From NCBI GenBank assembly GCA_024401305.1, contig JAKSLI010000018.1, positions 1 through 53,717 of the forward strand: a DNA stretch of 53,717 bases, in the 5' to 3' direction. This DNA comes from Bacteroidaceae bacterium. GTDB taxonomy: Bacteria; Bacteroidota; Bacteroidia; Bacteroidales; Bacteroidaceae. The translations under genes and the position numbers were made by a program. A model generated the notes under the pieces. That model did not search any database, had not been told where the DNA came from, and saw only the letters and a list, made by a program, of their open reading frames with translations. Numbering within the stretch: the first letter of the stretch is position 1; each line of letters starts with the position of its first letter. Positions 1 through 53,717 of this stretch are shown piece after piece.

Positions 1-478
1 CACCGAAAAGACCGATCTTACCACCCTTGAGGTATGGTTCGAGAAGGTCGATGACCTTGATACCAGTAGCAAGCATTTCCTTTGATGTAGAGAGCTCTTC
101 GTATGTAGGTGGTTCGCGGTGGATAGGATAAGAGTTCTGCATGCCAAGTTCCTTCATACCATCGATAGGCTGACCGATAACGTTGAGCATACGACCCTTG
201 ATCTGTTCACCTGAAGGCATACTGATAGGCGCACCCATAGCCTCTACTTCAAGTCCGCGCTGCAGACCGTCAGTATTGTCCATAGCCACGCAACGCACAG
301 TGTCCTCACCGATGTGCTGCTGAACTTCCACTACGAGGTCAGTGCCGTTAGGACGCTTCACCTTAAGAGCATCGTGAATTTTAGGAAGTACCTCCTGTGC
401 ATTCTTGCCCTCTGTATCGAAATAAACGTCGATAACAGGACCCACAATCTGAGATATGCTTCCTTTTATATTTGCCAT
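1..478 (-). CDS. atpD: ATP synthase F1 subunit beta, 5' part (runs off the window)
   Basis: This is the first 159 codons of the catalytic beta subunit of F1 ATP synthase, which makes ATP from ADP and phosphate at the membrane. The reverse translation starts [20 protein letters not shown], the usual N-terminal beta-barrel domain. It then shows [20 protein letters not shown] and, at the window edge, [14 protein letters not shown], which leads directly into the Walker A loop outside the window. The ATG complement is at 476-478. A well-formed promoter lies about 110 nt upstream. The gene is broken only by the window edge and shows no frameshift. The family assignment is secure. Confidence 0.96.
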
Positions 479-588
479 AAGCTATATATTATTAATGTTA
501 AATCTGGTTAGTATTTCGCGCGTGTTTCCTTGTGAATAATGGTTTGCTACCGTTAGGATTTCCGTGCTTATCCGTGTATTAGTGTGGG

Positions 589-620
589 CAAAGTTATAAA
601 AACGTTTGATTTTACGCAAA
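589..620 (-). promoter_or_regulatory. Bacteroidetes-type promoter of atpD
   Basis: On the minus strand a TTTG box (617-620) is followed after exactly 20 nt by TAACTTTG (589-596). This matches the phylum's -33/-7 consensus. Transcription should start near 585, giving a leader of roughly 105 nt. The rest of 479-733 is AT-rich and I see no gene in it. Confidence 0.75.
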
Positions 621-733
621 TGTTTTTGCAAAAAAGTTCCAAAAAAAATTAATATTAGACCATTTGTAAGGAAAATGTAACAAGTTATAGCGCTTTGTTT
701 GCTTGCAGAATTCGTTACAAAAGCAAAATGAGA

Positions 734-1546
734 TTACTTGTTCTTCTTCATGTATTCCAGCAGAACATGGAAGCCTGGGTGGACCATTGCACCATGGTCG
801 TGGCCGCCGAGTTCATACAGATATACATTCTCATGACCTACGAGTTTCATCATGCGGTACATGTAAGCCTGCTCTTCGTAACGGCCGAAGAGTTCCAGTT
901 CACGATCGCCTGAGATAAGGAGCATCGGAGGACAGTCCTTGCGCACATGGTAAAGTGGGGCATAATTGTCGATAACAGGCTGAAGCGGACCAATTCCCTG
1001 CATCTTGCGGTGGTTGTAGTGTGTTATCATCTGACCACTGAAAGGCACAAGAGCCTTCAGTTTGTCGGGATCCTCACCGAACTTCTGCATCCATGTCTTG
1101 TCCAATCCGACAACCGTCAGCAGATATCCGCCAGCAGAATGACCTGCCACATATATTTGCTTCACATCACCGCCATAGCTTGCTATGTTCTTCAGAGTCC
1201 ACGCAATGGATTCTGCCACATCATTCAATGGAGCATCAATGGTAACCTTCGGCAATAGTCTGTAGTTTGGAGCTACCACAATGCAGCCTTTCTCCTTCAG
1301 TTCTTGCGGAATCTCCTTGTTGCCGCCCTCAATGCCGCCGCCGTGATACCACACAACAACCTGGCAATCCTTCTTGCCTTCTGGGTAATAAACATCCAGT
1401 TTGCAACGTTCCTTGGCGTAAGAATCGTTGGAAGCGGTGTACGGAATATCCATTACGGTCTTGTAAGCCACATTCTTCTGTGCAAACGATGTGCAGCAGA
1501 TGGCTAACAGAGTAAAGAGAAGTGCTATTCTTTTCATGTTTTTCAA
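734..1546 (-). CDS. Secreted alpha/beta hydrolase (carboxylesterase/lipase-like)
   Basis: The predicted protein has 270 residues, an N-terminal signal peptide (about residues 1-22, ending TSFAQ) and an alpha/beta-hydrolase fold. An HGGG-type oxyanion element (YHGGGIEGG) is followed by the nucleophile elbow GHSAGG (about 136-141). An acidic residue in SGDRELE and a His in GGHDHG complete a plausible Ser-Asp-His triad. It probably hydrolyses esters in the periplasm or outside the cell; the substrate is unknown. It is the last gene of a minus-strand run, 23 nt after the PAP2 gene. A second Met at residue 4 is also a possible start; both keep the signal peptide. Confidence 0.85.
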   Translation of the reverse strand: MKNMKRIALLFTLLAICCTSFAQKNVAYKTVMDIPYTASNDSYAKERCKLDVYYPEGKKDCQVVVWYHGGGIEGGNKEIPQELKEKGCIVVAPNYRLLPKVTIDAPLNDVAESIAWTLKNIASYGGDVKQIYVAGHSAGGYLLTVVGLDKTWMQKFGEDPDKLKALVPFSGQMITHYNHRKMQGIGPLQPVIDNYAPLYHVRKDCPPMLLISGDRELELFGRYEEQAYMYRMMKLVGHENVYLYELGGHDHGAMVHPGFHVLLEYMKKNK

Positions 1547-1569
1547 GATATTTTAATTAAATAGTCATG

Positions 1570-2244
1570 TTAAAGAAACACGGCTGCGATGGCCAAAACC
1601 ATGAATATTACGACTACGGCAACGGCAATAAAGTCTCTTTGGACTGCAGAAGGTTCCTGGTCCACCAAGTTATAGTCCGGTTTCTTCAAATATTTGAACT
1701 GCAGACCAATGCTGATGCCATACACTACTGCGCCGATGAGGAAACCGAGCAACGCTCCGCAAGCGACATCGCCAGGATAGTGAACACCGAGATATACGCG
1801 GCTGTAGCACATGACTATTGCCCACAGGAACATGGCAATGGAAGTCCAACGCTCCCGAAGATAAAGCCATATTACTGTTGCCAATCCAAAGGTGTTTGAA
1901 GCGTGACATGATGGAAAACCGTAACTTGCGTGCGTGCGGTAGCCTTCCACAGCATGAACCATCGTATGGATTGGATTGTCTATGCAGACTGGTCTCAGCC
2001 TCATGAATATCGGACGGATGATGTGAGAACAACAGAAGTCCGTGAGGAAGAAGGTGAGTCCAACAGTGATGAGGAAGGCAAGGAAATGCTTCGAGAACTT
2101 CATTCGCCTATAGAACTCATACAATATTGCAAGATACAATCCAATCCACGTCGGTTTTCCTGATATCAATGACATCAGGACATCAAGATACGGGGTATTT
2201 GCTCCATTGATATAGAAAAGTATGTCTTGATCGAGAGCTTCCAA
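1570..2244 (-). CDS. PAP2-superfamily membrane phosphatase
   Basis: This 224-residue integral membrane protein carries the three PAP2 signature blocks: an RLRP segment (the KxxxxxxRP-type motif), a PSCH block (here GFPSCHASN, replacing the usual PSGH) and SRVYLGVHYPGD (the SRxxxxxHxxxD motif). Family members dephosphorylate lipid phosphates such as undecaprenyl pyrophosphate, phosphatidic acid or lipid A. Several hydrophobic helices surround the motifs, as expected. The gene lies between the DUF4861 gene (44 nt upstream) and the secreted esterase (23 nt downstream), probably in one transcript. The exact lipid substrate cannot be read from sequence, so bacA-like activity is only one option. 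Confidence 0.88.
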   Translation of the reverse strand: MEALDQDILFYINGANTPYLDVLMSLISGKPTWIGLYLAILYEFYRRMKFSKHFLAFLITVGLTFFLTDFCCSHIIRPIFMRLRPVCIDNPIHTMVHAVEGYRTHASYGFPSCHASNTFGLATVIWLYLRERWTSIAMFLWAIVMCYSRVYLGVHYPGDVACGALLGFLIGAVVYGISIGLQFKYLKKPDYNLVDQEPSAVQRDFIAVAVVVIFMVLAIAAVFL

Positions 2245-2288
2245 AATCTATTACCAACTATAATTATCAAATAAGGGATCAAAGATTC

Positions 2289-3518
2289 CTACTTCAACTT
2301 TCCGCTCTTCACGCTCAACGGATTCTCCATTTCCTTCTTCCATTGCTTGAGATATTCAAACCAAGCATCGGCAGAATGGAAACCGAAAGTCTCGTTGTCT
2401 GAGCCGAAAACGATTCCGTAGTTCAACGCTCTGTGTCTTGGAACCACTTCCAAAGCATAGTTGTCCTTGTTTGCCGGAAGTTCCTTTACCACATTCGCCT
2501 TTGGAATCCAGATGCCCAAGCCCACTGTCTCGCGCTTATGACCTGCGCTGTCTTTTTCCGATACAGGCCAGTCAGTACCCCAACAGCCGCGAAGTCCGTG
2601 ATTATCAGAGAATTCCTTTGAATCCTTTACATTAATCAGACCTGTACAGTAAGTGTTTGATGTAGGATTACTGAACATGCAGCTAACCTCGCAATCGCGA
2701 TGGCCAGCATAGAGAGTGTAGTAAGTGACCATTGTGACCTTCTCCGCACCTGGAGCAGGAAGCCAATTCTCGTCGAGCACTTCCACGATAGTGCGAAGCG
2801 GACCTTCCGCAACGATTCTCTGCGCACGATGGTCAAGATCCTCAAGCATCACAGGACCATTGCCGTCAAAACCGCGAAGCGTACCAACGCCAAGCGTGTT
2901 GCCTACCCAAAGCACATCGTCGCCAAAGCCGGCAGCCTTCTGCTGGGCATCTGGATAGAACTGAGTCTGCTTGAGTTCCAGTTGCTTGGTGTATTTACCG
3001 TAGATATCTACAGTCTGACGGTGATCAAAGTAGATGCGATAGGCAGCAACCTCACTCTCGAACGCAGCACCATGGTGATGAAGCTGGTTGTAAGGATTTA
3101 CGCCACGCTTCACCTTCAGCTGGTCTATGTACAAATCCTGCTTGTTGCTCTCCTTTATCTTCTTGTTGGAGAGCATCATATCTATATATACGCGCGAAGG
3201 ATACTGTTTCTGAACGCCATTGTCAGAGTAAGAAACCTCAGCCTTCAGGGTCTCTTTTCCGTTGATATCCACGAGGAAGCAGAGCGCATCGGCAGTGCCG
3301 TCGCCAGTGAGGTCGTCAAGCTGACAAGGAATTTCCTTGCCGTCTATTGTCACCACAGCCTGTCTTACCGTAAAGGGAACATGGTTTAGAAGCACATTCA
3401 CCGGAGCATCAACACGCTTTGTCTCAATAGGGTTAGTTATTTCAAGGGTCTGCGTCTTCGTCTTGGCACCGACGGTAAGAGCCGAAAGAAGCGCCAAAGT
3501 AAGGGTTAGTTTTCTCAT
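2289..3518 (-). CDS. DUF4861 family secreted protein
   Basis: The protein has 409 residues and a signal peptide (about 1-18). The body matches the DUF4861 family common in Bacteroidetes, with blocks such as VLLNHVPFTV, DVLWVGNTLGVGT and DNHGLRGCWGTDWP. These proteins are exported and often sit near polysaccharide or rhamnogalacturonan degradation genes, but no catalytic mechanism is established and none is assigned here. The start codon is separated from the upstream gamma-carbonic-anhydrase-like gene by 43 nt made entirely of a 7-nt tandem repeat, which suggests co-transcription. Family call from pattern recognition. Confidence 0.8.
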   Translation of the reverse strand: MRKLTLTLALLSALTVGAKTKTQTLEITNPIETKRVDAPVNVLLNHVPFTVRQAVVTIDGKEIPCQLDDLTGDGTADALCFLVDINGKETLKAEVSYSDNGVQKQYPSRVYIDMMLSNKKIKESNKQDLYIDQLKVKRGVNPYNQLHHHGAAFESEVAAYRIYFDHRQTVDIYGKYTKQLELKQTQFYPDAQQKAAGFGDDVLWVGNTLGVGTLRGFDGNGPVMLEDLDHRAQRIVAEGPLRTIVEVLDENWLPAPGAEKVTMVTYYTLYAGHRDCEVSCMFSNPTSNTYCTGLINVKDSKEFSDNHGLRGCWGTDWPVSEKDSAGHKRETVGLGIWIPKANVVKELPANKDNYALEVVPRHRALNYGIVFGSDNETFGFHSADAWFEYLKQWKKEMENPLSVKSGKLK

Positions 3519-3519
3519 A

Positions 3520-3561
3520 TTTAGTGTTTTGCGTTTAGTGCTTAGTATTTAGTGTTTAGTG
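3520..3561 (-). repeat. Heptamer tandem repeat filling an intergenic gap
   Basis: Six consecutive 7-nt units cover 3520-3561. On the plus strand they read TTTAGTG, TTTTGCG, TTTAGTG, CTTAGTA, TTTAGTG, TTTAGTG. They fill the whole gap between the stop of the upstream gene (3562) and the ATG at 3516-3518. On the transcribed strand the units read CACTAAA-like, directly before the start codon and with no purine-rich ribosome site between. Confidence 0.85.
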
Positions 3562-4065
3562 TTACTTCAGGTATTCCTTCGAATATTCCACATAATGTGC
3601 AGCAAAGCTTTCAGCTTGGTTTGGAGCAGTCTTCTTGATGAACTTCGCAGGCACACCGCCCCAAATCTCATGTTCGCCGATCTGAGTGCCACCAAGAACG
3701 AGTGCGCCGGCAGCAACGATGGCACCTTCGCCAACAACAACCTTGTCGAGCACTGTTGCACCCATACCAATCAGGCAGCCTTTCTTCAGTGTGCAGGCAT
3801 GAACCGTTGCGTTATGGCCTATCGAAACATCGTCTTCGATGATTGTCGGACCTGTCGTATTCGTCACATGAACCACAGCACCGTCCTGCACATTCACGCG
3901 GTTGCCCATCGTAACAGGTGCCACATCGCCGCGAACTGTAGCGCCAAACCAGATTGAACATTCATCGCCCATCGTCACTTCACCTACGATAGCTGCGTTC
4001 TCGGAAAAGTAACAATCTGTACCAAATTTAGGCTTCAAACCTTTATATTCTTTAATTATTGCCAT
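3562..4065 (-). CDS. Gamma-carbonic anhydrase-like hexapeptide-repeat protein
   Basis: The 167-residue protein starts MAIIKEYKGLKPKFG. An upstream in-frame Met would add 15 unlikely residues, so this start is preferred. It is a left-handed beta-helix protein of the gamma-carbonic anhydrase/YrdA group, with repeated hexapeptide turns and the family blocks FGATVRGDVAPVTMG, NVQDGAVVHV and SIGHNATVHAC. The His residues of HVT and GHNATVHA fit the trimeric metal site. It ends with the usual GVPAKFIK plus a C-terminal helix. Many YrdA-like members have no proven carbonic anhydrase activity, so the function stays open. It is the first gene of the minus-strand run down to 734. Confidence 0.88.
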   Translation of the reverse strand: MAIIKEYKGLKPKFGTDCYFSENAAIVGEVTMGDECSIWFGATVRGDVAPVTMGNRVNVQDGAVVHVTNTTGPTIIEDDVSIGHNATVHACTLKKGCLIGMGATVLDKVVVGEGAIVAAGALVLGGTQIGEHEIWGGVPAKFIKKTAPNQAESFAAHYVEYSKEYLK

Positions 4066-4102
4066 GATTAAGATTACATTTTGTAAGTTTATGCTAATTT
4101 TC

Positions 4103-4160
4103 GGTGACAAAATTACAAATAAATTATCGTATTATAAAATCTTTTTCTAATTTTGTCACC
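4103..4160. promoter_or_regulatory. Symmetric divergent promoter region with 13-bp inverted repeat
   Basis: GGTGACAAAATTA (4103-4115) is repeated as its exact reverse complement at 4148-4160, with 32 nt between. Each arm contains TAATTTTG reading outward, a match to the TAnnTTTG -7 box: toward the carbonic-anhydrase-like gene on the minus strand (4108-4115) and toward ddh on the plus strand (4148-4155). The -33 boxes are weak. Because the -7 boxes lie inside the arms, the repeat may also be a regulator site. A small hairpin with CCGACGA/TCGTCGG arms (4220-4238) sits in the ddh leader. Confidence 0.6.
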
Positions 4161-4283
4161 GCTTAGCGCAATATTTTTGATTACACATTAATTATATATA
4201 GCCGCCAAGCCACCGTTCCCCGACGATTTCGTCGTCGGCCTACAAACAACCAAAAACAAAAAACTAAAAACCAATAAATAGAA

Positions 4284-5183
4284 ATGAAAAAGATTCGCGC
4301 TGCCGTAGTTGGTTACGGTAACATCGGCAAATTCACTATTGAAGCTCTCGAGGCTTCTGACGATTTTGAGATTGCAGGCGTTGTTCGCCGCAATGGTGCA
4401 GAAAACAAGCCTGCAGAGCTCGCACAGTATGATGTAGTTAAAGATATCAAGGAGCTCAAGGATGTGGATGTAGCCATTCTTGCTACTCCTACCCGTTCTT
4501 GCGAGGAATATGCAAAGCAGATTCTCCCTCTCGGCATCAACACTGTTGACAGCTTCGACATCCACACAAATATTGTTGACTACCGCAAGACTCTCATGGA
4601 AATCAACAAGCAGACAGGCACTGTCTCTGTAATCGCTGCAGGTTGGGATCCAGGTTCAGACTCTGTTGTTCGCACACTCATGCAGAGCCTCGCTCCAAAG
4701 GGACTCTCTTATACAAACTTCGGTCCTGGCCGTTCTATGGGTCACTCAGTATGCGTACGCTCAAAGGAAGGCGTTAAGGACGCTCTCTCAATGACAATCC
4801 CTGTAGGCGAAGGCATCCACCGTCGTATGGTCTATGTTGAGCTTGAAGAAGGTGCAAGCCTCGAAGAGGTTACAAAGGCTATCAAGGCTGACCCATACTT
4901 CGCAAGCGACGAGACTCACGTGTTCGCAGTAGAATCCGTTGACGCTCTCAACGATGTTGGTCACGGCGTAAACCTCGTTCGCAAGGGTGTTTCTGGTAAG
5001 ACTCACAACCAGATGATCGAGTTCAACATGAAGATCAACAACCCAGCCCTCACAGCACAGGTACTCGTAAACGTAGCTCGCGCTTCAATGAAGCAGCAGC
5101 CAGGTTGCTACACAATGATTGAAATCCCAGTCATCGACTATCTCCCAGGCGATCGCGAGGACCTCATCAAGCACTTGGTATAA
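4284..5183 (+). CDS. ddh: meso-diaminopimelate D-dehydrogenase
   Basis: The 299-residue enzyme would make meso-diaminopimelate in one NADPH-dependent step from tetrahydrodipicolinate, ammonia and NADPH, feeding lysine and peptidoglycan synthesis. The N-terminus has the Rossmann fingerprint VVGYGNIGKF followed by VVRR. Family blocks include DSFDIHTNIVDYR, AAGWDPGSDSVVR, FGPGRSMGHSV and the C-terminal NMKINNPALTAQVLVNVARAS region (given here only by position, about 248-270). Length and motif order match the family. It has its own promoter region and a terminator hairpin 37 nt after the stop, so it is probably transcribed alone. Confidence 0.95.
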   Translation: MKKIRAAVVGYGNIGKFTIEALEASDDFEIAGVVRRNGAENKPAELAQYDVVKDIKELKDVDVAILATPTRSCEEYAKQILPLGINTVDSFDIHTNIVDYRKTLMEINKQTGTVSVIAAGWDPGSDSVVRTLMQSLAPKGLSYTNFGPGRSMGHSVCVRSKEGVKDALSMTIPVGEGIHRRMVYVELEEGASLEEVTKAIKADPYFASDETHVFAVESVDALNDVGHGVNLVRKGVSGKTHNQMIEFNMKINNPALTAQVLVNVARASMKQQPGCYTMIEIPVIDYLPGDREDLIKHLV

Positions 5184-5219
5184 TTCTCCGCAACACAAAA
5201 ACATCTCACAATATTATTC

Positions 5220-5249
5220 ATGGCATGTCATCTCGGCATGCCATTTTTT
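5220..5249 (+). terminator. Rho-independent terminator of ddh
   Basis: ATGGCATG (5220-5227) pairs with CATGCCAT (5237-5244) around a 9-nt loop and is followed by a run of T. Confidence 0.8.
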
Positions 5250-5346
5250 CTTGCCTGAGCCCAAATATTCTAATGGACTATTCTGGTTAAAATGTATCTG
5301 TTTGCAAGAAAATTTGCCGATTTCCTCACAAAAGTTCACTTCGTTG

Positions 5347-5376
5347 TTGGTTTATTCAAAAAATATCTTAATTTTG
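5347..5376 (+). promoter_or_regulatory. Promoter of the small lipoprotein gene
   Basis: TTG (5347-5349), 19 nt, then TAATTTTG (5369-5376) matches the Bacteroidetes consensus and lies 57 nt before the start codon at 5433. Confidence 0.6.
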
Positions 5377-5432
5377 CAGCTGAAATTAATACTACCCATA
5401 ATTATTAACCCCCAAAAAACAATTTAACAGAA

Positions 5433-5933
5433 ATGAAAAAGTTTTTTATGATGATTGCAGCTGTTGCTATGGCTGCTGTTATTTCTTCATGCGGTGACAA
5501 GACAGCTCAAGGTGGCAACGCAGATTCTGCACAGGCTGAAACAGCTGAGGTTGAGGCTGAGGCAGCAGCTCCTGCTTCTGACAAACCTATGCAGGAACAG
5601 ATGAAGGACGCTATCGCTACTCTCAAGGAAGCTTGCGAGAAGAAGGATCAGGACATGCTCGAGAAGGGTATGGACGCTTACCTCGCAGCTCTCGGTTCTG
5701 CAAAGTCTATGGATGACCTCCAGGAAATGGAAAAGCCTGAGTACGATCTTGTAAAGGCAATGTCAGGTTCAAACAATCCTGAGGAGTGGGCAGACATGGA
5801 ACGTTTCAAGAAGTACGAAGGTGCTATCGAGAAGACTTTGGAAGATGTTATGAAGAAGATCATCCCAGGTCTCGCAGAGAAGGCAGCTGAAGCAGAGGAA
5901 ATAGGCGAAGCATTGGAAGGCACAGAAGAATAA
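5433..5933 (+). CDS. Small acidic lipoprotein, function unknown
   Basis: The 166-residue protein has a lipoprotein-type signal (hydrophobic stretch, then VISSCGDK, with Cys at about residue 20). An Ala/Glu-rich linker and a mostly helical acidic body follow. I recognise no enzymatic motif. The body pattern (MQEQMKDAIATLKEACEKKD and later KKIIPGLAEKAAEAEE) suggests an amphipathic helical bundle. It stands alone, with its own promoter and a strong hairpin after the stop. It is probably membrane-anchored in the periplasm; its role is unknown. Confidence 0.8.
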   Translation: MKKFFMMIAAVAMAAVISSCGDKTAQGGNADSAQAETAEVEAEAAAPASDKPMQEQMKDAIATLKEACEKKDQDMLEKGMDAYLAALGSAKSMDDLQEMEKPEYDLVKAMSGSNNPEEWADMERFKKYEGAIEKTLEDVMKKIIPGLAEKAAEAEEIGEALEGTEE

Positions 5934-5981
5934 TTCTCACTATTCAATCTTCATCAAGCGCAATCCATAGCGCGACAATAA

Positions 5982-6019
5982 GAAACTCCCACGGAAACGA
6001 TCGTTTCCGTGGGAGTTTC
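5982..6019. terminator. Perfect 38-bp palindrome, probable bidirectional terminator
   Basis: Bases 5982-6000 are exactly reverse-complementary to 6001-6019, with a centre ACGATCGT and arms carrying AAACTCCCACGG. It lies 49 nt after the lipoprotein stop and 81 nt beyond the end of the convergent AbiEii gene, so it can stop transcripts from both sides. The T-tracts are short. Confidence 0.6.
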
Positions 6020-6099
6020 CTGTATGTTTAGTTCTTCTATATGGGACATTATCTTATGTTACATCATTGCGTATCGCATAACCGTACTATGCATTCTTT

Positions 6100-6978
6100 C
6101 TATCTATGAATGCTCCAATAATTGTCATAATAAGGTTTTAGTTGAGAGGTTATTACATCCATAACCACATCAAATGGAATCATTTCCTTCCATCTTATTT
6201 TTCTCAAGAATGCATTCCACCGTACAACGCGAGCGTTATCTCTCGCAAACTCCTCAGAGAACAACTTCAGATTCCCGTTAAACCTTAGTCCTCGGTTCTC
6301 GAATGTTGCATAGATAGCGCCATTCAGCGTATCACTTGAAATCTCCTTTGTCTTCAATATTTGGTAACAATCAAAGAAGTCCTTCATACGACTGTTCTTC
6401 TCATCCCTATCTATCATTGCGTGAAATTTCTCAGCAATCACAGTTTCTATAGAATAGGCCTTTATTTGTATACCTGGGATTTCTTGCAGCAGCAGGGGAA
6501 ACTCTATCGTCACTGGACATGGAGTTACAACATCGCCAAATCCGATGTCAATGGACATGTTGTATTCTATCGTATCCATCTTCGCATTGATATAAAAGCG
6601 TGTGCCAGGATATTTCTTTTCTACAGCTATTGGTTCTGTACGTAGCCTGTCAACATCAAAGGTTACTCCGTCTTCCGCACATTCTATAGAAAGAACCTCC
6701 TTGAACACATTCTCAAGATAGTCTCTGTCTCTGCTTATCTGCATCGCCATAAAGTCAACATCTACCGTAGGGCGCGAGTCCAAACCATCCATTGCATAAA
6801 GCAAGGAACCTCCCTTTAGCAGGAAGTTATCCTTATAATTGCTAATGGACACTCTATACAGCAAACGTTCATTAAAATATCTCGCCAACAGGTACATATA
6901 CTGATATCCCGATTGGTTCATCAGGTTCAACAGCTTAGTCCTAACAGACTTTCCATAATTCGTTATTGCCTTCTTCAT
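6100..6978 (-). CDS. abiEii: AbiEii-type nucleotidyltransferase toxin
   Basis: The 292-residue protein belongs to the AbiEii/DUF1814 nucleotidyltransferase family, the toxin of type IV toxin-antitoxin and abortive-infection systems. The NTase core is visible: LLKGGSLLYAMDG (KGGS motif), then RPTVDVDFMA (the DxD metal pair), later IDIGFGD. The C-terminal EKFHAMIDRDEKNSRMKDFFD block matches the family pattern aEKxxAxxxR...RxKDxxD. The start overlaps the stop of the upstream antitoxin gene by one base (TAATG), indicating translational coupling. Known family members modify tRNA or use NTPs to block growth; the target here is not known. Confidence 0.9.
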   Translation of the reverse strand: MKKAITNYGKSVRTKLLNLMNQSGYQYMYLLARYFNERLLYRVSISNYKDNFLLKGGSLLYAMDGLDSRPTVDVDFMAMQISRDRDYLENVFKEVLSIECAEDGVTFDVDRLRTEPIAVEKKYPGTRFYINAKMDTIEYNMSIDIGFGDVVTPCPVTIEFPLLLQEIPGIQIKAYSIETVIAEKFHAMIDRDEKNSRMKDFFDCYQILKTKEISSDTLNGAIYATFENRGLRFNGNLKLFSEEFARDNARVVRWNAFLRKIRWKEMIPFDVVMDVITSQLKPYYDNYWSIHR

Positions 6979-7556
6979 TACATCAATACTTCAAGGTAAT
7001 TATCCAGAACTTTGCTCACCCTCAGTTTTCTTGCATATTCAGAAAGTAGAGTCAGTTTTCTTTCAGGTTTGTTAAGATAAGTCTTTACTATCTCAGCGCA
7101 TAGGTCAAGACCAATCTTGTTGCGGTACTTTATTGCATCGCACACACTTCTTTCCATGTCTGTTATCCTTACTTGGTAGCCAGATATTTCTTTCAATACC
7201 GTTCCGAACTCCAGATTTTCTTTTTTCCAGTAATAAAGTGTAATCGGAAAGATGTTGGAAGTTCTTACCTTGCGCTTTGCTTCTATGGCTATGCAGAAGG
7301 CAGGCGGAACGGTTGTGGTCAGTTCGTAATAGCTCCATGCATTATACATACAGACGATACCCTTCGGAACTATCTTTTCCACATCAATCATCGTACTGAT
7401 GATAGACGACGGCTCAACATAGACACCTTGACGCACTCTGACCAGTTCGCCACGTTTCTCTGCACGCAAAATCTTCAGATAGTCGTTTCTGCTATGGATA
7501 TCTTTCGCGGAAAACACCCCATTGCGCGATTCATAATATGCATTTGTCCTATTCAT
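6978..7556 (-). CDS. abiEi: AbiEi-type antitoxin and autoregulator
   Basis: This 192-residue protein starts MNRTNAYYESRNGVFSAKDI. A longer frame upstream begins inside the operator repeat and is rejected because the promoter -7 box lies between. The N-terminal part is a winged-helix-like segment (AKDIHSRNDYLKILRAEKRGE, about 15-35), followed by the AbiEi block (VCMYNAWSYYELTT) and a C-terminal domain. In characterised systems AbiEi neutralises AbiEii and represses its own promoter by binding inverted repeats. The perfect inverted repeat just upstream fits that. The downstream toxin gene overlaps by one base. Confidence 0.87.
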   Translation of the reverse strand: MNRTNAYYESRNGVFSAKDIHSRNDYLKILRAEKRGELVRVRQGVYVEPSSIISTMIDVEKIVPKGIVCMYNAWSYYELTTTVPPAFCIAIEAKRKVRTSNIFPITLYYWKKENLEFGTVLKEISGYQVRITDMERSVCDAIKYRNKIGLDLCAEIVKTYLNKPERKLTLLSEYARKLRVSKVLDNYLEVLM

Positions 7557-7576
7557 ATCAGTGCTTTTTACGTGGG

Positions 7577-7654
7577 CAAAGGTACATTCTTTTTCAAAAA
7601 TATGCAAAAAGTTACGGAGAATATTGACTTTTACCGTAACTTTTTGCATATTTT
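7577..7654 (-). promoter_or_regulatory. Promoter with overlapping 21-bp inverted-repeat operator of abiE
   Basis: On the minus strand TTTG (7605-7608), 20 nt, TACCTTTG (7577-7584) forms a consensus promoter 20 nt before the abiEi ATG. A perfect inverted repeat has arms at 7597-7617 and 7634-7654 (21 bp each; core GCAAAAAGTTACGG) with a 16-nt spacer. The near arm covers the -33 box. This is the expected geometry for AbiEi autorepression. Confidence 0.8.
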
Positions 7655-7878
7655 ACTTCCGAAACGCACTGCATTTTCTTACTTTTGCAGTATGTTTGGT
7701 TTCCAATTTTCGCAGAAATCGGTCGGCAAAGCCGACATTTGGAGGAACTAAGCCTTGCCTAAAGGCTCCTTCCTTGCTCGTCCCTCGCAATTCCTTTGAG
7801 CCTTTATTCAAGCCTTAGTTTATTCTTCCTGCTTTTTAGCTCATTGAATACGGTCTGGACAGGTCATGATTAGTGGAA
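7655..7878. other. Gene-free stretch between abiE and the kinase island
   Basis: These 224 nt separate two divergently placed blocks. A TACTTTTG box occurs near 7680 on the plus strand, with only a 19-codon open frame behind it. A small hairpin (GTCGGC/GCCGAC) lies at 7731-7745. I see no gene and no template-repeat copy of the kinase 3' end here. Confidence 0.5.
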
Positions 7879-9768
7879 CTAAGGAAGGAGAACGAGACGG
7901 AGTCCAAGGTCGTAGTTCCTGTAGTCTGGCGTGTAGTAGTAACGGTTCGACAAGCGACAGTGCCTCGCATAGTAGTCCCAGCTACCGCCACGACGCACTC
8001 GGCTAGAACCATTGTTAGGACCGGTTGGATTTGTTTGAGCAGAGGCTTGATAGTCGCCATACCAGTCAGAACACCATTCCCTCACATTACCGCTCATGTC
8101 ATAGATGCCAAGTTCGTTTGGAGATTTTGTTGCTACTGGGTGAGTTTTATAGCTGCTGTTATCCCAGAACCAAGCCACCTCTTCTACCGTATTGCTGCCA
8201 CTGTACTTATAGCCTTTGCTCTGTGAACCACCTCGGGCGGCAAATTCCCATTCGGCCTCGGTAGGCAAGCGGAATTGCTTTTCGGTGACTCCATTCAGTT
8301 TCTGTATGAATTTCTGGCAGTCATCCCAAGAAACGTTTTCTACAGGGAGATTATCTCCTTTGAAATTAGACGGATTACTGCCCATCACAGCCTTCCAAAG
8401 GGCTTGAGTAACCTCTGTCTGACCGATACAGTAGTCGTTTGTGAGAGTTACTTGGTGGGCAGGTTTCTCGTCATCAGAAGCATCTGAACCTTGCTCAGAT
8501 GTTGCGCCCATTGTAAACGTACCCGCCTTTACCAATATCATATTGAAGTCAACACCATTAGCATTAATCGTTATCAAGCTATCCAATGTAGGTTTAATAT
8601 ATGTTGAATCTACAGATGTTGTATCTACACCACTTCCTGAAGCTCCCATTGCCCCACCATATATTGAGATAGCTGATATTATCGCGATTATTGCTACCGC
8701 TATGCCGCCATACAACTTCCAATTGAAGGATTTCTGTTTTGGCGTAGGAGGCTGAGGTCGGGGGGCTGGACCCGGCTTGGGAGGTTCTGGGACTGGCTTT
8801 GGTTTCACGACCTCAACTTTCACAGTATCACCTTCCTCTTCACCAGACTTCGTTTTATCGTTATATTCAGTCTTATCCTCATCCGGATCAACAATATCAA
8901 TATCCTTACCATCAAGCAACTTTAGGAACTCGTCGATACTTTGCGGACGATCTTCCTCATGTAGCTGCATGGCGGCAGCGATGGCATTGCGAGTGACAGA
9001 TGAGATTGCCTTTGGCAATGGAGCGAGCGTCTTTTTCTTAAGGAATAGTAAGCCTGAGTTTGGTGGTGTTACGCCAGTAAGAAGCTTATACATTGTTGCA
9101 CCAAGGGCATAGATGTCGGAAGCAGGAGTAAACTCTGTTATGCCTTCTACTGTCTGTTCGTATGGAGCATAGCCCGGAGTGTTCAAGCCTTGCATTGTGG
9201 TGGTGTTCTCGCCAGTGCCTTCGTCGTAATGCTTGCTCGCTCCGAAGTCTATCAGCACTGCCTTGCCAGTGTTATCTACGAGGATGTTTCCAGGCTTAAC
9301 GTCCAGATGCAGACGGTTCTGTTGATGAACATACTTCAGCGCTGCCGCCACCTGACGGATATATCCGAGCATCTCCGTCTCAGACAATGAACCACGCTTC
9401 TTCAAAATGTCATTGAGCGATAGACCGTCAACATACTCCATGACATAGTATGCCGTGCCGTTCTCCTCAAAGAATGTGTTCACATGAACTATATTGTCAT
9501 GCTTCATCTTGAAGAGAGCACGCGCCTCTTCAATAAACTTCTGGCGAAGCTTTCCCATAAGTTCCCGCTTACTCTGATTCGTAAGCGTTATATGGCTTGT
9601 AGCCTCATCACGGACACAATAGTCCTTAACGAAGAACTCCTTGATGGCAACACGTGTTTCCATCAAGGTGTCGTATGCCTCGTAAGTGCAGCCGAATCCG
9701 CCCGCACTTATGAAGCGAACTATTTTGTATTGCCCTCCGTGGAGGGTTGAGTTTACAGGTAGAACCAT
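7879..9768 (-). CDS. Membrane Ser/Thr kinase with C-terminal SUMF1/FGE-like domain (copy 1)
   Basis: The 629-residue protein has an N-terminal Hanks-type kinase: Gly-rich loop SAGGFGCTY (21-29), VAIK Lys43, catalytic HLDVKPGN (154-161, Leu instead of the usual Arg of HRD), DFG at 174-176 and APYEQ at 201-205. A proline-rich linker (about 321-346) leads to one membrane helix (about 351-373). The C-terminal sulfatase-modifying-factor domain (407-629) has FRLPTEAEWEFAARGG and GNVREWCSDW. The two Cys of true formylglycine-generating enzymes, expected after GGSW, are absent, so this is probably a lectin-fold sensor, not an enzyme. The last 30 residues are Tyr/Asp/Asn-rich like retroelement-diversified proteins. 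It is the last gene of the island. Confidence 0.9.
   Translation of the reverse strand: MVLPVNSTLHGGQYKIVRFISAGGFGCTYEAYDTLMETRVAIKEFFVKDYCVRDEATSHITLTNQSKRELMGKLRQKFIEEARALFKMKHDNIVHVNTFFEENGTAYYVMEYVDGLSLNDILKKRGSLSETEMLGYIRQVAAALKYVHQQNRLHLDVKPGNILVDNTGKAVLIDFGASKHYDEGTGENTTTMQGLNTPGYAPYEQTVEGITEFTPASDIYALGATMYKLLTGVTPPNSGLLFLKKKTLAPLPKAISSVTRNAIAAAMQLHEEDRPQSIDEFLKLLDGKDIDIVDPDEDKTEYNDKTKSGEEEGDTVKVEVVKPKPVPEPPKPGPAPRPQPPTPKQKSFNWKLYGGIAVAIIAIISAISIYGGAMGASGSGVDTTSVDSTYIKPTLDSLITINANGVDFNMILVKAGTFTMGATSEQGSDASDDEKPAHQVTLTNDYCIGQTEVTQALWKAVMGSNPSNFKGDNLPVENVSWDDCQKFIQKLNGVTEKQFRLPTEAEWEFAARGGSQSKGYKYSGSNTVEEVAWFWDNSSYKTHPVATKSPNELGIYDMSGNVREWCSDWYGDYQASAQTNPTGPNNGSSRVRRGGSWDYYARHCRLSNRYYYTPDYRNYDLGLRLVLLP
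7909..7977 (-). other. Possible diversified (DGR-like) variable region at the kinase 3' end
   Basis: Codons 598-620 read DYYARHCRLSNR then YYYTPDYRNYD. Framework residues match diversity-generating retroelement targets, while the variable positions are mostly NAC codons (TAC, GAC, CAC) that could derive from AAC by first-A mutation. No template repeat or reverse transcriptase is in the window, so activity is unproven. Family conservation without a retroelement is the alternative. Confidence 0.35.
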
Positions 9769-9775
9769 AATTATA

Positions 9776-10396
9776 TCACTCTTTGTGATGTACTAATTCC
9801 TTAATTTCATCTAGCAAAGATTTATATTGATCACGCTCTTTTGCCAAAAGTTCATTAGCATAATCAGCATTAGCTAAATCTTCCGTCAATGAAATAATTG
9901 ATTGATCCATTATTGCTAATTCACCCAACAGTTGAGCTTCTTGAGTTGTCTTTGCTGATTTGCACTTGTTATAAAGGGTCCATATTATAGGTATTCTACT
10001 CTTGTTTGGCCATGGGCAGCTATAAATACTCTTTCCATCAGCAGCAAGATGAATACGCTGGTTTCTAAAACATCCATTGTAATTTACATACAATTTGTAT
10101 CGGTCATCTAATTCATTGGTATGAACACTTCCGTTGACATCAATAAACTCAACCGTATACCATGAATACCAATTTGTTACAGCCTTTACTTTATATCTGT
10201 GAATTATTAAGCATTGAACAACTCCTTCGTTATTAAGAATGTCGGGAGTTTCTGATACATTTGTTTCATTATTTTTATCTATTGAGACAAAGACTGAGTC
10301 TTGATACTGATAATGTTCTCCATTACTGTTTGTTTTACGCTCAAACTCACTTCTAAGTGAAAGAGCCATATCGTAAAGACTTGTAGTATTTTTCAT
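9776..10396 (-). CDS. Unknown protein with C-terminal coiled coil
   Basis: The 206-residue protein matches no family I recognise. The N-terminal two thirds look like a mixed beta region (YSWYTVEFIDVNGSVHTNE). The last about 60 residues, from TTQEAQLLGEL onward, form a likely coiled coil with heptad-like Leu/Ile spacing. No signal peptide or membrane helix is seen, so it is probably cytosolic. It sits 7 nt before kinase copy 1 and 18 nt after the UPF0489-like gene, so it is likely in the same transcript. It is AT-richer than the kinase genes, which suggests later insertion. Confidence 0.65.
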   Translation of the reverse strand: MKNTTSLYDMALSLRSEFERKTNSNGEHYQYQDSVFVSIDKNNETNVSETPDILNNEGVVQCLIIHRYKVKAVTNWYSWYTVEFIDVNGSVHTNELDDRYKLYVNYNGCFRNQRIHLAADGKSIYSCPWPNKSRIPIIWTLYNKCKSAKTTQEAQLLGELAIMDQSIISLTEDLANADYANELLAKERDQYKSLLDEIKELVHHKE

Positions 10397-10414
10397 AATT
10401 TTATTTCATTACAT

Positions 10415-11122
10415 TTACAGATTTAACTTTTGTAATCCTAATATGGGTGCAATCAGATTGTATGTTTGAAAAGCATTGTCCCATCCCCCACAACATTCTG
10501 GGCTTAAAGCGATAGTCATTACAGCTATGCCGTCTTTTGCTTTCTTTATATCTTTTGCTACCTTAACGATATATTCATCAGTTAAGATTTGTATACTGTC
10601 CCTATAAAAATAGTCTAAATCCAAATTTAGGATCCACTGCTCTTCTGTCTCCAAAATTTGACAACTGATAGAATCATACAGATCATGAAAACTTATTGGC
10701 ATGTCAATTATAAATTTATCTTTAAGTTCTTTATCTTGACAGAACTTTTGGGTTGCGAAATGTGACTTCAGGAACCAATTCGAATAGAACATCTTCGTTT
10801 GTTTAATATAACTATCCCAAGTGAAAGCTTTTACATTACGTTTGCCGCTCTTGAAAGATAGACCAAGATACTCTTTTAGTGTTATTTCCTGGTTCTCAAT
10901 AGCTTTTATGACATCGTCGGGAGCATTCGTTCGAAGATCGTTATGTTGGTCAATGTGATAAAAGTTATAATTAGAATCTTTGTCAAAGGTGTTCAACCAA
11001 CACCAACCCGCAGCAAGATGATTATCCATTACATAGACATTATCTTGTTGCCATAGAAAATTCAGAATCTCTATAGAAGATTCTTTTTCACGTATATTCT
11101 TAGGAGGTTCTAAAAGCCACAT
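10415..11122 (-). CDS. UPF0489-like protein
   Basis: The 235-residue protein resembles the UPF0489 family by the blocks VYVMDNHLAAGWCW (about 29-42), YHIDQHNDL (about 55-63), NLDLDYFYRD (about 167-176) and SPECCGGWDNA (about 208-218). The conserved His and Asp residues (DNH, HIDQHND, DLDYF) look like an arginase/deacetylase-type metal site, an inference from their spacing only. No biochemical role is known for the family. There is no signal peptide. It lies between the two kinases, 65 nt after copy 2, and its AT-rich composition differs from theirs. The family call is from memory of motifs and should be tested by profile search. Confidence 0.6.
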   Translation of the reverse strand: MWLLEPPKNIREKESSIEILNFLWQQDNVYVMDNHLAAGWCWLNTFDKDSNYNFYHIDQHNDLRTNAPDDVIKAIENQEITLKEYLGLSFKSGKRNVKAFTWDSYIKQTKMFYSNWFLKSHFATQKFCQDKELKDKFIIDMPISFHDLYDSISCQILETEEQWILNLDLDYFYRDSIQILTDEYIVKVAKDIKKAKDGIAVMTIALSPECCGGWDNAFQTYNLIAPILGLQKLNL

Positions 11123-11187
11123 ATTTTCAAATGCTTGTAAAGACGAGAAAATGAAGTTAATAATTCCTGACGTGTCTGTTTATACAA

Positions 11188-13050
11188 TTATGGAATGAGA
11201 ACGAGGCGTAGTCCAAAATAGTATGGTCCTTCAAGAGGATAGCCGCCTCCTTCCCAACGTTGCGATACACGACAATACCTAGCAGCAAATTGTTCGTAGT
11301 GCCAACCGCCGCCACGAACAGAACCACGGTTATCTCCCTCGGGATCAGTCTCAGCAGAACTGCTATAATTTCCCAACCAATCTTGACACCATTCCCAAAC
11401 GTTTCCGCTCATGTCATAGATACCAAGTTCATTAGAGATCTTAGTCGCTACTGGATAATAAGTTTGATGTATCTCATTGCTGTACCACGCAACTTCATTA
11501 ACGTTATTGCTGCCGCTAAACTTATATCCTTTGCTGTTATTTCCACCACGAGCAGCAAATTCCCATTCTGCTTCAGTAGGTAAGCGAAAGGTACGACCAG
11601 TAAGTGTATTCAAATTTTCGATAAAAGCCTGGCAATCTTCCAATTCAACACAATCTACAGGAAGATTGTCTCCCTCGAATTGACTAGGATTGTCACCCAT
11701 CACTGCCTTCCAAAGGGCTTGCGTAACCTCTGTCTGACCGATATAGTAGTCATTCGTGATAGTTACTTCGTGTGCAGGTTTTTCGTCATCAAACGCATCA
11801 GAGCCTTGCTCAGGAGTTGCCCCCATAGTAAACGTGCCAGCCTTTACCAATACCATATTGAAGTCAACGCCATTGGCATTAATTGTTATCAGGCTATCCA
11901 ATGTAGGTTCTATATCTGTAGAATCTACAGATGTTGAATCTCCACCACTTTCAAATGTACCCCATGCTCCGCTCCACCATATTGATAACACTGATATTAT
12001 TATTGTGATTATGGCAACCGCTCCTATGAATTCTATAATCTTCACATCGTTAGATTTCTGCTCTGGCGTAGGCGGCTGAGGCTGGGGTTCTGGAGCTGGC
12101 GCAGGAGGCTCTGGGACAAGCTGAGGTTCAGGCTCTGGTTCTGGATTTACTACACGAAAAGACACAGGGCTCCCCCCATAGGGAACAGTATCATCTTCAA
12201 ACAGTTCCTTGAATTCAGCCATGCTCTGCGGGCGAAGGTTCTTGTTTATCTGCATAGCCTTCTCAATGGCATTGCGAGTGACTGTGGAAATATACTCAGG
12301 CAGCGGCTTCTGCTTCTCACCACTTGATATGGTTGCAGCACTTATCGGCTTTATGCCGGTAAGAATGTTATAAAGCGTTGCACCGAGTGAATATATATCA
12401 GTTGCCGGAGTAAAAGTATTTACGTCGTTGCCCATCTGTTCCGTTGGTGCATAACCAACGGTGAATCCATTTATGGTGGCAGTATTCTCACCCGATTCCT
12501 CTTCATACTGCTTGCTCGCACCAAAGTCTATGAGCTGTGCTTTCCCCTCTGCATTGACCATGATATTGCCTGGCTTGACATCAAGGTGCAAACGATTGTT
12601 CTTGTGGACATATTCCAAAGCATCCGCTACCTGAAGGATGTACCTTACGGCATCTGTCTCAGAGAGAGGTCCTTGAGTGTCAACAATGTTCTTCAGCGAA
12701 GGACCGTTGATATAGTCCATCACATAGTATGATGTGCCGTTCTCATCAAACACATCCGACACAGAAACAATACTCGGATGGTTTAGTTTAGCAAGAGCGC
12801 GAGCTTCTTCCTCAAATTTACGTCTCAGCTTCTGGAAGAGAGCTGACTTTGCCGTAACGCCAACGGTGATCTGTGAAGTGGTCTCGTCGCGGTTGCAGAA
12901 GTCTTTTACGAAGAATTCCTTGATTGCCACACGCTTGTCAAGACCTGTATGTACGCCTTCGTAGGTGCAGCCAAAACCTCCTGCAGCTATGAAACGCTTT
13001 ATTTCGTATCGGCCTCCCTGAAGGAGTGTTCCTGATGATAAATGATGCAT
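11188..13050 (-). CDS. Membrane Ser/Thr kinase with C-terminal SUMF1/FGE-like domain (copy 2)
   Basis: The 620-residue paralogue of the kinase at 7879 has the same layout: Gly-rich loop AAGGFGCTY (22-30), VAIK Lys44, HLDVKPGN (155-162, again Leu for Arg), DFG 175-177, a Pro/Glu-rich linker (about 302-330), one membrane helix (about 339-360) and a SUMF1-like domain (396-620). The juxtamembrane and early SUMF1 segments are almost the same as in copy 1, even at DNA level. The C-terminal tip (GGGWHYEQFAARYCRVSQR, then WEGGGYPLEGPYYFG) differs completely. Formylglycine-generating Cys residues are missing. It is first of four tightly spaced genes; I found no consensus promoter in the 218 nt upstream. 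Confidence 0.9.
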   Translation of the reverse strand: MHHLSSGTLLQGGRYEIKRFIAAGGFGCTYEGVHTGLDKRVAIKEFFVKDFCNRDETTSQITVGVTAKSALFQKLRRKFEEEARALAKLNHPSIVSVSDVFDENGTSYYVMDYINGPSLKNIVDTQGPLSETDAVRYILQVADALEYVHKNNRLHLDVKPGNIMVNAEGKAQLIDFGASKQYEEESGENTATINGFTVGYAPTEQMGNDVNTFTPATDIYSLGATLYNILTGIKPISAATISSGEKQKPLPEYISTVTRNAIEKAMQINKNLRPQSMAEFKELFEDDTVPYGGSPVSFRVVNPEPEPEPQLVPEPPAPAPEPQPQPPTPEQKSNDVKIIEFIGAVAIITIIISVLSIWWSGAWGTFESGGDSTSVDSTDIEPTLDSLITINANGVDFNMVLVKAGTFTMGATPEQGSDAFDDEKPAHEVTITNDYYIGQTEVTQALWKAVMGDNPSQFEGDNLPVDCVELEDCQAFIENLNTLTGRTFRLPTEAEWEFAARGGNNSKGYKFSGSNNVNEVAWYSNEIHQTYYPVATKISNELGIYDMSGNVWEWCQDWLGNYSSSAETDPEGDNRGSVRGGGWHYEQFAARYCRVSQRWEGGGYPLEGPYYFGLRLVLIP

Positions 13051-13168
13051 AATGCTTATATGTTTTTATCAAGAATTCAGTATTGTTTTTTGAACACGAA
13101 TTTCACTCTTACGAATTAAGTTATCAGAAATAAGTTATATTTCATTGATAGTCTATAGCTTTTTATTA

Positions 13169-13242
13169 TCAATAAATTATACTTATAAGACTTATATTAA
13201 ATGCTGTTGTCTATGATAAGTATAATAAGTTCAATTTATTGA
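13169..13242. repeat. Imperfect AT-rich inverted repeat upstream of kinase copy 2
   Basis: TCAATAAATTATACTTAT (13169-13186) is mirrored at 13216-13242 with a 9-nt insertion in the right arm. It lies between the end of the PP2C gene and the kinase start (13051-13268, very AT-rich, no gene). It may be a terminator for the PP2C transcript or a regulatory site. Confidence 0.5.
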
Positions 13243-13268
13243 TACATAATCCATGTTTCAACGTATAT

Positions 13269-14255
13269 CTAATACCAATTCTTGATAGCTATTACAATGA
13301 GAGTTATGATGATGAGAGCAGCAATCAGATACTGCCAGAATGTTTTCTTATTGCTTTCTTTCTTTACCGGCACACGATGGCTCGGGCTGAGCGGAACGGT
13401 TGCAGGCTCTGGTTTTTCTGATGCAATGCTTTTCTCCACATGGGTTATCTCCACATATTCCGTCTGGTCAACATAGTCTTCCGTGACCTCACCCTCCACC
13501 TTTTCTATAGGAATGAGGTAGGCTGTGTAGTTGTCGCGAGTCTTGTCGATGCTCTCTGCTTCTATGAGCTTGAGTTTCTCTGCATCGGAGCACGTCATGG
13601 AAAGCACCTCTGTGAGGCGTTCGTCGGTAAGGTTTTCAAGTACACCGTCGCAACAAAGGAAGAGATAATCGCCCGACTTAACATCGGTGATGTTCTGCAC
13701 CTCTGCCGAAAGATGCGCAGAGTGAGGCTGGATAGCCTTGGTAATGACGTTCTTTCGTGGGAAGGTCTTAGCTTCCTCCGGAGTAAGTTCGCCTGCTTGC
13801 AGCAATGCCTGTACCAGAGAATGGTCGGCACTGCGATAGAGAATGCCGACATTAGGGCGGACATGGTATATGCGGCTGTCGCCCATGTGGGCAGCAAGCA
13901 CGCCATTGCCATGCAGACATACGCAAGTGAGGGTAGTTGCCATCGTGCATCTATCCTCACTTCCGTCCTTGTCTATGCTTTCCAGAAAAGCGTAAGCCTT
14001 CTCCACAGCTATCTGCACGTCGCTTTCTTCAACAACACCTTTTGCGGCAATTGCCTTGGAAAGGTGCTCACCAATGATGCGAGAGGAGTTCTGGCTTGCA
14101 ACCTCACCATGCTCACTGCCACCAACGCCATCACAAAGAACGATGCAACGGTTGTCGGCAGTGACATCCTCAAAAAGCGGCCATACAGCATCTTCCTGCT
14201 GATCCTTGCGACCTATATGAGAGTAGCCTATCGGCTTTCTTAGCTTGAATTCCAT
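13269..14255 (-). CDS. PP2C-family Ser/Thr protein phosphatase with C-terminal membrane anchor
   Basis: The 328-residue protein starts MEFKLRKPIGYSH, four bases after the stop of the upstream FHA gene. All PP2C metal-site motifs are present: GRKDQQEDA (usually NED), LCDGVGGSEHGE (about 40-51), HMGDSRIY, ADHSLVQALLQAGEL, LFLCCDGVLENL and DNYTAYL. A Ser/Pro/Lys linker precedes a C-terminal hydrophobic helix (last about 25 residues), which should anchor the catalytic domain at the cytosolic membrane face. It should reverse phosphorylation by the neighbouring kinases. It is the last gene of the block that starts at the LytTR gene; an AT-rich gap follows. Confidence 0.93.
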   Translation of the reverse strand: MEFKLRKPIGYSHIGRKDQQEDAVWPLFEDVTADNRCIVLCDGVGGSEHGEVASQNSSRIIGEHLSKAIAAKGVVEESDVQIAVEKAYAFLESIDKDGSEDRCTMATTLTCVCLHGNGVLAAHMGDSRIYHVRPNVGILYRSADHSLVQALLQAGELTPEEAKTFPRKNVITKAIQPHSAHLSAEVQNITDVKSGDYLFLCCDGVLENLTDERLTEVLSMTCSDAEKLKLIEAESIDKTRDNYTAYLIPIEKVEGEVTEDYVDQTEYVEITHVEKSIASEKPEPATVPLSPSHRVPVKKESNKKTFWQYLIAALIIITLIVIAIKNWY

Positions 14256-14259
14256 ATTG

Positions 14260-14817
14260 TTATTCAGTATATTCTGTAGCATCCTCGAAGTATCGTGGAC
14301 GCTGGAAGAGCACTTCCGTTGAGCCCATGAGCAGTTTGTCGCCCCATGAGAGGCAAAGCACCTCGCCTATGCCAACATTATTGCCATTGACCTTAACGAG
14401 GTTCCTGTCGTTCAGACTTTCAATGTGATGCTCCAAACCGCTGCCACCTTCCTTCACCGTAATGCGAACCTGGACGCGACTCATATACTTGTCTGTCACA
14501 TCCAGTTTTATGCTTGCTTCACAGGTTGGGGCGTTTCTGCCAGCGGTGTTCACGCCTTTCACAAGCGGATATTCCGTTCTGCCAACATAGAGCGATCCGA
14601 TAGTGCGATCTTCCTTCTTGAATGTGAGTGCTGTCTCGGTATCGTCATCCGTCACAGGAGCCGTATTCTTAGGCATAGCAGCTTCTATGAATACGGACAC
14701 CTTTGATCGATGTCCGCATATAGAGCATTTGAGCATTCTGTCCTCAATACCGGCATAATACGGTATCGTCAATACCGCCTTGCATGTAGGACAGGTTACT
14801 TTTATGGTATTTGCCAT
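14260..14817 (-). CDS. Zinc-ribbon plus FHA domain protein
   Basis: The 185-residue protein starts with a zinc ribbon (CPTCKAVLTIP at about 9-19, then LKCSICGHRSKV) and ends with a forkhead-associated fold (about residues 80-175). The phosphothreonine-site pattern is degenerate: GRNAP matches the GR turn, MSRVQVRI replaces the usual SRxH with SRVQ, and VNGNNVG provides the Asn. It may bind phosphothreonine weakly or bind a different partner. There is no membrane helix, so it is cytosolic. It lies 5 nt after the His-rich gene and 4 nt before the PP2C gene, so the three are surely co-transcribed. Confidence 0.85.
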   Translation of the reverse strand: MANTIKVTCPTCKAVLTIPYYAGIEDRMLKCSICGHRSKVSVFIEAAMPKNTAPVTDDDTETALTFKKEDRTIGSLYVGRTEYPLVKGVNTAGRNAPTCEASIKLDVTDKYMSRVQVRITVKEGGSGLEHHIESLNDRNLVKVNGNNVGIGEVLCLSWGDKLLMGSTEVLFQRPRYFEDATEYTE

Positions 14818-14822
14818 ATAAT

Positions 14823-15560
14823 TTATACCATTACTGCATCGTTAGTATAATCCGGCATATCGTCGCTTGCCTGCATGAAGTCGTCGCCAGAAGTCTGCTC
14901 AGGCATTGGCACGTTGTAGTCGGAAATGTCCTGAACTTCATTCTCAGAGATAGTACCACTGTCATCAATATCAATAACAGCTACATCAGCAGTACCTTCC
15001 TGGTCAACATCAACGAGAAGTCCCTGATGGCCATCCACGCTGATTACAGCAACATCAACATCCTGTCCGTTCATGTTCACATCATGCTCTACACCTATAA
15101 CGCGGATGTCAACATCTTCGCCGCTGCTTGTCTGCTGAATGTTTTGGTCTTCAATGTTCTGCGGTTCTTCAGGAGCATTGTTCTGCGCAATCGGCTCCTC
15201 TGGCTGTTGCGGAGCTTCTGCCTGCTGTGGTGCAGCCGCGTGATGGTGGTGATGATGTACCTCAGTATTATGATAATGATGAACAGTGTGCTCTACAACC
15301 TGTGGCTGTGCTGGAGCTTCCGTTTCAGCAACTTCCACTTCGCCATCTTCTGCACCTTCGGCGGTTTCTGCTTCGGCAGTTTCTGCGGCGTGATTGTTTA
15401 TTGCAGCCTGCGCTCCCATAGTAGCGGCAGAACCTACTGCTGCACCAGCAGCCGCTGCACCAGCCATCTTGAGGTTATCACTTACTGTAGATTTCTTTTC
15501 GTTCTTTTCCTGTACTTCTTCGTTCTCAACGTTTCTGTACAAAGTGTCATCGTTTGCCAT
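14823..15560 (-). CDS. His-rich, EF-hand-containing acidic protein, function unknown
   Basis: The start MANDDTLYRNVENEE is chosen because a promoter -7 box lies 33 nt upstream; the longer open frame would run back over that promoter. The 245-residue protein has an Ala/Gly-zipper helix (about 32-54, possibly membrane), acidic repeats, a His-rich stretch including six consecutive His (102-107), and a C-terminal beta-like repeat of DVD..VI units. It ends in an EF-hand loop DIDDSGTISENE (197-208) with ligands at positions 1, 3, 5, 7 and 12; DVDQEGT (184-190) is a second partial loop. Metal binding is likely, with Ca2+ at the loop. I recognise no family. Confidence 0.75.
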   Translation of the reverse strand: MANDDTLYRNVENEEVQEKNEKKSTVSDNLKMAGAAAAGAAVGSAATMGAQAAINNHAAETAEAETAEGAEDGEVEVAETEAPAQPQVVEHTVHHYHNTEVHHHHHHAAAPQQAEAPQQPEEPIAQNNAPEEPQNIEDQNIQQTSSGEDVDIRVIGVEHDVNMNGQDVDVAVISVDGHQGLLVDVDQEGTADVAVIDIDDSGTISENEVQDISDYNVPMPEQTSGDDFMQASDDMPDYTNDAVMV

Positions 15561-15592
15561 AGTATTTTTAGTTTTTATTGTTTTTCTGAGTG

Positions 15593-15622
15593 CAAAGGTA
15601 ATTCTTTGGGGTCTATTATCAA
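15593..15622 (-). promoter_or_regulatory. Internal promoter before the His-rich gene
   Basis: TACCTTTG (15593-15600) has a TTG (15620-15622) 19 nt upstream on the minus strand. It lies in the 110-nt gap after the caspase gene and could drive the His-rich, FHA and PP2C genes separately. Confidence 0.55.
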
Positions 15623-15670
15623 GAATGATTCTCCGTATAACGGACGAAACCGCCAGTTTGGCTGACGAAA

Positions 15671-16408
15671 TCACTTCTGCCAAACAACAATAGGCATCGT
15701 ATTGTTGAAATTGCCCCACATTACCGGATGTTGCTTTTCTGCCGTGGCGTATGACACTCCCTGATGCACGAAGTTGTATAACTCCTTTGCTGTGATTGTT
15801 CTGTTGCGGTCGGCATCAGCACCGCCTCCAAGTCCGCGTATGAGGAAACGAGTAAACTGTCCGTTCTTGCCGCCAGGCACTTCTTGCGATGTCTCATTGG
15901 TGCGAGAAGAAAGGAAGAACATCACATCGCCATTTCGAGCTTCGTTTACGGCAGAAGACTTGTCCTTGCGCAAACCACCACTGAAGCAAGCATCGGCGAA
16001 GACCATCTTTCGCCTTGCCTTGCACTGTTTGAAGGCAGTTTGCATCTCTGTATAACTCAAGCCTGTAGCCTTGCTTCTCATATCTACAGGGCAGAAGCCA
16101 CCTGGATAGCCATGACCTGAGAAGAAGAACACTACTGCATCGTTGCTTCCCGCTTGTCGGCATACTGTCTGTAATGTAGATAGTATGTTCTGCTTGGTAG
16201 CATTGCGGCCTTTGAATATATGAATAACGGCATCTTTCTTCTTGCACATCAGCGCATAGTAGCTGTCGGCATCAGCCTCACAGCATCTAAGGTCATTGAC
16301 AGAAGGTTCGATGTAATCATTGATACCTGCAATTACGATAAATGTTCTTTGAGCATTTGCACAGATTCCGCAAATCAAGAATAATATTATCAATATTGTC
16401 TGTCTCAT
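15671..16408 (-). CDS. Secreted caspase-fold (C14) protease with EF-hand-like loop
   Basis: The 245-residue protein has a signal peptide (1-20, ending CANAQ) and a caspase/metacaspase p20-like core: VIAGINDY (25-32), catalytic His99 in FFFSGHGYPGG and catalytic Cys141 in FADACFSGG. Residues 198-209 (DADRNRTITAKE) fit a 12-residue EF-hand loop, with Asp, Asp, Asn, Thr and Glu at positions 1, 3, 5, 7 and 12. The mature enzyme should work in the periplasm or outside the cell, probably Ca2+-controlled as in many metacaspases. It starts 3 nt after the FHA/membrane gene. Substrates are unknown; an effector or a processing role are both possible. Confidence 0.88.
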   Translation of the reverse strand: MRQTILIILFLICGICANAQRTFIVIAGINDYIEPSVNDLRCCEADADSYYALMCKKKDAVIHIFKGRNATKQNILSTLQTVCRQAGSNDAVVFFFSGHGYPGGFCPVDMRSKATGLSYTEMQTAFKQCKARRKMVFADACFSGGLRKDKSSAVNEARNGDVMFFLSSRTNETSQEVPGGKNGQFTRFLIRGLGGGADADRNRTITAKELYNFVHQGVSYATAEKQHPVMWGNFNNTMPIVVWQK

Positions 16409-16411
16409 AAT

Positions 16412-17089
16412 TTACCACTTCGTTTTGCAAGCTGTGCAGCATCCTCTGTTTTTCAGGTTCTCGAAAGGAAGGAAGCCTAGGAAACTCTTGCATTTTGGAC
16501 ATACGTAATCTACCATGAACTGCTTGTTCAGATTCTCCATCTTCACAGGCATATCCTGTTGACCCTTAAACGCCATCCAAGATGAAACGGCAATACCGCC
16601 AATCATAATCACACCCATGAAAGGTTTTATGGCATTTACGGAATCACCGAGTAGGAATGTAAGGGCGAACAGTACGGTAGAAGCAACGCCCGGCAAGGAG
16701 CGCAGGAACTGCTTCTTGGCATTTTCCTGTTGGAGCTTTATCTTTTCTGCCTGGTAGTTGTCATATACTTCCTTAAGCTTATCAAACTCTGCAGTGTAAT
16801 TTGCAGTTTGCTGAGTGTTAGTTTGCTGACCACCAACAGGCTTGCTGCTAGCAACCAATACATCACCTATGCGAATCTGAAATGTTGGTCCAAGAGTTAC
16901 TATGGTGTCCTCTGTAACTATCTTCTTGATGATTCTCGCTCCATCAACAAATGTACCGTTTGTAGAGCCGAGATCTTCTATTTCCACCTTGCCATCCGCA
17001 AGCTTTGTAACCTTAAGATGGCGTCCGCTTACGGACTTCTCTGTAATTGCGAAAGGCTGATTGCCTTTGCGTCCTACTATTATTTCCAT
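16412..17089 (-). CDS. FHA-domain membrane protein with C-terminal zinc ribbon
   Basis: The 225-residue protein has a canonical N-terminal FHA domain (about 1-65): VGRKGNQPF, the SVSGRHLKV phosphate-binding segment and LGSTNGTFVDG. A coiled stretch (about 95-125) follows, then two membrane helices (about 130-175) and a C-terminal zinc ribbon (CPKCKSFLGF at about 198-207 and CCTACKTKW at the end). It is the clearest phosphothreonine reader of the island and would bring phosphorylated partners to the membrane. It lies 10 nt after the LytTR gene and 3 nt before the caspase gene. Confidence 0.9.
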   Translation of the reverse strand: MEIIVGRKGNQPFAITEKSVSGRHLKVTKLADGKVEIEDLGSTNGTFVDGARIIKKIVTEDTIVTLGPTFQIRIGDVLVASSKPVGGQQTNTQQTANYTAEFDKLKEVYDNYQAEKIKLQQENAKKQFLRSLPGVASTVLFALTFLLGDSVNAIKPFMGVIMIGGIAVSSWMAFKGQQDMPVKMENLNKQFMVDYVCPKCKSFLGFLPFENLKNRGCCTACKTKW

Positions 17090-17099
17090 TATGTTTTGT

Positions 17100-17456
17100 C
17101 TATTCTGTCATTTTCTGTTTAAGAACCTTCAATGCCTCCTTTGGTACGGATAATGACACGGACTTATCAGTCGCCATATTGCTTAATGTCAGCGTTTGCT
17201 TTGGGAGGCAAATCTGCACAATGTAACGCCTGTCAACGATGTACTTTCTTCCTATACGAATATACATGCCGCGAGTCTTGTCAGTTACGGCATTTTCTAT
17301 CAGTTTCTCAAACTGAATGAGCGACATCGTAACCATCACACGAAGTCCGTTCTGCATAGTGATATACAGATAATTGCCGTCTGCTTCCGCATAAACCATC
17401 TTATCAAGGTCTATCTTGACAAGGTCGTCACGAGTATTGAAAATTATAGGAGTCAT
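17100..17456 (-). CDS. Stand-alone LytTR DNA-binding regulator
   Basis: The 118 residues are almost entirely a LytTR DNA-binding domain: IDLDKMVYAEADGNYLYI (about 15-32), the middle MSLIQFEKLI and YIRIGRKYIVDRRYI. No receiver domain is attached, so its activity is not controlled by direct phosphorelay; the neighbouring kinases or FHA proteins could act on it. It is the first gene of the island transcript, and the promoter -7 box ends only 13 nt before its ATG, so the leader is very short. It could regulate its own operon; no direct-repeat binding site was found by eye. Confidence 0.88.
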   Translation of the reverse strand: MTPIIFNTRDDLVKIDLDKMVYAEADGNYLYITMQNGLRVMVTMSLIQFEKLIENAVTDKTRGMYIRIGRKYIVDRRYIVQICLPKQTLTLSNMATDKSVSLSVPKEALKVLKQKMTE

Positions 17457-17468
17457 AAGTTATAAGTG

Positions 17469-17499
17469 CAAAAGTAAACTTTTTAAGGCAAATAGACAA
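17469..17499 (-). promoter_or_regulatory. Promoter of the signalling island
   Basis: TACTTTTG (17469-17476) with TTG (17497-17499) 20 nt upstream on the minus strand. The predicted start near 17465 leaves about 9 nt before the LytTR ATG at 17456, so translation may begin almost leaderless. Confidence 0.6.
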
Positions 17500-17668
17500 G
17501 AAAAATCAAGGAAATGTGTGGTTCCTGGCAAGTTTTCTATAAAGAAAACTAAAAATCCTCGTAAACAATTGGAGATTAACGGTTAAACAAACAGAAAGAG
17601 TGCTGGATTTTTCAACAAAAAAAGTCCCGAAGTCATGAAAATATCTTCGGCAGTTTTGGGTCGAGTTA

Positions 17669-17773
17669 CCGTGAGTTTTGAAATTATCTCCGTGAGTTTT
17701 GAAATTTTCCCTTAGAGATAATTTATTTTCCCTTAAAGATAATTTATTTTCCCTTAGAGATAATTATTTTTTC
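17669..17773. repeat. 21-nt-period tandem repeat array
   Basis: Five units at 17669, 17690, 17711, 17732 and 17753. The first two begin CCGTGAGTTTTGAAATT; the next three begin CTTAGAGATAATTTATT-like. Each ends in an AT-rich part and a CC/CT boundary. The 21-nt phase equals two DNA helical turns. A matching two-unit copy in the opposite orientation is at 41320-41347. It lies in the gene-free 17457-18054 stretch. Confidence 0.75.
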
Positions 17774-17820
17774 CTATAGGGTTATGAAGTTTTTACGATT
17801 TTACAGAAAATTGCAAGTAA

Positions 17821-17975
17821 GCCTACACCCTACACCAGCAACCACTTAAACACCTATGTATCAAATATTTACAAGGGTGTAGGCTATAGCATTTGCCTAC
17901 ACCAGCCTACACCTCTGCCTACACCACGTAATCTGACAGAAAAGATGTTACAGCGAGGGTGTAGGGGGTGTAGGC
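17821..17975. repeat. Mirrored GCCTACACC / GGTGTAGGC array
   Basis: Forward copies of CCTACACC at 17822-17829 and 17829-17836, a reverse copy at 17876-17884, three forward copies at 17895-17903, 17905-17913 and 17917-17925, and two reverse copies at 17958-17975. The outer pairs form an imperfect inverted repeat enclosing the array. It is not coding in any frame I trust. It may be a protein-binding array or folded DNA/RNA. Confidence 0.7.
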
Positions 17976-18001
17976 TAATTTGACATTTAGGCAAATACAG
18001 G

Positions 18002-18035
18002 AATGACCCAACCGACAGATGCCGATTGGGTCATT
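18002..18035. terminator. Hairpin after alaS
   Basis: AATGACCCAA (18002-18011) pairs with TTGGGTCATT (18026-18035), with further pairing inside. It lies 20 nt beyond the alaS stop. The T-tract is on the plus-strand side, so its efficiency for alaS is uncertain. Confidence 0.55.
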
Positions 18036-18054
18036 TTTATGTATTAAACTTCAA

Positions 18055-20682
18055 TTAGAGGTTAGCGATAGCGATAACCTTATCTACTGCTGCAGAAAGT
18101 CCGTCCTTGTTCTTACCGCCGGCAGTAGCGTAGTGAGGCTGACCGCCGCCACCACCCTGAATGAGCTTGCCTGCCTCGCGTACCATCTGACCTGCGTTGA
18201 GACCATTGTCCTTGACAACGTCGTCAGAAATCATTACGCTGAGTGTTGGCTTGTCCTGATGGTGTGTGCCGACAACAGCAAGAAGCTTCTCTGGGCATGC
18301 CTGACGGAGCTTGAACACGAGGTCCTTAGCTGCGTTTGGAGCCATAGGAAGAACGGCTGTAACAACCTTCACGCCATTGATTTCGCGAGCCTCGTTGAGG
18401 AGCTTAGCCTTTACGCGCTCAACAGCTTCTGCCTGGAAGCTCTCGATAGACTTCTTCATTGCCTCGTGCTCCTCGATATACTTCTGGAGAGTAGCCTGAA
18501 GATCCTTTGCGTTGTTGAACATTGCCTTGATAGCCTTTACGCCGTCCTCAAGGTTATAGAGCATCTCCTCGCACTGAGCACCAGTCTTTGCCTCGATACG
18601 ACGAATGCCGGCAGCAACAGAGCTTTCAGAGATAATCTTCACCATTCCGATGCGACCTGTAGAAGTAGCGTGGATACCACCACAGAACTCTACCGATGGA
18701 CCGAACTTAACGACGCGAACCTTGTCGCCATACTTCTCGCCGAAGAGTGCGATGGCACCCATCTTCTTAGCCTCTTCGATTGGGCAGTCGCGCTTCTCGT
18801 CGATGTGGATATCCTCACGAATCATCTCGTTTACCATGCGCTCTACCTGACGGATTTCCTCGTCTGTAACCTTCTGGAAATGAGCGAAGTCGAAGCGGAG
18901 AGTGTCTGGACTAACGAAAGAACCCTTCTGCTCAACATGGTCGCCGAGAACCTGCTTGAGAGCATAGTCGATAAGGTGAGTAGCAGTGTGGTTTGCAGCA
19001 GAAGCGTTGCGCTTGTCTGTGTCAACGCAAGCCATGAAAGGTGCTGAAGGATCCTTTGGAAGAGCCTTCACGATATGAACTGACTGACCGTTCTCACGCT
19101 TTGTATCGATGATGTTGATTGTCTCATTCTCAGAAACGATAACACCCTGATCGCCTACCTGACCACCCATCTCTCCGTAGAAAGGAGTAGCAGAAAGCAC
19201 GAGTTCGTAGTATTCGTTCTTCTTCTGAGTAACCTTGCGGTAGCGGAGAATCTCACATTCGTATTCTGTATAGTCGTAACCAACGAACTGCTGTTCGCCA
19301 GCCTTGAGCTCTACCCAGTCAGAGTTTTCAACGGCAGCAGCATTGCGTGCACGCTCCTTCTGCTTCTGCATCTCCTGAGCAAAGACTTCTTCGTCAACCT
19401 CAACACCGTTCTCACGGCAGATAAGTTCTGTGAGGTCAAGAGGGAAACCGTAAGTGTCGAAGAGACGGAAAGCAGTGACTCCGTCTAAGGTTTTAAGGTT
19501 ATTAGGTTCTGAGGTTTTGAGGTTCTTCATTGCCTCGTCGAGCATCTTGATACCGTTGGCAAGAGTGCGGAGGAAAGAATCCTCTTCTTCCTTGATAACC
19601 TTTGTGATAAGTTCCTGCTGTGCAGGGAGTTCCGGATAAGCACCGCCCATCTCAACAACGAGTGTTGGCACGAGACGATAGATGAATGCGTCCTTCTGTC
19701 CGAGGAATGTATAAGCATAGCGAACGGCACGGCGAAGGATACGACGGATAACGTAACCAGCCTTTGCGTTTGAAGGAAGCTGACCGTCAGCGATAGAGAA
19801 TGCTACGGCACGGAGGTGGTCAGCGATTACGCGCATTGCAACATCAATCTCCTCTGTCTTGCCATATTCCTTTCCAGAAAGAGCACCGATAGTCTTGATG
19901 AATGGCTGAAAGACGTCTGTATCATAGTTAGACTGCTTGCCCTGCATAGCGCGAACGAGACGCTCGAAGCCCATACCAGTGTCGATAACGTTGAATGGAA
20001 GTCCTTCGAGAGAGCCGTCAGCCTTGCGGTTGTACTGCATGAACACGAGGTTCCAGATCTCGATAACCTGTGGATCGTCCTTGTTTACGAGTGAAGCGCC
20101 AGGCACCTTTGCCTTCTCTTCCTCAGAACGAGAATCGAGGTGAATCTCAGAGCAAGGACCGCAAGGACCTGTATCGCCCATTTCCCAGAAGTTATCGTGC
20201 TTGTTTCCGTTGAGGATATGATCCTTTGGAAGATGCTTTTCCCAGAAAGAAGCAGCCTCGTCGTCACGAGGAAGACCTTCTTCTGCAGAACCTTCGAACA
20301 CTGTTGCGTAGAGGTTCTTTGGGTCGAGCTTTAGCACGTCAACGAGATACTCCCAAGCCCAGTCGATAGCTTCTTCCTTGAAGTAGTCGCCGAAGCTCCA
20401 GTTTCCGAGCATCTCGAACATTGTGTGGTGGTAAGTGTCGTGACCTACTTCCTCGAGGTCGTTGTGCTTACCGCTTACACGGAGACATTTCTGTGAGTCA
20501 GTGGCACGGCGAGACTTAGGCTCACGAGTGCCGAGAATGATGTCCTTGAACTGGTTCATACCAGCGTTTGTGAACATCAGCGTTGGGTCATCCTTGATGA
20601 CCATTGGAGCAGAAGGTACGATGAGGTGACCCTTGCTCTCGAAAAAGTTCTTAAACGATTCGCGAATTTCGTTTGCTGTCAT
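18055..20682 (-). CDS. alaS: Alanyl-tRNA synthetase
   Basis: The 875-residue enzyme charges tRNA-Ala and edits mischarged Ser/Gly. The start [19 protein letters not shown] is preferred to an upstream Met eight residues earlier. Class II blocks are clear ([15 protein letters not shown], the [16 protein letters not shown] region, [12 protein letters not shown]), followed by the editing domain with HTATHL and the Cys/His site in [11 protein letters not shown]. The C-terminal end ([14 protein letters not shown]) is complete. An unusual insertion at about residues 384-396 ([12 protein letters not shown]) is encoded by a short tandem word found elsewhere between genes. The MerR gene lies 95 nt upstream on the same strand. 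Confidence 0.97.
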
Positions 20683-20777
20683 ATCTTTGTAATTATTAAT
20701 TATCAATTATAAATTATTACTTCCTTTGAGTCATTCTACTCCCCTCCCATTAGGGGGAGGGATTGGTGGGGTGGCTA

Positions 20778-21104
20778 TCAAAGCTCATCCAGCTGTGCCT
20801 TAACGGCTTGCAGCTCGTCTCTGACGCTTGTCAGAAGCTCTATCGCCCGGGCTTTCTTCTCCACCACTCCACGATTAGCAGAAATCTCTTTCCGCGCTGC
20901 TTCAAGCTTCAGTCCGCGCACCTTGACGAGGTTGTAAATAAGTCGGATAAGTTCGATGTTCTCCTTTGTGTATTGGCGAACATTGTTGCCGGCGGTCTTT
21001 GGCTGCAGCGACGGGAAAGCCTTTTCCCAGTAGCGCAGTGTGCTTGGTTCAACGCCAATCATAGCCGACACTTCCCTTATGTTGTAGTAAAGTTTATCTG
21101 CCAT
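20778..21104 (-). CDS. MerR-family transcriptional regulator
   Basis: The 108-residue protein has an N-terminal MerR winged helix (YNIREVSAMIGVEPSTLRYW, about 7-26), with the following QYTKENIELIRLIYNLV segment and a C-terminal coiled coil (about 75-108). No effector-binding Cys or separate ligand domain is visible. In Bacteroidetes this short MerR type is usually a single conserved housekeeping regulator of unknown target. A TAACTTTG box (21158-21165, minus) lies upstream with a poor -33. Between this gene and alaS is a C/G-rich hairpin (20742-20761), perhaps its terminator. Confidence 0.87.
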   Translation of the reverse strand: MADKLYYNIREVSAMIGVEPSTLRYWEKAFPSLQPKTAGNNVRQYTKENIELIRLIYNLVKVRGLKLEAARKEISANRGVVEKKARAIELLTSVRDELQAVKAQLDEL

Positions 21105-21310
21105 AGTTTCGGGACAAAAACCGCTGTTTCACATGGGCGTATGTCCACAAATCGTGGCAAAGTTACATAAATATTATGTAATAACTCCATGAATTGCAAA
21201 GAAAATTACAACAACTCCCATTTTCTTAATTTCTAAAGGATAAGTAAGCCGTTTTTAGCTAATAAACCGTAACTTTGTGTCTTGGATATTAACGTTCAAC
21301 ACATCATGTC

Positions 21311-21886
21311 ATGAAAAAGATTCTATTATTCCTTATCGTCTGCTCTTTCAGCACAATGGCTATGGCTCAGAAGAAGCCTGTTTCTATCAAGACAAAGCTC
21401 ATAGCTTTCCTTACCGACTATTACAACAACTCAGTAAACGATCTGCGTGAAGCCAACACACAGTATATTACAAAGGATATCGATCACGACGGCATCGCAG
21501 AAATCATCGTCAAAGAGTACAATGCCACCACATTCATCCTCTCAAATGCTGGCGGAAAACTCAGCATACTAACAGAGCGCACATCTCCTGACGAGCATTT
21601 CCGAATCTCAGATGACGGCTTCATCGTCTGCGAAATGGAGAAATCATACATAAATGCAACGACTGTTATCAAGTTGAGAAAGAGCAAGATAGCCGATATT
21701 GCTACAATGTCTATGGAACACATGGAGATTATTGGAGAAGACGGCGAAGTGGAGTATGACGAGAACATAGAAAAAAGCGACAATTTCGACGAGCTTCAGC
21801 CTAAGGGAGAACTCACATACACTTTCAACCTTGAAGGTTGGAAGACATTGGTTACGGTAGCAGCCAAGAAGACTACAAGACGATAA
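21311..21886 (+). CDS. Secreted protein of unknown function
   Basis: The 191-residue protein has a signal peptide (1-19, ending AMAQ). After it comes a small mixed fold with DIDHDGIAEIIVKEYN (about 57-72), which resembles the Asp-rich calcium loop of FG-GAP/VCBS or EF-hand proteins. The rest is beta-strand-like, with an acidic stretch (EDGEVEYDENIEKSD). I assign no family. A TAACTTTG box at 21270-21277 lies 34 nt before the ATG. It is a single gene between a divergent MerR gene and the nitroreductase. Confidence 0.75.
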   Translation: MKKILLFLIVCSFSTMAMAQKKPVSIKTKLIAFLTDYYNNSVNDLREANTQYITKDIDHDGIAEIIVKEYNATTFILSNAGGKLSILTERTSPDEHFRISDDGFIVCEMEKSYINATTVIKLRKSKIADIATMSMEHMEIIGEDGEVEYDENIEKSDNFDELQPKGELTYTFNLEGWKTLVTVAAKKTTRR

Positions 21887-22026
21887 GGGGGAGCAAAGAA
21901 AACGCGATTATTTCATCTTTCCAGCCTTATTTCTTGTTATTCTCATTCTTTATTGATAATTTTGCACCGCATTATGGCATTATGTTGTAGTGCTTGAATA
22001 TATTTGAAACCCTTAATGAAACCATT

Positions 22027-22560
22027 ATGGAATTTACAGAAGTAATAAAGAACCGCTATTCATGCAAGAAGTATGACAGCGAAAAGCAGATAGCAGAAGG
22101 TCAGCTCAATGCCATCCTCGAGGCAGGTCGCCTGGCTCCAACAGCAAAGAATCTTCAGGAGCAGCATGTCTATGTTGTGCAATCTCCTGAGAAACTTGCC
22201 ATCATCGACAAGCATACTCCATGCCGTTACGGTGCTCCAACAGTGCTCGTCGTGGCTTTCGACAAGGAGAATGTATATACTTATCCCACAAGCAAAGGTC
22301 CTGAGACTGACCGCCGCAAGTCTGGTACTGAGGATGCTGCCATCGTCGCAACCCACCTTATGCTTGCAGCTGCCAACGAAGGCGTTGACAGTTGTTGGTT
22401 GAATTGCGTGCACATTGACGATCTTCACAGTGAGCTTGGTCTTCCTGAGAACGAGGATATCCTCATGCTTCTCGACCTTGGCTATGCCGCAGAAGGTGCC
22501 GCTCCACTGTCGAACCATTTCTCTCGCAAACCTCTTTCCGAGACTGTCAGCTATCTGTAA
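22027..22560 (+). CDS. Nitroreductase-family flavoenzyme
   Basis: The 177-residue protein starts MEFTEVIKNRYSCKKYDSEK; a longer frame upstream adds 11 unlikely residues. The N-terminal RYSCKKYD segment is the FMN phosphate-binding region. LEAGRLAPTAKNLQEQHV and the later EDAAIVATHLMLAAANEGVDSCW are typical of the family, as is GYAAEGAAP near the end. Members reduce nitro compounds, quinones or flavins with NAD(P)H in the cytosol. The physiological substrate is unknown. The DUF3737 gene follows after 45 nt on the same strand. Confidence 0.92.
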   Translation: MEFTEVIKNRYSCKKYDSEKQIAEGQLNAILEAGRLAPTAKNLQEQHVYVVQSPEKLAIIDKHTPCRYGAPTVLVVAFDKENVYTYPTSKGPETDRRKSGTEDAAIVATHLMLAAANEGVDSCWLNCVHIDDLHSELGLPENEDILMLLDLGYAAEGAAPLSNHFSRKPLSETVSYL

Positions 22561-22605
22561 TTCAGGTTTTGCGAGATATTCCTTACAACCCACAAAAATA
22601 AACTG

Positions 22606-23451
22606 ATGACATTAATAGAGAACAAAACATACGGGGGCGAGCGTCCGCTTTATGCTTCGCACGACCTCGAGATAAAGAATGTAACCATACTTGAAGGCGA
22701 ATCGGGACTCAAGGAATGCTCAAACATAGTTTGCCGCGACAGCCGTTTCGAGGGCAACTATGTGCTTTGGCGCATCTTCGGACTTCAGATGTTCAACTGC
22801 ACCATTGCCGAGCCAAGCCGTGCTACGCTGTGGTACACCTACGACATTGAGATGAACGACTGCACGATAGACGGTCCGAAGTCATTCCGCGAGACAGAAA
22901 GAGCCGTGCTCAACCGCTGTGAGTTCACGAATGCCCTCGAGACTTTCTGGAGTTGCCGTGACACAAAGCTCGTTGACTGCAACATAAAGGGCGGCGACTA
23001 CCTCTTCCTTCGCAGCGAGAACATCGAGATTGAGAACATGAACCTGCAGGGAAAGTATGTCTTCCAATATGTGAAGAATGTTGTTATCCGCAACGCTGTC
23101 ATTGACACGAAGGACGCTTTCTGGGAAGCGGAGAATGTTACTGTATATGATTCAAAGGTGACAAGCGAGTTCCTTGCATGGCATTCACGCAATGTCAAGT
23201 TCGTTCGCTGCCATATATCTGGCGGTCAGCCACTTTGCTATGCAGAAGGTCTTGTGCTTGAAGACTGCACATTCGACCCAGAGTCAGACCTTGCTTTCGA
23301 ATATTCGGATGTGAAAGCCACTATCAAAGGTGGCATAAAGAGCATCAAGAACCCACGCACAGGCTTCATCACCGCTGACTCTGCAGAGGAAGTTATCATT
23401 GACGAAAACCTCATAAAGGGTTCTGACTGCGTAGTGACGATTAAAGGTTAA
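22606..23451 (+). CDS. DUF3737 family right-handed beta-helix protein
   Basis: The 281-residue protein consists of repeated short strands with the pattern (I/V)xxCxIxG(P/G), for example LKECSNIVCRDSRFEG, LVDCNIKGGDYLF and LVLEDCTFDPESD, the solenoid layout of a right-handed parallel beta helix. The N-terminus (NKTYGGERPLYASHDLEI) matches DUF3737. No signal peptide is seen. Enzyme activity is not established for the family. It ends directly in an 8-nt tandem repeat that leads to the DUF3822 start. Confidence 0.85.
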   Translation: MTLIENKTYGGERPLYASHDLEIKNVTILEGESGLKECSNIVCRDSRFEGNYVLWRIFGLQMFNCTIAEPSRATLWYTYDIEMNDCTIDGPKSFRETERAVLNRCEFTNALETFWSCRDTKLVDCNIKGGDYLFLRSENIEIENMNLQGKYVFQYVKNVVIRNAVIDTKDAFWEAENVTVYDSKVTSEFLAWHSRNVKFVRCHISGGQPLCYAEGLVLEDCTFDPESDLAFEYSDVKATIKGGIKSIKNPRTGFITADSAEEVIIDENLIKGSDCVVTIKG

Positions 23452-23476
23452 AAGGTTAAGAGGTTAATGAGTTAAG
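23445..23476 (+). repeat. 8-nt tandem repeat at a gene junction
   Basis: AGGTTA-type units start at 23445, 23453, 23461 and 23469 (the last as GAGTTA). They span the end of the DUF3737 gene, its stop codon and most of the 29-nt gap before the DUF3822 ATG at 23481. Confidence 0.75.
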
Positions 23477-23480
23477 GGCT

Positions 23481-24167
23481 ATGACAATTAATATCACAAA
23501 TACAGAAATACAATTTCCTTCAGTGGGCAAAGCGTTTTCGCAGAACACGACAATAAGCGTTGCTGCAAATATGCGTGAGGCACTGAAGGAAATTGCCGAC
23601 ATAAACACGGACGAAGCTGTAATAACAGTGAATTCGCCAGTGATAATCGTTCCTGAGGAGCAACTGAAGGAAGAGGATGCCACTGCACTTTACAACCTCT
23701 CAATAACAGAGACCGACGAGGAATTGCTGGTTGTCCAGCAGCCTATCGAGGCGATTAAGACTGTGGCGCTGTTTGCCGTAAGCAAGGACTTGAACACCGT
23801 AATCGAGGACCATTTCAAGAAATATGAGTTCTCTCACATCGGCATACAGAATCTTGCAGATGCAGTTCCTACGAACGAGAATGCAGCAAAAGAAAGCGTA
23901 GCCAAGGTTCTTTCGCTCAAGAACCAGCTTCTCTCAGCCTTTTTCTGCGACGGCGTCATGTATGCTTACGCTTTCAAGCAAGGCAGACTGAACTTCTTCA
24001 ACCGTTACGAGGCATCCAATGCTCACGACTGCGCTTACATGCTGCTAAGCGTTTGGAAGCAACTAGGTTACAGTCAGTTGAAGGATGAACTGGCACTATC
24101 GGGCGAAGTTCTCTTCATGAATGACTTGAAAGAACTTCTCGGCGAATTCATCAAGAAAGTTAATTAA
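23481..24167 (+). CDS. DUF3822 family protein
   Basis: The 228-residue protein matches the Bacteroidetes DUF3822 family, which probably has an actin/ribonuclease-H-like duplicated fold. Visible blocks are FPSVGKAFSQNTTISV, the internal SPVIIVPEEQL and the C-terminal DCAYMLLSVWKQLGY. It regularly neighbours rsmD in this phylum, as here, so a link to ribosome maturation is possible but unproven. No membrane segment or signal. The start codon follows an AGTTAAGGG stretch. Confidence 0.75.
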   Translation: MTINITNTEIQFPSVGKAFSQNTTISVAANMREALKEIADINTDEAVITVNSPVIIVPEEQLKEEDATALYNLSITETDEELLVVQQPIEAIKTVALFAVSKDLNTVIEDHFKKYEFSHIGIQNLADAVPTNENAAKESVAKVLSLKNQLLSAFFCDGVMYAYAFKQGRLNFFNRYEASNAHDCAYMLLSVWKQLGYSQLKDELALSGEVLFMNDLKELLGEFIKKVN

Positions 24168-24170
24168 TCC

Positions 24171-24318
24171 AAGTTTCGCAAGCTCAACTTAAGGCTACAA
24201 ACTACAGAGTACAAACTACAGGCTGCCATGCGGCTTGCAAACATTACTCTGAAAACATAGCGCAGCCAATGTCTGTACTCTGTAGCCTGTACTCTGTAGC
24301 CTCGAAGCTTGCTTCGAA
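24171..24318. repeat. Mirrored intergenic repeat element
   Basis: It begins AAGTTTCGCAAGCTCAACTT (24171-24190), which recurs inverted with one change at 52821-52840. Inside, a 33-nt word stretch of CTACA/GAGTA units (24192-24224) is mirrored at 24271-24302. A small hairpin CGAAGCTTGCTTCG (24303-24316) sits just before the rsmD start. Confidence 0.7.
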
Positions 24319-24325
24319 TAACAAT

Positions 24326-24856
24326 ATGCGCATAATAACAGGAGAATACAAAGGCCGTCATTTCGATGTGCCACGCACTTTCAAGGCAAGACCGACAACT
24401 GATTTTGCCAAGGAGAACATATTCAATGTGGTAAGAAGCTATGTGGATTTCGACGAAGCAATAGCCCTCGACCTCTTTTCCGGCACCGGCAGCATCTCGC
24501 TTGAACTGCTCTCTCGCGGTTGCAAGCAGGTTGTCTGCGTGGAAAAAGACCGCGATCATGCTCGCTTTATCCGTCAATGCCTCGAGAAACTTGGCGACAA
24601 GAGATGCAACCTGATAACAGGCGATGTATTCAAATTCATAAAGAGCTGCCACCTGAAGTTTGACTTCATCTTCGCAGACCCTCCTTACGCCCTTGAGAAT
24701 CTGCCACAGATTCCGGATCTCGTTCTCGACAATGACCTGCTTGCAGAAGACGGTCTTTTCGTTTTCGAACACGGAAAGACAAACGATTTCTCACAGCATC
24801 CACGCTTTGTAGAGCACCGTGCTTATGGCAGCGTAAACTTCTCTTTATTCCAATAA
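24326..24856 (+). CDS. rsmD: 16S rRNA (guanine(966)-N(2))-methyltransferase
   Basis: The 176-residue enzyme would methylate G966 of 16S rRNA with S-adenosylmethionine. The start MRIITGEYKGRHFDVPRT is the normal one; an upstream Met in the repeat element is rejected. Motifs in order: PTTDFAKENIFNVV, the SAM loop LDLFSGTGSISLELLSRG (about 45-62), VEKDRDH and the catalytic DPPY (FIFADPPYALE). Length fits the family. DUF3822 precedes it after a repeat element, and an initiator tRNA gene follows. Confidence 0.93.
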   Translation: MRIITGEYKGRHFDVPRTFKARPTTDFAKENIFNVVRSYVDFDEAIALDLFSGTGSISLELLSRGCKQVVCVEKDRDHARFIRQCLEKLGDKRCNLITGDVFKFIKSCHLKFDFIFADPPYALENLPQIPDLVLDNDLLAEDGLFVFEHGKTNDFSQHPRFVEHRAYGSVNFSLFQ

Positions 24857-24944
24857 AACAGGTTACTCTGCCCTTGTTGCGACCAAACAAACATCAATAA
24901 ATACGCACAGAAAAGGCAATAATTCATAATTTATAATCCATAAT

Positions 24945-24966
24945 TCACAAAATAGTCGTACCTTTG
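24945..24966 (+). promoter_or_regulatory. tRNA promoter block
   Basis: TTCACAAAATAG, then three bases, then TACCTTTG (24959-24966). The same block recurs before the tRNA-Arg gene at 53622-53644, so it looks like a tRNA-type promoter in which CACAAAATAG replaces a standard -33 box. Confidence 0.6.
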
Positions 24967-25012
24967 CACCCGCAAACAAGGAAACGCGCTTGCAAAACCT
25001 AACAAATATGAT

Positions 25013-25085
25013 CGCGGAGTGGAGCAGTTGGTAGCTCGCCAGGCTCATAACCTGGAGGTCGCATGTTCGAGTCCTGCCTCCGCAA
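25013..25085 (+). tRNA. tRNA-Met (CAU), initiator type
   Basis: A 73-nt cloverleaf. The acceptor CGCGGAG faces CTCCGCA, leaving a C1-A72 mismatch, the hallmark of initiator tRNA. The D-arm GGAGCAGTTGGTAGCTC is also initiator-like. The anticodon arm CCAGG-CTCATAA-CCTGG gives CAU, and the T-loop is TTCGAGT. The third stem pair is A-U instead of the usual GGG/CCC run. CCA is not encoded. Confidence 0.92.
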
Positions 25086-25091
25086 CTAGCG

Positions 25092-25125
25092 AAAAAAGTC
25101 TCAGAAATCATTCTGAGACTTTTTT
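25092..25125 (+). terminator. Terminator of the tRNA transcript
   Basis: AAAAAAGTCTCAGAA (25092-25106) pairs perfectly with TTCTGAGACTTTTTT (25111-25125) around a 4-nt loop; more T follows. It also serves the convergent yjbQ-like gene. Confidence 0.92.
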
Positions 25126-25137
25126 GTTTTCTTATAC

Positions 25138-25551
25138 CTATTCGCCTGTTATCGTAGCAACTATTCGGCGTTCGCCACCATAATTGCGGAATTCGCAGAG
25201 ATAGATGCCCTGCCATGTGCCGAGATTCAAGCGACCGTTGGTAATCGGAATGGTGAGACTGTTGCCGACTATGGTACTTTTCGCATGTGCTGGCATATCG
25301 TCATCGCCCTCGAAAGTATGCATGTAATATGGTTCACGCTCCTTGACAAGCCTGTCAAAGATGCTGTTCATATCAACTCGAACATCAGGATCGGCATTCT
25401 CGTTAATGCTCAAACCGCAACTGGTATGCTTTACAAACAGATGCAAAAGACCCACCTTTGGCAATGAAGGGAGATTCTGAAGCACCTCGCTCGTTACAAG
25501 ATGAAAGCCGCGAGAGCGCGATTTCAATCTAAATTCTACTTGATTCCACAT
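25138..25551 (-). CDS. YjbQ/UPF0047 family protein
   Basis: The 137-residue protein belongs to the YjbQ (UPF0047) family, annotated as secondary thiamine-phosphate synthase enzymes from complementation data. Hallmarks are LFVKHTSCGLSINENADPDV (about 38-57), MPAHAKSTIVG (about 86-96) and GTWQGIYLCEFR near the end; the conserved His residues likely bind metal. It is cytosolic. The real cellular role of the family is still debated. It is 11 nt downstream of mtgA on the same strand and probably co-transcribed. Confidence 0.92.
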   Translation of the reverse strand: MWNQVEFRLKSRSRGFHLVTSEVLQNLPSLPKVGLLHLFVKHTSCGLSINENADPDVRVDMNSIFDRLVKEREPYYMHTFEGDDDMPAHAKSTIVGNSLTIPITNGRLNLGTWQGIYLCEFRNYGGERRIVATITGE

Positions 25552-25562
25552 GCTGATCGTAA

Positions 25563-26255
25563 TTAATGGTTCCCTATTGTCAGGTTGTTGTTTTCCAAAT
25601 ATTTCATCGATTGGAAGATGCTATTGGTGCGTCTGCGCACGAAAGGTCCCGGTTTTGTTGCCGAATACTTTCGCGGACTTGGAAGAATAGCTGCCAGCGT
25701 AGCACACTGCATTCGGGACAGTTCTGCCGGTTTTACATTCCAATATTCTTCGGCAGCAGCAGAAATGCCATATATTCCATCGCCCATTTCAATGGAATTA
25801 AGATAAACCTCCACAATCCTTTCCTTAGGCCACATCAGCTCAATAAGGAAAGTGAAATATGCCTCCAAGCCTTTTCGCAACCACGAGCGTCCTGGCCAAA
25901 GGAACACATTCTTAGCCGTTTGCTGACTGATGGTACTGCCACCACGCAGGCGTCTGCCATCAAGATTCTCCTTTGCTGCCTTCTCTATCGCATCAAAGTC
26001 AAAGCCATGATGCTCAATAAAGTGACTATCTTCTGCTGCAATAACTGCTGTCGGAGCGTAATAAGGCATCTCTCCTATGCCAACCCAAGAATGTTTCAGC
26101 GTTATCTCCCTGCCTTCATCCGACTGCTCAAAGCAACGTATCACCATCAAAGGAGTGATAAGCACAGGAAAGAATCTCAGCACGACAACCCATAGAATGG
26201 TTAACGAAAACACCAATAGGATTATGTTGCGTATTAACTTTAGGACGAATTTCAT
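25563..26255 (-). CDS. mtgA: Monofunctional biosynthetic peptidoglycan transglycosylase
   Basis: The 230-residue GT51 enzyme polymerises lipid II into glycan strands on the periplasmic side. It has one N-terminal membrane anchor (about 8-30) and the GT51 motifs: AAEDSHFIEHHGFD with the catalytic Glu (about 78-91), RGGSTISQQTAKNVFLWPGR and WPKERIVEVYLN. No transpeptidase domain is attached, which defines the monofunctional class. The upstream neighbour is the OmpA lipoprotein gene, separated by a terminator. Confidence 0.94.
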   Translation of the reverse strand: MKFVLKLIRNIILLVFSLTILWVVVLRFFPVLITPLMVIRCFEQSDEGREITLKHSWVGIGEMPYYAPTAVIAAEDSHFIEHHGFDFDAIEKAAKENLDGRRLRGGSTISQQTAKNVFLWPGRSWLRKGLEAYFTFLIELMWPKERIVEVYLNSIEMGDGIYGISAAAEEYWNVKPAELSRMQCATLAAILPSPRKYSATKPGPFVRRRTNSIFQSMKYLENNNLTIGNH

Positions 26256-26284
26256 AAAAAAGGGGAGAGAATGGGAAGAGAAAA

Positions 26285-26308
26285 GGGCGAGTAAATGAAT
26301 ACTCGCCC
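26285..26308 (-). terminator. Terminator of the OmpA-family lipoprotein gene
   Basis: GGGCGAGTA (26285-26293) pairs with TACTCGCCC (26300-26308) around a 6-nt loop; on the minus strand it is followed by TTTTC. Confidence 0.85.
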
Positions 26309-26336
26309 ATATTTCAGTTGAAAACTAAGTCTTTTA

Positions 26337-27038
26337 TTAGAGCTTACCTGCGTTAGCAGCCTTGATCATAGCCTCAGAAGCGTAAACGAGAACTTCTACG
26401 CGACGGTTAGCTACACGACCAGCTTCAGTTGCATTGTCAGCTACAGGAACTGAGCTACCGAAACCAAGGATGTCCTTGATACGAGTAGAAGCAACACCGT
26501 TACCAGCGAGGCACTGTGCTACAGAGAGAGCACGCTGCTCAGAAAGAGTCTGGTTCTTTGTTGCGTTACCGTCAGAAGAAGCGTGACCATAAACAGAAAT
26601 GTCGCAAGTGTCGAACTTCTTCATTACATTAGCAAGCTTGTTGATGTTAGCCTGTGAAGTAGCAGTAACAGTAGATGAAGCCTTTTCGAAGAGAAGACCG
26701 CTATCGAAAGTGATCTTGAGGGCGTCGAGACCGTTAACGTCCTTTACTTCTTCGATTGTAGCGTTGAGACGCATTGCCTCAGCTTCAGCCTTTACCTTAT
26801 CCATGTGCTTACCAATGAGAGCGCCTGTACCAGCACCAACTGCACCACCGATAGCAGCACCGATAGCTGTACCCTTAGTCTTATCGCCCTTACCACTTAC
26901 GAGATTACCAATGATACCACCGAGGAGAGCACCACCGCCACCACCGATGAGAGCACCGTTCTGAAGAGCTGTACCACATGAGCAAACCATTGAAAGGCAG
27001 AGACCCATGATGAAAAGTTTCAATGAATTCTTTTTCAT
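26337..27038 (-). CDS. OmpA-family lipoprotein with glycine-zipper segment
   Basis: The 233-residue protein has a lipoprotein signal ending MVCSCGTAL (Cys at about 21). A Gly/Ala-rich zipper region follows (GGGGGALLGGIIGNLVSGKG and AIGAAIGGAVGAGTGALIG, about 32-77), then a C-terminal OmpA peptidoglycan-binding domain. The OmpA signature ISVYGHASSDGNATKNQTLS and the SEQRALSVAQCL and RVANRRVEVLV segments are clear. It probably tethers the outer membrane to peptidoglycan. It has its own promoter and terminator. Confidence 0.93.
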   Translation of the reverse strand: MKKNSLKLFIMGLCLSMVCSCGTALQNGALIGGGGGALLGGIIGNLVSGKGDKTKGTAIGAAIGGAVGAGTGALIGKHMDKVKAEAEAMRLNATIEEVKDVNGLDALKITFDSGLLFEKASSTVTATSQANINKLANVMKKFDTCDISVYGHASSDGNATKNQTLSEQRALSVAQCLAGNGVASTRIKDILGFGSSVPVADNATEAGRVANRRVEVLVYASEAMIKAANAGKL

Positions 27039-27158
27039 AATTGTAAAATATTAATGTTTATAATAGTTTTAGTTTTTTGCTTTTGGTCTTTAATTATATG
27101 AAAGAGCACCTTTGTGAAAGTGTCTTTCCATTAACTTTTTTTAGCACATTATCGGGGG

Positions 27159-27189
27159 CAAAGTTAAAAAAAATATTTATTTCCGCAAA
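27159..27189 (-). promoter_or_regulatory. Promoter of the OmpA-family gene
   Basis: TTTG (27186-27189), 19 nt, TAACTTTG (27159-27166) on the minus strand. The -33 box overlaps the last codons of the upstream permease gene. The leader is about 120 nt. Confidence 0.72.
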
Positions 27190-28178
27190 ATAATCCACAG
27201 AATAATTGGCGCTCCAATCAGCGGAGTGATTGCATTTACGGGCAAAACCGTAGAATTTATCGGCAAAATGGTAATGAAATGACACATCAAAGCCACGCTA
27301 CCGCCAATAAGAACCGTATTCGGAATGAGGACAAGATGATTGTCAGTCCTTACGACCAATCGCGCCAGATGCGGAATGGCAAGGCCAAGGAAAGTGATAG
27401 GTCCGCAGAAAGCCGTTACGACAGCGGCGAGAACACTGCTGACGATGAGTATCACATTACGGACAGTCTTCACATTATAGCCGAGATTTGCCGCATAATT
27501 GTCGCCAAGGAGCAGTGCGTTGAGTGGTTTTATAAGCAGGAAAACGGAGGCAATCGGCAGAAGGGTGAACAGCAATATAGCCGGTATCTGCGAAGCCGTT
27601 GTGCTGGAGAATGTGCCAAGTCCCCATACCGTAAATGCCTGAAGGCTGTCTTCCGAACTGAAGAAGCTGAGGATGGAGATGGCAGATGTTGACAAATAGC
27701 CTATCATCATGCCCACGATAAGCAGCATGACATTGGAGCGGACAACTGCGGAAATGGCAATGATGAGCAAGGTTACCAGCAAGGCACCAACGGCGGCAGC
27801 TACGATAATAGCAAGCTGTCCGCCAAAAGTGGCGCTTACTATCGAGAAGGTTCCGCCCGTGGTAAGCATCAGCAAACTGACCGCAAGGCTCGCTCCGCTA
27901 TTTATTCCGAACACAGAAGGACCTGCCAACGGATTCTGGAACACCGTCTGGAGCAGCAATCCGCTTACGGCAAGTGCCATGCCGGAAAGCAAAGCCGTGA
28001 TTGTTGCCGGCAATCTTGAGTCCAAAATTATGAAGCGCCAAGCATCGGAATATGCCTCATCATCGCTGCCCAATAGTATGCCTAGCACATCAGACACAGG
28101 AATTTCCACCGCACCTACGCTTAGGCACAGCAGGAAAAGAACAAGTATCAGGACAATATTTGATGCTATTGATTTCAC
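27177..28178 (-). CDS. FecCD-family ABC transporter permease (iron-siderophore or cobalamin)
   Basis: The 333-residue polytopic membrane protein belongs to the FecCD/BtuC family. Family segments are visible: SRLPATITALLSGMALAVSG, LLQTVFQNPLAGPSVFGINS, the loop FLGLAIPHLARLVV that contacts the ATPase, and the C-terminal TPLIGAPIILWIILRK. It should form a homodimeric import channel. The binding lipoprotein lies 8 nt upstream, but no ATPase gene follows: the next gene is the OmpA lipoprotein. The ATPase must be elsewhere or lost. Substrate not determinable. Confidence 0.92.
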   Translation of the reverse strand: MKSIASNIVLILVLFLLCLSVGAVEIPVSDVLGILLGSDDEAYSDAWRFIILDSRLPATITALLSGMALAVSGLLLQTVFQNPLAGPSVFGINSGASLAVSLLMLTTGGTFSIVSATFGGQLAIIVAAAVGALLVTLLIIAISAVVRSNVMLLIVGMMIGYLSTSAISILSFFSSEDSLQAFTVWGLGTFSSTTASQIPAILLFTLLPIASVFLLIKPLNALLLGDNYAANLGYNVKTVRNVILIVSSVLAAVVTAFCGPITFLGLAIPHLARLVVRTDNHLVLIPNTVLIGGSVALMCHFITILPINSTVLPVNAITPLIGAPIILWIILRK

Positions 28179-28186
28179 TAATCGGT

Positions 28187-29329
28187 TTAAAGTTTCTTGA
28201 AGTATCGTGGCGTTTCGCCCTTTGAGAACTCTGCTTCCGGATGGAGAAGCACTATCAGGTCGTGCAAAAGATACTCTGGATGGAATGGAGTTTCCTCGAA
28301 GAAAGGCGTCTTGGTTGTCTCGCAGCCATAGACTTCGCCTTGCTTGAAAGCCTTGAACACCTTGTATTTCTCGTTGTCTTTTGCAAGCGAAGCAAGGTTG
28401 TAATTGCTGTCGCCGCCGTCACTATAGCGCATCAACCAGATGTCGGAATCGGCACATTTCTGCAAAGCCTGCTCGAACGACTGCTCGATGCTGCCGCTCT
28501 GCTTGGTGTCTGCGTAAGCGTAATTGCAGTTGGCATCACGAAGTATCTGACCGATTGTTGACTTGCCTCCAGGCATATACCAAGTGGCTTGCACCATCTT
28601 GTCCATCATCACGCTCTTGCGGGAAGTGGTTTTTGCGGCAAGTGCCTTGTACTCATTGTATTTCTTCTCGATTTCCTCAAACTGGGCTGCGGCTTCCTTT
28701 TCCTCTCCGACTAGCATGCCAAAGAACAGCATCCACTCCGCTCTGCCCAAAGGAGATGTCTCCATGTAGTCGGATAGTTGGATGATAGGAATGCCGAGTT
28801 GTGAGATTTTGCCATAGCCATCAGAGCCTTGGAAAGGAGAAAGCATTATGGCATCAGGCTGAAGAGCTATGACCCGCTCCACATTAGGCTGCATGGAACT
28901 GCCACAATCGGCAATATTTCCCTTGCGTGCCCCATCCTTAACGAAGTCGAGCTTTATGTAATCAAGGTCACAAACACCAGCAATGGCATCCGTATGCTTG
29001 AGACTTTCGTACAATGCGCAATGCACGGAAGTGGAAACAAGTGCCTTCTTTATAGGTGTCTTTACCACGATGAAGCCTTCTTTTACTGACGGATCCACTT
29101 TTTCCGGTGCATCCGAGAGCAGATAATTGGCAAGCGCCTTGCCCTCATTCCAGGGGTCGGCAAGAGAGACTGTAGTGTAGCCGTCGTGCTTTACAACGCA
29201 GAGATTCTTGGCATACTTCAGCTTAAGAGTATCTCCTTCACCTAACTTTGAAAACGAATTTTGCTTTCCACCTGTACAGGCAGAAAGCAAAACGCACATT
29301 ATTATATATAGAGATAATCTGAATTTCAT
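28187..29329 (-). CDS. Periplasmic binding lipoprotein of an iron/cobalamin-type ABC importer
   Basis: The 380-residue protein starts MKFRLSLYIIMCVLLSACTG; the longer open frame adds 24 residues that overlap the upstream gene's end. The lipobox is LSAC. A class III (TroA/BtuF-like) two-lobe fold is indicated by ALVSTSVHCALYESL, the PNVERVIALQPDAIMLSPF segment and PGGKSTIGQILRDAN. It captures a chelate in the periplasm for the adjacent permease. The start lies 10 nt after the stop of the acidic-tail gene upstream, so the three may share a transcript. Confidence 0.9.
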   Translation of the reverse strand: MKFRLSLYIIMCVLLSACTGGKQNSFSKLGEGDTLKLKYAKNLCVVKHDGYTTVSLADPWNEGKALANYLLSDAPEKVDPSVKEGFIVVKTPIKKALVSTSVHCALYESLKHTDAIAGVCDLDYIKLDFVKDGARKGNIADCGSSMQPNVERVIALQPDAIMLSPFQGSDGYGKISQLGIPIIQLSDYMETSPLGRAEWMLFFGMLVGEEKEAAAQFEEIEKKYNEYKALAAKTTSRKSVMMDKMVQATWYMPGGKSTIGQILRDANCNYAYADTKQSGSIEQSFEQALQKCADSDIWLMRYSDGGDSNYNLASLAKDNEKYKVFKAFKQGEVYGCETTKTPFFEETPFHPEYLLHDLIVLLHPEAEFSKGETPRYFKKL

Positions 29330-29339
29330 ATCAAGAGCA

Positions 29340-30185
29340 TTAGTAATCCTCTTCTTCGTCCTCGATGCTGTTGACATCAAGGTCTTCAGGATCCTCATCA
29401 ACTACGGTACGATAACTTTCTGCTGTGAGTTCGTCTTCATTGAAGTCGTCGTCATCATCATCAGTGCTATCGTCGTAATTGTCGTTCAATTCGTCGTCAT
29501 TCAAATCGTCGTCATCATCGTCGTCAGCTTCTGCAAGTGGCGATGTACTTCTACGGCGACGCTTTGGCATCAAATCCTCTTCATCGAGGAGATCGTCCTT
29601 AACAACGGTTTCCTTCTGCTTTGCAAAGATGAGCTCTACCCACGAACCCTTCTCTACCTGAAGTACATCGAAGCCTTCAGCCACCTTCTTCATGTACAAG
29701 GCACTTTCCTCAACGCGGCGGCTCTTTGGCATAGAACTGCTGGTGATGAGGAATCCTGACTGGATGACATCCTTCACTGGCTGTGACAAAGAGTCCCAAC
29801 CGCCACCAAAGTTGCGGTCGATAAGGTCGAGCAACTTCTGGGCAGAGATATGTCCGATGTTCTGATAAGTAAGGTCAGTGACACGGTTGATGGCATGCTT
29901 CTTTATAGCGATAAACATCTGGTTGTTGCTGTTTATCGTAACATCTGCAAGATGGAAGCCTCTCTTTTCGAGAGATTTCTGCAATAAAGTGTTATCCTTT
30001 CCTGGTTCTTCTATATCGAAAGCACACTTTATGGTGTTGAGCAACTTGCTGAACTGAGTGTCAATATCTATCTCCTTTGAAGCGTTTTCGAGAATGGTAA
30101 CTATGTCATTTTCAGACAAATTCCACACGTTACTCTTTGTTAGCGTCTTTGCTGATAGAAGAATGTTTTTTTCGTTTTTTTCCAT
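29340..30185 (-). CDS. Unknown protein with highly acidic C-terminal tail
   Basis: The 281-residue protein has a soluble N-terminal part (about 1-190) with a segment HISAQKLLDLIDRNFGGGWD and a short basic patch (MPKRRRRSTS, about 207-216). The last about 60 residues are almost only Asp and Glu, with tracts of six to eight Asp. No signal or membrane segment. The layout (folded domain, basic patch, acidic tail) resembles nucleic-acid mimicry or RNA-polymerase/histone-associated proteins such as RpoE-delta, but I recognise no family. A TACTTTTG box lies at 30240-30247 (minus). The transporter genes follow at 10 nt. Confidence 0.7.
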   Translation of the reverse strand: MEKNEKNILLSAKTLTKSNVWNLSENDIVTILENASKEIDIDTQFSKLLNTIKCAFDIEEPGKDNTLLQKSLEKRGFHLADVTINSNNQMFIAIKKHAINRVTDLTYQNIGHISAQKLLDLIDRNFGGGWDSLSQPVKDVIQSGFLITSSSMPKSRRVEESALYMKKVAEGFDVLQVEKGSWVELIFAKQKETVVKDDLLDEEDLMPKRRRRSTSPLAEADDDDDDDLNDDELNDNYDDSTDDDDDDFNEDELTAESYRTVVDEDPEDLDVNSIEDEEEDY

Positions 30186-30369
30186 ATTTTATTTTAGGTA
30201 TATTCCATTTATTAGCATTGCTGCTTTAGTAATTCGCTGCAAAAGTAGCAAAAAACTTATTAAAAAGAGTAAAAAAGCATATTTTTTGCAATCGTTCTCT
30301 TAACAAATGTTAATAAATTTAATTGTGTGCCTACACAATTTTGAAGAAAAAAAAAAACAACCAGAAAAG

Positions 30370-30401
30370 TTTGCAAGAAAAAAAATAAAACCTTACCTTT
30401 G
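30370..30401 (+). promoter_or_regulatory. Strong promoter of a candidate small RNA
   Basis: TTTG (30370-30373), exactly 20 nt, TACCTTTG (30394-30401). This is one of the best consensus matches in the window, yet no open frame of note follows before a terminator. Confidence 0.75.
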
Positions 30402-30407
30402 CAGTCG

Positions 30408-30498
30408 TTATCCTGAAAACAATCTTTTTACCTTAAAACTAATACCTATTGAAGATTAAAAGCGGTTACCTGTGAAGGCAAACCGCTTTAATTTTTTT
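30408..30498 (+). ncRNA. Candidate small RNA (about 90 nt)
   Basis: Between a consensus promoter and a T-tract terminator lie about 90 nt without a convincing open frame. The terminator stem is TTAAAAGCGGTT (30456-30467) with AACCGCTTTAA (30481-30491), one bulged A, then seven T (30492-30498). The uvrD-type gene has its own promoter further downstream, so this looks like a separate transcript. A leader or attenuator is the alternative. No known RNA family was recognised. Confidence 0.55.
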
Positions 30499-30561
30499 AT
30501 ACCCCTCCGAGTCTATTTCCATCTCTTTTTTCTACTTCTTACGGATTTCCCCTTCATTTGC

Positions 30562-30592
30562 TTTGACATTACGATTTTTCTTATTACTTTTG
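30562..30592 (+). promoter_or_regulatory. Promoter of the UvrD/PcrA helicase gene
   Basis: TTTG (30562-30565), 19 nt, TACTTTTG (30585-30592). The predicted start of transcription is within a few bases of the ATG at 30601, so the mRNA may be leaderless or start translation at the second ATG (30613). Confidence 0.65.
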
Positions 30593-30600
30593 CACTCCTA

Positions 30601-33147
30601 ATGACAGAAACAATGGCAGATTCCCTTTCAAAAGTTCAGCGCGAAGCAGTAGAATATATCGACGGTCCTTCGCTGGTAATAGCCGGCGCAGGATCTGGAA
30701 AGACGCGTGTTCTCACATACAAGATTGCGTATCTCATGGAGCATGGATACAAACCATGGAACATTCTTGCGCTCACCTTCACCAACAAGGCTGCGAAAGA
30801 AATGAAGGACCGTATTGCCAAGATTGTGAACAACGGCGATGCCCATTATCTTGTTATGGGCACTTTCCACAGCATCTTCTCGCGCATATTAAGGTATGAG
30901 GCTGAGAGAATAGGCTACGACCGCAACTACACTATCTATGATGACGCGGATTCGCGTGCGGTTATCAAGGCGGCAACGAAGGAAGTTCTGCAACCTATGT
31001 GCAAGACGAAGGAGCAACTTGAGAATGCTCTCAAATCATACAAACCGCAAACCATTGCTTCTCGCATTGGATTGGCAAAGAACAGCATGATCTCTGCCCA
31101 GCAATACGGCGAGACACGCATGCTTGTGGAGAGAGATACCGTGAACCGTATTCCTGAAACATACAAGATATACAGGGTTTATGAGCGCCTGCTTCGCGAA
31201 AACAACGCGATGGACTTTGACGATCTTCTGCTAAACACTTACCTTCTCCTTAAGAACAACGAGGATATTCGCCAGAAATACGCTCAGCTCTATCAGTTCA
31301 TTCTCGTGGACGAGTATCAGGACACGAATGTCGTTCAGCAGAAGATTCTCGAGCTTCTTGCAAGAGACCATCACAGACTTTGCGTCGTTGGCGATGATGC
31401 GCAGAGCATCTATGCTTTCCGTGGTGCCAACATTGACAACATCCTGAAGTTTGAAAAGGTTTATCCTGAGTACAAACTCTTTAAGCTTGAGGAGAACTAT
31501 CGCTCCACAAAGAGCATTGTTGCCGTTGCAAACGATCTTATAAGCCACAACCAGCGCCAGATTGAGAAGAATGTTTTCAGCAACAATGGCACTGGCGAAA
31601 AACCGCAACTCATAAAGGCTGCTAGCGATGAGGTGGAAGCATCCATCGTTGCTCAGAAGATCATTCGCATAAATGCCGTTGAGCATATTCCGTACAATGA
31701 GATGGTTATCCTCTATCGTGCGAATGCCCAAAGCCGTAAGTTTGAGGATGTTTTCCGCAAAGACCGCATTCCGTACAAGATTTATGGCGGCATGAGTTTC
31801 TACCAACGCGCTGAGATAAAGAACATCCTTGCTTATTTCCGACTGATAGCCAATCCAAACGACAACGAGGCTTTGCGTCGCATAATCAATTATCCGAAGC
31901 GCAGTATCGGTGCTACGACTATCGACAAGATTGAAAGTCAGGCAGTCGTTTATGGCGTAAGCATGTGGGATTTGCTTACAAATCCGCTGAGTTATCCTGT
32001 AGATGTAAATAAAGGTACGCGCACGAAGCTTGACAATTTCGTGGCACTTATCCAGGGTTTCCGCAGCAAACTCTACACTATTGACGCAGCAACCCTTGGC
32101 AGACACATCATTCAGGAGGCAGGAATTGGCGAGGATCTTTACAATGACAAGACGCCAGAAGGTGAAGCTCGCGTAGAAAACCTCCAGGAATTCTACAGCA
32201 GTTTGCAGGAATTTGTTGACACTCAGTCGGAAGAAGGCAACCAAGACCAGATAACAATTGCCGATTTCCTTCAGCAAGCTGCGCTGCAAACCGACCAGGA
32301 ATCAGTGGATGCGAAGGACGACAATACTCCGAAAGTGACAATGATGACAATGCACGCCGCCAAAGGTTTGGAGTTCGATTGCGTGTTCATCGTTGGACTA
32401 GAAGAGGAAATATTCCCTTCTCCTCGTAGCGTTGAAAGCCAAAGAGCTTTGGAAGAAGAGCGCAGACTGCTGTATGTTGCCATAACACGCGCCCGCAAGT
32501 TCTGCCATCTTCTCTACGCAGAAAGCCGCTATCTCTACGGACAATGGATGAGCAATCCTGTAAGTCGCTTCATAAAGGACATCAACCCGAGCTTACTCTA
32601 TCAAAGCGGAGGTTTCACGAATTCTCATGGCGGTTATTCAAACTCTCGTGCCGGTTATTCAAACTCACGCGGAGGTTACTCTAGCTCTCGTGGTTCTCTC
32701 TTCGGCAGCCAACCTGAATACGGAAGTTATTCGGCAAGACCGCAAAGAGGTTCTTCTGCATCATCGCAAAGAGGTTCTTCTGTTTCCTCATCAAGAGGTT
32801 CAGTCAGCCCTACCCCACTGCCATCAAATTTCCGTCGCGTTTCCACTACTCCGAGATCTTCATCGGCAGCAATATCATCACAGGCTTCATCAGTTTCACA
32901 GAGAACTTCAACGGTTTCATCGCAAGCTTCGGCAGTTTCACCACAGGCTTCAGCAGCCTCAAAGCAGAAATCCGACCGCGGCAACCTTACCATAGGAACA
33001 ATCCTTGAGCATAAGCGCTTCGGAAAAGGCAAGGTTATAAAGATAGAAGGCACTGGCGATAACGAGAAAGCTACCGTGGAATTCGAACAGACAGGCAGGA
33101 AACAGCTCCTTCTGAAGTTTGCTCTTCCAAGCATCACTGTGTTATAA
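30601..33147 (+). CDS. UvrD/PcrA-type superfamily 1 DNA helicase
   Basis: The 848-residue ATP-dependent 3'-5' helicase acts in repair and replication restart. The longer open frame begins upstream of the promoter, so the start at 30601 (or 30613) is chosen. Motifs in order: LSKVQREAVEYIDGP, Walker A AGAGSGKT (28-35), LALTFTNKAAKEMKDR, VDEYQDTNVVQQ, GDDAQSIYAFRGA, LEENYRS, MMTMHAAKGLEFD and LYVAITRARKF. After the core, a low-complexity Ser/Gly/Arg/Gln linker of about 120 residues leads to a C-terminal Tudor-like PcrA tail (ILEHKRFGKGKVIKIEG) that in PcrA contacts RNA polymerase. Confidence 0.95.
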   Translation: MTETMADSLSKVQREAVEYIDGPSLVIAGAGSGKTRVLTYKIAYLMEHGYKPWNILALTFTNKAAKEMKDRIAKIVNNGDAHYLVMGTFHSIFSRILRYEAERIGYDRNYTIYDDADSRAVIKAATKEVLQPMCKTKEQLENALKSYKPQTIASRIGLAKNSMISAQQYGETRMLVERDTVNRIPETYKIYRVYERLLRENNAMDFDDLLLNTYLLLKNNEDIRQKYAQLYQFILVDEYQDTNVVQQKILELLARDHHRLCVVGDDAQSIYAFRGANIDNILKFEKVYPEYKLFKLEENYRSTKSIVAVANDLISHNQRQIEKNVFSNNGTGEKPQLIKAASDEVEASIVAQKIIRINAVEHIPYNEMVILYRANAQSRKFEDVFRKDRIPYKIYGGMSFYQRAEIKNILAYFRLIANPNDNEALRRIINYPKRSIGATTIDKIESQAVVYGVSMWDLLTNPLSYPVDVNKGTRTKLDNFVALIQGFRSKLYTIDAATLGRHIIQEAGIGEDLYNDKTPEGEARVENLQEFYSSLQEFVDTQSEEGNQDQITIADFLQQAALQTDQESVDAKDDNTPKVTMMTMHAAKGLEFDCVFIVGLEEEIFPSPRSVESQRALEEERRLLYVAITRARKFCHLLYAESRYLYGQWMSNPVSRFIKDINPSLLYQSGGFTNSHGGYSNSRAGYSNSRGGYSSSRGSLFGSQPEYGSYSARPQRGSSASSQRGSSVSSSRGSVSPTPLPSNFRRVSTTPRSSSAAISSQASSVSQRTSTVSSQASAVSPQASAASKQKSDRGNLTIGTILEHKRFGKGKVIKIEGTGDNEKATVEFEQTGRKQLLLKFALPSITVL

Positions 33148-33209
33148 TACTGAGCGCTGATATACTATAATTTGGGAAACTATATACAAAAACTCATCAC
33201 CTATATACA

Positions 33210-33248
33210 AATACTCCGGCTATCTCATTATGAAATAGCCGGAGTATT
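33210..33248 (+). terminator. Terminator after the helicase gene
   Basis: AATACTCCGGCTAT (33210-33223) pairs with ATAGCCGGAGTATT (33235-33248); TTTATT follows. It also serves the convergent manC gene. Confidence 0.88.
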
Positions 33249-33312
33249 TTATTATCCCTATGATTCCTTAACCTAGGAAAAGGTTATTGGATTAAGACCA
33301 CAGAGGGGAACA

Positions 33313-34374
33313 TTAGTTCTGTCCAGTGTACTGCTTGATACGCTGTTCTTCAGAGAGTTTGCAGATAAGAAGTCGGTTGTCCTTCTCGGCAACGATGTAA
33401 CCGTCAAGACCTTGCACTACAACCTGCTTCTCGTCGGTAGCGTGAATGATGCAGTTCTTTGTGTCAAAGACTGAAACATTCTCACCAATCAAAGAGTTGC
33501 CATAGAGGTCTTTCTTTGTCTGCTGAAGGAGAGAGCCCCATGTTCCGAGGTCGCTCCAACCGAAGTCTGCTGGGCAAACGAAGATTTCCTCAGCCTTCTC
33601 CATGATTGCGTAGTCGATGGAAATGCTTTCGCACTCAGGGAACATCTTATCGATTGCTTCCTGTTCTTTCTCAGAACCATAGACTGCGAGCAAGTCTTCA
33701 AAGATAGAATTGATTGCCGGAGCATAAACGCGAAGAGCATTCACGATGGTCTCAACACGCCAAATGAAGATACCTGCATTCCAGAAGAAGGAAGGATTCT
33801 TGATATACTCCTCAGCAGTTGCAAGATCCGGCTTCTCCTTGAAAGAGTCAACGCGGAAGATTTCCTTGTTGCGAGTAGAACTATAAGTAAGGTCTGCCTG
33901 AATATAACCGTAACCAGTCTCTGGGCGATTAGGCTTCATACCGAGAGTTACGATAGCATCAGTCTCTGCAGTAAATGCCATGCACTGACTGATAACACGC
34001 TGGAACTCAGGAGTATTCAGTACGACATGATCGGAAGGAGTAACAACAATGTTCGCTTTCTTGTCAATAGACTTGATCTTCCAGCTAACATAAGCAATGC
34101 ATGGAGCTGTGTTTCTGCGGCATGGTTCAAGAAGGATATTACCCTTCGGAACATCAGGAAGTTGCTCTGCCACAACATCAGCATAGTTCTTGTTTGTCAC
34201 CACCCAAATGTTTTCAGGAGCGACAATACCAGCAAAGCGGTCGCAAGTGAGTTGTATCAGTGTACGACCAACGCCCAAAACGTCGATAAACTGTTTTGGG
34301 CGTTCTGTTGTACTCATTGGCCAGAAGCGACTTCCGACGCCACCGGCCATTATAACGAGATGATTATGATTCAT
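33313..34374 (-). CDS. manC: Mannose-1-phosphate guanylyltransferase
   Basis: The 353-residue enzyme makes GDP-mannose from GTP and mannose-1-phosphate, for cell-surface glycans. The nucleotidyltransferase signature MAGGVGSRFWPMSTTERPKQ is at the N-terminus. PSDHVV, KPNRPETGYGYIQ, FWNAGIFIW and the ADFGWSDLGTWGS block follow in the expected order. Its length matches the single-domain form with no fused isomerase. It lies after pgk on the minus strand, separated by a long palindromic repeat element. Confidence 0.94.
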   Translation of the reverse strand: MNHNHLVIMAGGVGSRFWPMSTTERPKQFIDVLGVGRTLIQLTCDRFAGIVAPENIWVVTNKNYADVVAEQLPDVPKGNILLEPCRRNTAPCIAYVSWKIKSIDKKANIVVTPSDHVVLNTPEFQRVISQCMAFTAETDAIVTLGMKPNRPETGYGYIQADLTYSSTRNKEIFRVDSFKEKPDLATAEEYIKNPSFFWNAGIFIWRVETIVNALRVYAPAINSIFEDLLAVYGSEKEQEAIDKMFPECESISIDYAIMEKAEEIFVCPADFGWSDLGTWGSLLQQTKKDLYGNSLIGENVSVFDTKNCIIHATDEKQVVVQGLDGYIVAEKDNRLLICKLSEEQRIKQYTGQN

Positions 34375-34385
34375 TATGGAGTATT

Positions 34386-34491
34386 AAGTAATAAGTAACA
34401 AGTAATAAGTATGATTAGTTTTTGTAAACAGTTTTTTGCTGGTGAACATCCAACAAGTGTAATCATACTTATTACCTATTACTTATTACTT
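34386..34491. repeat. Long palindromic AAGTAATA-word element (copy A)
   Basis: The left arm 34386-34417 (7-nt words AAGTAAT/AAGTAAC, ending AGTATGATTA) is mirrored at 34460-34491. It fills the gap between pgk and manC. The same arms occur in copy B at 47930-48080. Confidence 0.85.
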
Positions 34492-34495
34492 TGAT

Positions 34496-35764
34496 TTATG
34501 CGTTGATAGCTGCTACACCTGGAAGCACCTTACCTTCGATAGCCTCGAGGAGAGCACCACCACCAGTAGAAATGTAAGATACCTTGTCAGCGAGACCGAA
34601 CTTGTTTACACAAGCTACAGAGTCACCACCACCGATGAGAGAGAATGCACCGTTAGCAGTTGCCTCAGCAACAGCAGCACCGATAGCGCGTGAACCAGCA
34701 GTGAACTCTTCAACCTCGAATACACCAGCAGGACCGTTCCAGAGGATAGTCTTAGCGTTCTTGATAGCCTCAGCGAATGCAGCCTGTGATTCAGGACCAG
34801 CGTCGAGACCTTCGAAGTCAGCAGGGATTTCGCCAGCAGGGCAAACCTTAACCTCAGCACCAGCCTTGAAGTTCATTGTATCCCAATCGATAGCGTCCTT
34901 TGCGATAACAGCGTCTGTACCGAGAACGAGGTTTACACCGTTTTCCTTAGCCTTAGCGATAACGTCGAGAGCAACCTGGAGCTTGTCTTCCTCGCAGATA
35001 GACTTACCAACCTCACCACCGAGAGCCTTAGCGAATGTATATGTCATACCACCACAGAGGATGAGGTTATCAACCTTACCGAGGAGGTTTTCAATGATAC
35101 CGATCTTAGTAGATACCTTAGAACCACCCATGATAGCAGTGAATGGGCGCTGGATGTCGCCGAGAACCTTCTCTACTGCGTTTACTTCCTTCTCCATGAG
35201 GAAACCGAGCATCTTGTTGTCAGCATCGAAGTACTCATCAATAACAGCTGTAGAAGCGTGCTTGCGGTGAGCAGTACCGAATGCGTCCATTACATAGCAG
35301 TCAGCGTAAGAAGCGAGCTTCTTAGCGAACTCCTGCTGCTTAACCTTCATTTCCTTCTTTGCAGCGTCGAACTCAGGAGTGCCCTTTTCAACACCTACTG
35401 GCTTACCTTCTTCCTCAGCATAGAAACGGAGGTTCTCGAGAAGAAGAGCCTCACCCATCTTAAGGTTAGCAGCCTCTTCAGAAGCGTTAGCGCAATCAGG
35501 AGCGAACTTAACGTCAACACCGAGAGCAGCTGATACATTAGGAACAATCTGCTGGAGTGACTTCTTCATATCTACCTTGCCCTTTGGCTTACCCATGTGT
35601 GACATCATGATGACAGCACCACCATCCTCAAGGATCTTCTTGAGAGTTGGGAGAGCACCCTTAATACGAGTTTCGTCTGTTACGACACCTTCCTTTGTAG
35701 GAACATTGAAGTCCACGCGAACGATGGCTTTCTTGCCAGCGAAGTTGAAATCTGAAATCTTCAT
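34496..35764 (-). CDS. pgk: Phosphoglycerate kinase
   Basis: The 422-residue glycolytic enzyme transfers phosphate between 1,3-bisphosphoglycerate and ADP. The signature [20 protein letters not shown] is near the N-terminus. SHMGKPKG, the [14 protein letters not shown] block, [11 protein letters not shown] and the C-terminal [14 protein letters not shown] hinge are all present. The codon use is that of a highly expressed gene. The foldase gene upstream ends in a terminator hairpin, so pgk has its own transcript; manC follows after a palindrome. Confidence 0.97.
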
Positions 35765-35828
35765 ACCTTTATTAAGTTTAATAGTTTTTATTGTTTCAAG
35801 TTAAGAATAATAATATTCATATAAAGAA

Positions 35829-35864
35829 AATAATGTATGCGCGCATACGCACGCATACATTATT
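35829..35864 (-). terminator. Terminator of the PpiD-like gene
   Basis: AATAATGTATGCG (35829-35841) pairs with CGCATACATTATT (35852-35864), 10 bases beyond the gene's stop; on the minus strand TTTTC follows. Confidence 0.8.
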
Positions 35865-35873
35865 ATATTATAT

Positions 35874-38021
35874 TTAGAAGAAGATGTAACGGTTGTCCTT
35901 TACATCAGCCTTCTGAACGAGTTCCTGCATGAACTGCTGAGCAGCCATGAGAGACTGCTGCTGAATCTTCTGAGCGATAGCCTTCTTGTCCATCTTACCG
36001 CCAAGCTTCTTCTTGTCAGTAACCTTGAACATGTAAACGCCAGAGTGACCCTTTACAGGAGCCTTGCTAACCTGACCCTTAGTAGTAGCAGCAACAGCAC
36101 CACTGAGAGCAGATTCCTGAGCACCGATTTCAGGGATGAATACAGGAGAAGCGAATGTAATCTGCTTAACTTCCATAGTCTTAGCGCCCTTTACCTTCTT
36201 TGCAGCCTCGTAGTTCTTGCATTCAGCCATGATCTTCTCAGCCTTCTTGTCGTTAAGAGCAAGACCCTTTACATAATTATTTACATCCTCTTCAGAGAGG
36301 TCAGCATAACCTTCCTTGTTGATCTTGTCGAGAACAACTACCATGAGGTGGTCGCCATTGTCGCCACACTCGAGGTGCTCTGTATAGAGATCGCCTTCCT
36401 TAGTGTCCTTGTTGAAGATCCACTTGAGAGTCTCGCTTGTAGAACGGATGCCAGCAACATTGTGGTCAGTCTTTGCCACATTCTTGGCAACCTTAACCTC
36501 GTAGCCGTAAGACTTAGCGTTCTTCTTGAGGTCGTCAAGGTTCTTAGACTTAGCAACATACTCGCTGAACTTGTTGAAAGCAGCTGTGCTTGTCTCCTTA
36601 GAGAACTGGATAGCCTTCTTTACAACAGCAACATCGTACATATCCTGCATAGCCTTCTTGTCAGTTACCTGGATAACGAGAGTAGCCTGAGTAAGCTTGA
36701 TCTTCTGGATAGCGTTAGTCTCACCCTTGAGGAGAGCATTGAGGTAAGTCTTAGTATCCTCGTCAATAGAAGGAGAGTTCTGATACATTGCAGAAGTCAT
36801 CCACTGCTTAGTACCTGTCTGACCGTACTTCTTAGCGATAGTCTCGAAGTCAGCACCACCCTTGATAGCGTTGATTACAGAGTCAGCCTTAGCCTCAATC
36901 TTAGCAGCGTCAGCGTCAACAACCTGGATTGCGCGGAACTCTACTGAATCTGGGAGAGAAACCTTGCTGATAACCTTGATGAGGTTCATAGTGCCTTCAG
37001 CCTTGTTCTCCTTAGCAGCTGTAGTAGTACCAACAGCTGTAGAGTCGATGAGAGCTGCGATATCTGAAGGATAAGCTCTCTGCTGCTTTGCAAGACCATT
37101 GTAAGGTACGAGTGAACCAGCCTTGCGAACAACCTCTGAAGCATCCTTGCCTTCCTCGAGCTGAGCCTTGTAACCCTCGAAATCCTTCTTGAGAGCGTTC
37201 ATGTCAGCAGAAGATGGAGTGATAAGGTAGTCAACATACTGGATGTCACGAGTTTCCTCATAGCGACGGAAGAGAGGCTTGAGTTCCTCATACTTAGCCT
37301 TAAGGTCAGAATCCTCAACCTTAACATCCTTGTCGTTGATAGAAGTGTAAGGGATAGCAACGAGCTCTACTGTGCTTTCCTCGTTTTCTGCATCGAACTG
37401 AGCCTTTACAGAGATGTCGTTAGCGAGCATACAGCCACCAAGGAGAGCCTGATACTTCTGCTGGAGGAGCTGTGTGCGGAGGTTCTTCTCAACAAACTTC
37501 CAGTAAGTGTAGATAGACTTCATCTGCTCAGCTGCCTGTGGGTTAGAGCCCTTAGCCTTCTCATATTCACCAAGGAAGTTCTTGAGAGTGTTGACATCAA
37601 ACTTACCAGTCTGCTGGTTTACGAAAGGAGTCTGAGCGAGCATTGGGTTTGTACCCTCAGCAAGCACATTCTGGAGTTCCTTGTCAGTTACAGTAAGACC
37701 GAGCTTCTCGCACTCGTTCTCGATAACCTTGTTTGAAACATACTGCTGCCAAGCCATATCACGGATATTGCTAAGCTCGTCTGCGCTGAAGTCGTCACGC
37801 TGCTGCATAACCTTCATTGCTGTTGTGTACTCGTCAACCATCTGGTTGAATGTCTGTACATCAAGTTTCTCACCAAGTACTTCACCTGCACGCTGGCTTG
37901 CCTCGTTACGAGTAGTTTCACAAGAGCGGAAGAGCTCTTCAGCGATGAAGGCGAAGAGGGCGAAGCCGATGATGCTGATGAGCAAGAGGCTTCTTTGTCT
38001 GATTTTTCCTAATACTGCCAT
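35874..38021 (-). CDS. PpiD/SurA-like peptidyl-prolyl isomerase, membrane-anchored
   Basis: The 715-residue periplasmic foldase assists outer-membrane protein folding. One N-terminal membrane helix (about 11-30, SLLLISIIGFALFAF) anchors it. A SurA-like helical chaperone domain follows (about 35-260), with a PpiC-type parvulin region around 340-450 (ADFETIAKKYGQTG, the family's usual 'F..lA..yS' segment) and a second helical/beta domain to the end. Active-site identity of the parvulin part is uncertain by eye, so a pure chaperone is possible. A TAAATTTG box lies at 38114-38121 (minus). Confidence 0.9.
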   Translation of the reverse strand: MAVLGKIRQRSLLLISIIGFALFAFIAEELFRSCETTRNEASQRAGEVLGEKLDVQTFNQMVDEYTTAMKVMQQRDDFSADELSNIRDMAWQQYVSNKVIENECEKLGLTVTDKELQNVLAEGTNPMLAQTPFVNQQTGKFDVNTLKNFLGEYEKAKGSNPQAAEQMKSIYTYWKFVEKNLRTQLLQQKYQALLGGCMLANDISVKAQFDAENEESTVELVAIPYTSINDKDVKVEDSDLKAKYEELKPLFRRYEETRDIQYVDYLITPSSADMNALKKDFEGYKAQLEEGKDASEVVRKAGSLVPYNGLAKQQRAYPSDIAALIDSTAVGTTTAAKENKAEGTMNLIKVISKVSLPDSVEFRAIQVVDADAAKIEAKADSVINAIKGGADFETIAKKYGQTGTKQWMTSAMYQNSPSIDEDTKTYLNALLKGETNAIQKIKLTQATLVIQVTDKKAMQDMYDVAVVKKAIQFSKETSTAAFNKFSEYVAKSKNLDDLKKNAKSYGYEVKVAKNVAKTDHNVAGIRSTSETLKWIFNKDTKEGDLYTEHLECGDNGDHLMVVVLDKINKEGYADLSEEDVNNYVKGLALNDKKAEKIMAECKNYEAAKKVKGAKTMEVKQITFASPVFIPEIGAQESALSGAVAATTKGQVSKAPVKGHSGVYMFKVTDKKKLGGKMDKKAIAQKIQQQSLMAAQQFMQELVQKADVKDNRYIFF

Positions 38022-38288
38022 TTTATTTTTAATTTTGTTTTTTCGATTAATTAATGTTCGATTTCGGTTAGTTTACCTAACTATTAATGTGCACTATGCG
38101 CACTAAACGGGTGCAAATTTAGAAAAATAAATGATAAACGGGAAATAATTATGGGAAAAAGTGACTTTACGAAAAAGAATAATTAACAATTGACAACAAC
38201 ATTTTACGCAAAACCGCTCAAAAGTAATAACTTTGTATTTGATTGTGCACCCTAGCACATCGTTACATAAACCAACAATACTTCAAAA

Positions 38289-39248
38289 ATGGCAAAGAAA
38301 TCACTACTGATAACTCTTATCACATTCTCGCTATTGGCATGCTCAAACGGCAGCCAGGCAAACGCAAAAACAGAAGAGACATCCGGCGAAACAGAATTTT
38401 CCATCGCACCCGCCGATTACGAAATAGACGATGTCTATGGAGACAGCACAAAGATTGCGCAATGGATTAAGGATGCCGAAGGTGTGGCAGACAAGGATCT
38501 CGTACTTTTCTTCTTCAACAAGTTGAAAGGTCAGCCATACGTTGCCCACACTCTCGAGAACAACGCAAGGGAGAAGCTTGTCATCAATGTCCGTGATGTT
38601 GACTGCACAACTTCAACCGAAAACATCATGGCGATGGCTATTTGCCGCAAGCAGAACAAGACCACTTTCGCTGATTTCTGCGAAATTCTCAAGAACATCC
38701 GCTACGAAATGCCTTACGGTGGCGAAGACCATGAAGGTCGAGTTGCATACAGTCACCGCAATCACTATTTCACAGGCTGGGCAAACTCAAACATCGCTCA
38801 AGGCTATTTCGAGGAGATTACGCAGCCTGCCAGCATTTTCTCTGCGACTCAGCGTGTGACTGTTGACTACATGACAGCTCATCCGCAATATTATAAGATG
38901 CTGAACGAGACTCCAACAACAGCCGACAGCATAAAGCTTATGGAGCGAAAACTCTCTGATCCTAAGCACAATAGCTACAAATACATCCCAAAATCACGCC
39001 TTGCAAACACAAACACGGAAGAGTTCCGCAACACTATTCATGAGGGCGACATCGTGGTTATCCTGACAAACAAGCAAGGTCTTGATACCCAGCACATAAC
39101 AATGGCTCACTGGGGCGACGACAAGCAGCTTCACATCATGCACGCTTCTTCCCTCAGAAAGCAGGTCATCTATGAGCCTCTCACGCTTTATCAGTACCTT
39201 CAGAACCAGAAAACAGCAACTGGCGTGAGAATAATCAGACTGAAATAG
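38289..39248 (+). CDS. DUF1460 family lipoprotein (amidase-like)
   Basis: The 319-residue protein has a lipoprotein signal ending SLLACSNG (Cys about 18) and the DUF1460 fold, an NlpC/P60-like N-acetylmuramoyl-L-alanine amidase-type domain. The putative catalytic Cys is in VRDVDCTTSTENI (about 110), the His in ITMAHWGDDKQLHIMHAS near the end. It probably trims peptidoglycan fragments in the periplasm. A TAACTTTG box at 38228-38235 gives a leader of about 50 nt. recQ follows after 20 nt, so the two are likely co-transcribed. Confidence 0.88.
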   Translation: MAKKSLLITLITFSLLACSNGSQANAKTEETSGETEFSIAPADYEIDDVYGDSTKIAQWIKDAEGVADKDLVLFFFNKLKGQPYVAHTLENNAREKLVINVRDVDCTTSTENIMAMAICRKQNKTTFADFCEILKNIRYEMPYGGEDHEGRVAYSHRNHYFTGWANSNIAQGYFEEITQPASIFSATQRVTVDYMTAHPQYYKMLNETPTTADSIKLMERKLSDPKHNSYKYIPKSRLANTNTEEFRNTIHEGDIVVILTNKQGLDTQHITMAHWGDDKQLHIMHASSLRKQVIYEPLTLYQYLQNQKTATGVRIIRLK

Positions 39249-39268
39249 CGGGCTTCTCCCGACAAGAA

Positions 39269-41161
39269 ATGACAACCCACGAGATTCTCAAGAAATACTG
39301 GGGCTACGACAGTTTCCGCGGCATTCAGGAGGACATAATCGGTCAGATAATGTCTGGCAACGACGTTCTCGGACTGATGCCTACTGGCGGTGGCAAGAGT
39401 ATCACCTTTCAGGTGCCGGCATTGGCATTGGAAGGCGTTTGCATCGTCGTAAGCCCACTCATCGCCTTGATGAAAGACCAGGTACAGAATCTCAAGGCTC
39501 GCCATATAAAAGCTGCCGCAATCTACAGCGGCATGACCCACACACAGATTCTCGACACGCTCGAAAACGCCGTCTATGGTGGCGTGAAAATCCTTTATGT
39601 TTCGCCGGAACGCCTTGAAAGTGAGCTCTTTCAAGCCAAGTTAAGCCACATGAAGGTGAGCTTCTTTACCATAGACGAATCGCATTGCATCTGCCAATGG
39701 GGGTATGATTTCCGCCCTTCTTACCTCAAGATAGCAGAAATCCGCAAGATTCATCCCACAAAACCCGTGCTTGCGCTAACGGCAACAGCCACTCCAGCGG
39801 TTGTCGATGACATCCAGGAGAAACTCGGTTTCAAGCGAAAGAACTGCCTGAGCATGAGCTTCTTACGTCCGAACCTGTCATACATTGTAAGAAAGTCAAA
39901 GGACAAGCTCGCAGACATCCTTGAAATCCTCACGGAAAGGGAAGGTTCGGCTATCGTTTATGTGTCAAGCAGGGACAAGACCTCCGAACTTGCCGACACT
40001 CTCCGTGGCTGCGGAATAACGGCAGAAGGCTACAACGCAGGACTCACCACCCTTCATCGCGACATCCGTCAGCAGAAATGGACAGATGATCGCACACGAG
40101 TCATCGTGGCAACAAACGCTTTCGGAATGGGCATCGACAAGCCTGATGTCCGCACCGTGATACACATGGATGTGCCAACTTCCCTCGAAGCATATTTCCA
40201 GGAGGCTGGACGTGCTGGTCGTGACGGCGAACCGGCTCAGGCAATCATGCTTGTTGGCAGCAAGGATGCTTCCATTCTGCAATTGAAATTCGAGGCACAG
40301 TATCCTACAGAAGAGTTCATCGGCAAGATTTACGAGCATCTTGGATTCTTCTACGAGGTAGGTGTTGGTTGCGGAAGAGGATATTCCAAGATATTCAATA
40401 TCAGTAAGTTCTGCAGTACTTACAAGTTTTTTCCGACCCATGTCACATCGGCGCTGCACATTCTCACGAACGCCGGTTACATAAAATATGACGACGAGCG
40501 CGACTCTGCCGCAAGAGTGCGTTTCATAGTTGACCGCGACGAGCTTTACCAGCTTGACGAACTGCCTTTGAAACTCAACGATTTCATGCAGACTTTGCTG
40601 CGCCGCTACACCGGACTTTTCACGAGTTATGTCAACATCGATGAGGAGATTCTCGCAGAACAGACCGGCATGGCTGTCCAGGAAGTCTATGAATCGCTCC
40701 TTGAACTCTCACGCCGTGGCATAATACGCTATATTCCGCGCAGCAAGGAACCGCTGCTGACCTTCGTCATCCATCGTGCTGCGCCGGAGAATTTCTTCCT
40801 TCCGAAAGAGTGCTATCAGCTTCTGAAAGAGCGCTTTAAGGAGCGAATTGAATACATGACGCGCTACATCCAGAACGACAGCGAATGTCGTTCAAAGCAG
40901 CTTCTTGCCTATTTTGGCGAAGAACTCAAGGAAGACTGCGGCAAATGCGATGTCTGCTCCACCGTTCCCGACGATTCATCGTCGGACGAAGCAGACTCCA
41001 TCACAAACCACATCCTCAGCAAACTTGCTGACCATCAGCAACATCACATCAGCGAACTTTACTCTGCCGACATCCCTTCGCCGAAGCTTATGGAAGTTAT
41101 CCAGCACCTTCTGCAGGAGGAAAAGATAAAAGCGCGAGGCGTTCTGCTTTGCCTCGCATAA
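39269..41161 (+). CDS. recQ: ATP-dependent DNA helicase RecQ
   Basis: The 630-residue superfamily 2 helicase unwinds DNA 3'-5' in recombination and repair. Motif 0 (YDSFRGIQEDII), Walker A (MPTGGGKSITF, about 37-47), DESH box (136-139) with the RecQ aromatic loop CICQWGYDFRPSY, ATNAFGMGIDKPDVR and QEAGRAGRDGEPA are present. The zinc-binding RQC part has its Cys residues in CRSKQLLAYFGEELKEDCG, then CDVC. A winged-helix region and a short tail follow; no full HRDC domain is seen. The gene-free 41162-41748 stretch follows. Confidence 0.95.
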   Translation: MTTHEILKKYWGYDSFRGIQEDIIGQIMSGNDVLGLMPTGGGKSITFQVPALALEGVCIVVSPLIALMKDQVQNLKARHIKAAAIYSGMTHTQILDTLENAVYGGVKILYVSPERLESELFQAKLSHMKVSFFTIDESHCICQWGYDFRPSYLKIAEIRKIHPTKPVLALTATATPAVVDDIQEKLGFKRKNCLSMSFLRPNLSYIVRKSKDKLADILEILTEREGSAIVYVSSRDKTSELADTLRGCGITAEGYNAGLTTLHRDIRQQKWTDDRTRVIVATNAFGMGIDKPDVRTVIHMDVPTSLEAYFQEAGRAGRDGEPAQAIMLVGSKDASILQLKFEAQYPTEEFIGKIYEHLGFFYEVGVGCGRGYSKIFNISKFCSTYKFFPTHVTSALHILTNAGYIKYDDERDSAARVRFIVDRDELYQLDELPLKLNDFMQTLLRRYTGLFTSYVNIDEEILAEQTGMAVQEVYESLLELSRRGIIRYIPRSKEPLLTFVIHRAAPENFFLPKECYQLLKERFKERIEYMTRYIQNDSECRSKQLLAYFGEELKEDCGKCDVCSTVPDDSSSDEADSITNHILSKLADHQQHHISELYSADIPSPKLMEVIQHLLQEEKIKARGVLLCLA

Positions 41162-41679
41162 ACTGCGCCCAAATCAAAATGTAAGCAAAACAGGCATTTC
41201 CCGTGTCAAAGTGTCAGTTTCGTTTTCTGCAACTTTTTCTTTCAGAAAATTGTCTCTGCGCCTTCAAAAACGCCTTTCTAGGGCACAAATGACAAAAACA
41301 CCCCACTTTTCACTAAAAACTCACGGGGAAATTTTCAAAACTCACGGACTTTTTACTCAAATTCCTAAGGAAAATTACTGCAATTTCCCGCCATTTTCAG
41401 GCAAAAATGGGCATTTTTCAAGTCGAAAAAACGCCTTCAGTTTGTATCTATCTCATAATCAAAGTATTAGCAAAACGCCAAAATAGGGCACTTTTCCGAG
41501 CAACTGTCCAAAGTTTTCAAAGCATGGCCTTCTCGGCGACATACCATTTTACACAATGTCGGTTTTTGCGGCTTTTTGCTTACACTTTGGTTTTCCGACC
41601 TTTCCGAGCCACGATTTCGCAACTTTTGCCCTATATTATTAATGTGAAAGTTTTAATGAAAATGTAATGTTAAAAAATG
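41162..41679. repeat. Gene-free stretch with terminal inverted repeat and 21-nt repeat
   Basis: TGTAAGCAAAA (41180-41190) is repeated inverted at 41574-41584, bracketing about 400 bp. Inside, CTCACGG occurs at 41320 and 41341, exactly 21 nt apart: the reverse-complement form of the 21-nt array at 17669. Short open frames here do not look like genes. It may be a decayed or non-autonomous element. Confidence 0.5.
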
Positions 41680-41708
41680 TTTGAAAATTGAGAAATATTG
41701 TAATTTTG
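41680..41708 (+). promoter_or_regulatory. Promoter of the TonB receptor gene
   Basis: TTTG (41680-41683) and TAATTTTG (41701-41708), with a shorter than usual 17-nt spacer, 40 nt before the ATG at 41749. Confidence 0.5.
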
Positions 41709-41748
41709 CACCCGTAATTAACATTTTATAAACCAATAATATTCAATT

Positions 41749-44700
41749 ATGGCAAAACTTAAGCATGTTGCTCTCACGCTGCTTTTCATTCTCAGCGTCT
41801 TGGGCGTACAGGCACAGGTGACAACATCGTCAATGAGCGGTAAAGTCACTGACAAGGAAAACCTTGAAGTAATTGGCGCTTCAGTGAAGGCTACACACAC
41901 TCCTTCAGGAACTGTGTACACTGCCATCACTAATGTTAACGGTCAGTTCACTATTCAGGGTATGCGTGTAGGTGGTCCTTACACAGTTGAGGTTTCCTAC
42001 ATCGGTTATGAAACAAGGAAGCTCACAGGCATCAACCTGCAGCTCGCAGAGAACACCGAGGTAAAGATTGCTCTCGGCGAATCGGCAGAGTTGCTCAGCG
42101 AGGTTGTCGTTACTGGTCGCGGCACAAAGTTCAACCAGCTCAAGACTGGTGCTGCTACCAACATCACACAATCAATGATTGCCGAGATGCCAACTGTCAG
42201 CCGCAGTCTTACTGACTACACTCGTCTCTCTCCTTACGGCGGCAACGGCATGACATTCGGTGGTTCTGACGGTCGTACAGCAAACTTCACTGTCGATGGT
42301 GCTGACTTCAACAACAACTTCGGTCTCAACGATGGTCTTCCTGCAGGCGGCAACCCAATCTCTATCGAGGCTATCCAGGAAATCCAGGTTGTAATCTCTC
42401 CTTACGATGTTCGTCAGACAAACTTCATCGGTGGTGGTGTAAACGCTATCACCAAGTCTGGTACAAACACTTTCCAGGGTTCTGCTTACACATTCACTCA
42501 GAACGAGTACATGCGTGGTCAGGCTATCAATGGCGAGCAGATTACTACAGCTCTCCTCAAGGACCGCAAGACCACTTACGGTTTCACTCTCGGTGGTCCG
42601 ATCATCAAGAACAAACTCTTCTTCTTCGCTAACTTTGAGAAGGACGAGATTCCTACAGAAGCTGTTCGCTGGCGTGCTGTTGGTAACGCTAATGCAGACA
42701 ACTACGAGTCACGCGTTACTGACGCCGACATGAAGGCTGTTTCAGAATACGCTAAGTCAAAGTATGGTTACGACACAGGTTCTTGGACAAGTTTCCCAGC
42801 TGACAAGGGTGACACCCGCTACATGGTTCGCCTCGACTGGAACATCAACGACAACCACCGCGTTGCTCTCCGCTACAACTACGCAAAGAACTTCTCTACT
42901 GTAGGTCCTAACGGAACTTCAATGGACGGCGGTACTCGTATGGCAAGCTACCGTACTTCACACAATGCAATGAGTTTCGCTAACTCAATGTACTCTACAG
43001 ACAAGATTTCCAAGTCTTGGTCTATCGACTTGAACAGCCGTCTCTCTAACACTATCCAGAACCAGTTCCTCGCTACTTACTCTCAGCACAACGATATCCG
43101 CAGCACAAACTCTGCAGATTTCCCATTCATCGACATTCTCGATGGCGATTTGCACGATGGCGTAGCTGAAGACAACTACATCTCTCTCGGTTACGAACTC
43201 TTCACTTACAACAATGGTGTCCACAACAACATCCTCAACATCAAGGATGACGTGAACTTCGACCTCGGCAAGCACAAGGTACTCGTTGGTGCTTACTACG
43301 AGCATCAGATGGCTGACAATGCTTACATGCGTAATGGTACAGGTTACTATCGCTACAACTCTATGTCAGACTTCCTCAGCGGCGCTGCTCCTGAAGTTGT
43401 ATGTCTTACTTACGGTTATGACGGCGAAAAGGATCCTGCTGTTCGTGTAACATTCAACAAACTCGCCATCTACGGTCAGGACAACTGGACAATCAACGAC
43501 AAGTTCAAGCTCAACTATGGCGTTCGTCTTGATGGACTTTTCTTCAGCAACAAGGACATCATGACAAACCAGGCTATCTATGATCTCGACTATAGCGGTC
43601 GCCACATCGACACAGGCAAGTGGCCTTCAGCAGGTATTTCAGTTTCTCCTCGTGTAGGTTTCACTTACGACATCTTCGGCGATAAGAGCCTCACTCTCCG
43701 TGGTGGTACAGGTTTGTTCTCTGGTCGTATTCCTCTCGTATTCTTCACAAACATGCCAACTAACAGCGGTATGACTCAGTATCAGGCTCAGATCAACGCA
43801 AGCAACGCTAAGAAGAAGGGCTTCACTATGAACGAGTTCGCTGGTGGTCTCTATAAGGAAGAAGGCAAGTCTTACGGTGAGTCTCTCTTGAACAAGCTCT
43901 CTTCTCTCGGTTACCCTACTACCGTTAAGCCTGAAGACGGAACTGTTCCTTCTGCAATCTGTGCTTCTGACCCAGACTTCAAGATGCCACAGGTATGGAA
44001 GACTTCTCTCGCTCTCGACTATCAGTTCCCTACAAGCTTCCCTCTCTCTGCTACTATCGAGGGTATCTTCAACAAGACTATCAACGATGTTTGCATCTCT
44101 GACTGGAGCATCAAGCCTGTAGAAGGTTTCGCTCGTCTCAACGGTGCTGACAATCGCCCTATCTACCCAAGCGATTTCCGCTCTGGTACTAAGGCATTCG
44201 TTCTTGGCAACACTTCAAAGGGTTACGGTTTCCAGGGTAACATCACCCTCAAAGCTCGCCCTGCACAGTGGATTTATCTCGAGGCTTCTTACACTCATAC
44301 AATCAAGAAGGAGCTCACTTCTATGCCAGGTTCTGCTGCTGAGTCTGCATTCACATACGTTCCTACTGTTGCTGGTCCTAACTACATCCGTCTCCACGAC
44401 GCTCTCAATGTTACTCCAAACCGTTACTACATCTCTGCAAACATCCATGACAAGAGCGGTAACCACTTCAACTTCATGCTTGAAGGTTTCCAGCCAAGCG
44501 AAGGTGTTTCTTACATGATGCAGAACGACATGAACGGCGACGGCTACAACTATGACGCACTCTATGTTCCAACTGACGCTCAGGTAGCAAACGGCGAGTT
44601 CCGCTTCAAGACTCAGGACGACGCTGATCGCTTCATGGCTTATGTTCACAACAACGACTACCTCACTGCTCAGCAGGGCAAATATGCAGAAGCTTACTCT

Positions 44701-45036
44701 TCTCACATGCCTTGGTTGCACCGTCTTGACTTCGGTTACAAGCACGACTTCAAGTTCAAGGTAGGTTCTACTTCTCACAAGTTCCAGCTCACTGCTGACA
44801 TCAAGAATGTGCTCAACCTCTTCAACAATAGTTGGGGTGTCATGAAGACTCTCAACACAAGCATTGGTACTTCTGGTGCTGCTCGTATCCTCAAGTACGA
44901 AGGTATTGACAAGGATGGTTACGCTACATTCTCAACTCCTAAGGCTGTTAATGGCGATGTTAAGACATTCGTTCCTAACCATGCTATTAGCCAGTGCTGG
45001 TATATGTCTGTAGGTATTAAGTACTTCTTCAACTAA
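41749..45036 (+). CDS. TonB-dependent outer-membrane receptor (Oar-like)
   Basis: The 1095-residue protein has a signal peptide (1-23, ending VQAQ) and an N-terminal carboxypeptidase-regulatory-like domain (about 26-110: SMSGKVTDKENLEVIGASVK). A TonB plug (about 120-240: ISIEAIQEIQVVISPYDVRQ) and a 22-strand-type barrel ending in GIKYFFN follow. No SusD partner follows, so it belongs to the Oar-like rather than the SusC group; the next gene encodes a BACON lipoprotein. The ligand is unknown. The codon bias is that of a highly expressed gene. Confidence 0.94.
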   Translation: MAKLKHVALTLLFILSVLGVQAQVTTSSMSGKVTDKENLEVIGASVKATHTPSGTVYTAITNVNGQFTIQGMRVGGPYTVEVSYIGYETRKLTGINLQLAENTEVKIALGESAELLSEVVVTGRGTKFNQLKTGAATNITQSMIAEMPTVSRSLTDYTRLSPYGGNGMTFGGSDGRTANFTVDGADFNNNFGLNDGLPAGGNPISIEAIQEIQVVISPYDVRQTNFIGGGVNAITKSGTNTFQGSAYTFTQNEYMRGQAINGEQITTALLKDRKTTYGFTLGGPIIKNKLFFFANFEKDEIPTEAVRWRAVGNANADNYESRVTDADMKAVSEYAKSKYGYDTGSWTSFPADKGDTRYMVRLDWNINDNHRVALRYNYAKNFSTVGPNGTSMDGGTRMASYRTSHNAMSFANSMYSTDKISKSWSIDLNSRLSNTIQNQFLATYSQHNDIRSTNSADFPFIDILDGDLHDGVAEDNYISLGYELFTYNNGVHNNILNIKDDVNFDLGKHKVLVGAYYEHQMADNAYMRNGTGYYRYNSMSDFLSGAAPEVVCLTYGYDGEKDPAVRVTFNKLAIYGQDNWTINDKFKLNYGVRLDGLFFSNKDIMTNQAIYDLDYSGRHIDTGKWPSAGISVSPRVGFTYDIFGDKSLTLRGGTGLFSGRIPLVFFTNMPTNSGMTQYQAQINASNAKKKGFTMNEFAGGLYKEEGKSYGESLLNKLSSLGYPTTVKPEDGTVPSAICASDPDFKMPQVWKTSLALDYQFPTSFPLSATIEGIFNKTINDVCISDWSIKPVEGFARLNGADNRPIYPSDFRSGTKAFVLGNTSKGYGFQGNITLKARPAQWIYLEASYTHTIKKELTSMPGSAAESAFTYVPTVAGPNYIRLHDALNVTPNRYYISANIHDKSGNHFNFMLEGFQPSEGVSYMMQNDMNGDGYNYDALYVPTDAQVANGEFRFKTQDDADRFMAYVHNNDYLTAQQGKYAEAYSSHMPWLHRLDFGYKHDFKFKVGSTSHKFQLTADIKNVLNLFNNSWGVMKTLNTSIGTSGAARILKYEGIDKDGYATFSTPKAVNGDVKTFVPNHAISQCWYMSVGIKYFFN

Positions 45037-45050
45037 AAAATATTAAAGAA

Positions 45051-46757
45051 ATGAAAAAATTTATATTTGCTTTATTTTCTATAGCAGCTCTTTTGGTGTC
45101 ATGTACTGATGATGACACTATATCAGGACTTGATATTTTGTCTGTTGATAAGACCATAGTATCTATTTCTGAAAATGGTGGTAGCGAGACTGTTACCATC
45201 AACGCCAAGGCACCTTGGAATATTGTAGAAGACGCAATACCTTCCAATCTTACTGTTTCCCCATTAAGCGGTGGCGCTGGTGAGACAAAGGTAACTTTCT
45301 CTTCTCCAGGTGTAAAGAAAGCTATCAAGGGCGTTAACATTGAAATCCTTTGCGATGGACAGAGCCAGTACTTAATCTATCAGCAGCAGGCAGACCCTTC
45401 TATGGCTTCTCCATATCCTGAGTTCAAGGCTGGCAAGTATTGGATTATGTTCAAGAAGGAGGATGGCAAATGGCTTTCTTCCAAGCACGCAACTTGTGGT
45501 ATTGACAACAATTCCTATACTTATATTTCTTGCTCTGACATTGAAGGAGATCTTCCTAACCTCACAGGTGCCAAGGAACATGTGTTCACTTTCGAAAGCA
45601 CTACTGGCGGTTTCTTCATCAAGGATACAGAAGGCGCTTACCTTTACATGGACGGCGATGGCAAGTACAACAACTTCTATCGTACTGCCGACAAGTCAAA
45701 GGCAATGGTTTGGACTGTAGAGCAGACTTCTGACACTGAATATGAAATCACTTCTTCTCAGGGCAAGTGGATTCAGTATTCTACTGGTTATTCTACTTGG
45801 GGCGCTTACAACTCTAAGCAAGAGAAGGCATTGCTTCCTTACTTGGTTCCTGCTAAGGAGCTATCTATTGCTCTTGCAGAAAGCCAGGTAACAATTCCAA
45901 AGGAAGCTAACACATTCACTGTTCCTGCTGAAATCAATGCTGATGAAGTATCTGTAAACTATGATGTTGACTGGTTGCAGTATCTTGGAACAACTTCTGA
46001 AGGATTGAAGTTCAAGGCTGCTGAAAACACAGGTGGTGCAAGAAATGCTAAAGTAAACATCACTTCTTCACTCCAAGGCAAGAACATCACAAACGCTACT
46101 TTGGAAATCAACCAGGAAGGTTCTATCCAGGAAGTTACTGTAGAACAATTCCTCGCTGCTGAAGTTGGTGATGCTCTCTACAAGATTACTGGTCGTGTAA
46201 CAAATCGCACAGATATCTCTGGCCACAAGTTCGACCTCGATACTTACGGTAACTTCGACCTCGTTGACGCTACTGGCAATGTTTACATCTACGGCGTGAT
46301 GACTCCAGAGATGGTTTCTAAGCAGTTCGGTACTCTCGGTGTAAAGGAAGGTGATATCATCACAGTTATCGGTAAGCGTGCTGAATACAAAGGCGCTCCT
46401 CAGATGGGTTCTGCTTACTATGTATCACACACTCCTGTGACTAAGATTGATGCAGCTTCTTTCAACGCTCTTAAAGATGATGCTAACACTTGGTATGAGC
46501 TTACAGGTACTGTAACTGACGGTACTGCTCAGGCAGGCCACAAGTTCGACCTTGCTACTTACGGTAACTTCGACCTCGTTGACGCTACTGGCGATGTTTA
46601 CGTTTACGGTCTCACAACAGGTTGGGGCGGTCCTTCAAAGAGTGCTGGTAACCTTGGACTTAAGGCTGGTGACGTTATCACAATCGTTGCCCACAAGACT
46701 TCTTACAAGGATGCTCCACAGGCAGGCAGCGCTTGGTTCGTTAGCAAGGCTGAATAA
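45051..46757 (+). CDS. BACON-domain surface lipoprotein with duplicated OB-like domains
   Basis: The 568-residue lipoprotein (lipobox LLVSC, Cys about 18) starts with a BACON domain (about 30-120: SISENGGSETVTINAKAPW). A beta-rich middle part, a second BACON-like stretch (about 275-355) and two copies of a roughly 100-residue OB-fold-like domain follow (about 362-465 and 470-568), each with the HKFDL.TYGNFDLVDATG core. It is probably the surface partner of the TonB receptor 14 nt upstream. Its ligand could be glycan or protein. The duplicate domains are near identical over about 75 bp of DNA. Confidence 0.88.
   Translation: MKKFIFALFSIAALLVSCTDDDTISGLDILSVDKTIVSISENGGSETVTINAKAPWNIVEDAIPSNLTVSPLSGGAGETKVTFSSPGVKKAIKGVNIEILCDGQSQYLIYQQQADPSMASPYPEFKAGKYWIMFKKEDGKWLSSKHATCGIDNNSYTYISCSDIEGDLPNLTGAKEHVFTFESTTGGFFIKDTEGAYLYMDGDGKYNNFYRTADKSKAMVWTVEQTSDTEYEITSSQGKWIQYSTGYSTWGAYNSKQEKALLPYLVPAKELSIALAESQVTIPKEANTFTVPAEINADEVSVNYDVDWLQYLGTTSEGLKFKAAENTGGARNAKVNITSSLQGKNITNATLEINQEGSIQEVTVEQFLAAEVGDALYKITGRVTNRTDISGHKFDLDTYGNFDLVDATGNVYIYGVMTPEMVSKQFGTLGVKEGDIITVIGKRAEYKGAPQMGSAYYVSHTPVTKIDAASFNALKDDANTWYELTGTVTDGTAQAGHKFDLATYGNFDLVDATGDVYVYGLTTGWGGPSKSAGNLGLKAGDVITIVAHKTSYKDAPQAGSAWFVSKAE
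46221..46610 (+). repeat. Internal duplication in the BACON lipoprotein gene
   Basis: Segment 46221-46295 recurs at 46536-46610 with only a few changes, 315 bp (105 codons) apart. This marks a recent in-frame tandem duplication of one domain, or gene conversion between the copies. Confidence 0.85.
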
Positions 46758-46860
46758 TCAACTGCAGAGCTGTCAATGCTTCTGCTAAATGAGACTATAA
46801 AGCCATATTCGCCATTAGGCAGAATTGACTTAATCAATTATTACACTCTTTATTACAGAA

Positions 46861-46896
46861 ATGTTAAGGGGCACTTTGCTCCTTAACATTTTTTTG
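46861..46896 (+). terminator. Terminator of the receptor/lipoprotein transcript
   Basis: ATGTTAAGGGGC (46861-46872) pairs with GCTCCTTAACAT (46878-46889) and is followed by seven T. It overlaps the fabD promoter. Confidence 0.9.
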
Positions 46897-46905
46897 TTAC
46901 CTTTG
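46875..46905 (+). promoter_or_regulatory. Promoter of fabD, overlapping the upstream terminator
   Basis: TTTG (46875-46878) sits in the loop of the terminator hairpin, with TACCTTTG (46898-46905) 19 nt later. The leader is about 115 nt and carries a hairpin CCCGCTCA/TGAGCGGG (46976-46995) and a GCGGTTACC motif. Confidence 0.7.
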
Positions 46906-47027
46906 CACGCGAATTAAAGCGGTTACCGTTCCCGCTTCATCTCAAAGGCTATTCAGCTTCAGTCAAAAGACTATTCCCGCTCATTTTTGAGCGGGTAAAA
47001 CCAGAAACTAAAAACTCAAAACAAAAT

Positions 47028-47915
47028 ATGAAAGCATTCGTTTTCCCTGGTCAGGGCGCTCAGTTTTCAGGAATGGGCAAAGACCTCTATGACAGCAATC
47101 CTAAGGCAAAGGAACTTTTCGACAAGGCAAATGAAATCCTTGGTTTCGAAATCACAAAGATAATGTTCGAAGGCACTGCCGAAGAACTTAAGCAGACAAA
47201 GGTTACTCAGCCTGCAGTATTCCTTCACTCTGTAATCAAGTCTATCTGCCTCGGCGACGAGTTCAACCCAGACATGGTTGGCGGTCACTCTCTCGGTGAG
47301 TTCTCTGCTCTCGTTGCTGCTGGTGCTCTCTCTTTCGAGGACGGTCTTAAGCTCGTTAGCAAGCGTGCTATGGCTATGCAGAAGGCTTGCGAGGCTGCTC
47401 CTTCTACAATGGCTGCTATCATCGGTCTTCCAGACGAGAAGATTGAGGAAATCTGCGCTGGTATCAGCAAGGAAGGTCACATCGTTGTTCCTGCAAACTA
47501 CAACAACCCAGGTCAGCTCGTTATCTCTGGTAACAAGGAAGCTATCGCTGAAGCTTGCGAGGCTCTCAAGGCAGCAGGTGCTAAGCGTGCCCTCCCTCTC
47601 CCTGTAGGTGGTGCTTTCCACTCTCCACTCATGCAGCCAGCAAAGGACGAACTCCAGGCAGCTATCGAGGCTACTGAGTTCGCTAACCCTAAGTGCCCTG
47701 TATATCAGAATGTTGACGCTAAGGCTCACACTGACGCAGAGGAAATCAAGCAGAACCTCATCGCTCAGCTCACAGCTCCTGTTAAGTGGACTTACGAAGT
47801 TCAGGCAATGATTGCTGCTGGCGCTACAGACTTCACTGAGTGTGGTCCTGGCAAGGCTCTTCAGGGCATGATTGCCAAGATCGACCGCAGCGTTTCTATC
47901 CAGGGCGTTCAGTAA
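47028..47915 (+). CDS. fabD: Malonyl-CoA:ACP transacylase
   Basis: The 295-residue enzyme loads malonyl groups onto acyl carrier protein to start fatty-acid elongation. FPGQGAQFSGMGKDLYD is at the N-terminus, the catalytic Ser is in GGHSLGEFSAL (about 84-94), and the active-site His is in PVGGAFHSPLM (about 191-201). The ECGPGKALQGM segment near the end is standard. It has its own promoter. A long palindromic element separates it from the amylase gene. Codon usage indicates high expression. Confidence 0.96.
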   Translation: MKAFVFPGQGAQFSGMGKDLYDSNPKAKELFDKANEILGFEITKIMFEGTAEELKQTKVTQPAVFLHSVIKSICLGDEFNPDMVGGHSLGEFSALVAAGALSFEDGLKLVSKRAMAMQKACEAAPSTMAAIIGLPDEKIEEICAGISKEGHIVVPANYNNPGQLVISGNKEAIAEACEALKAAGAKRALPLPVGGAFHSPLMQPAKDELQAAIEATEFANPKCPVYQNVDAKAHTDAEEIKQNLIAQLTAPVKWTYEVQAMIAAGATDFTECGPGKALQGMIAKIDRSVSIQGVQ

Positions 47916-47929
47916 GTAATGATTTCAAT

Positions 47930-48080
47930 AAGTAATTAAGTAACAAGTAATAGGTAATAAGTATGATTACCTTAATGCGATAAGATTCCATAATTGCTTT
48001 TGCATTCCGCAGTCGTTCTTGGCTGCGCCTCAAACAAAAGTAATCATACTTATTACTTGTTACTTAATACTTATTACTTA
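47930..48080. repeat. Long palindromic AAGTAATA-word element (copy B)
   Basis: The left arm 47930-47969 and right arm 48041-48080 are near-perfect reverse complements; the loop is about 71 nt. The arms share AGTAATA/AGTAACA words and the AGTATGATTA end with copy A at 34386. On the plus strand a T-less A-run follows, so it is not a classical terminator. Confidence 0.85.
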
Positions 48081-48093
48081 AAAAAATACACAA

Positions 48094-49755
48094 ATGATCA
48101 TCTACCAAATCTTCACCCGCCTCTTCGGCAATAGCAACACCACAAACCTCCCAGCCGGCTCTCTCGCAGACAACGGTTGCGGCAAGATGTCGTTCTACAC
48201 AACTGCCGTTCTCAACCGCATCAAGAAGCTTGGAGTCACTCACATCTGGTTTACAGGCATTGTTCGTCACGCTACTGCCACCGACTACTCTTCTTACGGC
48301 ATTCCACGCCAACATCCCGCTGTTGTGAAAGGCGTAGCTGGCTCTCCTTACGCCATCTGCGACTACTACGACATCGCCCCTGATCTCGCTGACAATCCAG
48401 AAAACCGCATGAAGGAGTTCGAGGCTCTTCTCGCAAGAGTTCACAAGGCAGGGCTCAAGGTCATCATGGACTTCGTGCCAAACCATGTTGCTCGCCAGTA
48501 CAACTCCATCGCAAAGCCTGAAGGCGTGAAGGATCTTGGTGAAGGTGATGTCAAGGAATGGCACTTCGCTACCGGCAACAACTTCTACTATTGCTGGGGA
48601 CAACCATTCTCTCCTTCCATCTCTCTTGAGGCAGAAGGCTTCGAGACATACAAGGAAGAACCTGCAAAGGCTACCGGAAACGATTGTTTCAACAATGCTC
48701 CTGGCCGCAACGACTGGTACGAAACCGTCAAGCTCAACTACGGCATTGACTATTGCGACGCCGGCGGACGCTCAGAGCACTTCGACCCAATCCCTGACAC
48801 ATGGAACAAGATGACCGACATTCTCCTCTTCTGGACAAAGAAAGGCGTTGACGGTTTCCGTTGCGACATGGCAGAGATGGTGCCTTCCGCTTTCTGGCAT
48901 TGGGCAACCGATAAGGTGAAGTACGCTAATCCTGAGATAAAGTTCATCGGCGAGGTCTATAATCCAGCGCAATATCGCGAATACATCTGGGCAGGTTTCG
49001 ACTATCTCTACGACAAGGTCGGCTTGTACGACTGCCTCAAGGCTGTTGTTCGTGGCGAATGTTCCGCACAGGCCATCACTCAGCAGTGGCAGAATGTGGA
49101 AGACATCCAGAGCCACATGCTCAACTTCCTCGAAAACCATGACGAGCAGCGCATCGCATCTCCTTTCTTTGCCGGCGACGCACAGAAGGGAATTCCTGCA
49201 CTCGTAGTCTCTACCATGTTGAATACCAATCCTTTCATGCTCTACGCAGGTGAGGAATTTGGCGAGAAAGGCATGGACGAAGAAGGTTTCTCTGGCAAGG
49301 ACGGTCGCACCACAATCTTCGACTACTGGAACCCTCAGTCACTCTATCACGGCTATGTGAAGCGCACAAAGCTCACTGCCGAAGAGAAGAAACTCGAGAA
49401 GCAGCACATTAATATATTAGGCATCGCAGCAAAGGAAAAGGCAATTACAGAGGGCAAGACCTTCGACCTCATGTATGTGAATCCACAGAGCGAGGAGTTC
49501 AACGCCAACCGCATCTACGCCTTCCTACGCTGCCACGAGAACGAACGCCTGCTCATCGTTGCAAACTTCTCCGACGACATGGAGCAAGTTGCTGTCAACA
49601 TCCCTCAGCACGCCTTCGACTATCTCAACATCAAGGCTGACGACTACGGCGCAAAAGACCTCATCTCAGGCGATGACTATGTCATAAAGGTCTCACCTTC
49701 AGAGCCTATCCGCCTCTTCGTACCAGCCAATAATGCCGTTGTTCTCAAGTTTTAG
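48094..49755 (+). CDS. GH13 alpha-amylase-family glycoside hydrolase
   Basis: The 553-residue protein has the GH13 conserved regions: DFVPNH (126-131), the nucleophile Asp258 in GFRCDMAEM, acid/base Glu287 in FIGEVYN and the third carboxylate Asp350 in FLENHDEQR. There is no signal peptide, so it should act in the cytosol on internalised or stored alpha-glucans. The C-terminal about 100 residues form the usual beta-sandwich (FLRCHENERLLIVANFSDD). The exact specificity (amylase, neopullulanase or a transferase) is open. The gene follows fabD and a palindrome; DUF721 follows. Confidence 0.93.
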   Translation: MIIYQIFTRLFGNSNTTNLPAGSLADNGCGKMSFYTTAVLNRIKKLGVTHIWFTGIVRHATATDYSSYGIPRQHPAVVKGVAGSPYAICDYYDIAPDLADNPENRMKEFEALLARVHKAGLKVIMDFVPNHVARQYNSIAKPEGVKDLGEGDVKEWHFATGNNFYYCWGQPFSPSISLEAEGFETYKEEPAKATGNDCFNNAPGRNDWYETVKLNYGIDYCDAGGRSEHFDPIPDTWNKMTDILLFWTKKGVDGFRCDMAEMVPSAFWHWATDKVKYANPEIKFIGEVYNPAQYREYIWAGFDYLYDKVGLYDCLKAVVRGECSAQAITQQWQNVEDIQSHMLNFLENHDEQRIASPFFAGDAQKGIPALVVSTMLNTNPFMLYAGEEFGEKGMDEEGFSGKDGRTTIFDYWNPQSLYHGYVKRTKLTAEEKKLEKQHINILGIAAKEKAITEGKTFDLMYVNPQSEEFNANRIYAFLRCHENERLLIVANFSDDMEQVAVNIPQHAFDYLNIKADDYGAKDLISGDDYVIKVSPSEPIRLFVPANNAVVLKF

Positions 49756-49789
49756 TTCGCTCTACGAGCGAGGCTTTTACCCTTTACCC

Positions 49790-49809
49790 TTCGCAAGCTC
49801 GCTTGCGAA
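49790..49809. repeat. Short palindrome between the amylase and DUF721 genes
   Basis: TTCGCAAGC (49790-49798), two bases, GCTTGCGAA (49801-49809). The preceding CTTTACCCTTCGC word recurs inverted near 52684-52701. It is weak as a terminator because no T-tract follows. Confidence 0.6.
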
Positions 49810-49818
49810 ACCACAAAA

Positions 49819-50109
49819 ATGTTCAAACGCCGCGAAACCCACATAGACGCTCCTCTCAACGAGTTTCTACGCCGTTCAGGTCTCGAGACTCCCCTACTCC
49901 AGCGCCGCCTCATAGCAGCCTGGCCGGAAGTCGTTGGCGAATACATAAACTCCCTCACCGAGAATCTCTTCATCAAGAATCAGACTCTCATGGTGAAACT
50001 CAATTCCCCAGCCCTGCGCCAAGAGCTATCAATGCACGGAGCAAAGCTGACGGAAAATCTCAATGCCAAGGTGAACTCGCAAGTCATCACCGGCATCCGC
50101 TTCTATTAA
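49819..50109 (+). CDS. DUF721 (DciA-like) protein
   Basis: The 96-residue protein matches DUF721, the family that includes DciA, a loader of replicative helicase DnaB. The KH-like fold is visible in LLQRRLIAAWPEVVGEYINS and LMVKLNSPALRQELSMHGAK. The protein is at the short end of the family and lacks the N-terminal extension, so a DciA role is possible but not shown. It is cytosolic. The start codon follows a short palindrome. A gap of about 100 nt with a repeat word (AAAACCTCAAAACCTCAACC) precedes prs. Confidence 0.82.
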   Translation: MFKRRETHIDAPLNEFLRRSGLETPLLQRRLIAAWPEVVGEYINSLTENLFIKNQTLMVKLNSPALRQELSMHGAKLTENLNAKVNSQVITGIRFY

Positions 50110-50210
50110 AGCTCGGCAACTGAAGCCGCGCCTCTAAAGAAAGCCCCTGTGTTCGAAGCGTCAGCTTCGAATCTCAAACGATAAAACCTCAAAACCTCAA
50201 CCATTTACTA

Positions 50211-51146
50211 ATGGATACAAAGAATTTCATGGTATTTGCTGGCACTGCCACACACGACCTTGGTGAGCGCATCTGCCAGCAGCTTGGATGTCCACTCGGA
50301 AAAATTACTATGACTAAATTTTCCGATGGCGAGTTTGCAGTCTCTTACGAGGAGTCCATCCGCGGACGCGACATCTTCCTCATCCAGAGCACATTCCCAA
50401 ACTCTGACAATCTCATGGAGCTTCTCCTGATGATTGACGCAGCAAAGCGTGCTTCTGCAAAGAGCATCAACGCCGTAATCCCTTACTTCGGATGGGCTCG
50501 TCAGGATCGTAAGGACAAGCCACGCGTAAGCATTGGCGCAAAACTCGTTGCCGACCTTCTCAGCGTAGCTGGCATCGACCGTTTGCTCACTATGGATCTC
50601 CATGCAGACCAGATCCAAGGCTTCTTCGATGTTCCTGTAGATCATCTCTACGCATCAGGTGTCATTCTCCCTTACCTTGAAAGCCTCAATCTCCAGGATC
50701 TCGTCATCGCTTCTCCTGACGCAGGTGGTGCAAAGCGTGCAAAGACATTCGCAAAATACCTCGATTGTCCGCTCGTGCTCTGTAACAAGACACGCGCTCG
50801 TGCAAATGTTATCGAGTCTATGCAGATCATCGGTGATGTAAAGGGCAAGGATGTTGTCATCATCGACGACATGGTAGATACAGCCGGAACCATCACAAAG
50901 GCTGCCGACATCATGAAGGAAGCAGGTGCAAAGACAGTTCGCGCTTGCGCTTCTCACTGCGTAATGTCAGGTCCTGCAAGCGACCGCGTACAGCAGTCAG
51001 CACTTGAGGAAATCGTCTTCACAGACTCTATCCCTTACTCTAACCGCTGCGCAAAGGTTAAGCAGCTCTCTGTAGCAGCAATGTTCGCAGAAACCATCCG
51101 CCGAGTACTTGACAACGAGAGCATCTCTGACCAGTATCTCGTGTAA
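50211..51146 (+). CDS. prs: Ribose-phosphate pyrophosphokinase
   Basis: The 311-residue enzyme makes PRPP from ribose-5-phosphate and ATP for nucleotide, His and Trp synthesis. SDGEFAVSYEESIRGRD is the family start, with the loop FGWARQDRKDKPRVSIGAK and the DLHADQIQGFFD metal region. The PRPP-binding motif VVIIDDMVDTAGTITKAAD (about 220-238) is canonical. Length is complete. It has no leader promoter of clear consensus; it probably follows the DUF721 gene in one transcript. A bidirectional terminator follows. Confidence 0.97.
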   Translation: MDTKNFMVFAGTATHDLGERICQQLGCPLGKITMTKFSDGEFAVSYEESIRGRDIFLIQSTFPNSDNLMELLLMIDAAKRASAKSINAVIPYFGWARQDRKDKPRVSIGAKLVADLLSVAGIDRLLTMDLHADQIQGFFDVPVDHLYASGVILPYLESLNLQDLVIASPDAGGAKRAKTFAKYLDCPLVLCNKTRARANVIESMQIIGDVKGKDVVIIDDMVDTAGTITKAADIMKEAGAKTVRACASHCVMSGPASDRVQQSALEEIVFTDSIPYSNRCAKVKQLSVAAMFAETIRRVLDNESISDQYLV

Positions 51147-51193
51147 TAAGTCTCAGGAAGAAATCAAAGATTCTCCAGCATAACCATATATGC

Positions 51194-51231
51194 AAAAAAG
51201 ACGCAAACCACAATTGGCTTGCGTCTTTTTT
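51194..51231. terminator. Bidirectional terminator between prs and the esterase
   Basis: AAAAAAGACGCAA (51194-51206) pairs with TTGCGTCTTTTTT (51219-51231), with A and T tracts on both sides. It serves both convergent genes. Confidence 0.92.
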
Positions 51232-51237
51232 TGTTTT

Positions 51238-52653
51238 TTATTTCTTGCTAATTACCTCAGCAACAGCCTTTGCAATCTTCTTTGCTCCAGCTTCCGTAGG
51301 ATGAAGCATATCGCGCTGCATGTCCTTATTGTCAAGGTTCACTACAGGATAGAGGTCTATGACTTCCAGCTTGTTCTTCTTTGCCACCTTGAGAATCTGC
51401 GGGATAACCTCTTCGCGAATGATGTTGTCGCGACACTGATTGTCAGGTTGATTGCCCGCTTGATGATTTCCTGCAATTGGAGTGCAGAGATAAATCTTAG
51501 GTTTTGAAGGAAGGGCGTTGAGGGCATCTATCATCTGCTGCATATCGGCTGCGAATTCCTTGCTGTGAGCATCCCAATTCAGCGGCTTTGAGTCGTTCGT
51601 ACCCAACTTTATGACAACCACATCAGGATTGAACTCCTGCGCCTCTTTCCAAGCCTTTTCCTTCATGTAAGGGCGGTTGCCGTTGTTGAGCATAGTGCGA
51701 CCGCTAACACCATAGTTCCTGACATAATAGCCATTGCCAAGAATCTTCTGCAACTGGGCAGGATAAGAATCCGCATCAACAACCCTTATGCCGTGACCAT
51801 CTGTTATGCTGTTGCCTATGCAAGCCACCTTGACAGCGTCCTTCTTTGGAGCATCAAGCATTGAGAGCCATGTGGAGAGGTCGTTAAGCATGTTGTAATG
51901 GTAAGGGAACGACTCGCGATAGCCCCAACCATGACCTGCTATTGGATAGATATGCATTGTGCATGCAACACCAACCTTCGTCATGGCGCTGTAGTACAGA
52001 ATGCCGTTAGTGAGTGTAGGCACCAGGAAATCGTCTTGCGACATGAGGATTATTGCTGGCGGTGTCTCATGGCGACGTATCTGCGTATAGTTGGAAAACT
52101 CCTTGCAAAGTTTCTCGTCGTTCTTGTCCTTGCCAAGGAAATTGCTCCAAGAACCCTTGTGAGTCTCATTCTCCTGCATTGATATTACAGGATAGAACAA
52201 GATCTGGAAGTTAGGACGCGACGCAAGTGGTGAGTGGGTGGCAACGGTAGAAGCCAAGTGACCGCCAGCAGAGAAGCCCATAATGCCCACGTCGTTCGGA
52301 TTGACTTTCCATACATCGGCACTGTCACGCATCATCTTCACAGCAGCCTGCGCATCACCCATAGGTATTGTTCTATCACCCTTTGGCATGCGATACTTCA
52401 GAACTGCGAATGTTATGCCACGCTCTGTGAAATAAGGCACCCAGTCGTAGCCTTCGTGATCCATTGCGAGACCCGAATAACCGCCACCAGGGCAATCCAC
52501 AATCGCTCTGCCAGTAGGATTCTTCGGCATATACACCTGCATCCAAGCCTCGCCGTCATCCGAGATGTTCACCTTGAATGATTTTGCCACTTGCGCCATC
52601 AAGGGCATCACAGCAAGAGCGACAAGAATAGTAGAGAAAAGATATCTTTTCAT
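51238..52653 (-). CDS. Two-domain secreted esterase (alpha/beta hydrolase plus SGNH/GDSL)
   Basis: The 471-residue protein has a signal peptide (about 1-20) and two different esterase folds in one chain. The N-terminal alpha/beta hydrolase (about 25-265) has CPGGGYSGLA, the nucleophile elbow GFSAGGHLAST and AGHGWGY for the His. The C-terminal SGNH hydrolase (about 275-471) has GNSITDGHG with the Ser, KLGTNDSKP and DMLHPTEAG with the Asp/His. Such fusions are typical of carbohydrate esterases removing acetyl or feruloyl groups from xylan. Substrate specificity is inferred, not shown. It stands alone on the minus strand. Confidence 0.88.
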   Translation of the reverse strand: MKRYLFSTILVALAVMPLMAQVAKSFKVNISDDGEAWMQVYMPKNPTGRAIVDCPGGGYSGLAMDHEGYDWVPYFTERGITFAVLKYRMPKGDRTIPMGDAQAAVKMMRDSADVWKVNPNDVGIMGFSAGGHLASTVATHSPLASRPNFQILFYPVISMQENETHKGSWSNFLGKDKNDEKLCKEFSNYTQIRRHETPPAIILMSQDDFLVPTLTNGILYYSAMTKVGVACTMHIYPIAGHGWGYRESFPYHYNMLNDLSTWLSMLDAPKKDAVKVACIGNSITDGHGIRVVDADSYPAQLQKILGNGYYVRNYGVSGRTMLNNGNRPYMKEKAWKEAQEFNPDVVVIKLGTNDSKPLNWDAHSKEFAADMQQMIDALNALPSKPKIYLCTPIAGNHQAGNQPDNQCRDNIIREEVIPQILKVAKKNKLEVIDLYPVVNLDNKDMQRDMLHPTEAGAKKIAKAVAEVISKK

Positions 52654-52672
52654 TGCCGGTTAGTTTTAATCT

Positions 52673-52840
52673 AAGTTTCGCAAGCTTCGCCTGCGAAGGG
52701 TAAAGAGTAATGGGTAATGAGTAAAGACTAAAGACTAATGACAGCCTCTCGGATTTGAGATATAGGACGGGAAGTCATTACTCAACAGTCATTACTCATT
52801 ACTCAACAGCCTTTAGCCTCAAGTTGAGCTCGCGAAACTT
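52673..52840. repeat. Mirrored intergenic repeat element
   Basis: It begins AAGTTTCGCAAGCT (52673-52686) and ends with AAGTTGAGCTCGCGAAACTT (52821-52840), the near-exact inverse of the start of the element at 24171. Inside are AGTAATG/AGTAAAG words mirrored as CATTACT words (about 52700-52740 against 52775-52806). Confidence 0.7.
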
Positions 52841-52847
52841 GAATAAA

Positions 52848-53444
52848 TTAATAATAGAAAATCTCGCGAGTGATGGTTTTATTAAACTTCTCATTGTGGT
52901 AAGTCTCGCCACCATCGTCAGTAACCTTCAGCGTACCAGTCCATTTGCACTCTGTCCAGTTGCCTTGCTTATCAAACTTTGTGTAAGTGATCTTGCAAGT
53001 AGCCTCTTCGCCATGAGCCTCACCGCCACAATCGAGTTTCACAGTTGCTGGCAATCCATTCTTGTAGTTTGAGTATTCATAGTTGTTCCACCACTCATGA
53101 CCAGAAAGTTGTGTTGATAGGAGATTGCCGTTAGCAGCATATTTGTAAGTCACAGATGTAGGACACGCACCCTGGAACTCAGGACCATATTCCACGAGCG
53201 ATATTCTGCCCTTCTTATCATGATGGATCTTCTTGGCATACATTGTCTTGACATCAAGCATCACGCTTGCAGTTCTGATGGAAAAGATTTTGCCATTCTT
53301 GTCGAAAGCAACACCATCCTGCTCGTTTGTCGCAATACGCTTTACCTTGCCCTTCAATCCATAGGCACGAAGGTCAGAATGCTGTGCACTGCATACCGCA
53401 ATGCTCAGGAATGCCAATAAAACTACAGTAACAATTCTTCTCAT
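52848..53444 (-). CDS. Secreted protein of unknown function
   Basis: The 198-residue protein has a signal peptide (1-20, ending CSAQ). The mature part is beta-rich with YD/RHS-like short repeats (YKYAANGNLLSTQ, FDKQGNWTECKW), a pattern seen in many Bacteroidetes secreted proteins that lack a known role. No catalytic motif is visible. A TAATTTTG box at 53472-53479 (minus) lies 28 nt upstream of the ATG. It is a single gene between the mirrored repeat element and the tRNA-Arg region. Confidence 0.75.
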   Translation of the reverse strand: MRRIVTVVLLAFLSIAVCSAQHSDLRAYGLKGKVKRIATNEQDGVAFDKNGKIFSIRTASVMLDVKTMYAKKIHHDKKGRISLVEYGPEFQGACPTSVTYKYAANGNLLSTQLSGHEWWNNYEYSNYKNGLPATVKLDCGGEAHGEEATCKITYTKFDKQGNWTECKWTGTLKVTDDGGETYHNEKFNKTITREIFYY

Positions 53445-53621
53445 AGTATCTTCAGTTTAAAGTTTATGCTGCAAAATTACACATTTATTTATAAAAACAA
53501 AGAAAAAGACAGAAATAATTCATTCTGTCATCCGTCATTACTCGATAGCCATTACTCACATTTGACACTTATCAAAACATATCAGCCATAAGCTAAAATA
53601 TAGCCGCAAATATTTCCCCTT

Positions 53622-53644
53622 TTCACAAAATAGCAGTACCTTTG
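53622..53644 (+). promoter_or_regulatory. tRNA promoter block
   Basis: TTCACAAAATAG, then three bases, then TACCTTTG (53637-53644), the same block as before the initiator tRNA gene at 24945-24966. Confidence 0.6.
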
Positions 53645-53665
53645 CAGCCGCTAAACGAGTATAAT

Positions 53666-53717
53666 GGCTCCGTAGCTCAACTGAATAGAGCATCTGACTA
53701 CGGATCAGAAGGTTACA
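53666..53717 (+). tRNA. tRNA-Arg (ACG), 5' part cut by the window end
   Basis: GGCTCCG acceptor start, D-arm AGCTCAACTGAATAGAGC and anticodon arm TCTGA-CTACGGA-TCAGA with anticodon ACG. The variable loop starts at AGGTT; the T-arm and 3' acceptor lie outside the window. Confidence 0.9.

Follow-up and report, generated by a model that had tools for sequence, protein, structure and literature searches.

What kind of circuit is encoded by a compact run of kinase, FHA, PP2C, caspase and LytTR genes in a Bacteroidaceae bacterium, and do these genes belong together at all? The question is raised by a window of 53,717 nucleotides (GenBank assembly GCA_024401305.1, contig JAKSLI010000018.1, positions 1 to 53,717), in which a first-pass annotation had described ten minus-strand signalling genes. 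Indeed, all ten open reading frames exist at 7879–17456, with the place and strand proposed, and the region comprises the following features:

7879..9768, minus strand: kinase 1, with Ser/Thr kinase domain, one TM segment near residue 356 and FGE-type ectodomain (Pfam Pkinase and FGE-sulfatase)
7882..8010 (approximate bounds), minus strand: variable-region-like 3' end of kinase 1, which differs from relatives where the template repeat of locus L219 has Asn codons
9776..10396, minus strand: cargo gene, 206 aa, without Pfam match
10415..11122, minus strand: cargo gene with UPF0489 domain (Pfam, 37.5 bits, cut-off 27)
11188..13050, minus strand: kinase 2, a Ser/Thr kinase with one TM segment near residue 338 and FGE-type ectodomain (Pfam Pkinase and FGE-sulfatase)
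13269..14282, minus strand: PP2C phosphatase with C-terminal TM tail (Pfam PP2C_2, 51.1 bits, cut-off 24)
14260..14817, minus strand: ZnFHA, a soluble FHA protein with N-terminal zinc-ribbon motif (Pfam FHA, 22.9 bits, cut-off 20.7)
14823..15560, minus strand: His-rich membrane protein of the SFxF family, the SFxF domain itself being absent
15671..16408, minus strand: caspase-fold protease with signal peptide (Pfam Peptidase_C14, 65.2 bits, cut-off 21.4; SGHG and DACFSG motifs present)
16412..17089, minus strand: FHA_TM, a membrane FHA protein with hydrophobic region and C-terminal zinc ribbon (Pfam FHA)
17100..17456, minus strand: LytTR DNA-binding regulator without receiver domain, the operon's first gene (Pfam LytTR)
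17469..17500, minus strand: promoter-like site of what we take to be the Bacteroidetes type (TACTTTTG at 17476-17469; CTTG, one mismatch to TTTG, 20 nt upstream)

The Pfam matches agree with the earlier description of two kinases with SUMF1 domains, a PP2C phosphatase, a caspase-fold protease and a LytTR regulator, and the Lys, HLDVKPGN and DFG motifs of kinase 1 are intact. Both FHA proteins had been recognized as such, but a Cys4 zinc-ribbon motif is found in the two of them and not in one only: that of the membrane protein is C-terminal with four invariant Cys columns, whereas that of ZnFHA is N-terminal and was read by eye, Pfam ribbon models staying below their cut-offs. The hydrophobic region of the membrane FHA protein is read as a TM hairpin. 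The His-rich protein, which like the product of 9776–10396 has no Pfam match, combines an N-terminal acidic-Thr-aromatic motif, a Gly/Ala-rich hydrophobic stretch and a C-terminal Asp-rich domain; the EF-hand ascribed to it is a by-eye reading, as no Pfam EF-hand model matches and, when a profile was built from its relatives, the match to a calcium-binding protein reached only E 0.16. Intergenic gaps had been given as mostly 3–20 nt, which holds for five of the nine junctions (3–18 nt), but there is also one 23-nt overlap and three junctions are longer (65, about 110 and 218 nt). The ATG at 15560 is the more likely start of the His-rich gene, with which its overlap with the caspase gene disappears, and the PP2C paralogue reads from a later ATG (window position 14255). 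Upstream of LytTR genes the strict promoter form occurs in 20 of 98 cases versus 0.32 in shuffles, the window's own upstream region being left out of this set.

Comparison with relatives supports that the genes form one conserved unit rather than a chance cluster. The order LytTR, membrane FHA, SFxF/His-rich membrane protein, (caspase), ZnFHA, PP2C and kinase recurs in 134 distinct loci, by record title mostly from Prevotellaceae and also from Bacteroides, Alistipes and Muribaculaceae, with a median gap of 15.5 nt between operon genes. LytTR precedes FHA_TM 99 times, ZnFHA precedes PP2C 91 times and FHA_TM precedes SFxF 70 times. Moreover, the families diverge together (distance correlations 0.59–0.77, reached in 0 of 200 permutations each), p-values being descriptive throughout because homologous sequences are not independent. 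The gene order thus proved to be conserved when looked for in relatives, as the first-pass annotation had suggested doing, and the refuting condition that it had named, unlinked genes in related genomes, did not hold. PP2C is present in 103 of the 134 loci, and these also carry ZnFHA (100), SFxF/HisRich (92), LytTR (77), a motif-confirmed kinase (72) and a caspase (66); kinase, PP2C or caspase is absent from many loci. Kinase-poor loci carry secreted proteins, and the one scanned is a BspA-type LRR protein. Signal-peptide-like N-termini are found in 192 of 299 accessory genes in operon runs versus 251 of 878 flanking genes, and in 82 of 89 caspases. Eight of the ten genes in the window are the core of this operon, and the pair at 9776–11122 is rare cargo between the kinases: the gene at 9776–10396 was matched in 4 of 398 genomes of the genus, its own included, and is present in none but its own of 91 loci compared, and the gene at 10415–11122 was matched in 3 of the 398, again including its own.

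The unit at 12195..17555 (minus strand) is duplicated within the same genome on contig C105 (locus L023) with about 95% nucleotide identity, or 90% in the kinase part, and the duplication ends just past the catalytic domain of kinase 2. In this assembly, which is 86% complete, the two islands hold every Ser/Thr kinase (three) and every PP2C (two) found. No description of this gene set was found in a non-exhaustive literature search, in line with the earlier remark that no such system was known. The loci define a widespread phospho-signalling operon of common gut and rumen bacteria that is undescribed in the literature found, and with SFxF a name is given to a small domain without Pfam match.

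What could such an operon do? We favour a conserved envelope-sensing phospho-signalling operon with diversifiable receptor kinases and consider the chances of this reading to be about even. Observed are the genes present and their order, the joint divergence of the families, catalytic motifs that are intact, the enrichment of a candidate phosphorylation motif and DGR template/variable pairs in the kinase genes of relatives (DGR, diversity-generating retroelement), whereas ligand binding, phosphorylation, FHA docking, topology and output, defence included, are inferred. The receptor kinases would consist of a cytosolic kinase, one TM segment and a periplasmic ectodomain; this exchangeable part, in some cases of FGE/C-type-lectin type and in some loci mutated by a DGR, would bind the ligand. 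The SFxF/His-rich membrane protein carries short acidic-x-Thr-x-aromatic tails, which the active kinase may then phosphorylate on Thr, and Thr residues in the kinase and ZnFHA linkers are probably phosphorylated too. Binding of the two FHA proteins to these phosphothreonines would generate a complex at the membrane, which PP2C would reset, and LytTR would set expression. The exported caspase and other exported accessory proteins would form the outward-facing part of the circuit and most likely act on surface proteins by remodelling or processing them. The operon may offer a bacterial case of receptor kinases exerting control over a caspase on the other side of a membrane.

The candidate phosphorylation motif, [DEN]xT[EQIVTLAK][YF], matches 69 times within the first 60 residues of 197 SFxF/HisRich genes as compared to 4.1 times in shuffles, and 54 of these genes carry it. 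It is likewise enriched in the linkers of ZnFHA (21 versus 3.9) and of kinases (25 versus 6.7), although the kinase-2 linker lacks it; in PP2C tails no excess stands out (11 versus 5.2, shuffle maximum 12). The motif is also common inside kinase catalytic domains (2.83 per 1000 aa), for another reason, and an unbiased count of residue pairs does not place it at the top. In FHA switches of the GarA/OdhI type, a Hanks kinase phosphorylates a short acidic-Thr motif at the N-terminus, which the FHA domain recognizes. There, motif and FHA domain reside in one soluble protein, whereas here a membrane protein carries the motif and the FHA domains belong to other proteins.

The kinase ectodomains had been regarded as SUMF1 sensors, which overlooked features that bear on recognition. 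The best PDB match of the kinase-1 ectodomain is Treponema denticola variable protein 1 (2y3c, E 5e-44), also called TvpA, a DGR target; both share the FGE-type fold and the same RGGSW...RL tail, and the Treponema protein is not known to be fused to a kinase, in which kinase 1 differs. Judged from this likeness, the ectodomain is of the DGR-variable-protein type (FGE/CLec-type variable domain). Formylglycine-generating enzymes use a Cys pair as active site; in the alignment, the enzyme stretch RGGSYLCHDSYC faces RGGSWDYYARHC of the kinase-1 ectodomain, where one Cys is seen. FGE ectodomains are a minority among the very diverse kinase ectodomains (Lcl_C, MORN, WG, Sel1, TonB_C, FKBP, OmpA), accounting for 6 of 56 C-terminal parts scanned as compared to seven with Lcl_C, five with MORN and others. 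The kinase-2 ectodomain is FGE-type without a template-like tail.

DGRs were detected in 4 of 170 loci (L156, L157, L198 and L219), a set that was not deduplicated and was scanned without restriction to kinases. Six variable repeats were found, each of them 3'-terminal in a kinase gene; five of these kinases are Pfam-confirmed and the sixth is cut by the contig start with a legible kinase C-lobe, and 130 of the 140 mismatches in the six template/variable pairs fall on template adenines. RTs are present in only these four of the 170 loci and carry IGNLTSQ; RVT_1 was confirmed by Pfam in L219 and L198, and those of L156 and L157 are RT-like by phmmer. The kinases of all four loci are thus accompanied by an adenine-specific template/variable pair and an adjoining RT, which places DGR hypermutation in receptor kinases outside cyanobacteria. 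In L219, the kinase gene is separated from the SFxF gene by 8 kb, a stretch that encodes neither FHA nor PP2C. Since cultured relatives carry the operon (Segatella copri iAQ1173, Bacteroides caecigallinarum and Prevotellaceae bacterium HUN156), the ligands of DGR kinase receptors become testable.

Kinase 1 itself appears to carry a codon signature matching directed mutagenesis, scored against the tail of L023 and, as template, that of a relative (L219). As compared to L023, third codon positions differ in 5 of 35 codons of the variable region versus 113 of 196 before it (p 1.8e-6), and positions 1–2 differ in 8 of 13 template-Asn codons versus 4 of 22 others (p 0.02); the nonsynonymous excess at template-Asn codons is not significant for window versus L023 alone (p 0.08). 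The own assembly contains neither a template-like repeat of the kinase-1 tail nor a matching RT, and its only RVT_1 match (contig C11) adjoins a different Asn-rich repeat. Kinase 1 was therefore not filed as a DGR target, the absence being unproven because of the 86% completeness.

An extension that we advance tentatively is a receptor-kinase immune-like system of gut/rumen Bacteroidales, in which a DGR-rewritten periplasmic binding face and a phosphothreonine code (acidic-x-Thr-x-aromatic tags, two FHA readers, a PP2C eraser) would be wired to a periplasmic caspase and LytTR, so that ligands of phage, neighbours or the host would be recognized in a heritable and diversifiable manner. DGR-diversified Ser/Thr kinases are already known from cyanobacteria, where kinase and C-terminal CLec domain with a DGR variable repeat are combined in the same way and variable proteins include orthocaspase-like domains (PMC7517822). 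The window differs in its Bacteroidales host, the single TM segment between kinase and ectodomain, and the conserved LytTR/FHA/SFxF/caspase/PP2C operon; the accessible text on the cyanobacterial kinases, not searched by name for these, mentions no FHA or PP2C partner (PMC7517822).

Alternatively, the operon could be a dedicated conflict system for abortive infection or kin discrimination, in which ligands of phages or rival cells are recognized by the diversified kinases, with caspase-mediated cell death or growth arrest as the consequence. For multicellular bacteria, an antigen-sensing role has been proposed for DGR-diversified sensors that come with effectors of caspase or trypsin type (PMC10907252; PMC7159879), and in the available part of the former these are likewise hypermutated FGE/CLec sensors near peptidases, with a Pkinase domain in a legend of target-protein domains. 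The systems described there have STAND NTPases, MoxR/vWA and EAD adapters at their centre, all of them absent from the ten proteins, and the same text contains neither "FHA" nor "bacteroid"; no MoxR/vWA or STAND NTPase Pfam domain (ternary vWA-MoxR or STAND conflict components) was found in the ten proteins. The antiphage module KKP also unites two Ser/Thr kinases and PP2C in one cluster and involves FHA (PMC11341870). As far as the accessible text goes, KKP was described from prophages and its kinases are fusions with FHA and CSD, whereas the window kinases carry a TM segment and FGE, neither FHA nor CSD, and the FHA proteins are separate. Both kinases match the PADLOC kinase models mad6 and PD-T4-6 (PDLC04042 with 160 and 177 bits over most of 292 positions, one PD-T4-6 model being matched at 7–274), but PADLOC gives no cut-offs and these matches span the domain common to all such kinases. 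The NCBIfam model for the mad6 kinase of MADS defence yields 122.1 and 140.8 bits, far below its cut-off of 460. The caspase matches a PADLOC caspase model weakly (49.2 bits, 7–177 of 453), and AbiE-type genes adjoin the island. However, the signal-peptide-like N-termini of 82 of 89 caspases mean that these enzymes should not reach cytosolic targets. As to defence neighbourhoods, which the first-pass annotation had proposed to look for, PADLOC-type matches in a small sample are no commoner beside islands than farther off (14 families matched by 75 near genes versus 32 by 75 far genes). Mobile elements rarely carry operon genes as well, with SFxF in 1 of 72,556 plasmid records and one viral contig, and FHA_TM in 1 of 50,697 phage records. 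We regard a dedicated conflict system as unlikely; from the original suggestion of a defence, envelope-stress or self-recognition circuit, envelope signalling is retained as the preferred reading and defence as a putative output; the caspase is predicted to be exported, and the small sample shows no enrichment of defence models beside islands.

Rather improbable is plain envelope-stress or nutrient sensing, with kinases that monitor envelope state or glycans, ectodomains that differ by ordinary divergence and DGRs as occasional add-ons. The great diversity of ectodomains, the signal-peptide-like accessory proteins (192 of 299), the secreted proteins of kinase-poor loci, with the scanned BspA-type LRR protein, and the scarcity of DGRs (4 of 170 loci) would suit it, but all six variable repeats fall in kinases in an unrestricted scan, and the codon pattern of the template is seen in kinase 1.

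That the operon controls a secretion system, of type VI or another kind, at the post-translational level is very improbable. In T6SS control by PpkA/Fha/PppA, the same trio of kinase, FHA and PP2C activities operates, but the operon adds caspase, SFxF and LytTR, and no T6SS gene was found: as annotated before, none of the ten genes is a secretion gene, so that the likeness is an analogy only, and TssC/VipB has no match in the 86% complete genome, a single marker whose control rang only in E. coli, so that a divergent T6SS could be missed. Finally, a chance cluster of unrelated signalling genes, to which the two rare cargo genes among the ten might point, has a negligible probability given the order and co-divergence kept across 134 loci.

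Ten minus-strand genes occupy positions 7879-17456, and Pfam backed each of the catalytic, FHA and LytTR domain calls that the first-pass annotation had made for this island. The zinc ribbons of both FHA proteins were assigned by reading Cys motifs.

Island genes in order of transcription
17100-17456, minus strand: LytTR regulator (Pfam)
16412-17089, minus strand: membrane FHA protein (FHA_TM; Pfam) with C-terminal zinc ribbon (Cys motif)
15671-16408, minus strand: exported caspase-fold protease (Pfam)
14823-15560 (likelier start; listed ORF to 15719), minus strand: His-rich membrane protein
14260-14817, minus strand: zinc-ribbon FHA protein (ZnFHA; FHA by Pfam, ribbon by Cys motif)
13269-14282, minus strand: PP2C phosphatase with TM tail (Pfam)
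11188-13050, minus strand: kinase 2 (Pfam)
10415-11122, minus strand: UPF0489 protein (cargo)
9776-10396, minus strand: 206-aa protein without named family (cargo)
7879-9768, minus strand: kinase 1 (Pfam)

Both kinases possess the catalytic Lys, HLDVKPGN and DFG motifs, and a single TM segment separates the kinase domain from an FGE domain. In the caspase, a signal peptide precedes intact SGHG and DACFSG motifs. The island is flanked by alanyl-tRNA synthetase at one end and by AbiEi/AbiEii at the other; the latter, directly downstream (6100-7649), comprise an AbiEi-type regulator (27.7 bits, cut-off 25) and an AbiEii nucleotidyltransferase toxin. Upstream of the operon lies a 21-nt tandem array of 3.2 copies (17704-17770), which is not in the unit common to the second island of this genome.

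With a profile built from the membrane FHA protein, matches at E <= 1e-6 appeared in 84 of the 398 genomes of the genus; 18 were weak, and 66, own genome included, reached 100 bits or more. At order level, 40 of 393 genomes matched, 11 with at least 100 bits (again including the own genome). The His-rich protein belongs to a membrane protein family, SFxF, named for a small domain, whose profile retrieved 149 relatives among 84,980 species genomes; 79 loci of these were taken on under a limit of 80, with record titles naming Prevotellaceae, Prevotella, Segatella copri, Bacteroides caecigallinarum, Alistipes, Muribaculaceae and others. One SFxF-bearing MAG bears the title Clostridium. The comparison of gene order proposed in the first-pass annotation revealed that the same neighbours recur across 134 loci with a membrane FHA protein (duplicates removed). 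Adjacent pairs, counted on the strand of that protein, were LytTR>FHA_TM (99), ZnFHA>PP2C (91), FHA_TM>SFxF (70), SFxF>ZnFHA (53), caspase>ZnFHA (51), PP2C>kinase (48; 40 when the kinase was motif-confirmed) and SFxF>caspase (41), with a median gap of 15.5 nt. Distance matrices of six families correlated at 0.59-0.77, values that none of 200 permutations reached. ZnFHA was present in 122 of the 134 loci, SFxF in 112, PP2C in 103, LytTR in 101, a motif-confirmed kinase in 78 and the caspase in 70, some loci being truncated by contig ends.

The second island of the same genome (contig C105, locus L023) matches the window from 17555 to 12195 with ~95% nucleotide identity (90% across the kinase part), and the match ends just past kinase 2's catalytic domain. 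Downstream of 12195, the two have in common only diverged kinase/FGE stretches and a short repeat; the FGE domain of L023 is a separate 370-aa protein, unfused to a kinase. Identities range from 100% (LytTR) through 98.2% (ZnFHA), 95.5% (PP2C) and 94.7% (caspase) to 89.8% (FHA_TM), a mosaic that suggests recombination or gene conversion between the copies. All three Pkinase and both PP2C matches of the own assembly, which is 86% complete, fall inside the two islands. A ~50-nt repeat sits close to the downstream end of both islands, at 6032-6085 in the window and three times in L023 (17296-17349, 18122-18171 and 19365-19414).

Among solved structures, the ectodomain of kinase 1 is closest to Treponema denticola variable protein 1 (E 5e-44). 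That protein is a target of a diversity-generating retroelement (DGR). We scanned both strands of 170 loci, including bases 1-25000 of the window, for pairs of repeats 60-400 bp long that differ at 8 or more positions, where at least 80% of the mismatches face A in one copy and no more than 20% do so in the other. This yielded six pairs, each in a locus carrying a reverse transcriptase (RT)-like gene bearing IGNLTSQ, and all six variable copies lie at the 3' end of kinase-labelled genes.

DGR repeat pairs in related loci
L156: two pairs, mismatches at template A 20/21 and 22/23
L157: two pairs, mismatches at template A 25/30 and 24/25
L198: one pair, mismatches at template A 24/25
L219: one pair, mismatches at template A 15/16

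Pfam confirmed the kinase domain in five of the six genes; the contig start truncates the sixth, in L198, whose surviving N-terminal part can be read as a kinase C-lobe. More core genes adjoin the RT in L156, L157 and L198. In L219, the 8 kb that separate the kinase from the SFxF gene contain neither FHA nor PP2C genes.

The L219 template translates as RGGSWNNNARNVRVSNRNNNTPGNRNNNNGLRLAL, and the C-terminal end of the window's kinase 1 reads RGGSWDYYARHCRLSNRYYYTPDYRNYDLGLRLVLLP. All 13 template-Asn positions in kinase 1 end in C/T, as compared to 127 of 219 other domain codons (p 0.002). Relative to the FGE protein of L023, third positions differ in 5 of 35 tail codons versus 113 of 196 before (p 1.8e-6), and positions 1-2 differ in 8 of 13 template-Asn codons versus 4 of 22 others (p 0.02). 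Counting nonsynonymous changes alone, the excess at the 13 template-Asn codons is not significant (p 0.08). Mutagenic retrohoming that uses a shared template would be expected to leave such a footprint. Several findings count against it: kinase 2 displays no template-like codon pattern, the FGE domain of L023 is not part of a kinase, and neither template nor matching RT for kinase 1 was found in the own assembly at 86% completeness. Its only RT match (contig C11, L034:1-1736) bears the motif IGLRSSQ and adjoins a short Asn-rich frame (45-248), a different repeat from the kinase 1 tail that looks like the template or variable repeat of an unrelated DGR.

The N-termini of many SFxF proteins carry short acidic-x-Thr-x-hydrophobic tags, at times arrayed. 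Because this motif was defined by eye after seeing these tags, its SFxF count is descriptive: 69 matches within the N-terminal 60 residues of 197 genes (shuffle mean 4.1), with at least one in 54. The same N-terminal stretch of 1629 control genes yielded 26. The motif is also enriched in the linkers of ZnFHA (21 versus 3.9) and kinases (25 versus 6.7), and not convincingly in PP2C tails (11 versus 5.2, shuffle maximum 12). Kinase catalytic domains contain many matches of different origin, and the motif did not stand out in an unbiased count of residue pairs. Copies in the window are DDTLYR (His-rich protein), DKTEYN (kinase 1 linker), DQTEYV (PP2C tail) and DATEYT (ZnFHA C-terminus); the kinase 2 linker lacks it. 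By inference, the tags look like phospho-acceptor sites for the FHA domains. The one SFxF member scanned had no Pfam match. In a structure model of the SFxF relative from Prevotellaceae HUN156, the N-terminus and linkers are disordered, and two small domains are modelled with confidence (residues ~79-135 and 181-245). Structure searches returned no significant match. In the window, the His-rich protein lacks the SFxF domain but retains the tag, a hydrophobic stretch rich in Gly and Ala, and the C-terminal domain.

Signal-peptide-like N-termini were called in 192 of 299 accessory genes within operon runs as compared to 251 of 878 flanking genes, and in 82 of 89 caspases; the heuristic was checked by its scoring none among LytTR, ZnFHA, PP2C, kinase and FHA_TM genes. 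Kinase ectodomains are diverse (56 scanned: Lcl_C 7, FGE 6, MORN 5, Fib_succ_major 3, WG, Sel1 and TonB_C 2 each, remaining types single). The system looks outward-facing. Both window kinases match PADLOC kinase models via the kinase domain, and no enrichment of defence genes was seen in a small sample.

We consider the following mechanism, which as a whole has perhaps an even chance of being correct. Ligand binding to the ectodomain would activate the kinase, which would phosphorylate the acidic-Thr tags, on which the FHA proteins would assemble at the membrane; PP2C would reset the signal, LytTR would set operon expression, and the exported caspase and accessory proteins may act on envelope or surface. 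We infer each signalling step; gene content, conservation, motifs and the relatives' DGR pairs were observed directly. DGR-diversified Ser/Thr kinases of cyanobacteria (PMC7517822) and peptidase-associated DGR sensors of multicellular bacteria (PMC10907252) are already described, and the word kinase is absent from the text examined of Roux et al. (PMC8144416). Publications on KKP (PMC11341870), conflict systems (PMC7159879), prokaryotic caspases (PMC3501461) and bacterial PP2Cs (PMC12088040) served for further comparison. No description of the operon was among the matches listed from the open-access literature.

The two cargo genes between the kinases were not found in any other of 91 loci, and in five relatives elsewhere, the short stretches examined contained none of the core genes. 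In L267, a relative of the 206-aa protein (1495-2100) adjoins a 478-aa protein (3-1436) that by eye resembles nuclease-related (NERD) proteins. A secreted 351-aa family is common to 24 of the 91 loci, many of which have LytTR-FHA_TM-SFxF-ZnFHA without kinase or PP2C. Kinase-less operon relatives followed by secreted proteins were seen in L026, L027, L082-L085, L088, L090 and L093; the large neighbour in L026, the one scanned, is a BspA-type LRR/MBG surface protein. Outside Bacteroidales, the Runella rosea plasmid NZ_CP030851 (L262) carries the related set VWA-FHA-SFxF-FHA-PP2C-caspase, neighboured by OmpA-family, WG-repeat and SUMF1-type genes.
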